A stretch of 34,955 nt of DNA from a virus: positions 1 to 34,955 of IMG/VR virus record IMGVR_UViG_3300028422_001967; one strand, written 5' to 3'. A program made the position numbers and the translations under genes. The notes beneath the pieces are model-generated. The model saw only the letters and a list, made by a program, of their open reading frames with translations. It had not been told where the DNA came from and made no database searches. This document shows positions 1 through 34,955 of the stretch, piece after piece. Positions within the stretch are counted from its first letter, which is position 1, and each line of letters opens with the position of its first letter.

Positions 1-480
1 TTAGGCGCTGGCGTAGAGGGCGGCTTCCGCCGCGCGGCGGCGGACCAAGCCACGCATCTTGACGCCGCCGGCGTAGACCCACTTGGGGAACTCGCCAACG
101 GCGCGGGCATGGTCCCCGCGCAACACGCACTTGCGGAGGGTGCTGATTTCGAGGTTTCCCGCACCGCAGTTGAAGGCGAAGTCGCCGAGCGCCGCCGCTT
201 GCTGCGGAGCGAGCGGAACGGAGCAGAGGCGGTAGACGGCATTGAGCGCCTTGGTGGCATCTCGGCGCAGCAGGATATAGGCCTCGTCGCGCTCGATCGC
301 CGGCCAGCGGGAGAGCGGCGCCCAACGCTCGCGGCTGAGCAGGTGACCGAACCCGATCGTGGGATAGCCGGCGTCGTCATGGTACGGCTCGATCGCCGCG
401 GTCGACGGATCCGGATCATGGATACTATCGAACCCCCGCGTCGTCGCGAGTGCGATCAGGAGATCGAGCGCGGCGGTCAT
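1..480 (-). CDS. Phage endolysin, GH24 lysozyme-like
   Basis: The 159-residue protein would cleave peptidoglycan at the end of the lytic cycle. Residues 33-47 read YHDDAGYPTIGFGHL, which is the T4/P22 lysozyme active-site block; D35 and T41 match T4 Asp20 and Thr26. The C-terminal half has the NCGAGN and RRRAAEAALY segments usual in the family. The ATG at 478-480 is chosen because it starts the family-like sequence and lies 2 bp after the stop of the holin-like gene; the frame is open further upstream but that part is antisense to the neighbour. Oddity: the catalytic Glu normally nine residues before the Asp is a Ser here (S26), and the usual EG reads R15-G16. Length is normal for a lysozyme. 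No spanin gene was recognised nearby. Confidence 0.88.
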   Translation of the reverse strand: MTAALDLLIALATTRGFDSIHDPDPSTAAIEPYHDDAGYPTIGFGHLLSRERWAPLSRWPAIERDEAYILLRRDATKALNAVYRLCSVPLAPQQAAALGDFAFNCGAGNLEISTLRKCVLRGDHARAVGEFPKWVYAGGVKMRGLVRRRAAEAALYASA

Positions 481-482
481 CG

Positions 483-1037
483 TTAGCGGCCCGAAGCCGT
501 GGAACTGGCGCTCCCGCCGAAAACCGCCTTGTACAGCCGCTGCCCGAACCAGAAGCCGAGGCACAGGAACAGCACCTGCGCATCCACCTCGCCCCACAAC
601 TGCGAGATCGCCTCCCACCGGTCGGCCTCGTATTTCGGCCCGGTGAGTAGCACCCACTGCGCATACTTCACCACCATGTAGAAGCCAACGACAGCGTAGG
701 TCACGCTCGGGCGCACCATGCCGCTGATGAAATCGAGCAGGGTGAACAGGTAGAACGCCGGCACCGTGGCCCACGGTCCGAAACCTGAGCCCTTGGCGGC
801 GTCGAGCATCTGCACACCGAAGCTCGGGGCTGGCGTGTGGATGACTTTCGCCTCCTCGATATCCGCCTTGGCGTTCATTTCTTCCATGCGGTAAAGGTGT
901 TCGTTCGCCGCGGACTCCAGCCTCAGCTTGAACATGGCGAGTTCGTGTGCGTTATCCTGCCGACGCTGGAACAGCGTGAGGATCGCCGGGAGAAACTGCG
1001 AGGCGAACCCCGCGATTGCGCTGATGATCGCGAGCAT
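483..1037 (-). CDS. Holin-like membrane protein
   Basis: This 184-residue protein has a hydrophobic N-terminus (about 1-23), a charged, probably coiled segment (24-65), then hydrophobic stretches near 90-108, 110-133 and 150-168. Its position directly upstream of the endolysin and its membrane topology suggest the holin. It resembles 3-TM holins of alphaproteobacterial phages and gene-transfer agents, but that assignment is from memory of the family pattern. The ATG at 1037 is preferred over the in-frame GTG at 1046 because GAGGAG lies 8 nt before the ATG, whereas it abuts the GTG. Confidence 0.65.
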   Translation of the reverse strand: MLAIISAIAGFASQFLPAILTLFQRRQDNAHELAMFKLRLESAANEHLYRMEEMNAKADIEEAKVIHTPAPSFGVQMLDAAKGSGFGPWATVPAFYLFTLLDFISGMVRPSVTYAVVGFYMVVKYAQWVLLTGPKYEADRWEAISQLWGEVDAQVLFLCLGFWFGQRLYKAVFGGSASSTASGR

Positions 1038-1049
1038 GTTTTCCACTCC

Positions 1050-1382
1050 TCAATGCGCGAGCGCGCGGCGGACCCACTCGACCGCGCCGTAGCCAACGAG
1101 AACGACCAGCGCGGTGAGAATTGCGCGCGTCGCAGTACGGCGGATGTCCTGACCGAGATCGCGGGATGCCTCGCGCATGGCTCGCCCCCAACGCAGGTCG
1201 GCCTGCAGGTTCGCCACGCTCTCGGGGTCGTCGATGTCGACGCCGAGGATCGCGAAGGTTTTCCGCACCGCTGCATCAGCTGCGTCGCGGCTGGCGTCCT
1301 CAGCGAGATGGCACCCGTCCGGGAAGCGCCGGCGCTCGCGGCGTAGTGCAGGCGTCGGACACGGTGGAGTTTGATCGGTCAC
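1050..1382 (-). CDS. Small phage protein with C-terminal membrane anchor
   Basis: This 110-residue protein has a charged, helical N-terminal two thirds, including VANLQADLRWGRAMR near 57-71, and one membrane segment near 88-104. The GTG start forms a 4-nt GTGA overlap with the stop of the upstream gene, and GGAGGGG lies 7 nt before it. It sits in the lysis cluster, so a holin-accessory or antiholin role is possible, but no specific function is shown by the sequence. Confidence 0.7.
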   Translation of the reverse strand: MTDQTPPCPTPALRRERRRFPDGCHLAEDASRDAADAAVRKTFAILGVDIDDPESVANLQADLRWGRAMREASRDLGQDIRRTATRAILTALVVLVGYGAVEWVRRALAH

Positions 1383-1786
1383 AGGGTAGCCCCTCCCGTC
1401 ATGACGTTCGCCGCGGCGCAGAACGCGGCAGCCCAGCACCCGAACCACGATCCGCCGAGCCACGGCTCCCCCAGAGCCGCGTGCCATTTCTGGCGGTAGC
1501 GATCGGCGATCCAGTAGCCTCGGCCGAACTCCGAGAACCGCCCGAGGGGGTCGCCATTGCCGCCGTTGTCGGCACGAACCAAGAGAAACGCCGCAGACAT
1601 GCCCGCAAACGCCGCCCATGCCACCAGCGCCGCCCACCAGGGCGCGACGAGCGCGAGCGGCGTCACGGTGATCGCGGTCATCGGCGCGAACGTCCAGGAG
1701 GCGAGCGGGGATGCAGCCCCGCCCTTGGCGTAGCGCCAAAGCGCGCCGAGGACTGTACACATCAGGATGAACGCTGCGGCGATCAC
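1379..1786 (-). CDS. Hydrophobic phage membrane protein
   Basis: This 135-residue protein is rich in Ala and Trp. It has hydrophobic segments near residues 1-16, 33-50 and 51-68, and a shorter one near the C-terminus. The GTG at 1784-1786 is chosen because it makes a GTGA overlap with the tail-fibre stop; an ATG at 1810 would overlap that gene further. It lies between the tail fibre and the lysis genes. Function is not recognised; a lysis-accessory role is only inferred from position. Confidence 0.6.
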   Translation of the reverse strand: MIAAAFILMCTVLGALWRYAKGGAASPLASWTFAPMTAITVTPLALVAPWWAALVAWAAFAGMSAAFLLVRADNGGNGDPLGRFSEFGRGYWIADRYRQKWHAALGEPWLGGSWFGCWAAAFCAAANVMTGGATL

Positions 1787-3147
1787 GGGACCACCAGCCA
1801 GTCGACCCACGCCGATCCGGCGTCGAACGTGTCAGTTCCGCCCGCCGTGGTGAGCTGGATCGCCCCCAGCGACGCCAGCGCAACCGAGCCGCCGCCCGCT
1901 TGGAGGAAGTCCGTGCTCGTTCGGTAATTCGTGGTCGAACCGGAACACCACCCATCATCTACGGAAAATTCGATCTGTCCGTTCGTGGAGGCAGACTCCA
2001 CCATCTGCTCAACCAACATGAACCCGGTTGTTGATGGGGCGATGGCAACAGAGGCACCAGCGCGCGCGGCGGCAGCCTGATATCCGGTGGAGACGATCGT
2101 TCCGGAATCCACACCAACGCGGACGTTGTAGACAGACGTGCCGCTCGTGCTCATGCGGGCGTAGTGGAGCGTCGCGCCGATCACCGTTGCGCTAGCCGGC
2201 ACAACGCCGGACGAGGAAAACACGATAGCCGTGCCGGAGAGCGTGACCGCTGCGGACCGGTAGACGCGGGAGGCGGCAACCTCGGCGGAGAGGGCGGCGA
2301 GATCCACCTGAGCCGCGGCCCCGATGTTGGAGCGAGCGGCGGCAGCGCTTCCCGAAAGCTCAGACAAGGCGTTGGAGATCAGCAAATAATCCGCTCCGGA
2401 CACGTACGCGGCAACCCACGCAGATCCGGTGTAAAGCTTCATCACCTCGTCGGTCGTGTTGAAGTAGAGCGCACCGGCAACGAGCGGATCGCCGTCGTTG
2501 TCCGTTGCCGGATCGGCGGACTTCGCGCCGAGGTAGCGGTCATCGAAATTGTCGAGTGAGCTGAGGGCCGAATCGCGTGCTGCCTCAGCAGCGGAGGCGT
2601 ACGAGGCTGCGAGCACCGCCTGCGCGGTGGCGAGGACAACCTGCGCGGCGGCATCCGCCTGCGCCTGGTCGGGGTCGCCGTCGCTGAGGGCGAGCGCGCC
2701 GTCGAGCGCGAACTTGAGCGCACGGCCCGCCACGGGGTCCGGAAGATCGAGCGATGCCGTCGATGTCGAAGTCGTCGGGCGTTTCACCGTTCGCGCCTGC
2801 TCTTCTTTGAGCTGCTGCTCGGTGGCGACGATCCGGTCAAGTTCCTCGTTGATCACTGCGGCCCGAAACGCGCCACCGTCCTGAAAATCAGTGGTACGCT
2901 CGATCGGAACGCTGCGCGCGAGCGTGACGACCACGCCATCCCCAGGAGCAACAGAGAACGTGGCGCTGCCGCCGTCGCTCTCCCCTGCCCCGGTCACAGT
3001 GTATCCGGACATTTGCAGAGCATCATCGAGATAGACCTGCAGGTCGGTGTCGTCGAAGATCGGGAAGGGGTAGGCGAATACCGTTACGGAGCCGTTTCCG
3101 ACATACTGGATGCGCGGGGTGATATCGCCGATCACAACATGAGCCAT
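1783..3147 (-). CDS. Tail fibre protein with T7-fibre-like N-terminus
   Basis: The 454-residue protein begins with the pattern of podovirus fibres that dock onto the tail (YVGNGSVTVFAYPFPIFDD near 15-33, then LARSVPIERTTDF near 76-88). A central Ala-rich helical stretch follows (about 150-200). The C-terminal half is Ser/Thr/Gly/Ala-rich and beta-like, with a GxALYFNTTDEVMKLYTGSAW type segment near 230. It probably forms the receptor-binding fibre. It follows the injection proteins by 3 bp. No peptidase, chaperone or variable-repeat system is visible beside it. Confidence 0.85.
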   Translation of the reverse strand: MAHVVIGDITPRIQYVGNGSVTVFAYPFPIFDDTDLQVYLDDALQMSGYTVTGAGESDGGSATFSVAPGDGVVVTLARSVPIERTTDFQDGGAFRAAVINEELDRIVATEQQLKEEQARTVKRPTTSTSTASLDLPDPVAGRALKFALDGALALSDGDPDQAQADAAAQVVLATAQAVLAASYASAAEAARDSALSSLDNFDDRYLGAKSADPATDNDGDPLVAGALYFNTTDEVMKLYTGSAWVAAYVSGADYLLISNALSELSGSAAAARSNIGAAAQVDLAALSAEVAASRVYRSAAVTLSGTAIVFSSSGVVPASATVIGATLHYARMSTSGTSVYNVRVGVDSGTIVSTGYQAAAARAGASVAIAPSTTGFMLVEQMVESASTNGQIEFSVDDGWCSGSTTNYRTSTDFLQAGGGSVALASLGAIQLTTAGGTDTFDAGSAWVDWLVVP

Positions 3148-3150
3148 GGC

Positions 3151-6100
3151 CTAGCCTTTCTCCGGAACGCCGAGGGTCTGATTGATTCCGCGCTCTGCCG
3201 CATCGAACGCGCCAGAGAGCCAGAACAGGTTTTGGTATGGGGTTAGGCGGCGCATTGCGCGCACGGTTCCTTGGTCGAATTCTCCACGCCCGATGTCGGT
3301 GACAACGCGACCTGCGAGATCGAGCCCGCCGCCGAATGTCGGCCCGACAAGGCTCTCGACGAAGCTGCGCGAGGCATAGCGGGAGGTCTCATTGCCGAAC
3401 CCCTTGGCGCCGATGTTGTAGGCGTCGGAGAGCCAGCCGACCGCGCCAGAGCGATCTACCCCCTCTTTCAGCCAGACCGTGTTGTCGTCGCTGAGTTCGC
3501 GCCCGGCGATCTTCGACTTCACGGCGTAGGATAGCATTCCCATCGCGCCAGAGAGCGCGAGGCCGTTTACCACGCCCATGTCGCGGTCCTGAAGCGCCGG
3601 TATCAGCGTGCGCTGCACGCTCGCGAAGCCGAAGCTCTTGAACTGGCCGATCAACTTGCCGGTTTCGCTCGACATCCACAGCGGGCGGTCGCCGATGCCT
3701 GGGGTAACGATGATCCGGTCCACGTCGCGGATGATCGCAGAGCGGAAGGCGTCGACCACCGAGCGCGGAGCGTCCCATGCCGTGGTGTTGGGGATTTTCA
3801 CGCCGTCCACGTCGCCGCCGTGCTTGGAGAACTGCGCGGCGATCTGCTCGGCGACGTCACGGTTGATGCCTGCGGCGGCAAGTTTCTCCAACTCCTTCGG
3901 CTTGATCGTACCCTTCGCAGCCGCCTCGCAGGCCTCGACGATCCGCGTCATGGTGATGACGCCGGAGAACTGCTTGAGCGCGGCGTTCCAGGGTGCCATC
4001 AGCGAAAGCATTCCCATCTTGTTGGACATGCCCTGGAGGGTGCGCTCGAACCTGGAGTGCCGTCCGTAGTCGTCCATCACATCGGCGAGCATCTCGGCGC
4101 GACCGCTCTCCCACATGTCGAGGCCGACGCCCATCAGTTTGAGTTCGTCGCCGCTGGCCCTGAATGCCCTGAAGTTGCGGATCATCGGCGCGAGACCATC
4201 ACCGAACACCCGACCTAGGCCATGGATCATCACCGGGCGTGCGGTATCCGCGAGCGAGGAAAGCGTCATCCCGCCGAGTTTGGAGACGAAATTGACCTGC
4301 CGCGCCGTGCGCGCAGCGCGCACCGTCCAGGCGTCGGGGTCGTCGGGCATACGGTAGGTGCCGCGCAGCCGGTCGCGCATCGCCGCGAAGTCGCGCAGGT
4401 CGGCGTCCTTCTGCTTTCCGAGCGCGAGGCGTTCCTTCTCGGTCTTCGCCGCCGCGATCTTCTTGTTGAAGTCCTCGGCGATTTCCTTCTCGGCGAGCGT
4501 TCCGGCCACGTCGCCGGTGTTGCCGAAGGTGCGCGCCAACTCGATGTCTGGTGCCATGCTGCGCACCTGCCGCCGCGCGATCACGGCGATGTCGTTTTCG
4601 AGGAAATCCTCGATCTCGCGGTCGGCGATGCCAAGGGTGCGCTCCTTGAACAAGCCGTTCTCGCCGGGGCGCAGCTTCATGCCTGGCCGACGCGCCATCT
4701 CGTTGAGGTCGAGATCGTAAGGGAGCCGCCCGTCCGGAGTTCCGAGTACCTTGTCGGTGATCTGCTCGGCCATATCCATGGCCTCCGGCACCGGCAGGTT
4801 TTCCGGACCGTCGGCCTGGCGCACCAGCCAGTCGGCGACGCGCTTCACGAACTCGGGACGGCGCGCCTTGATCTTCACCTTGTCGTAGACGCGGGTCACA
4901 TGCGAGATCGCGGTGTCGCCGATGTCCGGCAGGTCTTTCCAGATGCCAGTTGCCATACCCTCGCGCTTGATGATGTCGTCGATGTTCTTGCGGTAGGACT
5001 GTGCCGCCTTCGTCACCCACTCGTTGCCGCCTGGGTCCACATCGCCGCGCCGAGCAGCGCGTGCCACCTGCTCCTTGAAGGCAGCAAAGCTCATCGGCCC
5101 GTCGCCCTCGGCGCGGAACGCGTCCACGGCTGCCCACCGGGTGATGTCGCCGGTCTTGCGGTCGCGCCCGACGCGATACTGTGAATAGAGGTCCTCCAGT
5201 TCGCTCTCGAAGGCGTAGTTCTGCCCGCCCCAGGCCTTGAAGCGGGTCTCCGCCGCGCCGCCCTCGGCACCGGTGGCGATACCCTTGGCGTTCTTGCGCA
5301 GCGTCATCGGGACTTCGGCCAGGCGCTGCGCCCACCGCCGCGTCGCGACCGAAGGCGAATTCAGCGTGCGTAGCAGAGGGTCTTGGGAGCGGATAATCGG
5401 GATGGCGCCCAGAACCTTGCCGCCCTTGAGCCCTTCCTCCTCCAGCGTCGTCGTCACCGCCTCCGCCGCGCCGACGGTGGACTGGTCCGGGGCCGGGCCG
5501 CGCACGGCCTCGACCACATCGCGCTTGAGGTTCTCTCCCGCTTCCTCGGCGGTCTTGGCGACCGTGCCGACGCGCGGATCACCGATCAGCTTGCCGATCG
5601 CGCCCGCCGCGCCGCCGAGCATGCCGCCCAGCACCGCCGCGCCCGCCAAGGCCTCGTAGGTGTCGAGCGGCGTGCGGGTATACTGCGAGGCATGGAGCGC
5701 GGCCTCGGAGACAGCCGCGCCAGCGACGGCGCCGCGCACACCGGCGGCCACGCCCCGCGCGATCCGGCCTGCCTTGTAGGCCTCGGCCACCTCGCCGCCG
5801 ACGGGGATCAGGTTGATGGGGTCGAGGATTCCGGCCGCCACCTGCCACAGAATGCCCTGCCCGCCGGCGCTGGCGAGCGCATCGCGGTCGGCGTTCTCCT
5901 GGTCGATCCGGCTTTTGATCGCCGCCACGTCGTTCGGCCCCATGGCCTTGCGGAAGGCGCTGGCGTGCGCCTCGTAGGGCGTCCCGGCGATCTCGGCATA
6001 GGGGTCGAAGGCGAAATCCGCCCGATCGGTGAGCGCCGGGGCGCTGACGGCTGAGGCGACGGTATTCTGGCTACGGAAGGCCGCGCCCGCGATCTCCGCC

Positions 6101-6186
6101 GTAGAGGCGGCGTTGTCCTCCGGCACACCCGCGGGGAGCATTCCGATTGGCAGCGCCTGGTCCTCGGTGTCGGGGATGAACGGCAT
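3151..6186 (-). CDS. Large internal virion / DNA-injection protein
   Basis: This 1011-residue protein is probably the large ejection protein, analogous to T7 gp16, released into the cell envelope during infection. It has an Ala/Gly-rich amphipathic stretch near 80-190, a long charged helical middle, and hydrophobic patches in the last third (for example FVSKLGGMTLSSLAD). No lysozyme or transglycosylase motif was seen. The ATG at 6184-6186 forms a TGATG junction with the preceding internal-protein gene; the open frame upstream of it is antisense-like. Assignment rests on size, composition and position after the nozzle and two other internal proteins. Confidence 0.75.
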   Translation of the reverse strand: MPFIPDTEDQALPIGMLPAGVPEDNAASTAEIAGAAFRSQNTVASAVSAPALTDRADFAFDPYAEIAGTPYEAHASAFRKAMGPNDVAAIKSRIDQENADRDALASAGGQGILWQVAAGILDPINLIPVGGEVAEAYKAGRIARGVAAGVRGAVAGAAVSEAALHASQYTRTPLDTYEALAGAAVLGGMLGGAAGAIGKLIGDPRVGTVAKTAEEAGENLKRDVVEAVRGPAPDQSTVGAAEAVTTTLEEEGLKGGKVLGAIPIIRSQDPLLRTLNSPSVATRRWAQRLAEVPMTLRKNAKGIATGAEGGAAETRFKAWGGQNYAFESELEDLYSQYRVGRDRKTGDITRWAAVDAFRAEGDGPMSFAAFKEQVARAARRGDVDPGGNEWVTKAAQSYRKNIDDIIKREGMATGIWKDLPDIGDTAISHVTRVYDKVKIKARRPEFVKRVADWLVRQADGPENLPVPEAMDMAEQITDKVLGTPDGRLPYDLDLNEMARRPGMKLRPGENGLFKERTLGIADREIEDFLENDIAVIARRQVRSMAPDIELARTFGNTGDVAGTLAEKEIAEDFNKKIAAAKTEKERLALGKQKDADLRDFAAMRDRLRGTYRMPDDPDAWTVRAARTARQVNFVSKLGGMTLSSLADTARPVMIHGLGRVFGDGLAPMIRNFRAFRASGDELKLMGVGLDMWESGRAEMLADVMDDYGRHSRFERTLQGMSNKMGMLSLMAPWNAALKQFSGVITMTRIVEACEAAAKGTIKPKELEKLAAAGINRDVAEQIAAQFSKHGGDVDGVKIPNTTAWDAPRSVVDAFRSAIIRDVDRIIVTPGIGDRPLWMSSETGKLIGQFKSFGFASVQRTLIPALQDRDMGVVNGLALSGAMGMLSYAVKSKIAGRELSDDNTVWLKEGVDRSGAVGWLSDAYNIGAKGFGNETSRYASRSFVESLVGPTFGGGLDLAGRVVTDIGRGEFDQGTVRAMRRLTPYQNLFWLSGAFDAAERGINQTLGVPEKG

Positions 6187-8324
6187 CAGTCGGCACCCTC
6201 CGCATACGGCGTGAGGTCGAGCGGCGCAGCGGAGGCGCCAGCCCGATTCAGGCGATCCCACTCGCGGCGAGCAACACTGATTGATGTCGGGTTACCGCTT
6301 CGGTTTGCCGCGTCCAACTGGCGGCGCGCGGCCTCGTAGGCGGCTGCGTCCTTCGCGCGTTCAGCGTCGAGCTTGGTGATCTCTGCGGCAGTGTCGCGCG
6401 CCTCCTTGGCGGCCATGCGGGCGCGCTGCGCGGCGGCGTCAGGCTTCCAGCGGCCGAGGTAGTCGAGCGTGCCGTCGTCCTTCTTCACCCACAGGCCATA
6501 GGACGGCGCACCCGCGCTCGCCTCGCGCGCGGTGCGGAGGTCGGGAATCAGCGTCACGGCCTTCGGGTCGGCCCCGGCCTTGGTCACGTCGCGCTCGATC
6601 TGGGTGTTGATCCACTCGTGCGAGCCTTCGCCGTAGAATGCCTCGGGCGGGTATTCCATCAGGCGCTTGCCGTTGCCGACGCTGGTCTCGCCCCACTTCG
6701 CCTTGACGGCGCGAAGCCCGGCCTCCTTGGCGGCGGTTTCGCTGCCGGTGAGCGCGTACATGCGCCGGGCCTCGGCGTTGGCCTCATCGAACATCCGGCG
6801 GCGGGTGCCGTCGTCGGCGGCCGGGTCGAAGCTCCAGTAGCTTTCGAACTCGCCGAACACGTCGCTATCCGAGAGGATCGGCTTGTCCTTGGTGTAGGTT
6901 GCCTTGAACACCTCCTCGCGCGCGGCGATCTGCGGCTTGTTGGCCGGGTCGGTCATCTGCGCGGCCAGCTTCACCGCCTCGGCGGGCTGGTGGCCGCCCT
7001 TCACAAATTGCAGCACCATCGCGGCACGGGCTGCATCGGTCTTGGCGAAGTTCTCGGCCAGATGCGGCACGGCGGTTTTCAGCCGGTCGAGCAGATCAGC
7101 GGCGACAATCTGCTGCTCAGGCGTGCCGGTCTGCAGCGCCCGCACCGAGGCGGCAGCACCGTCCGGGATCATATTCCATGCCTTCGCCTTGCGCCCGATC
7201 TCGGCGTTCATGGCATAGGCGTCTGCACCGTCGGCCTGCTGCTTTTGAATCCACTCGTTGAAGGCGGAGTTGACGCCCTTGCGGTAGTCGGCGTTGCCGG
7301 GGTCGCCGAGTGCCCGGCCCGCCGCCACGTCGTTCGCCCAGGTGACGCGCTGCTGCGTCTCGACGGCGGTTTTCTGCACGGCATCGGCACGCAAGGTGAG
7401 GCTGCGCCACTTGTCGGAACCGAACTTGACGAACCCCTTCTCAACAGCCTCGGCGATGTCCTTGTGGCCCTTCTCGCCGCGCTCGATTCCCACGTCGAGC
7501 ACGTTCACGTACTGCTCGTTGGCTGCGGCGATGTTCTTCTTCGCCTCGGCCTCGGCGTGCGCCTGATCGGCCTGTGCGTCGCGGAGCCGTGCCTCCATCC
7601 AGCCGGCGTGCTTGTCGCGCTGCGCTGGGTCCTTGATAGTGTCGGCGGAGCGGAAATCGGCGATGAACTTCTCGGCGGAAGCGAGGCCGCGCTTCGTCAG
7701 CGCGCGCTCGAATGCGCCTTTGACGTACCATCCCTGCGCCTCGTCGTCGGCCTTCAGGCGCGAAACTGCTTTCTGCTGTGGCGTCAGGTCGGTGCGTGCA
7801 TCGATGGCGGCGAGGTGGCGCGCCATCGCCGACATCTCGGCCTCGGGGTTCTGGTCGCGCGCGGCGTCCATGGCCTCGGCGTACGAGGCATCGCCGCTGG
7901 TGATCAGGTCGGCGTTCGCCCGGTCCTTGGCCTCTTGCAAGCGCGCCGCCGTCATCTTGAGCGCGTGTCCCTGGGTGATCTCGTCCCAGCGCTGGCCCAT
8001 CACCTCACGGTGGTCCTCTGGGATGTTCTCCAGCCATGCACCCTTTGCCTGCCCGACCTTCTCGCCGAATGCGGCCTCGTCGTTATCGGCATCGAGCGCA
8101 GCGCGACCGATGAAGTCGCGGGCGTTGGCGTCACTACGCGCGAGAGCCGCAGCCTGTTCGGACGCCTGGATTTCGCGGACGTGGGCGATCTGGTCGCTTA
8201 GGATGTCATCGACGGCTGCGCCAACGGCGGCCACAGGTCCGCCCTGCATCCCGATGCTGGTGTAGTCGCTGACGCGCGGAAACGTGCGGCGGCCAAGGCG
8301 GGCGGAACGGAAGGAGCTAGCCAT
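6186..8324 (-). CDS. Internal virion protein, gp15-like
   Basis: The 712-residue protein is Ala/Glu/Lys/Arg-rich and almost wholly helical, with long coiled-coil-like segments (about 90-300 and 620-690). This is the composition of podovirus core/ejection proteins. The ATG at 8322-8324 has GGAGGGG 3 nt upstream and overlaps the previous stop by 8 nt. Its order between a small and a very large internal protein matches the T7 gp14-gp15-gp16 layout. Function is inferred from that order rather than from a catalytic motif. Confidence 0.72.
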   Translation of the reverse strand: MASSFRSARLGRRTFPRVSDYTSIGMQGGPVAAVGAAVDDILSDQIAHVREIQASEQAAALARSDANARDFIGRAALDADNDEAAFGEKVGQAKGAWLENIPEDHREVMGQRWDEITQGHALKMTAARLQEAKDRANADLITSGDASYAEAMDAARDQNPEAEMSAMARHLAAIDARTDLTPQQKAVSRLKADDEAQGWYVKGAFERALTKRGLASAEKFIADFRSADTIKDPAQRDKHAGWMEARLRDAQADQAHAEAEAKKNIAAANEQYVNVLDVGIERGEKGHKDIAEAVEKGFVKFGSDKWRSLTLRADAVQKTAVETQQRVTWANDVAAGRALGDPGNADYRKGVNSAFNEWIQKQQADGADAYAMNAEIGRKAKAWNMIPDGAAASVRALQTGTPEQQIVAADLLDRLKTAVPHLAENFAKTDAARAAMVLQFVKGGHQPAEAVKLAAQMTDPANKPQIAAREEVFKATYTKDKPILSDSDVFGEFESYWSFDPAADDGTRRRMFDEANAEARRMYALTGSETAAKEAGLRAVKAKWGETSVGNGKRLMEYPPEAFYGEGSHEWINTQIERDVTKAGADPKAVTLIPDLRTAREASAGAPSYGLWVKKDDGTLDYLGRWKPDAAAQRARMAAKEARDTAAEITKLDAERAKDAAAYEAARRQLDAANRSGNPTSISVARREWDRLNRAGASAAPLDLTPYAEGAD

Positions 8325-8832
8325 AAACCCCTCCGAACGTATAGCCGGAATAATCCGTGCCCTGTGATGTGCTACCGATGTTGCTCGACCCCGAGACACC
8401 AGCACCGTATGCGGCGTACCCCGCCGTTCCAAGTTTCAGGAGAGACCCGGTAATTCCGCCGGCCAGGCTACGGCGCGCGCCGGACATCGCCGTCTGATAT
8501 GCGCTCTGCACCAGCCCTCGCCGGCCCTCGATGCCCGTGAGCGTGCGGTCTGCGGCGGCTTTGTCTGCCATGATGCTGGCCATGGCGGAGCCTCCGGTAG
8601 GGTCCGTTCCTGTCGCGGCAAACAGATTGTTGCGCGCGGCCAGCGTGCGGGCGAGTTCAAGCTGTGTGTCGCGTTCGTTCTCCGAGAGAGACAGCGTGTC
8701 CTGGCTGCGCTGGAGCTTCGCCTGGCCCTGCGCGGTCTGGTACTGCGAATACGCGCTGGCCGCTCCGGTTGCCGCGCTGGCGGCGGCGAGTCCGACGAGG
8801 GACTGGGTTGCAGTGATTGATGCCGGATCCAT
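8317..8832 (-). CDS. Small internal virion protein, gp14-like
   Basis: The 171-residue protein starts with an Ala/Ser-rich hydrophobic segment (about 12-30), continues with a heptad-like helical region (QGQAKLQRSQDTLSLSENER), and ends Gly/Ser-rich. That matches the small membrane-inserting ejection protein of T7-like particles. The ATG at 8830-8832 makes a TAATG junction with the nozzle stop. Part of the middle (AATGTDPTGGSAMASIMAD) resembles small podoviral core proteins. Confidence 0.68.
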   Translation of the reverse strand: MDPASITATQSLVGLAAASAATGAASAYSQYQTAQGQAKLQRSQDTLSLSENERDTQLELARTLAARNNLFAATGTDPTGGSAMASIMADKAAADRTLTGIEGRRGLVQSAYQTAMSGARRSLAGGITGSLLKLGTAGYAAYGAGVSGSSNIGSTSQGTDYSGYTFGGVYG

Positions 8833-10562
8833 TACTGCGCCACCTCCGCGGCTACGGCCAAGATCGTGGCCGGGTTGGCACTGGTTCCGGTGATGCGAAC
8901 GGTTGCCCCGCGCCCACCGGCGCGCCCGCCCCTCCACCCGAGGAAGCGGATCGGCTTGGTGCCGGTGAATGGCTGCGGCGGGCGGTCGAGCAGGTCATCG
9001 CCGACGAACTGGTCCGCTATCGGGCGGCCGTTCACCGTCATCCCGGCGGTGTTCTCGACGACGATGGACGCGCGGACGATGCGATGGCGTTCCATGATCT
9101 CGGAGCCGTCCACCATTGCCGGCATGGTCTCGACGGCCCAGTCGAACGAGAAGCCGATCTCAATCGAGGACACCGCGTAGGGCGCGGTGATCGCGCCGCC
9201 GGTCACTACAGCCTGCCCAAGCGGCGCCCCGTCGCCTATCAGGTCGACGGTTTCGCCCTCGTAGAAGTCGAGCAGGTCGTCATCCCATGTGTCAGTCGCG
9301 GTTTCTGCGGTGAACGCAACCGAGCAATCCAAGCGACGGTCTGGATCGAGGCGCTCTATGGTGTAGATGCTGTTTTCGGCGACCACACGATGAACCAGGA
9401 AATACGGGATATTTCCAACGACAGCGACAGCGAGGATTTCCCCTCCGGTCGTCAACAGCGTCCACCCGGTCATCTTCTGGACCTTGCGGGAATTGAGAAC
9501 GGCGACTGTTCCGTCCTCGCCGTTGACGACGTAGAGGTGGTTCGCGCTGTTGGTCTCGTTCCCTCGCCGCGCCGCCATGTCGACCGGCTGGCGCATCAGA
9601 GCCGACGAGAGCAGCGCCACGTCCTCGGCACGGTAGCTCTGGGTGTCGTAGTCGAAGATCACCTCGTAGATCGTGCTGAAACCGCTTTCCTCGCCGTAGC
9701 TGGCGTACATCACAGAGCCATCGATTTCTGCGGGGCGCAGCCGGGCGGCGGGCACCTCGCTAGAGCGCCGCATGAAGAAGTTCTGCGGCGTGATCGCGTC
9801 ATCGGCGACGCGAGCAAACAGCCCACCTTTGGTGAAGGCGAAGAAGTCGTTGAGCGCGTAGAGCTGCTGGACGGCGCAAACGCGATCGTTGTCGAACGTG
9901 AGTTCCACAGCCTCGTCGTCCAGAGCACTGCTGGTGGTAGCGAAGTCGAAGAAGTCGTTCGCGCCGCTGCCCCATACGGTTTGGGGGCGGGCGCGCGACC
10001 CGCCGAAGTAGAGTCGCCCCTGGTGTAGGAACACCGAGCGGGGCCATCCGCGCGTCGCAGACCAAACGTTCTCATTCCCACTGCCAAAATCGTACTGAGG
10101 CACGTTGGTGAGGGTGATCGTCGACAGCGTCCACGAGGTGTGCGAGCCAGAGCGCACCAGTTTTGCCGGTGCATGATCTGGATGCACGAGGATCAGCGTG
10201 TCGAGGCTCTGGACCCATGACAGCGCAGCGATTTCATCGGCGGTGTAGGTTGTGGTGACGGTTGCCGCCAGCGTGCCGTCTGGCAAATACACGTCGATCG
10301 CCAGCGCCCGAACCAGCATCAGGTAGACCTGCTCCGTCGAGAACTCGAAACGCAGCAGCCGGGCATTGTCGCCACCGCTGGCGACGGTCGCGAACCACGC
10401 GAGCCCACCGCGCAGCGTCACGCCGCCGAGAGGAAGCCCGAGCATATTGGTGACGTCCAGCCCGCCCGACTTGTACGCCTCAACGTCGAACCGAGCGATG
10501 CTTGCTTCATCCAGCATTCCCGCGGAAAAGTTCGTCTGGATGCTGTAGCCGCGGCTCGCCAT
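8832..10562 (-). CDS. Tail tubular protein B / nozzle protein
   Basis: The 576-residue beta-rich protein fits the T7 gp12-like nozzle that forms the distal tail tube. It begins RGYSIQTNFSAGMLDEASIARFD, a typical nozzle opening, and contains WSATRGWPRSVFLHQGRLYF near 160-180. The ATG at 10560-10562 forms a TGATG overlap with the adaptor stop; the GTG just before it is less likely. It is preceded by the adaptor and followed by the internal proteins, the standard podovirus order. Confidence 0.86.
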   Translation of the reverse strand: MASRGYSIQTNFSAGMLDEASIARFDVEAYKSGGLDVTNMLGLPLGGVTLRGGLAWFATVASGGDNARLLRFEFSTEQVYLMLVRALAIDVYLPDGTLAATVTTTYTADEIAALSWVQSLDTLILVHPDHAPAKLVRSGSHTSWTLSTITLTNVPQYDFGSGNENVWSATRGWPRSVFLHQGRLYFGGSRARPQTVWGSGANDFFDFATTSSALDDEAVELTFDNDRVCAVQQLYALNDFFAFTKGGLFARVADDAITPQNFFMRRSSEVPAARLRPAEIDGSVMYASYGEESGFSTIYEVIFDYDTQSYRAEDVALLSSALMRQPVDMAARRGNETNSANHLYVVNGEDGTVAVLNSRKVQKMTGWTLLTTGGEILAVAVVGNIPYFLVHRVVAENSIYTIERLDPDRRLDCSVAFTAETATDTWDDDLLDFYEGETVDLIGDGAPLGQAVVTGGAITAPYAVSSIEIGFSFDWAVETMPAMVDGSEIMERHRIVRASIVVENTAGMTVNGRPIADQFVGDDLLDRPPQPFTGTKPIRFLGWRGGRAGGRGATVRITGTSANPATILAVAAEVAQ

Positions 10563-11131
10563 CACCGGCCCTCAAGCAAGGTGAAGTCCTGAAAGGCATT
10601 CGGGGTCTGTTGCTGCGCATCCGTCAGGCGCGCAGATCCGAGCTTGCTGGATGCCAGACGCGCCGCAAGGTCCGCGCGCGAGGTGTTTTCGGTGAGCGGG
10701 AGGCAGAACTCAGCAGCCAGGCGCGCAATCAGAACGCCGTCGAAATACGGCGGACACGCGCTCTCATCTGGCCGGAAGATATACGAAAGGACGATCGCCT
10801 CTTCATCGCAGTGGATGCGGCGCTCCTTGATGCGATAGTCGACGCCGCTGCCGGTTTTCAGCGCAGGCGTACCGACCGAGAGAGCGCGGAGAAAATCGTC
10901 CGGAAGCTGGAAGGCGTAATCGAAATCCGCGACCGGTGTCGCAACGAGTGGGGCAAGCTCGATCTGCCCGGTGGCGAATGACCACGGATACGACGAGATC
11001 AGTTCATCACGCACGCTGGAATAGAGCAGGCCAGCCACATCGGATTCGGCGCTGCCATCTCCGAAGCTGGTGATCGGATCAATGCCGATCGAGAGCAGCG
11101 CGCGGCTGCACAGTGCGATGTCGGAAAGCAT
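10562..11131 (-). CDS. Tail tubular protein A / head-tail adaptor
   Basis: The 189-residue protein resembles the gp11-like adaptor ring that links portal and nozzle. It has the common opening LSDIALCSRALLSIGIDPI, then SSVRDELISSYPWSFA near 37-52 and a YAFQLPDDFLRAL segment near 71-83. The start is an ATG at 11129-11131, about 60 bp after the preceding gene, with a hairpin between them. Confidence 0.85.
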   Translation of the reverse strand: MLSDIALCSRALLSIGIDPITSFGDGSAESDVAGLLYSSVRDELISSYPWSFATGQIELAPLVATPVADFDYAFQLPDDFLRALSVGTPALKTGSGVDYRIKERRIHCDEEAIVLSYIFRPDESACPPYFDGVLIARLAAEFCLPLTENTSRADLAARLASSKLGSARLTDAQQQTPNAFQDFTLLEGR

Positions 11132-11160
11132 GGCGTCTGCCCTCGCCTGCCAGAAGGAAG

Positions 11161-11184
11161 CGGGGGCGACCGAAGCCGCCCCCG
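11161..11184 (-). terminator. GC-rich hairpin after the capsid-region gene
   Basis: Arms CGGGGGCG and CGCCCCCG flank an 8-nt loop. Read on the minus strand, the loop closes further through a C-G and a G-U pair onto a UUCG tetraloop. It lies just after the stop of the 87-residue gene and is followed on the minus strand by a broken T-rich stretch (CTTCCTTCT). It may be a partial terminator that sets capsid above tail expression, or an RNA-stability element. Confidence 0.6.
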
Positions 11185-11191
11185 AGCCGGG

Positions 11192-11455
11192 TTAGTCGGT
11201 GTCGGTGCCGCCGAACGCGGTGGCGTCGGCGATGTCGACGACCCCCGAGGCATTCGAGGTGACAACCGCGAGGCCGTAGCCGTCCGAGGCGGAGATGAAA
11301 ATCCAGTCCCCGACGCGGAGCGTCGCCGCCGCGCCGTTGAAGTAGCCGGACGTGTCGATCGCCGCCTTGGCGTCAGCCGAGGACTTGTAGGCGTACAGCG
11401 ACATGTTGGCGCCGCTGCCCGCCAGAAGTTCGAAGTTGGAAGCCGAGTAAGCCAT
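11192..11455 (-). CDS. Small capsid-region protein of unknown function
   Basis: This 87-residue protein follows the major capsid gene by 30 nt, with AAAGGAA ahead of the ATG. It contains SADAKAAIDTSGYFNGAA near 26-43 and a beta-rich second half (VGDWIFISASDGYGLAVV). Its abundance-like position beside the capsid gene suggests a decoration or minor head protein, but that is inference. A strong hairpin follows the stop. Confidence 0.7.
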   Translation of the reverse strand: MAYSASNFELLAGSGANMSLYAYKSSADAKAAIDTSGYFNGAAATLRVGDWIFISASDGYGLAVVTSNASGVVDIADATAFGGTDTD

Positions 11456-11485
11456 GGTGCTTTTCCTTTCAGGTCACGGCGGCGA

Positions 11486-12325
11486 TCAGGAGATCACGCT
11501 GTCGTTCTTGCACTTGATCTTGACGACGCCGTTGCCGTCGATCAGGCAGGCGCCCTGGCTCATCATGTTGTTGATGAACCACGCGGCGCGGTCGCCGTGC
11601 CAGGTGATGTCCGCCTGGACCTCGGAGCCGATGGCGTGGCCGATCGCGGTCTTGTGCCAGAGGAAGCAGTCCTTGTTGGCCGTGGCCAGGGTCACGTCCT
11701 TCTCGGAGTGCATCAGCCAGGTGATGCCCATCCACTTGCGGCTCTCGGTGCCCTTGAGCCACGGAAAGGCGGAGCCGGCGTAGTCGGAACTGGCGAACTC
11801 GTTGATGTTCATCAGCTCGTTCCACTGGTGCGGGCCGACGATGCCGAAGCGCTGGCCGTCGTCCGGCACGTCGGCGGCGTTGAGCAGCTCGAAGGCCGAC
11901 ATGATCAGCGTCTTGGTCAGGCCGGTGCTGTAGTCGCCCACCACATTGGTGGTGGCGCTCGACGCGGCGGTGAGGATCATCTCGTCGGTCTTGCGGCCGA
12001 GGGCGTAGGCGCCCGCGTCCACCAAAACCTTGCGCTCGTCGATGTTGGTCTTCAGCTCGTCGAGCTTGTCGCTCCAGTCGCCGGCGTAGTAGTCGGCGAG
12101 CGTGCACTCGACGGGGGTGTGCTCGACGTTCATCACCGGCACCATGCCGTGGCGGCTCTTGGTGGCGGCGACGCCGGTGCCCGCCTTCTGGAACACCGTG
12201 GCCGCGCCGGTGACGGCGGTCTTGGTGCGGACCATATTGCGCAGCTTCGCGCCCATCCGCTGGTAGGCGATATGGACGTCGGCCTCATACTGCTTGATGA
12301 AGGCCTGGGAAATCGAAACGGACAT
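11486..12325 (-). CDS. Major capsid protein
   Basis: The 279-residue protein is the probable shell subunit. It matches the podoviral major capsid pattern: SVSISQAFIKQYEADVHIAY at the N-terminus, a TxxDWSDKLDELK region near 83-93, and HGDRAAWFINNMMSQGACLI near 244-263. It follows the scaffold gene after a 315-bp non-coding leader, has GAGGG before its ATG, and precedes the adaptor and nozzle. The assignment is to the HK97-fold podoviral coat family sometimes called Phage_capsid_2; this is from recognition of the pattern only. Confidence 0.85.
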   Translation of the reverse strand: MSVSISQAFIKQYEADVHIAYQRMGAKLRNMVRTKTAVTGAATVFQKAGTGVAATKSRHGMVPVMNVEHTPVECTLADYYAGDWSDKLDELKTNIDERKVLVDAGAYALGRKTDEMILTAASSATTNVVGDYSTGLTKTLIMSAFELLNAADVPDDGQRFGIVGPHQWNELMNINEFASSDYAGSAFPWLKGTESRKWMGITWLMHSEKDVTLATANKDCFLWHKTAIGHAIGSEVQADITWHGDRAAWFINNMMSQGACLIDGNGVVKIKCKNDSVIS

Positions 12326-12519
12326 GGGAAAGCCCTCGTTCTCGTTGCCGAAATCCGAGGGCTCGTTGGTGTCTGGAGACGTGCCGCCCTCGGTCGCCTC
12401 GTCTTGGTGAGGCTGTCCAGGCCGGTACGTCGGGGTCTGAGCCAGGAGAGGCCCGACGGCGGGCGGTCCCGCTGCGCCCCTTGAGCCGGGGAGGCTAGTC
12501 GAGGTCTACCTGTAGAGGG

Positions 12520-12543
12520 GCCGGGCGCTGTGCTACGCCCGGC
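12520..12543 (-). terminator. Hairpin in the capsid leader
   Basis: Arms GCCGGGCG and CGCCCGGC flank an 8-nt loop. On the minus strand it is followed by CCCTCTACAGG, with no clear T run. It could be an attenuator, a processing site or a transcript-stabilising stem rather than a true terminator. Confidence 0.4.
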
Positions 12544-12610
12544 TACGATTCCACCCAGGAGACATGGCGGGTCCTGACCAAGGAGATGCCGCCGACACAC
12601 GTACAATACC

Positions 12611-12630
12611 GCAACTACGTTCGCAGTTGC
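12611..12630. promoter_or_regulatory. 20-bp dyad, copy 1 (capsid leader)
   Basis: The sequence GCAACTAC-GTTC-GCAGTTGC fits the dyad GCAACTGC-N4-GCAGTTGC with one changed base, in the left half. A second copy lies at 18502-18521 over the presumed terminase promoter. The shared half-sites and the same 4-bp centre suggest a protein-binding site. It could also act as an RNA stem, since it is just after the scaffold stop. Confidence 0.45.
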
Positions 12631-12640
12631 AACACCGGTT

Positions 12641-13444
12641 TTACGCGACGACGCGCGCGCCGATCCGGCCCTGCCGTTCGAGGGCTTCCCACCCCTCCGC
12701 AACGCGCCGGCGGGTCACCGGGTCGCCGTTGATGTAGGCGTCTGAGGCCTGAAGCGCGCGCAGGGATTCCTCGCTCACGGTCGGCGCCGGGGCCTCGCGC
12801 GAACTCGGGACGGACTTCTCGCCGATCCTGTCCTTCAGCGCCTTCAGCAGGAGCACGCCTTCGGACGACGACGCCAGAGCTTCTGCGGCCATCAACAGCC
12901 CAGGGTTCTTCTGGAAATCCTGCCCGAGTAGACCGCTGACCCACTGACCGAGGCCATCCATCTGTGCCTTGGCATCAGGGCCTAGCGCCTTTTCCAGCGA
13001 TGCGCGCTCGACGGCCTGGTCGAGCGTACCCGAAACCTGGCCCTCGAAGTAGAGGGCGGACAGTTCGTTGAACTGCTCTTGGCTGAGGCCGTTCTTCTTC
13101 GCGAACTCCATGGCCGCCTTCGCCAGCGGCTGCTCGGGGTCAGCCTTGATTCGCTCGGCCAACGCCTCTGGCACCTTCAGCTCGTAGCTTTCCGGAGCCT
13201 GTGGCTTGCCTTCGCCGAGCTTCTGGCGAAGGTCTTGGCGGGATTTCAGGAGCGCGCCGATCCGCGGCGCGTTCGCATCTCCGTCCCAGAACTCGTCTGG
13301 GATTTCGATCTGCTGCCCGTCGAACTCGACGAGGCGCGGGTTTGCCGAAGCCGCGGGCTGCCCGCCGCCGTCTCCGCCAGCGGGCGCGGCTTCCGCTCCC
13401 GGCTGGTTCCCTTCGGCACCCAGAGAAAGAAGCGCATCGTTCAT
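12641..13444 (-). CDS. Scaffold / capsid assembly protein
   Basis: The 267-residue protein is acidic, Ala/Glu/Gln-rich and helical, with a Pro/Gly/Ala-rich N-terminus. It lies between portal and major capsid genes, which is the usual place for the scaffold. Segments such as PDEFWDGDANAPRIGALLKS near 50-69 resemble phage scaffold proteins. The ATG at 13442-13444 forms an ATGA overlap with the preceding stop. The role is chaperoning coat assembly; the protein is probably removed before packaging. Confidence 0.78.
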   Translation of the reverse strand: MNDALLSLGAEGNQPGAEAAPAGGDGGGQPAASANPRLVEFDGQQIEIPDEFWDGDANAPRIGALLKSRQDLRQKLGEGKPQAPESYELKVPEALAERIKADPEQPLAKAAMEFAKKNGLSQEQFNELSALYFEGQVSGTLDQAVERASLEKALGPDAKAQMDGLGQWVSGLLGQDFQKNPGLLMAAEALASSSEGVLLLKALKDRIGEKSVPSSREAPAPTVSEESLRALQASDAYINGDPVTRRRVAEGWEALERQGRIGARVVA

Positions 13445-13647
13445 CCTTTCCGTCCCTCCATCACGAGGTTGATGATGTGTTTTGCGAGCGTGCGGCGGCC
13501 TTCCTGCTGCCAAAGCTGCTCACTGGTTTTGACATCCGCGCCCATCGTTCGCTCCAGCTCACGGGTGCGGAGATAGGCCAGCGCCTTATCGCCGTCCGGT
13601 CCGCGAAACACGCGGGCGAACAGCGCTTGATCGTCTGTGGCCGCCAT
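13441..13647 (-). CDS. Bbp19-like small phage protein
   Basis: This 68-residue protein has the pattern FARVFRGPDG...ALAYLRTRELERTMG, then EGRRTLAKHIINLVMEG, recalled from the Bordetella phage BPP-1 gp19-like family that lies beside portal genes in podoviruses. The start forms TGATG with the portal stop, and the end forms ATGA with the scaffold start. Its exact role in head assembly is unknown. Confidence 0.7.
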   Translation of the reverse strand: MAATDDQALFARVFRGPDGDKALAYLRTRELERTMGADVKTSEQLWQQEGRRTLAKHIINLVMEGRKG

Positions 13648-15236
13648 CAGATCGCCCCCCGCGGGTCGATCTTGCCCGCCACCTTGCCCGCCGCCTCTGC
13701 CAGCGCCAGGCCTTGCTGCATCGCCTGCTGCTCCTTCTGGTCGGCGGCAACCTCTTCCAGCGGCCGGAGATCGTCCTCGGAGAAGCCGTTGATGCTGAGA
13801 TAGCGGCGCATGAACTTCGGGCGGTCGACGAGCGCGGAAACCGTCTCGGGGTCGGCCTGGAACGCCATCACGTAGGCCTGCATCTGCTGCTGCGCGTCGG
13901 CGATGTCCTGCATTGCCGAGAGCGGGTTACTCGGGATCGGATCGACGGCCTTTTCTCCGAACAGAATCGGCTCGATGTAATACGCGCTGCCGGCCATCGC
14001 CGGGCTCATCAGGATTGCGAGGCAGCGCCGCACGATCGGGAACTGAAGCTCGGTAAGCAGCCGCAGGCTCATCGGAAGATCGATGGCGATCTGGTCTGCG
14101 CGTCGCTCGCCGATCTCGTAGGCGGTGCGCCCGCCTTCGTCTATGGGCGGCAACTGCGGCCCCTTGATTCCGGAATCGATGTTCTGCTGCAGGTCCTGCA
14201 ACACCACCTGCGACACGTCGAACTTGCCCGGCGCTTCCAGCGGCGTCAGCCCCTCCGAGCCGGGTGCCTTGGGGATGATCGCGCCGGGCACAAGTTTGAT
14301 GTTTGCGGGATTGAGCACGCCGTCGTCCTCCGCCTGCCAAAGCCCGGTAACGGCAATGGAGGCGTTCTTGAGGATCAGCTCCTTGGTCTTGTTCGCCGTG
14401 GCGATGTCGGCCCGCGCGTCCATCACCGGGCCGCGGCCCATGGTTTCGCCTGTGGCCTTGTCCATGCGGAACACCACCCACGGAGAGGTCTGGTAGATGC
14501 GATCGACGAGATGCGTCTCACCGTCACAGAGGATCACCGCATAGTCGAACCGCTTCTTCTTCGTGTCCCAGATGGTTGCCTCGACGATCTTCATCTCGGC
14601 GTCAGGGTCGTCCTTGATCCGCTGCTGCTTGTCGCTCGGGATTTTTGCGTCCGGCCAGCGCTGCTCTATGTCTCGTCCGGGCACATCCCATGCGCGGAAC
14701 ACCGTGCGAATCGTGCCGTCCGGGCTTTCCTCGGGAACCACCTGGCCGATCGGCACCGCCTCGAACCGCAACGGGTCCTCAGGTGTGCCTTCTGTGATCA
14801 GAATTGCCCCCGTCGAAACCAGGGCGTCGCCGAGCGCGAGAGGAATCTCCAGGTGAAAATTCGAGCGGTCGATGGCCTTGTGGAACCGATCGACAGCGGG
14901 CTCCGACCATGTGCGCCACTGGCTTTTCTCGGTTTCACCCAGCGTGTCCGGGTCCTGACCATTCGGGGCGAAATCCGTCCAGTTGCGGAACGGCGGAAAC
15001 AGGTCGCCATGGAGCTTGGCGCGCTTCCACTTCACCGCGCGGACGGCTGTTCCGTCGAAGATTTCGCGGTCGTTGAGCGCGCCTTCTGTGTTCTTCGTCA
15101 GCGTCGGCTCGTGGTTCGGCAGCGTCAGGTCATACGCGGCCTGGAGCGTTCCGTCCCACAGGCGGCGCTTGGCCTCGGCCCGTGCAAAGCGCCGCAGGAT
15201 CGGGTCCTGATATTTGCCCTTGCCAGCGTCAGCCAT
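13647..15236 (-). CDS. Portal / head-tail connector protein
   Basis: The 529-residue protein forms the portal ring for DNA entry and exit. It fits the T7 gp8-like connector family: ILRRFARAEAKRRLWDG near the N-terminus, an FPPFRNWTDF segment near 80-89, and a C-terminal helical barrel region. The ATG at 15236 is chosen because GGGGG lies 6 nt upstream; an ATG at 15242 would directly abut that site. It overlaps the preceding 48-codon frame by 8 nt (ATGGCTGA). Confidence 0.88.
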   Translation of the reverse strand: MADAGKGKYQDPILRRFARAEAKRRLWDGTLQAAYDLTLPNHEPTLTKNTEGALNDREIFDGTAVRAVKWKRAKLHGDLFPPFRNWTDFAPNGQDPDTLGETEKSQWRTWSEPAVDRFHKAIDRSNFHLEIPLALGDALVSTGAILITEGTPEDPLRFEAVPIGQVVPEESPDGTIRTVFRAWDVPGRDIEQRWPDAKIPSDKQQRIKDDPDAEMKIVEATIWDTKKKRFDYAVILCDGETHLVDRIYQTSPWVVFRMDKATGETMGRGPVMDARADIATANKTKELILKNASIAVTGLWQAEDDGVLNPANIKLVPGAIIPKAPGSEGLTPLEAPGKFDVSQVVLQDLQQNIDSGIKGPQLPPIDEGGRTAYEIGERRADQIAIDLPMSLRLLTELQFPIVRRCLAILMSPAMAGSAYYIEPILFGEKAVDPIPSNPLSAMQDIADAQQQMQAYVMAFQADPETVSALVDRPKFMRRYLSINGFSEDDLRPLEEVAADQKEQQAMQQGLALAEAAGKVAGKIDPRGAI

Positions 15237-15375
15237 GATCATCCCCCTTTGTGTTGATCGACTTCTCCGCGCCCTGCTTTGCGGTCTCCGCCTCTTTCCA
15301 CCTCTCGGCTTCTTTCGTGCCAGCCCTTGCCGCGACGGAGACAACTTCTGCGCTCGGGGTGAATGTCGCCCCCAT
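15229..15375 (-). CDS. Possible 48-residue protein ahead of portal
   Basis: The frame runs from an ATG two bases after the preceding stop to a TGA inside the portal start (ATGGCTGA). It exactly fills an otherwise empty 140-bp gap. The peptide is charged and helical (EAERWKEAETAKQGAEKS near 22-39), with high GC in third codon positions. The ribosome site is weak (GGGGG about 10 nt upstream). It could be a real small phage protein or a chance frame carrying the portal ribosome site. Confidence 0.5.
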   Translation of the reverse strand: MGATFTPSAEVVSVAARAGTKEAERWKEAETAKQGAEKSINTKGDDHG

Positions 15376-15377
15376 GG

Positions 15378-15569
15378 TCAGCCAGCCCCCAGCGTGGTCT
15401 TGCCAACGCCGGTTTCCCCGGTACCGGAGAACGTCAGCAGCGGGCGACCGGATTGCCCGGCCTTGAGGTTGCGGAGCTTGGCCTCGTTGGCAGCCTTGGT
15501 GGCGTCCGCTTCTTCCTGGGCGGCCTTCGCAGCTGCGTCAGCGGCGCTCGTATCGGGCTTACTCTGCAT
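15378..15569 (-). CDS. Probable internal start: 63-residue Ala-rich protein
   Basis: This alternative product is in the same frame as the longer 15378-15980 gene. AGGAGG at 15578-15583 is the best ribosome site seen here, 8 nt before the ATG. The peptide is a helical Ala/Lys/Glu segment followed by a Gly/Thr-rich tail. In-frame internal initiation would give both a fused and a free form. Confidence 0.5.
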   Translation of the reverse strand: MQSKPDTSAADAAAKAAQEEADATKAANEAKLRNLKAGQSGRPLLTFSGTGETGVGKTTLGAG

Positions 15570-15980
15570 GGCGTTTTCCTCCTGTTTCAGGCGACGGTAT
15601 AGGGCGTGCGGGGTCGTCCACGGCCATGCCGGAACGCCGAGCAGATGGGCAACTGTGGTTACACAGGTTGGTACGAGGCGCGGGGCCCACGACACCGGGC
15701 GGCGCGCGGAGACGGCGACGGTTTCGCCAGTCAATCCGTCGGCGTACTCCTGCGGCACCTCGAACAAGTCGAGACACTGAAGGTTGTGGTTGACATAGAG
15801 CCAGTGGTCGGAGGTGTGCATGGGTCGCACGGCGAAGCAGTGCCGGAACCCCGGCTTGAGGAACGCGCGCAACGCCCACGAGACGAAGCGCAGCGGCCAC
15901 GGGTCGCCCTTTCCGGCGGCGGGCGGGTCGCAGAACACCACGATCCATAGTGGGCTGGTGATGGCGGGGACGGTTTTCAT
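15378..15980 (-). CDS. NlpC/P60-like fold protein fused to a small Ala-rich phage protein
   Basis: The 200-residue frame has two parts. Residues 1-133 contain a histidine segment (MHTSDHW near 54-60) and PTCVTTVAHLLGVPAWPWTT near 104-123. This looks like a phage cysteine-peptidase-like fold found between terminase and portal genes. Residues 138-200 are Ala/Glu-rich and end GRPLLTFSGTGETG...TTLGAG, which resembles a protein usually encoded separately. The join holds AGGAGG 8 nt before an in-frame ATG at 15567-15569, so the second part may also be made alone. The start overlaps the preceding stop as ATGA. Confidence 0.72.
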   Translation of the reverse strand: MKTVPAITSPLWIVVFCDPPAAGKGDPWPLRFVSWALRAFLKPGFRHCFAVRPMHTSDHWLYVNHNLQCLDLFEVPQEYADGLTGETVAVSARRPVSWAPRLVPTCVTTVAHLLGVPAWPWTTPHALYRRLKQEENAMQSKPDTSAADAAAKAAQEEADATKAANEAKLRNLKAGQSGRPLLTFSGTGETGVGKTTLGAG

Positions 15981-16201
15981 CCGTCTGCATCTCCCCGTAG
16001 AAGTTGCATCTTCGCGCGCTCAATCATCCAAAGCACGTCGCCTCCATCCGATGCACTCGACGCGAAATATTCTTCGCCGTCCGTGGTCCAACCGATCACG
16101 ACAACCTGGGCAAAGTCCTCCTCGACCGCTGCATCGAGAACGCGAGAGGCCGGAATATCAAGAGACGTGACGACGGGGAGAATCACTACGTTGTCGCTCA
16201 T
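15977..16201 (-). CDS. Small conserved phage protein after terminase
   Basis: The 74-residue protein reads VVILPVVTSLDIPASRVLDAA, then VVVIGWTTDGEEYFASSASDGGD near 35-57 and LLRGDADG at the end. I recognise the pattern as common downstream of podoviral terminase genes, without a known function. The ATG forms TGATG with the terminase stop; the end forms ATGA with the next gene. Confidence 0.75.
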   Translation of the reverse strand: MSDNVVILPVVTSLDIPASRVLDAAVEEDFAQVVVIGWTTDGEEYFASSASDGGDVLWMIERAKMQLLRGDADG

Positions 16202-17520
16202 CACAGCACCCTGAAGCTGGTGTTCGCGACCACCTGGCCGCCGAAGTGCGAGGTGCGCTCGCGCGTCACCGCACCGTAGCGGAAGGCGTCGCACCCGTGG
16301 CTTGTCCAGTCGTGCAGTGGCGTGTTCTGGAAATCGCGGGTCTTGTCGTTCCAGACGCGGCGGTACTGCTCAAGTGCCTCGATTCCCCGCTTGCACTTCG
16401 TCTCGTCAAACCAGCAGCGCGGCAGCATCGCCCGCACTGCCTCAATGCCATCTTCCAGAGACTGCGCCGGGGCGACCTCAAAGCGGACCCCGAGCTTCGC
16501 GGCTGTCTCGCGACGGGAAACGCCGGATCCGAGTTCGCGAACCTCGATGTCGTGTGGCGCGATGTGACGTCCGTACACGTATGGCTTGGCGTTCAATTCC
16601 TTGGCGTAGAATGGAAGCCCCTCGCCAGAGGATTCGAGGTAGTCAATCAGCCGCACCTCGCGCCCGACGCGCTGCGCGAACCAGATCGCCGTGCTGTCGC
16701 CGACGCCCAAATCCCACCACGTTTCTACCGGCAGCGTCGGTTCCCACGGCACGGACCCGATGCGCTTCTGGCTGCGCGCCAGCTCCATCTGCTTGCCGTA
16801 GTAGGCGCCGACGAGCGCGGCGTCGAAGCTGCAGAAATACTCCTGCTGGATCATCTCTTCGGCCATGCCGGCGGCGCGGTCGTCGTCGATCGCCGAAGCA
16901 GGGATCACCATCGATCCATCCGCGCGCTGCGTGTCGTCGACGCCAAGAACCTGAACAAACCAGTCCGGGTTGCGCTTCGCCATCTCGACGAGCCGATAAC
17001 CGTGATTGCGTCCGCGCGGCGTGAAGATGAACAGCGCCCACCCGCCGTTTTCGGCGAGGATCGGGCGTACGTAGTCCCATGCCTCCGGGTCGGCGAGCGA
17101 GTATTCCGAGAACACCACGCCGACCGGGTTTGCACCGACCAGCGCGTTGTAGTTGTCCGAGCCGACGCACTGCCAGATCGAACCGCACAGCAGTTCGATT
17201 TTCATCTCGGTCGCGTTGGTTCGCGACCGGATTTCCGGCGGGAATACCTGATCGATCACCCGCCGCCCCTGCGCATCGATGCCATCCCACACCGCCTTGC
17301 GGGCCTGGGTGGCGGTCGGCAGCATATGCCAGTAGACGCCGGTGCGGGCGTGCGCGGCGACGGCTGTGAAGTTGAGCGCGGAGGAATCCTTCCCGCTGCG
17401 GCGATGCCAGACGAGAACCGCACGGCCGCCGCCGCCCTCGATCTTGCCGTCCATGTATTCGAGGAACGGCCACTGGTAATCGCGCGGAGACCAGGCGTTT
17501 GGGAGTGAAATGTTCCCCAT
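16201..17520 (-). CDS. terL: Terminase large subunit
   Basis: The 439-residue protein is the DNA-packaging ATPase and nuclease. The Walker A-like segment HRRSGKDS is at 39-46 and the Walker B-like VVFSE at 135-139. The nuclease half has WWDLGVGDSTA (D269) and DWTSHGCDAFRYG (D410). The ATG at 17518-17520 forms TGATG with the preceding stop, and the GTG just before it is a less likely start. It acts with the small subunit two genes upstream at the portal. Confidence 0.93.
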   Translation of the reverse strand: MGNISLPNAWSPRDYQWPFLEYMDGKIEGGGGRAVLVWHRRSGKDSSALNFTAVAAHARTGVYWHMLPTATQARKAVWDGIDAQGRRVIDQVFPPEIRSRTNATEMKIELLCGSIWQCVGSDNYNALVGANPVGVVFSEYSLADPEAWDYVRPILAENGGWALFIFTPRGRNHGYRLVEMAKRNPDWFVQVLGVDDTQRADGSMVIPASAIDDDRAAGMAEEMIQQEYFCSFDAALVGAYYGKQMELARSQKRIGSVPWEPTLPVETWWDLGVGDSTAIWFAQRVGREVRLIDYLESSGEGLPFYAKELNAKPYVYGRHIAPHDIEVRELGSGVSRRETAAKLGVRFEVAPAQSLEDGIEAVRAMLPRCWFDETKCKRGIEALEQYRRVWNDKTRDFQNTPLHDWTSHGCDAFRYGAVTRERTSHFGGQVVANTSFRVL

Positions 17521-18062
17521 CACCCAACCTCTATCGCCCTGGGAACGTGTGCCGCCTCGATTGTAATTCCGCTCGTCGCGGACTGGCCGTGGTTAATGAT
17601 GACGAGCGCTGAGGAGCCGGGCGCGTAAATGCGCGGAGACGGGTCTCGAACCTCGACGCCAAATGCAGCCGGAGCACGCTTCGTGATGAGCAACGTCCCG
17701 TTGTCGCTGATCGTCACGCCGGTTTTCATCACCATCTTGGGCGCGACACCAATGCGGCGGTTGATGACGGTCGCATCTGTCCCGCCCGTGTATGTCGGGT
17801 TCAGGTAGATCGAAACTGTGGCGTCAACTGATGGTGCGAACTCCGACCATGCCCAGTATTCGTCCTCGTCGTCAGGAAACTCGACAACCACGTTGACCGT
17901 CGAACCGGTGAGCACGGCAGTTCCCGTCTCGACATGCCCGGCGATCGCCAGCGCAGCCAGAGTTTCCGGCTCAGGATATCCGTTCCCGCCGATAACGAGC
18001 ACAGGCTCTGTCCCCCGATTGAGGACGGCACCGACAGTCTGGGGCGAGAGAAAATCAACCAT
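17520..18062 (-). CDS. Beta-rich phage protein between the terminase genes
   Basis: The 180-residue protein is rich in Val, Thr, Gly and Ile. It has repeated beta-like segments (EPVLVIGGNGYPEPETLAAL near 18-37; GTAVLTGSTVNVVVEFPDDE near 46-65). No family was recognised. It may be a head-decoration or fibre-like protein inserted between terS and terL, which are normally adjacent. The ATG overlaps the terS stop by 8 nt, so it is translated with packaging genes. Confidence 0.68.
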   Translation of the reverse strand: MVDFLSPQTVGAVLNRGTEPVLVIGGNGYPEPETLAALAIAGHVETGTAVLTGSTVNVVVEFPDDEDEYWAWSEFAPSVDATVSIYLNPTYTGGTDATVINRRIGVAPKMVMKTGVTISDNGTLLITKRAPAAFGVEVRDPSPRIYAPGSSALVIINHGQSATSGITIEAAHVPRAIEVG

Positions 18063-18465
18063 TTTCCCCGCTCCTTCCAAACCGATGAACGTTGATCTGG
18101 AATGGCGACCCGTCGGCGTTTCCGAGATCAAGGCGGTCGCCGTAGCGCTTGGGGTCCCACTTCGCGAGCAGCTTGAGGTCCGTCTCGATGATCAGTTTGT
18201 CTCGCTGAACATCGTCCGTACTTTCTCCTAGGCCGCGCGCCGTCTCTCGTACCCGTGCGGCGATCTCGTCGAACCCGTCTTCCCGCGCGCGCGCGATGGC
18301 CTCAGCAAGCGGCTCTCTCTCCTTCGCCCACGACCTCACGGTGTTCGGGCACGGCATCCCCTCATCACGGCAAATCACAGCAAGCGGCTCGCCTTTCGAC
18401 AGCCGCTCGCAAATCTCCTGCGCGATGTCCTCGCTGTACGTGCTCGGTCGCCCGTGCTTTGCCAT
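18055..18465 (-). CDS. terS: Terminase small subunit
   Basis: The 136-residue protein would recognise phage DNA for packaging. The N-terminus has the pattern HGRPSTYSEDIAQEICERL, then CRDEGMPCPNTVRSWAKER near 33-51, a helix-turn-helix. The C-terminal region has DLKLLAKWDPKRYGDR, common in this type. The ATG at 18465 is chosen over the upstream GTG because it starts the family-like sequence; the ribosome site is modest. A promoter candidate and a dyad lie just upstream. Confidence 0.86.
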   Translation of the reverse strand: MAKHGRPSTYSEDIAQEICERLSKGEPLAVICRDEGMPCPNTVRSWAKEREPLAEAIARAREDGFDEIAARVRETARGLGESTDDVQRDKLIIETDLKLLAKWDPKRYGDRLDLGNADGSPFQINVHRFGRSGENG

Positions 18466-18501
18466 CTCTCGCCTGTCCTGCCCGACTGACGCTTCCACGA
18501 T

Positions 18502-18521
18502 GCAACTGCAATCGCAGTTAG
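18502..18521. promoter_or_regulatory. 20-bp dyad, copy 2 (terminase promoter)
   Basis: The sequence GCAACTGC-AATC-GCAGTTAG fits GCAACTGC-N4-GCAGTTGC, with two changes in the outer right half. It overlaps the -10 box and presumed start of the late promoter. The other copy is at 12611-12630. The placement suggests an operator or activator site for late genes. Confidence 0.5.
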
Positions 18522-18548
18522 TTTATCCTATTCCGCCGCAACACCCAA
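18520..18548 (-). promoter_or_regulatory. Candidate late promoter ahead of terS
   Basis: On the minus strand TTGGGT, a 17-bp spacer and TAAACT precede terS by about 55 bp. The boxes are imperfect. The -35 lies inside the end of the upstream gene. Overlap with the dyad supports regulated use, but this is inference. Confidence 0.4.
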
Positions 18549-19013
18549 TAGCCTCGGGTAATACCCTTCGCGCCTCAGCCGTTCGTCGATGCGGCGCGCC
18601 GCCTTGGTCGCGCTCCTGTCGACCTGCGCCATGATATCCGGCGCGTCCTCCATGGTTGCCAAGATCGCGTCCATCGCCTGGTCGAAGTCGCTGCCCTTGA
18701 CGAGTTCGAGCACACCGTCGTCGAGCAAAGCCTTGAGCCACAGCGTGAGCGCGAGGAACGCGGTTGCGTGCGCGTGACCCCTCAACTCGTCCATGACGAT
18801 GCCGGCGGCCCGCTCGACGCGGCACGCAAGACGCCAAGCCTCGTCCCTGGTCAACCCCTGCATTGGCTCCATGGCCGCGCGCTGCAGGCAGGCGATCGCG
18901 TTGCGGTCGTCGTCTGTGCGAATGTCCTCGGATACGCACTGCGTGACCATGCGGTGCATGAGGTTCGCGGGCAGCGCCAGTTCGACGCGGCGGCGGGCGG
19001 AAAGGTGCATCAT
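18528..19013 (-). CDS. Helical phage protein of unknown function
   Basis: The 161-residue protein is helical and acidic, with AAMEPMQGLTRDEAWRLACR near 46-65 and a hydrophobic stretch HATAFLALTLWLKALLDDGV near 81-100. No family was recognised. It is the last gene before terS and overlaps the previous stop as ATGA. It may belong to the replication block or be a late regulator; neither is shown. Confidence 0.7.
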   Translation of the reverse strand: MMHLSARRRVELALPANLMHRMVTQCVSEDIRTDDDRNAIACLQRAAMEPMQGLTRDEAWRLACRVERAAGIVMDELRGHAHATAFLALTLWLKALLDDGVLELVKGSDFDQAMDAILATMEDAPDIMAQVDRSATKAARRIDERLRREGYYPRLLGVAAE

Positions 19014-19765
19014 TCCGCGGCCTCCGCTGAGAGCGTCGGAGAGATCTTCGCGGCCTCGCTCGGCGTTGCGCCCTCACCGATCAGTCGCCAGTACACCGGT
19101 CGATCGACGGCAGATAGAGTTCTAGCAACGCGCTGTGCCTCTGTCGTCTGGCGCTCAGCGTGCGTGTCCATGCGCACTGCGCCATCAAGGCGGGCCAAAA
19201 GCGCGTCCAGAGCAGAGCGATCCCGGATCGGATCGGCCGCAATTCTGGCGTCCTCCTCTTCCTGCCTGCGCCTCGCCTCAGATCGCCTCGCGTGCTCGCG
19301 CTGGTGCCGCCACGCGATGAACGCCGCATCGCGGATCGGCTTGAGGATCTTCTCCGCCCGTGCCGTCAGGTCGCCAGGGAGCGGGTTCCCGAAGCGATGG
19401 GTCATCACCACGTCGTCGACGACCGCCTTTGCGACGGCGGCAGGCATCCTGGCGAACGCAGCGCAGACGGCGCGGACGTAGATGTCCCTGGCCTGCTCGT
19501 CCTCCTCGCTCTCAGCCCTATGCCCGACGCGTGCCCCAGCAAAGACCGCGAGCATGATCGTCGCCTGCCGCTTGCCGATCTCGTCGCCACATGGGGTGAG
19601 CGCATCTTCCGCCTCGGCGATGATCGCCTCGCACGCATTGGCCGGAAGTAGCGCCGTAGATGACCCGATTTCGTCGTCTCGGCCCAAATTCCCAAGGCGA
19701 GGCGCTAGGCGCTCAATCGGACCGCCAACCAACCTCCCGCCATTCCAAACCGCAATCTCACCCAT
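19010..19765 (-). CDS. Replication-region protein, possible loader or regulator
   Basis: The 251-residue protein follows the replication initiator with an 8-nt overlap. It has GDEIGKRQATIMLAVF near 60-75, a helical middle, and a highly charged stretch (RHQREHARRSEARRRQEEED near 152-171). No nucleotide-binding motif was seen, so a DnaC-type ATPase is not supported. Position suggests a role in phage DNA replication. Confidence 0.68.
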   Translation of the reverse strand: MGEIAVWNGGRLVGGPIERLAPRLGNLGRDDEIGSSTALLPANACEAIIAEAEDALTPCGDEIGKRQATIMLAVFAGARVGHRAESEEDEQARDIYVRAVCAAFARMPAAVAKAVVDDVVMTHRFGNPLPGDLTARAEKILKPIRDAAFIAWRHQREHARRSEARRRQEEEDARIAADPIRDRSALDALLARLDGAVRMDTHAERQTTEAQRVARTLSAVDRPVYWRLIGEGATPSEAAKISPTLSAEAAE

Positions 19766-20618
19766 GCCCCGCCTCCCGATTGAGCCTCACCAGTGCGCCA
19801 ACCAACCCGGACGGCTCGGCAGGCTTACGCGGGGCAAACGGCGCGACACCGGCCTTGCGCTCGGCGATACGGTTCCCGAGGGCCTTGTTCACCCACGGCA
19901 GAGGCTGAGCGGCGCAGGACGCTTCCGCAGATCGGATTGTTTCGATCACCTCGCTCGGCTCGTGGCGCTTGAGCCATTGGCCCATCATCGAGCGAACGGA
20001 TTTTTCGGTGTTCGCGCTACCGCACCGCAGGTAGGCGATCGTCTCGGCAGACCAGCATTCATCGAGATCCGGTTTAACCTCGACGGCGACGTCAGACGCC
20101 AGGGTCGAAGACCCTGCCTCTTTCTGCTCTTGTTCTTGCTCCTGCTCCTGCTCTTGGCTTCGAAGGGGCTTCGAAGGGGCTTCGAAGGGGCTATCACAGC
20201 CACGGCATTTCGTGAGATGGAAAGCATCTCCGTATTTCTCGAAAAAAGCTTTCAGATGAATGCACTGCGGGACGTCATCATACTCGCGCTGGATGCCGAC
20301 GCAGCGCTTGTCCTCGGCCTTGAGCGCGTCACCGATCTGGAAGCGGGCCATTTCGTGCACCCAGACCACCTCAGAGGCTTCGTCGTATGAGCAAAACCCC
20401 GCTTCGATGGCCCTTCGAAGCCCCTTCCATGCCCCTTCGATAGAGAGGCCAGTTTCGTGCGCCAGGAACATCGCAGGCAGGTAATAGAGGCCGATCATGT
20501 TCGAGTGCGGAGACGTAATCAGGTACGCCGCGACGATTTGCGCTTCCATGTTTCCGCGCAGTTCGCGCCCCGTGGTGCCGATCCAGAACTTCGATGTGAC
20601 CTTCCCGTAGTCGCGCAT
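19758..20618 (-). CDS. Phage replication initiator, winged-helix type
   Basis: The 286-residue protein opens MRDYGKVTSKFWIGTTGREL, then RGNMEAQIVAAYLITSP, a pattern I recognise from phage replication proteins with an N-terminal winged helix. A Gln-Glu repeat lies near 156-166. The C-terminal part ends in WVNKALGNR, of the kind that may contact a helicase loader. The ATG at 20618 is chosen because GAGG lies 5 nt upstream. The gene contains two arrays of 11-bp repeats whose 11-nt period is not a multiple of three, so they are probably kept for their DNA sequence and mark an internal origin, as in lambda O. Confidence 0.78.
   Translation of the reverse strand: MRDYGKVTSKFWIGTTGRELRGNMEAQIVAAYLITSPHSNMIGLYYLPAMFLAHETGLSIEGAWKGLRRAIEAGFCSYDEASEVVWVHEMARFQIGDALKAEDKRCVGIQREYDDVPQCIHLKAFFEKYGDAFHLTKCRGCDSPFEAPSKPLRSQEQEQEQEQEQKEAGSSTLASDVAVEVKPDLDECWSAETIAYLRCGSANTEKSVRSMMGQWLKRHEPSEVIETIRSAEASCAAQPLPWVNKALGNRIAERKAGVAPFAPRKPAEPSGLVGALVRLNREAGHG
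20125..20154. repeat. Five hexamers encoding a Gln-Glu repeat
   Basis: Five near copies of TGCTCY on the plus strand encode alternating Gln and Glu on the minus strand. This low-complexity linker sits next to the first iteron array and may be slippage-prone. Confidence 0.75.
20158..20190. repeat. Iteron array A: three perfect 11-bp repeats
   Basis: CTTCGAAGGGG occurs three times with no spacing (CCCCTTCGAAG on the minus strand). The period is 11 bp, one helical turn. It encodes EAPSKPLRS in different registers, so codon repetition does not explain it. It is one half of the proposed origin. Confidence 0.85.
20218..20262. other. AT-richer segment between iteron arrays
   Basis: This stretch contains GTATTTCTCGAAAAAAGCTT and is clearly richer in A and T than its surroundings. 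By analogy with lambda-type origins it is a candidate unwinding element. Unwinding function is inference only. Confidence 0.4.
20397..20442. repeat. Iteron array B: 11-bp repeats in inverted orientation
   Basis: On the plus strand GCCCTTCGAAG, CCCCTTCCATG and CCCCTTCGATA follow each other exactly every 11 bp, preceded by a looser CCCC-GCTTCGATG copy. They are inverted relative to array A, about 220 bp away, within the same gene. Conservation of the period across coding sequence supports DNA-level selection. Confidence 0.75.
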
Positions 20619-20625
20619 CACCACC

Positions 20626-21141
20626 TCACCACACGTTCAGCTCGCGCCCCGTCGGACGCTGCGCGAGATCGAGCCCAGACATGTCGTAGGAGCGCGCCCG
20701 CGGTGTGCTCGTGACGTTGTTAGCCGGAGCACGGAGACCGGCCTCCAGTCGCGCTTCGATGCGGGCATAGTTGATCGCCGCCACATCGTGCGGCAGGCGA
20801 TCCGGGGCGACGACGCCGCCCATGGCCGGGAACGGGCATCCCAGGGACGCAGCACGCTCGCGCAGGCCGCAGACCGACCGGCCCATGAGTTTGGCGATGG
20901 CCCCGGCTTCTCGGCCCTCGGCGACGTACCCGAGCAGCGCCTGATGTTCTGCTGTCGTCCATGGGCGGTTCGGCCCGTTCTTGCGGCCCAAACCATTCCC
21001 ATACCTACGCACCTCATCTCCGACCGTGCTGGTGCCGATGCCGAAGCGCAGCGCAATCGCTTTGTGGCTGATGCCGAGTTTCACGAGACGCATGATCTCA
21101 TCGCGCCGCTCGATGCGCGCTTGCTGCGAAAGATGCGCCAT
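20626..21141 (-). CDS. Double-HTH DNA-binding protein, GcrA/SANT-like
   Basis: The 171-residue protein has an N-terminal HTH (RDEIMRLVKLGISHKAIALR near 12-31, then FGIGTSTVGDEVRRYG) and a second tryptophan-centred helical domain (NRPWTTAEHQALLGYVAEGR near 57-76, then IAKLMGRSVCGLRERAASLG). The second domain resembles GcrA or SANT/Myb-like modules. It precedes the replication initiator and is a candidate regulator of late genes. TGATG joins it to the previous gene. Confidence 0.72.
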   Translation of the reverse strand: MAHLSQQARIERRDEIMRLVKLGISHKAIALRFGIGTSTVGDEVRRYGNGLGRKNGPNRPWTTAEHQALLGYVAEGREAGAIAKLMGRSVCGLRERAASLGCPFPAMGGVVAPDRLPHDVAAINYARIEARLEAGLRAPANNVTSTPRARSYDMSGLDLAQRPTGRELNVW

Positions 21142-21374
21142 CACGCGGCCTCCCCACAGAGCGCCCGGAACGCGGCGACGACGCGCTGGCGGAACGGTAC
21201 GACGCGCGGAGGCGTCATGTCGGGCAGCGGCAGCAATTCGTTGCGCATTGCCAGGTGTACGGCGTCGCGGAGACGGGAAAAAGCGCGCGCCTGCCCGGCG
21301 TGTGCCTTGCGGGCCTCGACGTAATCGCGCGCTGCTGCTGCGACGAGCGGATAGGCGATCTCGATGCGGTTCAT
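21141..21374 (-). CDS. Small helical protein of unknown function
   Basis: The 77-residue protein is helical and basic, with AAAARDYVEARKAHAGQARA near 12-31. It lies between rusA and the double-HTH gene, joined by ATGA and TGATG. No function is recognised. Confidence 0.65.
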   Translation of the reverse strand: MNRIEIAYPLVAAAARDYVEARKAHAGQARAFSRLRDAVHLAMRNELLPLPDMTPPRVVPFRQRVVAAFRALCGEAA

Positions 21375-21790
21375 GGCATGATCTCCGTGATTTGTACGGT
21401 GGTGCGCGGCGTGTCGCTATAGGCCTTGCTCGCGGAGATGCTCACCACCTGCTTGTCGTCGGCGAACACGATGCCGTTAATCGCGTCGAGGATCAGCTTC
21501 ACCACGTTGTCGAGGTCGGGCTTGCACGGGCAGGGGAGCCCGGCGGCCTCGGCCTTCTTGCGCTTCGACCAACTGGCTGGGATCGGCGCTTCTACGGCCA
21601 CCAGAACCACGACCGGATGCGTCGTCGCCACACGCCCGGCCATCGCGTCCATGGCGAGACTTGCGACGATGCCCTCGCGAGTGCGCGTAAGCTTCGGCGT
21701 GTAGGCGTGCGCAAATCCGTTGCGCGCGCTCAGGCGCGGCCGTCCCTTGCCGGTTGGCGCGCCGGGTATGACGAAGGAGACGGCCGCCAT
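21371..21790 (-). CDS. rusA: RusA-type Holliday junction resolvase
   Basis: The 139-residue protein fits the RusA family of prophage resolvases, which cut four-way junctions. Residues 3-18 read AVSFVIPGAPTGKGRP and the catalytic region is KPDLDNVVKLILDAINGIVF near 90-109, followed by ADDKQV. D92, D94, K98 and D111/D112 correspond to the metal-binding and catalytic positions. Length is typical. It would act with the right-arm recombinases in replication and recombination. Confidence 0.9.
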   Translation of the reverse strand: MAAVSFVIPGAPTGKGRPRLSARNGFAHAYTPKLTRTREGIVASLAMDAMAGRVATTHPVVVLVAVEAPIPASWSKRKKAEAAGLPCPCKPDLDNVVKLILDAINGIVFADDKQVVSISASKAYSDTPRTTVQITEIMP

Positions 21791-21795
21791 CTGCG

Positions 21796-22275
21796 TTACT
21801 CCGCTGCAACCGGTTCTCGGTCGCCATCGTCATCGGCGCCCATGGGGGTTTTGTCGAACAGCGCGCCCTGGTCCGGGTCTGGCTCCGGGCGCTCTCCGCC
21901 GAGATACTTGTCGGCGTCGGCGACGACGATCAGCACCGTCTGTCCCTGCGCGTCGGCGAGCGCGTGCCGGTACTCGGAAGACTTGGACGCGGTGAGAATC
22001 GCCTTAACGCCGTCCTTGAACTCGACCTTCTCGACCTCGGCAACGATCACCGCGCGTTCGTCGGCGGCGATCAGCGCGACAGCGCTGCGCAGCATCGAGT
22101 TGACGGCCATGATGGCGCTCTCGATCACCTCCCGCTGTTCCTGCTCGGACATCTCGCCGTAGGTCTTCGGCTGCTGCCGCAGGCGGTCGACCAGCCACGA
22201 CGCGAGGTCGCCGCCGAGGGATTCGCAGGTGGTATCGATGGTGGTGGACTCGACGCTCTTCTCGTCTTCGCTCAT
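21796..22275 (-). CDS. Phage protein with possible clamp-binding tail
   Basis: The 159-residue protein is acidic, with a helical region (KTYGEMSEQEQREVIESAIM near 37-56) and a beta-like part (KVEFKDGVKAILTASKS). No family was recognised. Near the C-terminus QGALF (136-140) resembles the bacterial sliding-clamp-binding pentapeptide QL(S/D)LF. It lies between a DNA methyltransferase and RusA. The ATG at 22275 follows the previous stop by 2 bp. Confidence 0.68.
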   Translation of the reverse strand: MSEDEKSVESTTIDTTCESLGGDLASWLVDRLRQQPKTYGEMSEQEQREVIESAIMAVNSMLRSAVALIAADERAVIVAEVEKVEFKDGVKAILTASKSSEYRHALADAQGQTVLIVVADADKYLGGERPEPDPDQGALFDKTPMGADDDGDREPVAAE

Positions 22276-22277
22276 GG

Positions 22278-22913
22278 TCAGGCTCCTTGGGTGGGGGTGT
22301 AGTCGGTGTCCCGCTCCAGCCTCTTGCGGCAGGGCGGAATCCAGGTGAACCGCGTTTCGCGCGGATCGCTGTTGCAGCGCCAAACGATCCAGGCGTAGGC
22401 CGTCGCCGTGCTCGCCGAGCGATCGCACCGCCCCTTCACCATCGGCACGCGCTCGACGAACTGCGCGACGACGGCGGGCGGCTGCACCGAGAACAGCTTT
22501 TCGAACCGTTCGTTTCCCTCGAGGAAGGCGACGCGCACCAGCACCGCCACACCGCCGCGGGCTTCGACGAGCGCCTGCTCGATAAACTGCTGCGCGAGGC
22601 GAAACGGCGGGTTGGTGATGATCCAGTCGGCGCCGCGATCGTCGTGGGGGAACAGGAAGTCCTGCACCGCGCCGAAGCCGTAGGGGTGAACGTCGGAGGC
22701 GAGCACCTCGGAGAAATACTCCGTGAGCGGCCGCACCATATGCCCCTCGCCGCACGCCGGATCCCAGACCACCATTCGCGGCGAGTACCAGACGCCCGGC
22801 AGAACGTGCTCGCAGAGAGCCCGCGTCGCCCAGGGCGGCGTCGGGAAAAAATCCAGGCTGTCGTGCGGCTCGGCGCGGCGCTGCATCACAGCTGTGGAGG
22901 TGTTCTGCGCCAT
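22278..22913 (-). CDS. DNA N6-adenine methyltransferase
   Basis: The 211-residue protein has FFPTPPWATRAL (22-33), the SAM-binding motif VWDPACGEGHM (49-59) and the catalytic NPPF (101-104). This is an adenine-N6 enzyme without a target-recognition domain of restriction type, and no restriction gene is nearby. It is therefore an orphan, likely for phage DNA protection or regulation. The start forms TGATG with the preceding gene. Confidence 0.88.
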   Translation of the reverse strand: MAQNTSTAVMQRRAEPHDSLDFFPTPPWATRALCEHVLPGVWYSPRMVVWDPACGEGHMVRPLTEYFSEVLASDVHPYGFGAVQDFLFPHDDRGADWIITNPPFRLAQQFIEQALVEARGGVAVLVRVAFLEGNERFEKLFSVQPPAVVAQFVERVPMVKGRCDRSASTATAYAWIVWRCNSDPRETRFTWIPPCRKRLERDTDYTPTQGA

Positions 22914-23416
22914 CACGCCCTCGCCACGCCGCGGACGGGGACGCAACTGCGCTCGCGCTCATCGTCGAGATCGCGCTGCAAGGCTTCTAGAGCCTCGCGC
23001 GCTTCGGATATCTCGCGGCTGATATGGCAGTATTCCGTGGGGGTGATCGATGCGCCGCCTCTGCTCCCCGGCATCATCGCGGCACGGCGGGCTTCGGCGA
23101 TGTCGCCGATCTCCTTCACCACCATCATCATCCGGTCTCCGAAGTCGGCGGCGACGTGCGCGATGCATCCCCGCTTCGCCATCGTCTTCATGACATCGGA
23201 AATTGGCGTCGTACCGTTCGCAGCGAATGCAGCGCGATCGAGAGCTGCCGCCTGCATCAGGCTTGGGCGTTTTCCGCTGTCTCCGTTTGACCACTGGTAA
23301 ACGCTGCTCGGGGTGAGATCGACGGCGGCGGCGGCGGCATCAACACCAGCAGCGTTGATGACATCAGCGACCGCACTAAAAAACGTGTTTGGTTCGCGAG
23401 GTTTTATCGCTGTCAT
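22913..23416 (-). CDS. CII-like HTH regulator
   Basis: The 167-residue protein has an HTH-like region GVDAAAAAVDLTPSSVYQWS near 24-43 and LMQAAALDRAAFAANGTTPI after it, then a long helical C-terminus. It resembles phage CII-type or Cro-type regulators. It lies second or third in the left operon, where such a gene is expected. The ATG at 23416 is preferred over a TTG at 23446 on codon grounds. Confidence 0.7.
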   Translation of the reverse strand: MTAIKPREPNTFFSAVADVINAAGVDAAAAAVDLTPSSVYQWSNGDSGKRPSLMQAAALDRAAFAANGTTPISDVMKTMAKRGCIAHVAADFGDRMMMVVKEIGDIAEARRAAMMPGSRGGASITPTEYCHISREISEAREALEALQRDLDDERERSCVPVRGVARA

Positions 23417-24030
23417 TCGGTGAAACTCTCGGAAATCGTTGCACAAGACACCTCGCGCTCACCGTGGCACGGTTCACCCATGCGCAGGCTCGGGGAGATC
23501 GCGGCGATGGTGGTAGGCAGGCTGATGGAGGCGTGGCTCATCGAGCGCGCCGAGGAACTGGATGCGGGCCGGGCGACGCCGGGATGGGTCGAGCCCGCTC
23601 GCGTGGGGGCAGCGGGGGCACTGCCCTGCCCTCGCCCCTTCGCGGAGGAGAAAAAGCGCGAGACGACCGGAGACGAAGCCGCCTCGCGCAGGTGTCCGGT
23701 GTGTTTGCAGCACCGGCAGGGAGGAGAGACGCGCGGGGCACGATCGGCAGCCGTGGGGAACGGTGCTCCTGCCGACGCGAGGGGGAGCCCCGCGCTCGCC
23801 GCGCAGGGGAGGCGGCGATGGGATTGAGTATCGGCGGTCGGGGCGCTACTCCCGAAAGGCATGGCGGGATTCGAACCCACAGCTTCATGTCGGACGTCCC
23901 GCATCCCCCGGTAGGAGGAGTACGGGCACGCTATCCCGAACGGCGTCCATACCCAGGACTCATGCCGCCCCACTCCGTCGAGCTGCGCGTCTTGCTCCCG
24001 CGCCGCCGCCGATTTCGTCGAGGCCCGCAT
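23413..24030 (-). CDS. Doubtful 205-codon frame between cro and CII-like gene
   Basis: This open frame starts in a TGATG junction with cro and ends in an ATGA junction with the CII-like gene, just as true genes do here. The peptide, however, is Ser/Ala/Pro/Arg-rich, unlike a folded protein, and a tRNA-like sequence lies inside it. A plausible gene also runs on the opposite strand. It may be a degenerate gene or non-coding leader. Confidence 0.3.
   Translation of the reverse strand: MRASTKSAAAREQDAQLDGVGRHESWVWTPFGIACPYSSYRGMRDVRHEAVGSNPAMPFGSSAPTADTQSHRRLPCAASAGLPLASAGAPFPTAADRAPRVSPPCRCCKHTGHLREAASSPVVSRFFSSAKGRGQGSAPAAPTRAGSTHPGVARPASSSSARSMSHASISLPTTIAAISPSLRMGEPCHGEREVSCATISESFTE
23480..23827 (+). 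CDS. Doubtful 115-codon plus-strand frame
   Basis: The first part (MRRLGEIAAMVVGRLMEAWL, then IERAEELDAG) looks like a true amphipathic protein with good codon use, and a CPVC motif follows. No ribosome site is visible, and the strand opposes every neighbour. A GTG at 23420 could extend it. It competes with the minus-strand frame; only one is likely real. Confidence 0.35.
   Translation: MRRLGEIAAMVVGRLMEAWLIERAEELDAGRATPGWVEPARVGAAGALPCPRPFAEEKKRETTGDEAASRRCPVCLQHRQGGETRGARSAAVGNGAPADARGSPALAAQGRRRWD
23857..23954 (-). tRNA. tRNA-like element, probably degenerate
   Basis: On the minus strand GTGGG-TTCGAAT-CCCGC is a perfect T arm, followed by CATGCCT, which pairs with GGGTATG 85 nt upstream (five Watson-Crick and two G-U pairs). 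A D-like arm (ACGC...GCGT) and a long variable-like hairpin can be drawn. No 5-bp anticodon stem with a 7-nt loop forms, and no CCA follows. It is likely a decayed class II tRNA or a tRNA mimic. Confidence 0.4.
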
Positions 24031-24254
24031 CACTCGGCGGCCTCTGTGTGTTTTGCAGTACACGCCCTCAGCAGCACGTTCGCCGTGACGGGCTTCCCGA
24101 GCCGGCGGCCCATGGCGATCAGAGCCGGCCAGTAATCCGTTGGGATGCTGCCGCGCTGTTTCCACTGGCGCGGCGTTACCGCCGGGCGGTTTAGCGCCTC
24201 GCCAATTTTTGTCGGGCCTCCCAGGGCCTCAAGGATTTCTGCAATGGTGTCCAT
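24030..24254 (-). CDS. cro: Cro-like repressor, YdaS/carph-isopro type
   Basis: The 74-residue protein has the HTH pattern IAEILEALGGPTKIGEALNR, then AVTPRQWKQRGSIPTDYWPA, as in YdaS-like and carph-isopro Cro proteins. It is divergent from cI and first in the left operon. The ATG lies only 7 nt after the presumed -10 box, so the mRNA is probably leaderless. It should bind the CGATAC-N5-GTATCG operators. Confidence 0.82.
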   Translation of the reverse strand: MDTIAEILEALGGPTKIGEALNRPAVTPRQWKQRGSIPTDYWPALIAMGRRLGKPVTANVLLRACTAKHTEAAE

Positions 24255-24261
24255 GCCGGAA

Positions 24262-24293
24262 ACGATACGCCAAGTATCGCCGCCGATCAATAC
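24262..24293 (-). promoter_or_regulatory. Left promoter for cro
   Basis: On the minus strand TTGATC, 17 bp and TATCGT run into the cro ATG. Five bases separate the -35 box from CGATAC, so the operator covers the -10 box. The same geometry occurs at the right promoter. Confidence 0.65.
24263..24279. promoter_or_regulatory. Operator OL1, CGATAC-N5-GTATCG
   Basis: A perfect dyad, CGATAC-GCCAA-GTATCG, overlaps the -10 box of the cro promoter. Identical half-sites and spacing occur at 25806-25822 and 25841-25857, supporting one repressor. Confidence 0.75.
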
Positions 24294-24304
24294 AAAACGT
24301 ATCG
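24288..24304. promoter_or_regulatory. Operator OL2, one mismatch
   Basis: Read on the minus strand, CGATAC-GTTTT-GTATTG is the same dyad with one changed base, centred 25 bp from OL1 and overlapping the -35 box. A second, reversed GTATC-N5-GATAC pair at 24299-24313 overlaps it and the cI promoter. Confidence 0.6.
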
Positions 24305-24306
24305 CT

Positions 24307-24341
24307 TTGATACAGGGCGCCCTTATCGGACAATCTGTCCG
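24307..24341 (+). promoter_or_regulatory. cI promoter candidate with CGGACA dyad
   Basis: TTGATA (24307-24312), a 16-bp spacer and GACAAT (24329-24334) precede cI. A dyad CGGACA-ATC-TGTCCG at 24327-24341 covers the -10 box. It may be another operator or a hairpin. Confidence 0.45.
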
Positions 24342-24362
24342 GATTTTCGAAAGGGGATATCG

Positions 24363-25088
24363 TTGGCTACGCTGTTGAAGCAGGCTCGGGAAAAGGCTGG
24401 GTATAAGAGCGCCGCAGAGTTTGCGCGCATTCACAGGTTCCCGGACGTGACGTACCGAAGCCACGAGAACGGTGTGCGCCCGCTGACCGTTGAGGCGGCG
24501 AAGAGGTACGCCCCGCCGCTCGGCTTAGAGTGGACTGACCTGATGGACGACGTAACAGACGCCCTCGACAAGGTTTCAGAAGCGGAGAAAACAGCCGTCC
24601 ACCGCGCGCCGGCTCAGCCACACGCTTCCGCTAAAATCCCAGAGATCGACGTGCGCGGCGGCATGGGTGCTGGTGGAGTTATCGCCTATACCAACAACCA
24701 CACGGACGAGTACGGCAACCAGACCTCGCGCGATGACGTGCGTGGCGTGTGGGACATGCCGACCGATTACGTGCGCCACGAGCTGCGCGTCGTCCCGTCG
24801 CGGGTGCAGATCATAGAGGTGCGCGGAGACAGCATGGAGCCGACGCTGGCCTCCCGCGATCGCGTGATGATCGACCTAGACGACACCGATCCCGGACAGG
24901 GAGGCGTGTTCGCGGTGTGGGATGGCGAGACGGTGCTGGTAAAGAGGGTTGAGAAGATCCACGCCAGCGAACCGCCGACCGTACGGGTGAAGTCGGACAA
25001 TCCGCATCACGACGCGTTCGAGTTGGTACTTGAGGAAGGCGGCGGGCGCATCATCGGGCGCGCGGTGTGGTTCGGGCGGAGGATGTAG
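24363..25088 (+). CDS. cI: CI-type repressor, HTH plus S24 peptidase domain
   Basis: The 241-residue protein keeps the lysogenic state. An N-terminal HTH (about 1-60) is followed by a LexA/S24 domain with GDSMEPTL (Ser157) and VLVKRV (Lys194). A103-G104 in MGAGGV is a likely autocleavage site on RecA activation. The start is TTG at 24363, with AAAGGGG 6 nt upstream. It should bind the CGATAC operators at both outward promoters. Its stop lies only 5 bp from the stop of the convergent lipoprotein gene. Confidence 0.9.
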   Translation: MATLLKQAREKAGYKSAAEFARIHRFPDVTYRSHENGVRPLTVEAAKRYAPPLGLEWTDLMDDVTDALDKVSEAEKTAVHRAPAQPHASAKIPEIDVRGGMGAGGVIAYTNNHTDEYGNQTSRDDVRGVWDMPTDYVRHELRVVPSRVQIIEVRGDSMEPTLASRDRVMIDLDDTDPGQGGVFAVWDGETVLVKRVEKIHASEPPTVRVKSDNPHHDAFELVLEEGGGRIIGRAVWFGRRM

Positions 25089-25093
25089 GCAGG

Positions 25094-25522
25094 TCAGTCC
25101 TTCCTCACGACTCCAGCATCACGCATCCGCTGGGCATAGATCTCGCACCCGTTCCTGTTCCCCTCGCTAAAACCGTTGATGATGACCCCTGATTGGTCGG
25201 AAACGATGCGAACGTAGCAGTTGTAACTCACCTGCATTGGCATATAGCTGTTGTAGCTGTACGTATACGGCGTGTTCCCAACGTACCCATTGCCGTAATT
25301 CGTCGTCGGCATCATGAATGTGTTCGATGAATTAACCGACCACTCGGAATACTTCAGATTGTCGACATCTCGCACACGATCCGGGTATCCAAAAACGGCA
25401 TATGCGTCCTGAAGTGGTCTACCATTCAGGGTGTTAAATCCAGCCGTCATATCCTCGAATGTGGAAGCGCACGCTCCAAGAGCCAGCACCAAGGACCCAC
25501 ACAACAGAGCTTTCCCGTTCAT
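25094..25522 (-). CDS. Lipoprotein, probable lysogenic-conversion gene
   Basis: The 142-residue protein has a signal peptide and lipobox LALGAC (Cys18), then a Tyr/Asn/Ser-rich mature part (NYGNGYVGNTPYTYSYN near 75-91). YAVFGYPDRV near 41-50 recalls BamE/SmpA-like proteins, loosely. Its base composition is clearly lower in GC than the surroundings. It is convergent with cI and transcribed after a small membrane protein. A surface or superinfection-exclusion role is inferred from location. Confidence 0.78.
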   Translation of the reverse strand: MNGKALLCGSLVLALGACASTFEDMTAGFNTLNGRPLQDAYAVFGYPDRVRDVDNLKYSEWSVNSSNTFMMPTTNYGNGYVGNTPYTYSYNSYMPMQVSYNCYVRIVSDQSGVIINGFSEGNRNGCEIYAQRMRDAGVVRKD

Positions 25523-25525
25523 CCC

Positions 25526-25753
25526 CTATTCCCCCTCGCAAACTCGCGTCGCCCCGCTGCCGTAGCAATCTGATGGATGATTCCACCCACCTACGGCCCA
25601 CGCCACCAGGAGCGACAGAACCAAAACCAGGGCGGCAGCACCTTTTATTCGATCATGGATATCGCCTTCTCGGCGGCTGGCTTTCTCCATCAGCCACCAC
25701 CACCCAGCTGCAATAGCCCAACCCCCAAACAGCCACACCAAAGCGCTGATCAT
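25526..25753 (-). CDS. Small two-TM protein of the moron
   Basis: The 75-residue protein has hydrophobic segments near 2-21 and 38-55. The ATG at 25751-25753 has AAAGGGG 5 nt upstream. It ends 3 bp before the lipoprotein gene, so the two are probably co-expressed in the lysogen. A role with the lipoprotein at the envelope is inferred. Confidence 0.72.
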   Translation of the reverse strand: MISALVWLFGGWAIAAGWWWLMEKASRREGDIHDRIKGAAALVLVLSLLVAWAVGGWNHPSDCYGSGATRVCEGE

Positions 25754-25805
25754 GTAGACCCCTTTGCGGTTGAAGAATCGTACCGCTGCTCCCCGATTCT
25801 CGGCA

Positions 25806-25822
25806 CGATACTTTTTGTATCG
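25806..25822. promoter_or_regulatory. Operator OR2, CGATAC-N5-GTATCG
   Basis: A perfect dyad with spacer TTTTT, centred 35 bp from OR1, lies upstream of the right promoter -35 box. It also faces the two-TM gene on the other strand and may silence it. Confidence 0.75.
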
Positions 25823-25829
25823 TTTTTGC

Positions 25830-25858
25830 TTGACCTGTAGCGATACAGCTTGTATCGT
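25830..25858 (+). promoter_or_regulatory. Right promoter
   Basis: TTGACC (25830-25835), 17 bp and TATCGT (25853-25858) form the best promoter in the window. The spacer contains the operator, in the same position as at the left promoter. It drives the right arm from 25904. Confidence 0.75.
25841..25857. promoter_or_regulatory. Operator OR1, CGATAC-N5-GTATCG
   Basis: A perfect dyad with spacer AGCTT overlaps the -10 box of the right promoter. Confidence 0.75.
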
Positions 25859-25903
25859 CTCCCTATCGAACACGGAGCGCCGCTCCGCAGATGGGAGGCC
25901 AGC

Positions 25904-26242
25904 ATGTCCACCAGCCGCACGATCTACGCCGAGGTCTACAACCAGCAGGGCGTCGCGATTTCGGAAATCGAATGCGAGGCGCTGTTCGAGGTCGACGAGA
26001 CGGATAGCGAGGTTTCCATCTCCGAGATTTTCGTCGTCTGGGATGGCAAGCGGATCACGCTCGTCGATGGTGATCCCGGATACGAGGCCGCGTACAACGC
26101 CGCAGACCGGATGCTCCAGTCCGCTGATACGCGCTCGATGATCGAGGAGGACCTGTTCGAGGAAGTGCGGGAATACGACTACCCGCTCGGTGGCCTCTCC
26201 AGCGGTCAGAGCGCGTGGCTCTCCAGCTACGCGGCGGAGTGA
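25904..26242 (+). CDS. First right-arm protein, unknown function
   Basis: The 112-residue acidic protein has IYAEVYNQQGVAISEIECEA near 7-26 and ISEIFVVWDGKRITLVDGDP near 40-59, a beta-rich pattern. It has no recognised family. GGGAGG lies 6 nt before the ATG. It is the first gene expressed on release of the right promoter, so an early host-takeover role is possible. Confidence 0.75.
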   Translation: MSTSRTIYAEVYNQQGVAISEIECEALFEVDETDSEVSISEIFVVWDGKRITLVDGDPGYEAAYNAADRMLQSADTRSMIEEDLFEEVREYDYPLGGLSSGQSAWLSSYAAE

Positions 26243-26247
26243 CCCAG

Positions 26248-26394
26248 ATGTCGCGCACCAACGCCAAGCTTGCGCTCGTCGGAGCCGCCTACACCCTCGC
26301 CGCCATGGGCACCGCCTGGGCGATCATCGAATTTCTGCGCATCGCGCTGCCGGCCTGCACGGCTGCTGAGCGCGCCATGGGGAGCACGCTGTGA
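26248..26394 (+). CDS. 48-residue membrane peptide
   Basis: One hydrophobic segment (LALVGAAYTLAAMGTAWAII near 8-27) fills most of the peptide. The ATG lies 5 bp after the previous stop, and its stop forms TGATG with the next gene. Function unknown. Confidence 0.6.
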   Translation: MSRTNAKLALVGAAYTLAAMGTAWAIIEFLRIALPACTAAERAMGSTL

Positions 26395-26678
26395 TGGCTG
26401 AGACGAAGCACACGCCAGGCAAGTGGCGCTACAGCATCAACTACGGCCCGGACGACGAGGCGAACTACGCAAACGTCTACAGCACCTCTGGCTCGTTCGT
26501 CGGAAATCTCCAGACGCACCATGCCATCGAGATCGTGACGGCCTGCAACTCGCACGCCGCCATGCTCGCGGCGCTGGAAGAGGCGCAGCTGATTATCCGC
26601 GGAGAGCATCTGCCCACCAGCGTGCGGCTGGCCGAGATCGAGGCCGCCATAGCCCGGGCCAAGGGTGAGCCGCAATGA
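26394..26678 (+). CDS. HTPGxW-type phage protein
   Basis: The 94-residue protein begins with HTPGKWRYS, a motif common in small phage proteins of unknown function, then HHAIEIVTACNSHAAMLAAL near 43-62. The start forms TGATG with the preceding gene. Confidence 0.75.
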   Translation: MAETKHTPGKWRYSINYGPDDEANYANVYSTSGSFVGNLQTHHAIEIVTACNSHAAMLAALEEAQLIIRGEHLPTSVRLAEIEAAIARAKGEPQ

Positions 26679-26758
26679 CCGCCGCCATTCTCGCGCTCTG
26701 CTACGCCGCCGTCTCGGTCCACGTCTCGCTCTCGATCGTGCGGGGGAATCATGGCTGA
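26675..26758 (+). CDS. 27-residue hydrophobic peptide
   Basis: The frame overlaps the preceding stop as ATGA and the next start by 8 nt (ATGGCTGA). It encodes one short hydrophobic helix. The coupling at both ends supports translation; function unknown. Confidence 0.45.
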   Translation: MTAAILALCYAAVSVHVSLSIVRGNHG

Positions 26759-26921
26759 GGCTGAGAAAAATCTGCTCACCATGAAGCGGCTGCCACGTTC
26801 CGGCGTGGCGCTGCGCGAGATCTCCGTCGACGCCTACGTGCGCGGCGACAAGGACGGAGCCTTGGTTATCTACACGCTCGCCGAGGCTGTCGAAGCCGAT
26901 GGCAGGAAGGCGACGCCATGA
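26751..26921 (+). CDS. 56-residue phage protein
   Basis: The basic peptide LTMKRLPRSGVALREISVDA, then YVRGDKDGALVIYTLAEAV, precedes the exonuclease and overlaps it as ATGA. No family recognised. Confidence 0.65.
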   Translation: MAEAEKNLLTMKRLPRSGVALREISVDAYVRGDKDGALVIYTLAEAVEADGRKATP

Positions 26922-27907
26922 GCAACATCCCGCTCTCCGAGCGCCGCAAATTCGTCGGCGCATCCGAGGTAGGCAGCCTCTTCTACGCCGTCGAGACGGA
27001 AGACGGGCGTATTGTCTATCCGCACATGTTCGAGCCACTTCCGCCCGGCGCTGCGATCCTCGGGTGCTTGTCACGCCACACCACCGGATACCGCCTCTGG
27101 CACATCAAGGCCGGAAACGTCGACGCCGACAACCTCGACGAGGTGGAACGCGTGCAGGCGGGGCAGCACATGGAACCAGCCATTGCCGCATGGTCCGCCG
27201 AGAAGTGGCCGGAGTGGTCCGGCGTTCTGCGCAAGGTGCGCCGCTACATCGAACATCCAGAGATCACCGGCTTCGGCGCGTCGCGCGACTACGAGTTGCA
27301 CGCCGCCGGGCTTCCGCCGGTCGAGATCAAGAACGTCGACGGCCTGATATTCCGCGACGAGTGGCAGGCGGACGGCGACGAGATCACCGCTCCGCCGCTC
27401 GACATCACGCTGCAGGTGCAGCACCAGATCGCCGCAGACAGATCGAAGGCGGACCACGGATGGATCGTCGCCTGCGTCGGCGGCAACCGGCTGCTGCGCG
27501 GCAGGATCGCGGCGCACGCACCCACCATTGCCCGCATCGAGGATGCAGTGGCGGCCTTTTGGCGCAGCGTCGCCGACGGCATTCCGCCCGACGACTTCGC
27601 CGACATCGAAACCGCGTCGGAACTCTACCTTGACAACGAGCGCGCGGCGCTGCTCGACCTCGATGGCGATAACCGCTTCCCGGACCTGTGCGCGCGGTAT
27701 CGAAAACTCGACCGCATCACCAAACGCGCGTCCGGCTTGCGCGACGCCGTGAAGGCACAGATTGCCCTCAAGGTGGCTGATGCCACGCGCGCCGAGGGTT
27801 CCGGGTTCCGCGTCACCTATCCCATCGTGCACCGCAAGGAGCGCGTCCAGACCATCGCCGCCGGGACCTACCGGGGTACCCTCACCATCAAGGAGATCGT
27901 TCGATGA
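26918..27907 (+). CDS. YqaJ-type recombination exonuclease
   Basis: The 329-residue protein fits the YqaJ/lambda-exonuclease fold that resects double-strand ends. Motifs seen are VGASEVGSLF (13-22), GQHMEPAIA (82-90), D124 and PVEIKNVDG (134-142, with E136 and K138), then QVQHQ (166-170). The gene overlaps recT as ATGA, the standard pairing of exonuclease and annealing protein. Confidence 0.88.
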   Translation: MSNIPLSERRKFVGASEVGSLFYAVETEDGRIVYPHMFEPLPPGAAILGCLSRHTTGYRLWHIKAGNVDADNLDEVERVQAGQHMEPAIAAWSAEKWPEWSGVLRKVRRYIEHPEITGFGASRDYELHAAGLPPVEIKNVDGLIFRDEWQADGDEITAPPLDITLQVQHQIAADRSKADHGWIVACVGGNRLLRGRIAAHAPTIARIEDAVAAFWRSVADGIPPDDFADIETASELYLDNERAALLDLDGDNRFPDLCARYRKLDRITKRASGLRDAVKAQIALKVADATRAEGSGFRVTYPIVHRKERVQTIAAGTYRGTLTIKEIVR

Positions 27908-28929
27908 ACACAGCCGTTGCCACGCAGCAGCAGAAACAGGTCGTGCCGTTCGAGCAGGTGCGCGAGCAGGTCCTTTCACACGCTTTCGCCGAGCAGGTGA
28001 AGATGGCACTGCCAGACCACATCAGCGTCGAGAAGTTCCAGCGGATCGTCATCACCGCGCTGGCGAAAACGCCGGACCTCGTTGCCGCCGACCGCCCCAG
28101 CCTGTTCACCTCGTGCGTGGAAGCCGCCGCGGACGGTCTCCTTCCCAATGGCAAGGAGGCTGCGCTCGTCGTCTACAACACTAAGGTCAAGCGCAACGGC
28201 ACGGACGTGTGGATCAAGGCGGTCCAGTACATGCCGATGATCGCCGGGATCTACAAGAAGGCCCGCAACTCCGGCGAGGTGAAGACGCTGGCAGCCTACG
28301 TCGTGTTCGAGAACGACGAATTCAGCTTCAAATACGGGTTCGAGCCTAGCATCACCCACAAGCCGATCATCGGAGACCGCGGTAATCCCATCGCTGTCTA
28401 CGCCGTCGCGGTTCTGGCGGATGACTCCCGAGACCTCGAGGTGATGACTATCGATGAGGTCGAAAAGGTCAGAAAGGCGTCGAAGTCTGGCGACAACGGC
28501 CCGTGGAAGGCGTGGTGGGAGGAGATGGCGCGTAAGACCGTGGTGCGCCGCCTCGCGAAGCGAATGCCACTGACCCCCGACCTCGAGCGCGTCGTGAACC
28601 GCATGGATGCGCTGTACGAATTCGAGGACGGCAAGCAGAGCCGTGCCATCAGCGGTAGCACCCGCAAGCCCGCCATCGGCTTCGCCACCACCGAACAGCA
28701 GGCGTCCGCGTTCGCGCCGGCAGGCGAAACCGTCGACGCAGAAACCGGCGAGGTGATCGAGGGCAAGACCGTGGAGCACAGCGCCGGCGCGGCCGCGCTC
28801 TCGATCCTCCAGGCCTGCAAGTCGCTCGATGACATCGACGCAGCCTGGGACGCGCTCGGCGACGATGAAAAGGCCGCCGTCGGTGCCGATGCCTATGACG
28901 AACTGCGCATGAAGCTGGGGGCCGAGTGA
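27904..28929 (+). CDS. recT: RecT-family single-strand annealing protein
   Basis: The 341-residue protein matches RecT: ALAKTPDLVAADRPSLFTSC near 52-71, AAADGLLPNGKEAALVVYNT near 74-93, and WIKAVQYMPMIAGIYKKARN. It pairs complementary strands made by the adjacent exonuclease. The C-terminal 80 residues are acidic and variable. Confidence 0.92.
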   Translation: MNTAVATQQQKQVVPFEQVREQVLSHAFAEQVKMALPDHISVEKFQRIVITALAKTPDLVAADRPSLFTSCVEAAADGLLPNGKEAALVVYNTKVKRNGTDVWIKAVQYMPMIAGIYKKARNSGEVKTLAAYVVFENDEFSFKYGFEPSITHKPIIGDRGNPIAVYAVAVLADDSRDLEVMTIDEVEKVRKASKSGDNGPWKAWWEEMARKTVVRRLAKRMPLTPDLERVVNRMDALYEFEDGKQSRAISGSTRKPAIGFATTEQQASAFAPAGETVDAETGEVIEGKTVEHSAGAAALSILQACKSLDDIDAAWDALGDDEKAAVGADAYDELRMKLGAE

Positions 28930-29099
28930 TCTCCCAAGCCGCAGTCGCCGCCGTCGCCAGCGCGGCGTCCCTGGCGGAACTGGAACAGGCTGCGGAAGAG
29001 CACAGGGCCACAACCGACGCGATGAAGACCAATGCCGACCCCCGGCTTGTGCTGCTGCGCGGGGTCTACCGCAGGAAGCGAGAGGAGTTGAAGGGATGA
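28926..29099 (+). CDS. 57-residue helical protein
   Basis: A GTG start overlaps the recT stop as GTGA, and the end overlaps the next start as ATGA. The peptide is an Ala/Glu-rich helix with a basic tail. It may be a small partner of the recombinase, by position only. Confidence 0.6.
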   Translation: MISQAAVAAVASAASLAELEQAAEEHRATTDAMKTNADPRLVLLRGVYRRKREELKG

Positions 29100-29317
29100 G
29101 CGAGATCAACGATGGCGGGTTTGCTTTTCCGCAGAGCATTGGCCCTGGAGGACCGTTTGGGGGAATGAATCTCCGCGACTACTTCGCCGGGCAGGCGCTG
29201 GCCGGGTGGCTCGCATCGTTCGGCCCTGACGAAAGCGCGAGGCCGGGCAAGGTCGCCGAGTTTGCCTACGAGGTCGCCGACGCGACGCTCAAGGCGCGGG
29301 AGGCCAGCCATGAATGA
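29096..29317 (+). CDS. Small conserved phage protein
   Basis: The 73-residue protein has INDGGFAFPQS and GGMNLRDYFAGQALAGWLAS near 22-41, a pattern often seen in prophages, without known role. It ends in REASHE at a repeated junction sequence. Confidence 0.7.
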   Translation: MSEINDGGFAFPQSIGPGGPFGGMNLRDYFAGQALAGWLASFGPDESARPGKVAEFAYEVADATLKAREASHE

Positions 29318-29642
29318 GTTCACGAAGGGCGAGTTCATGGCTGGCATGGGAGATACCTACGCCCCTGGGTGCGACTTCATCCCCATCGAAAGTTCAGCCG
29401 GCGATGTTCCCGCATGGGCGATGGCGGATGTGGATGTCGGAATGACTGATGAGGTACGGGCCAACGCCGCCCTGATCGCCACAGCCCTCACCAGCGCAAC
29501 CCGCCTTGCCGAGCGGGGTTTTGATGCGCAGGCCGTCATGGGCGCGCTGCCGGAGATCATTGAGGCGGTGTCCGACAATGGGGCGCTCAAATGGTGTTCC
29601 GAAATCCTCTCCCGTATCCGCCTGGAGGCCAGCCATGACTGA
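29310..29642 (+). CDS. Phage protein of unknown function
   Basis: The 110-residue protein is helical and acidic (GMTDEVRANAALIATALTSA near 45-64). The ATG follows GGGAGGCCAGCC. It overlaps both neighbours. No family recognised. Confidence 0.65.
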   Translation: MNEFTKGEFMAGMGDTYAPGCDFIPIESSAGDVPAWAMADVDVGMTDEVRANAALIATALTSATRLAERGFDAQAVMGALPEIIEAVSDNGALKWCSEILSRIRLEASHD

Positions 29643-29880
29643 TGTCGTTCTGAAGGTCGGTCAGGTGTGGGCCGACAACGACCCGCGCGGTGCCGCGTAT
29701 TACGGGCGTGAGCGTCACATCATGGTCGTCGAGGTTCTGCCGAACGGCGCGCGATGCAAAGTCGTCCAGCACGGGAACACCGAGATGATCGGTCGTGAGA
29801 CGCTCATCCTGGCGAAGCGGTTCCGCCCAACCAAGGGCGGATATCGCCTGATCTCGGAGGCAGTCCATGACGAAGGCTGA
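29635..29880 (+). CDS. Small beta-rich phage protein
   Basis: The 81-residue protein has VGQVWADNDPRGAAYYGRER near 8-27 and HIMVVEVLPNGARCKVVQHG near 28-47, resembling an SH3-like beta barrel. Role unknown. Confidence 0.65.
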   Translation: MTDVVLKVGQVWADNDPRGAAYYGRERHIMVVEVLPNGARCKVVQHGNTEMIGRETLILAKRFRPTKGGYRLISEAVHDEG

Positions 29881-30091
29881 CGAACTGCGCGATAGCTGCG
29901 GCGTGTGCCAAAGCTGGGAGGTGACGAAGGAAAACGCGCTCAAGGACGAGGCCGCAGACGCCATGGACCAGATGGCCGGGGCGTTGAAAGAAGCGCGGCG
30001 CATGTTGGACCACTATGGAACGCGAGACTCGGGTGGTGTGTCCAAGATCGTCTCCGCCCTCCGAGCCGCCGGATACGAGGAGGACCAATGA
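29867..30091 (+). CDS. Small helical protein
   Basis: The 74-residue acidic protein ends VSALRAAGYEEDQ, similar to the next protein. A short CGVC motif lies near 11-14. The ATG overlaps the previous stop. Confidence 0.6.
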   Translation: MTKADELRDSCGVCQSWEVTKENALKDEAADAMDQMAGALKEARRMLDHYGTRDSGGVSKIVSALRAAGYEEDQ

Positions 30092-30282
30092 CCGACATGA
30101 ACATCAACCGCGAGTGGGCAAAACTCGTGGACGAACTCGTTACCGCCCTTGTGACTGCCCGAGAGTATGTCGCGGGAGTCCATCGTTCCCTTTGGCCCGG
30201 CCCTGCCAAGGACGCCATTGAGGCCGAACTCGATAAGATCGACGCCGCCCTTCGCGCCTCTGGATATGAGGTGCCGCAATGA
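30088..30282 (+). CDS. Small helical protein, similar tail to upstream gene
   Basis: The 64-residue protein ends AALRASGYEVPQ. Together with the upstream protein it suggests a duplicated helical module. Overlap is ATGA. Confidence 0.6.
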   Translation: MTDMNINREWAKLVDELVTALVTAREYVAGVHRSLWPGPAKDAIEAELDKIDAALRASGYEVPQ

Positions 30283-30485
30283 CCCGCCGCCGTCGCGAAA
30301 TCGTCGCCATTCTGCACAGATATGGATGGGCAACCGCCAAAACGATCGGGACTACCGACTCGTTCATGCAGAAACTGATCGACGAGGGTTTGGTGTGCGT
30401 TAAGAGCGGGTCTGTCCGCACGAGCAGCGACCCTGAATATGGGCTCAATTACGCAAAGTCCCGCAGCGAGGTGAACCATGGCTGA
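30279..30485 (+). CDS. Small winged-helix-like protein
   Basis: The 68-residue protein begins RRRREIVAILHRYGWATAKT, then MQKLIDEGLVCVKSG near 30-44, consistent with a small winged helix that could bind DNA. It overlaps the next gene by ATGGCTGA. Confidence 0.62.
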   Translation: MTRRRREIVAILHRYGWATAKTIGTTDSFMQKLIDEGLVCVKSGSVRTSSDPEYGLNYAKSRSEVNHG

Positions 30486-30657
30486 CCGTCTCAGGATCGA
30501 CATCATTCAGGATGGGATCGTGGTAGCCAGCGTCACGGGGCAGACGTTCTCCCGCGTGCTACACGAGGCGGCCATCTACGCGGCCAAGTACCAGGATGAT
30601 GGGCCGATCGAGGTTAAGGCAAAGGTCATCAAGGGAAAGGAAAAGCGCCATGGCTGA
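30478..30657 (+). CDS. 59-residue phage protein
   Basis: The peptide has a beta-like start (LRIDIIQDGIVVASVTG) and a basic tail. Both ends share the ATGGCTGA overlap. Function unknown. Confidence 0.6.
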   Translation: MADRLRIDIIQDGIVVASVTGQTFSRVLHEAAIYAAKYQDDGPIEVKAKVIKGKEKRHG

Positions 30658-31093
30658 CCTCGCACAACTCCGCGACCTTGCGTCCCGGCTGGCGGATGCG
30701 ACCGGACCGGACCGAGAACTGGATGCGCGAATTTTGGCGTGCATCACCAAGCCGCAGGACGCCGAGGGGTTCCTCGATCACGTCCGCCGCGAGTTCTCCG
30801 CCAAGACGATGGTCGATGCCTACACCTCCAGTATCGACGCCGCCGTGGCGCTGTGCTCGCGCCTTGGGTTCGTCTCGGCCTATGACCCGATTTTCTTCTG
30901 CGACCCGCCTCGCGTCGAATACGACGGCTACCTGTTCCGCCCGGATTATGAGGCTGGAAGCGGCCGTCCGTCGTGGTCCGGGGCTGAATGGCTGCATGGG
31001 TCGGATTCGGTGCGCGCGCCAACCCCCGCCCTCGCCCTCTGCCTCGCCATCGTCCGCGCCATGATCGCTCAGGAGGAGGCCACCCATGCCTAG
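30650..31093 (+). CDS. ABA-sandwich-type phage protein
   Basis: The 147-residue protein has ATGPDRELDARI near 16-27, YTSSIDAAVALCSRLGF near 57-73 and TPALALCLAIVRAMI near 127-141. I recognise this as the common phage ABA-sandwich family. No enzymatic role is known. Confidence 0.75.
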   Translation: MADLAQLRDLASRLADATGPDRELDARILACITKPQDAEGFLDHVRREFSAKTMVDAYTSSIDAAVALCSRLGFVSAYDPIFFCDPPRVEYDGYLFRPDYEAGSGRPSWSGAEWLHGSDSVRAPTPALALCLAIVRAMIAQEEATHA

Positions 31094-31277
31094 CCCGCTC
31101 TGCTTTTTTCGCTCCATCTGGCGCTCGCTGCTGTGCGGCGCGTTCGTCAGCGGGCACGAATTCGAGATCGACCCCGGCGACACCCCGAACAACGTGCTGG
31201 TGCTGCGTTGCCGAGACTGCGGCGAGCGCTCGATCGGTTGGGGCTGGGAGCCGCAGGAGAAGGGAGAAGAACGATGA
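31086..31277 (+). CDS. Small zinc-ribbon-like protein
   Basis: The 63-residue protein has CRDCG near 42-46 and an N-terminal hydrophobic stretch. Only one clear CxxC pair is seen, so metal binding is uncertain. It overlaps both neighbours. Confidence 0.6.
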   Translation: MPSPLCFFRSIWRSLLCGAFVSGHEFEIDPGDTPNNVLVLRCRDCGERSIGWGWEPQEKGEER

Positions 31278-31738
31278 GAGAGATCGACACCAGCAAAGAG
31301 GCGGTCAACGGGACATGCAAGCTCCTTCGCGTACCCCAAGACCTACGGCACGTTCGCGGGGAGCCACTGGCTAGCCTGATCAAAGCCCTCGCCGCCGAGC
31401 GAGACGCCGCCACCGAGCGCGCCGAGCGGGCGGAGGCGGAAGCGCATGAGGCGGTTTGCGATATCGCGGGAGAACTTGGGATCGAAGACCCCGGGTGTCT
31501 GGACTTCACCGACGTCATGTCGCTTGCCGCTGCCCTTCGCGCCCGCGTCGCCGCGCTGGAAGGGGCGCTTGCGGATGCCGCGAGCAGCCTTGAAGCGATC
31601 GCCCGAGATGGTGGCCGCGAAGGGACGTTCCTGGACGACTATTCGCAGATATCTGGATACGCGATGAATCGCGCCGTCGTTGCGCGAGGCCCCCTCTCCG
31701 CCCCGCCCGCGCCCGCCTCTGAAGAGGAAGGTGAATGA
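31274..31738 (+). CDS. Coiled-coil phage protein
   Basis: The 154-residue protein has a strong coiled coil (IKALAAERDAATERAERAEA near 36-55) and an Ala-rich helix near 80-110. The tail is acidic and Pro-rich. Function unknown. Confidence 0.7.
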   Translation: MREIDTSKEAVNGTCKLLRVPQDLRHVRGEPLASLIKALAAERDAATERAERAEAEAHEAVCDIAGELGIEDPGCLDFTDVMSLAAALRARVAALEGALADAASSLEAIARDGGREGTFLDDYSQISGYAMNRAVVARGPLSAPPAPASEEEGE

Positions 31739-32004
31739 TGCTTCACGCCCGCGAAGATTATAACCGCATCCAAGACCCCGCCGGACTGATCCCCAATGAC
31801 GAGCCGGTGTTTCTCATCCGCGCCCAGGATGTGGTTGGCGCGCAGGCCGTGCTTGCCTGGGCGGAGTTCGCCGAGCGTGTCGGCGCGTCGGCGGAAATCG
31901 TCAACATGGCGCGCGAACACGCGTTCAAGATGGTCGAATGGGCGGAGAAGAAAATCCCAGACGTTGCCCCGCCCGCGCGTTCTGGTGAAATACTGTGTCG
32001 ATGA
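31735..32004 (+). CDS. Helical phage protein
   Basis: The 89-residue protein contains AQAVLAWAEFAERVGASAEI near 36-55. Its C-terminal end may be altered, because a protein-like frame continues in another register after it. Overlap with the upstream stop is ATGA. Confidence 0.65.
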   Translation: MMLHAREDYNRIQDPAGLIPNDEPVFLIRAQDVVGAQAVLAWAEFAERVGASAEIVNMAREHAFKMVEWAEKKIPDVAPPARSGEILCR

Positions 32005-32101
32005 CGTGCGCGGTGCACTCGACGCCGCACAGCGCTACTTTGACCGCGCGCCGGAACCCCTGAATAGCCCGGCTGTGCGCCCGGACCGAGGGGAGGGCTG
32101 A
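31985..32101 (+). CDS. Possible 38-residue frame or frameshifted tail
   Basis: A GTG frame reads VKYCVDDVRGALDAAQRYFD, then RAPEPLNSPAV. It looks protein-like and could be the displaced tail of the preceding gene. No ribosome site is visible. Confidence 0.3.
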   Translation: MKYCVDDVRGALDAAQRYFDRAPEPLNSPAVRPDRGEG

Positions 32102-32105
32102 GGGG

Positions 32106-32357
32106 ATGTCCAACAATTACCCTGAGCGACCGACCGGCTGGCCAAAAATGACTCTAGACAAATTCCGCAGGGTGCTTGCAGAGATCGACACGCCGTTGAG
32201 TACTAAGTCAACCGCGCCGCAGGGATGGGTTTGCCCGCGTTGCGGCAACGTTTACGCGCCGGACGTTCCAGTCTGTCTAAACTGTGCGTCGGAACCACAC
32301 CCTCTGAGCCGGGCTGAGCGCCGCCGGAAGCACACAGCGCAGGGAGGCGGGCGATGA
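32106..32357 (+). CDS. Four-cysteine zinc-finger protein
   Basis: The 83-residue protein has CPRCGN near 43-48 and CLNC near 57-60, a clear zinc ribbon, with a basic C-terminus (RAERRRKH). It may bind nucleic acid. Confidence 0.72.
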   Translation: MSNNYPERPTGWPKMTLDKFRRVLAEIDTPLSTKSTAPQGWVCPRCGNVYAPDVPVCLNCASEPHPLSRAERRRKHTAQGGGR

Positions 32358-32560
32358 GCGATGGAGAAGAGGTTCGCGCCTGCCTGAGACGGCGTGGCCA
32401 GTATGGCGCGCTCCAGGAATGGCACATCGCAACGCAGTGGAACATCCGCCGCGAAGTGGAGGAACGCCAAAACACTAAGCGTCTCATCGCGTATCGGCAG
32501 AAGCGCGCGGACCTAGAAGACATCCCCGCGATGCCGACAGCGAAAGGTGGTGAGCGATGA
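32354..32560 (+). CDS. Small charged phage protein
   Basis: The 68-residue protein is basic and helical (ATQWNIRREVEERQNTKRLI near 26-45). It overlaps both neighbours as ATGA. No family recognised. Confidence 0.62.
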   Translation: MSDGEEVRACLRRRGQYGALQEWHIATQWNIRREVEERQNTKRLIAYRQKRADLEDIPAMPTAKGGER

Positions 32561-33246
32561 GCGACCGTCCGATTCTGTTCAGCGGCCCGATGGTGCGCGC
32601 GATCCTCGAAGGCCGGAAGACGCAGACGCGGCGGATCATGCCGCATCACGACGCCATAGCCCGTCATGCATCTGCATTCCGACCAATCGTCACTGATTGT
32701 GCAGTATTCAACTACGCGGGCGACGAAGAAATCAGCCGGGCGGCATACGCCGTCAACGACCGCCTGTGGGTGCGCGAAGCGTGGCGTTGTAATGGTTGGG
32801 CATCCGACGCTGCCACCATCTTCTACCGTGCTAGCGAGTGTGACGGGTACACCGCCATGTGCGAGCAGTACCCCGTCACCGGGAAAGCGCGCCAGAAGGT
32901 TACGGGAACGTGGCGCCCCTCAATCCACATGCCGCGCTGGGCCTCCCGCCTCACCCTGATCGTCACCGACGTGCGCGTGCAGCGGTTGCAGGAAATCAGC
33001 GAGGAGGATGCGCTGGCGGAGGGATGCCCGATTGACGCAGACGCATCAGCCACGGCAAGTCGGCCCGTGGCGATGGACGGTCATCTGCTGTTGGCGCCGA
33101 CACGGTGGTTCTCCCGTCTCTGGGACAGCCTCTACGGCTCACAGCCCGGACAGTCTTGGGCGGATAACCCGTGGGTGGTCGCGGTGTCGTTCGAAACGCA
33201 CCGCTGCAACATCGACGCGCTCGCCAGCAAGGACGCCGCCGAATGA
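32557..33246 (+). CDS. ASCH-like phage protein
   Basis: The 229-residue protein begins RPILFSGPMVRAILEGRKTQ, then TRRIM; it has RLWVREAWRC near 69-78, RPSIHMPRWASRLTLIVTDV near 120-139, and NPWVVAVSF near the end. This matches phage ASCH-type proteins, which may bind RNA or modified nucleotides. Its role in phages is unclear. Confidence 0.78.
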   Translation: MSDRPILFSGPMVRAILEGRKTQTRRIMPHHDAIARHASAFRPIVTDCAVFNYAGDEEISRAAYAVNDRLWVREAWRCNGWASDAATIFYRASECDGYTAMCEQYPVTGKARQKVTGTWRPSIHMPRWASRLTLIVTDVRVQRLQEISEEDALAEGCPIDADASATASRPVAMDGHLLLAPTRWFSRLWDSLYGSQPGQSWADNPWVVAVSFETHRCNIDALASKDAAE

Positions 33247-33479
33247 CCACGACGCCGAAGGCCGTCACCATGCTCGAAATCAACTGCCCGCCAGCCGTAG
33301 CGCCCTTCATGGACCGGCACGGGAAGCGCGGCTTGCAAGCGCTGACGGACTTCCTTCGCCCGTGCAAGACAACCGGCGAAAAGCTCGGGGCGCTCGGGGC
33401 GCTGTCAATCCTGCTGCTGGCCTATGGAGACAGCATCCAGGCGATGGAGCTGAGCAAGGCGGAAGGGACGAAGCAATGA
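33243..33479 (+). CDS. Small helical phage protein
   Basis: The 78-residue protein has PFMDRHGKRGLQALTDFLRP near 21-40 and LGALGALSILLLAYGDSIQA near 48-67, with one hydrophobic helix. It overlaps both neighbours. Confidence 0.65.
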   Translation: MTTTPKAVTMLEINCPPAVAPFMDRHGKRGLQALTDFLRPCKTTGEKLGALGALSILLLAYGDSIQAMELSKAEGTKQ

Positions 33480-33538
33480 CCAGCGCCAACGCCGCCGACC
33501 TCGCCGCCGACGCAGTGCCCATGGAAGCCGCGGAGTAG
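33476..33538 (+). CDS. Possible 20-residue peptide
   Basis: A tiny frame overlaps the previous stop as ATGA and ends 5 bp before the excisionase start. It is Ala/Asp-rich. It may serve only to keep ribosomes moving. Confidence 0.4.
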   Translation: MTSANAADLAADAVPMEAAE

Positions 33539-33543
33539 AAACG

Positions 33544-33822
33544 ATGCCGAAAACACCGCGCAACTGGCCCCCAGCCGCACTGCCGCGGCGCATGGACCGG
33601 GAAATGGCCGCCTACTACTGCGGAATATCCCCGACAACGTTCGATGCGCGGGTGCGCTCCGGCGCTCTCCCAGGCCCACATAGAGACGGCAAGCGCCTCT
33701 TGTGGGACCTGAGAGAGATCGACCGCGCCCTTGGAGATATTGACGACGGGAGGCATATCGCCGCATCGTCGGGGAACGACGTAGCGACCGCTGAGGCTCA
33801 GGCAATGGCGGCCATCCGGTGA
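33544..33822 (+). CDS. Excisionase-like HTH protein
   Basis: The 92-residue protein has a MerR/AlpA-like HTH (MAAYYCGISPTTFDARVRSG near 21-40, then GKRLLWDLREIDRAL near 49-63). It lies just ahead of the integrase and overlaps it as TGATG, the usual position of a directionality factor. Confidence 0.75.
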   Translation: MPKTPRNWPPAALPRRMDREMAAYYCGISPTTFDARVRSGALPGPHRDGKRLLWDLREIDRALGDIDDGRHIAASSGNDVATAEAQAMAAIR

Positions 33823-34955
33823 TGGAGCCAGCCGCCGTGGGGTCTCTCGATCTCCCATACCTCAACTCATTTCGCGACAGGCACGGGCGCCTGCGCGGAT
33901 ACTACCGGAGAGACGGGCGCCGCCAGGCGATCTCCGGAGAGTTTGGCTCCCCGGAATTCCTTGCGAACTACAACAGAATTCACGAGCAAGCCGAGAACCC
34001 GGCGCGTCGCCGCGTCTCTGCTGGAACATTTGGCTCACTGGTCGAGACCTATTATGCCGCGCCAGAATTCCGGAAGAACCTGCGCGCATCGACACAGACC
34101 GAGTACAAGCGGCATCTCGAGCCCATGCGCGAGAAGTGGCGCGACGTCCCCCTGATCGGCATCACCAAGCGCGTTATCCGCGCTTACCGTGATAGCCTCT
34201 CGGAGCAGCCGAGGAAGGCAAACCAGGCCGTCGAAGTGCTACGCATGTTGCTAAATCATGCCGTCGAGATCGAGGTGTTGGAGAGCAACCCCGCCATCGG
34301 CATCAAGCCGATACGAATCGACACCGAGGGATGGAAACCTTGGCCGCAGATGGCGCTAGAGCGATTCTCGCGTCTCGCTACGGGTGCACCGCGGGTGGCA
34401 TTCCTGCTCGCGCTGTATACCGGCCAACGCCGCGCAGACGTTCTGGCGATGCGATGGGATGCGATCACCGCAGACGGAGGCGCGATCGTCGTGAAGCAGG
34501 CCAAGAAGCGAAAGGCGGAGGATGCGTTGACCATCCCCCTACACCCGGTGCTACGAGCGGAACTGGCGAAGGTGAAAGCGGAGCAGGCGCTCCGCGTCGA
34601 GTCACGACGCCAAAAGAAGCGCGCGGCGGCAACGCCGATGACGATCATCGCGCGACTCGATGGATCGGTCTACACAGAGGATGGATTCGCGGCACTCTGG
34701 AACCGAGCCCAACATGCAACAGGGTGCGCAGGTCTGCCCTTCCATGGCCTTCGGAAGAACGCGACGAACAGCCTACTTGAGGCCGGCTGCACGACCAAGG
34801 AGGCGCAGGCGATCACCGGGCACAACACCCTCGCGATGATCGAACACTACGCCAAAGGGGCGAACCAAAAGCGGCTCGCCGAATCGGCGATGGGCAAGGT
34901 TATTCGCGCCGGAAGGACCAAAGCCGGAACGGCGAGTGGCAAACCTTCAGAATAA
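33822..34955 (+). CDS. int: Tyrosine integrase
   Basis: The 377-residue protein has a core-binding domain (about 70-160) and a catalytic domain. Catalytic residues seen are R203 (TGQRRADVL), a Lys near 229-231, H308 and R311 (FHGLRK), H334 (GHNT) and Y343 (EHYAKG). The ATG at 33822 is chosen over a GTG at 33819 because of TGATG coupling. It is the last gene in the right arm, so it depends on the right promoter unless a local one exists. The attachment site is not visible in the window. Confidence 0.93.
   Translation: MEPAAVGSLDLPYLNSFRDRHGRLRGYYRRDGRRQAISGEFGSPEFLANYNRIHEQAENPARRRVSAGTFGSLVETYYAAPEFRKNLRASTQTEYKRHLEPMREKWRDVPLIGITKRVIRAYRDSLSEQPRKANQAVEVLRMLLNHAVEIEVLESNPAIGIKPIRIDTEGWKPWPQMALERFSRLATGAPRVAFLLALYTGQRRADVLAMRWDAITADGGAIVVKQAKKRKAEDALTIPLHPVLRAELAKVKAEQALRVESRRQKKRAAATPMTIIARLDGSVYTEDGFAALWNRAQHATGCAGLPFHGLRKNATNSLLEAGCTTKEAQAITGHNTLAMIEHYAKGANQKRLAESAMGKVIRAGRTKAGTASGKPSE

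Follow-up and report, generated by a model that had tools for sequence, protein, structure and literature searches.

The closest described systems are two phage origins that lie inside an initiator gene. Lambda ori, within gene O, combines iterons with a strand-asymmetric AT-rich unwinding tract (PMC7466680, PMC5043065). In SPP1, oriL lies within gene 38 and carries direct repeats that are bound by the protein encoded by that same gene, with an adjacent unwinding element (PMC6316719). The locus described here belongs to the window, i.e. the whole stretch of 34,955 nucleotides that was analysed (IMG/VR virus record IMGVR_UViG_3300028422_001967), and its initiator gene, like those of lambda and SPP1, contains tandem repeats spaced at close to one helical turn. 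As in the origins of lambda and of the Stx phages, the iterons lie centrally in the initiator gene and are followed by what may be a strand-asymmetric unwinding tract. Lambda has a single array of four iterons (six in the Stx phages), whereas the window phage has 9-bp sites repeated every 11 bp. A second array, absent from lambda, lies within the stretch that encodes the folded DNA-binding domain, and the plain AT-rich tract is replaced by a hexamer repeat tract. SPP1 gene 38, which encodes the replisome organizer G38P, was compared by layout: it also has repeats inside the initiator gene; a difference is that SPP1 possesses another origin, oriR, at a distance of about 13 kb. The likeness to DnaA-trio and plasmid unwinding elements is an analogy only: in both cases a short strand-specific repeat stands beside the duplex sites of the initiator, but the units are here of 6 nt (approximately RGWNAN) instead of trinucleotides, and a DnaA-type AAA+ module is not apparent in the window protein.

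The initiator gene occupies positions 19758-20624 on the minus strand, with a likely ATG start codon at 20616-20618, and encodes a protein of 288 amino acids with an N-terminal winged helix, a linker and a variable C-terminal part. Its profile matched phrog_25210 (E 7e-77), phrog_12196 (1e-74) and phrog_1701, "DnaD-like helicase loader" (5e-56), which are by profile the same protein family; the matches to phrog_1701 and phrog_25210 extend over the N-terminal domain. Although PHROG 1701 is labelled as a helicase loader, the combination of a winged helix, iterons of its own and a variable C-terminal part in the window protein suggests an initiator that binds an origin. For the family of phrog_1701, phrog_25210 and phrog_12196, we came across no description of an origin. 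The window protein matched no Pfam family at E ≤ 0.1, and seven relatives matched none at E ≤ 0.01; because of this, the initiator was not filed in the lambda O family, though lambda O, cited in the initial annotation as the precedent for iterons within an initiator gene, remains a fair comparison. The AF2 model, based on a 44-sequence alignment, comprises a confident N-terminal winged helix (a block with pLDDT 94-98 over residues 11-140), a linker that is for the most part unstructured, and a C-terminal part made of helices. Searches of the PDB by sequence and by fold returned no significant relative, just generic winged-helix matches, and the structural matches of the protein include viral proteins named replisome organizer.

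The gene that overlaps the 3' end of the initiator gene (19010-19765, minus strand) occupies the position of lambda P, i.e. of a helicase loader. It had no match in Pfam and no convincing one in PHROGs or phage records and, on the basis of its position, it is a candidate for an undescribed type of helicase loader. Among the relatives, the gene neighbouring the initiator is annotated as a replication protein or DnaC in L002, L003, L004 and L007, and as a primase or helicase in L005, L006 and L008. Named relatives are annotated as replication protein O or primosomal protein and adjoin cI/Cro/CII-type regulators, often together with a DnaC-like or other replication gene. Elsewhere in the window, we observed a RusA-like resolvase at 21371-21790 (minus strand) and a pair formed by a RecE-like exonuclease and a RecT annealing protein at 26918-28929 (plus strand). 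The GC-skew minimum of the window at about 20-23 kb was weak and not unique, and GC skew was dropped as support for an origin.

The linker iteron array (20156-20194, minus strand) is composed of three perfect 11-bp units, reads AAGCCCCTTCG on the coding strand and encodes SPFEAPSKPLRS. Within it, CTTCGAAGGGG is repeated perfectly at 20158-20168, 20169-20179 and 20180-20190, as the initial annotation had reported. The inverted set of 11-bp repeats that had been placed at 20410-20442 also exists, but it is imperfect (82% matches) and somewhat longer: this N-terminal array spans 20402-20441 on the minus strand, with 3.6 units detected by TRF (roughly CGCTTCGATGG / CCCTTCGAAGC / CCCTTCCATGC / CCCTTCGATAG), and encodes EGAWKGLRRAIEA. 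Compared with GAAGGGGCTTC, it gave three matches, one exact and two with 2 mismatches. It is coextensive with the recognition helix predicted by AF2 (residues 60-72, positions 20403-20441), and the stretch of the linker array has no predicted secondary structure. Both arrays are inside the initiator ORF, and the two peptides quoted for them, EAPSKPLRS and EGAWKGLRRAIEAG, are correct. In the whole window, the 11-mer at up to 2 mismatches had 15 matches against 12.7 expected, i.e. single copies are not rare; six of the 15 are the two arrays, and no further cluster was present. The inter-array DNA (20195-20401), part of the candidate origin, is AT-richer, as previously noted, and this holds at synonymous sites too (AT3 0.47 vs 0.37, p=4e-6, 45 homologues). 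On the coding strand, the 3' end of the linker array is immediately followed by a hexamer repeat tract (CARGAR)n, with TRF period 6, which extends over 20124-20156 (minus strand) and encodes QEQEQEQEQEQ. This tract, the overlap between the N-terminal array and the codons of the predicted recognition helix, and the breadth of the element go beyond the initial annotation.

We consider it very probable that the region 20124-20441 is a replication origin inside the gene of its own initiator, with protein-bound arrays, duplex opening and helicase recruitment. The intragenic origin proposed at the outset is supported by our analysis, where the identity of the gene, the layout and the two experimental precedents (lambda ori and SPP1 oriL) suggest origin function. 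The arrays would be read by the predicted winged-helix domain of the encoded protein. In the order of events that we infer, this N-terminal domain would bind the 9-bp sites AAG-GGG-CTT in either orientation, and the 11-bp spacing would place the protomers on one face of the helix. With two arrays bound about 220 bp apart, the nucleoprotein complex would strain the DNA, and the duplex would open at or near the hexamer tract adjoining the linker array. One opened strand would then be captured, and the variable C-terminal part would recruit the helicase or a loader for it, in the way that lambda O recruits P.

Then, we evaluated how far the element extends among phages. The tblastn and pattern scans identified about 100 homologous loci, from phages and prophages of Acinetobacter, Klebsiella, Escherichia and Providencia, several other proteobacterial genomes and two Acidobacteriota-type MAGs; one relative belongs to phage PhiR5_2, whose host is E. 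coli K-12 MG1655. Nearly all the homologue matches end at residue ~156, which is the end of the linker array. This is explained by the reading of the codons: the conserved motif EGASKGL (GAA GGG GCT TCN AAG GGG CTT) and the linker motif EAPSKPL (GAA GCC CCT TCN AAG CCC CTT) represent a single DNA repeat, (AAGGGGCTTNN)n, read from one strand or the other. Furthermore, 2.9 million viral contigs were searched for the 20-mer AAGGGGCTTNGAAGGGGCTT without protein information, which gave at least 120 loci. Two groups of initiators were considered: f1, the HMM of the window initiator family, and f2, a second, diverged group ("MAKRFTDTEKW..."). Among the 120 matches listed, all copies were inside f1/f2 initiators in 106 and at least one copy in 109; for a second DNA pattern, 72 of 76 further loci were inside f1/f2 initiators. 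Of the remaining loci, several (L109, L133, L179, L207, L255, and L266) resemble initiator linkers of this layout that are truncated or went unrecognised, and in others (L116, L128, L185, L218, L250, and L283) the repeat pair lies away from any recognised initiator. In one of the latter, L250, clusters of AAGGGGCTT/AAGCCCCTT at ~3291 and 3726 are in what seems to be non-coding DNA, with no initiator recognised in the vicinity, and could be non-coding origins of the same type. Allowing 1 mismatch, the iteron density was 5.15/kb in the genes vs 0.24/kb in the flanks, the latter being about the chance rate. Two arrays were present in 85 of 126 representatives and three in 3 more, with the motif-found loci ascertained for one array and not for two; in the loci from the protein scan, which were not chosen by motif, AAGGGGCTT was in both places in 23 of 32 early f1 loci. 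An Undibacterium homologue (L093, 53% identical) retains the protein as well as the QEQE tract and has neither of the iteron arrays; it is perhaps a decayed prophage.

This distribution bears on the possibility that the DNA element has another job, either as an intragenic operator, with the initiator (or a repressor) regulating its own operon, or as a packaging or segregation site. Iteron initiators often autoregulate via the same kind of sites, and one relative (L210, ~10051-10090) carries an extra iteron array just upstream of the likely start codon of its initiator, i.e. outside the coding region, as an operator might. Nevertheless, the main arrays are at codons ~16-26 or 59-68 and ~105-175, away from a promoter, the pattern is nearly always within the initiator gene, and tandem iterons with a repeat tract are the layout of known intragenic phage origins, all of which makes such a function unlikely.

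If the locus is a real origin, its iterons could still be read by a host factor or by another phage protein. In favour of this, the same 9-mer occurs in initiators that are too diverged for BLAST linkage, and the hhalign comparison of f1 and f2 was not significant. On the other hand, two loci match both the f1 and f2 HMMs, and matches to phrog_25210 and phrog_1701 were obtained for 8 of 10 diverse members, on which grounds the f1 and f2 domains are probably homologous. Moreover, in the sister clade f3 the architecture is retained with another iteron, which is what one would expect of a site that follows its initiator, and we judge a different reader to be very improbable. In f3 (homologues near L099), the iteron is AAGCCTT/AAGGCTT (AAGSCTT) with a 12-bp period, in the same two places, and here too synonymous conservation at the array codons is among the highest. 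AAGSCTT was in both arrays in 43 of 51 f3 loci and AAGGGTT in both in 4 of 51 (Fisher p=1e-4, uncorrected for kinship); with correction for phylogeny, the tree held one supported independent pair for this site switching, too few for power. Another locus, L096, carries AAAGGGTT at 11-bp spacing in the codons of the helix, with AACGGTT in its linker.

The initial annotation had argued that protein repetition cannot explain the repeats, and we assessed this at synonymous sites on 45 dereplicated homologues (<85% nucleotide identity), with 97 columns tested against the codon usage of each individual locus. Array columns (n=16) were far more conserved than the other 81 in the gene, with a median z of 9.1 vs 1.9 (Mann-Whitney p=1.9e-9); the z-scores assume independent sequences and are inflated by kinship, so the control is this within-gene comparison. 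The maxima were 13.9 at the codons of the N-terminal array and 11.9 at those of the linker array. Instead of the same protein sequence with scrambled synonymous bases, the homologues presented at the arrays the most conserved synonymous sites of the gene. Indeed, GGG of EG, CTT of GL and CCC of KP were used at 98-100% vs ~20% expected, and the central Ser varies (W, T, K, L, C, M) while the flanking codons stay fixed. High synonymous conservation was also observed outside the arrays at codon 2 (CGT, z 9.7, ~20613-20615) and codon 120 (CCT, z 7.6, ~20259-20261). In the initiator gene of the window, the longest lag-11 identity run was 26 vs at most 10 in 2000 synonymous resamplings, and 19 12-mers had an inverted copy vs at most 14; none of 2000 recodings reached either value under both null models (synonymous codons resampled or permuted).

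A protein-level cause, in which a conserved recognition helix and a low-complexity linker leave DNA repeats as a by-product, has in its favour that EGASKGL is within the predicted recognition helix and that short-repeat linkers are common. It would leave unexplained the fixed synonymous codons, the free Ser position in a fixed codon context, the changes of orientation and frame described below, and the N-terminal array of one f2 clade, which relocates to codons 16-26 instead of 59-68. The synonymous-site test and the recoding nulls refute protein repetition as a sufficient explanation, and we regard this cause as having almost no chance of being correct. The relocation in f2 also means that the link with the recognition helix is not universal.

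The orientation of the linker array changed at least five times on the f1 tree; for example, L004, L005, L071 and L087 have an EGASKGL-like linker, i.e. the same repeat on the opposite strand. An RNA-level cause, with the inverted arrays pairing as a long mRNA hairpin, would agree with the 93% complementarity of the two window arrays over 30 nt but is rejected as practically untenable, because many relatives (L069, L087, L163, L165, L265, and others) have arrays in the same orientation, which cannot form a hairpin.

The hexamer tract behaves similarly across the family. Lag-6 identity was 0.58 on the 3' side of the linker array, compared with 0.31 in the stretch following the N-terminal array and 0.28 farther along, and the A+G content of the tract was 72%. 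The peptides of the tract differ (QE, DK, DM, GN, SN, KE, TG) and the DNA stays near RGWNAN. In some loci, the tract is read in another frame, giving TG or AG dipeptides (L058, L152, L284, and L118 in f1; L345 and L355 in f3), and at least three frame changes are needed on the f1 tree; apparent changes in L093 and L302 were artefacts of the phase call and were left out of the count. The same tract DNA being found in other frames, the tract too seems to be kept as DNA. In f1 it is purine-rich and periodic, not AT-rich or low in GC (CAGGAA has 50% GC). Based on the synonymous conservation, the orientation flips and the frame changes of the tract, these data show, we think, that both arrays and the hexamer tract are selected at the DNA level, over and above what the encoded protein requires.

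An intragenic iteron origin is a known kind of element. In the open-access text searched, we found nothing on this repeat or family, and we did not find described its breadth, a second array coextensive with the codons of the predicted recognition helix, or a frame-independent tract. The N-termini of 45 members formed one cluster and their C-termini 13, which places the exchange of partners at the linker with the second array. A bolder and rather doubtful idea is that the recognition helix is encoded by the very sites that it reads, so that a change of site would be a change of reader, and that domain and origin may form one phage-wide cassette, exchanging C-terminal partners at the frame-independent hexamer tract, which would be a strand-specific opening element.

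The finding would make it possible to predict origins from the DNA only in hundreds of phages, most of them uncultivated, and it would explain the odd conserved peptides EGASKGL, EAPSKPL and QEQEQE as origin DNA read as protein. Next to the iterons, the frame-independent hexamer tract offers a concrete candidate for the element that opens the strands in such phage origins. Furthermore, the locus poses a testable question on how a binding site and a DNA-binding domain co-evolve when the site lies in the domain's own gene.
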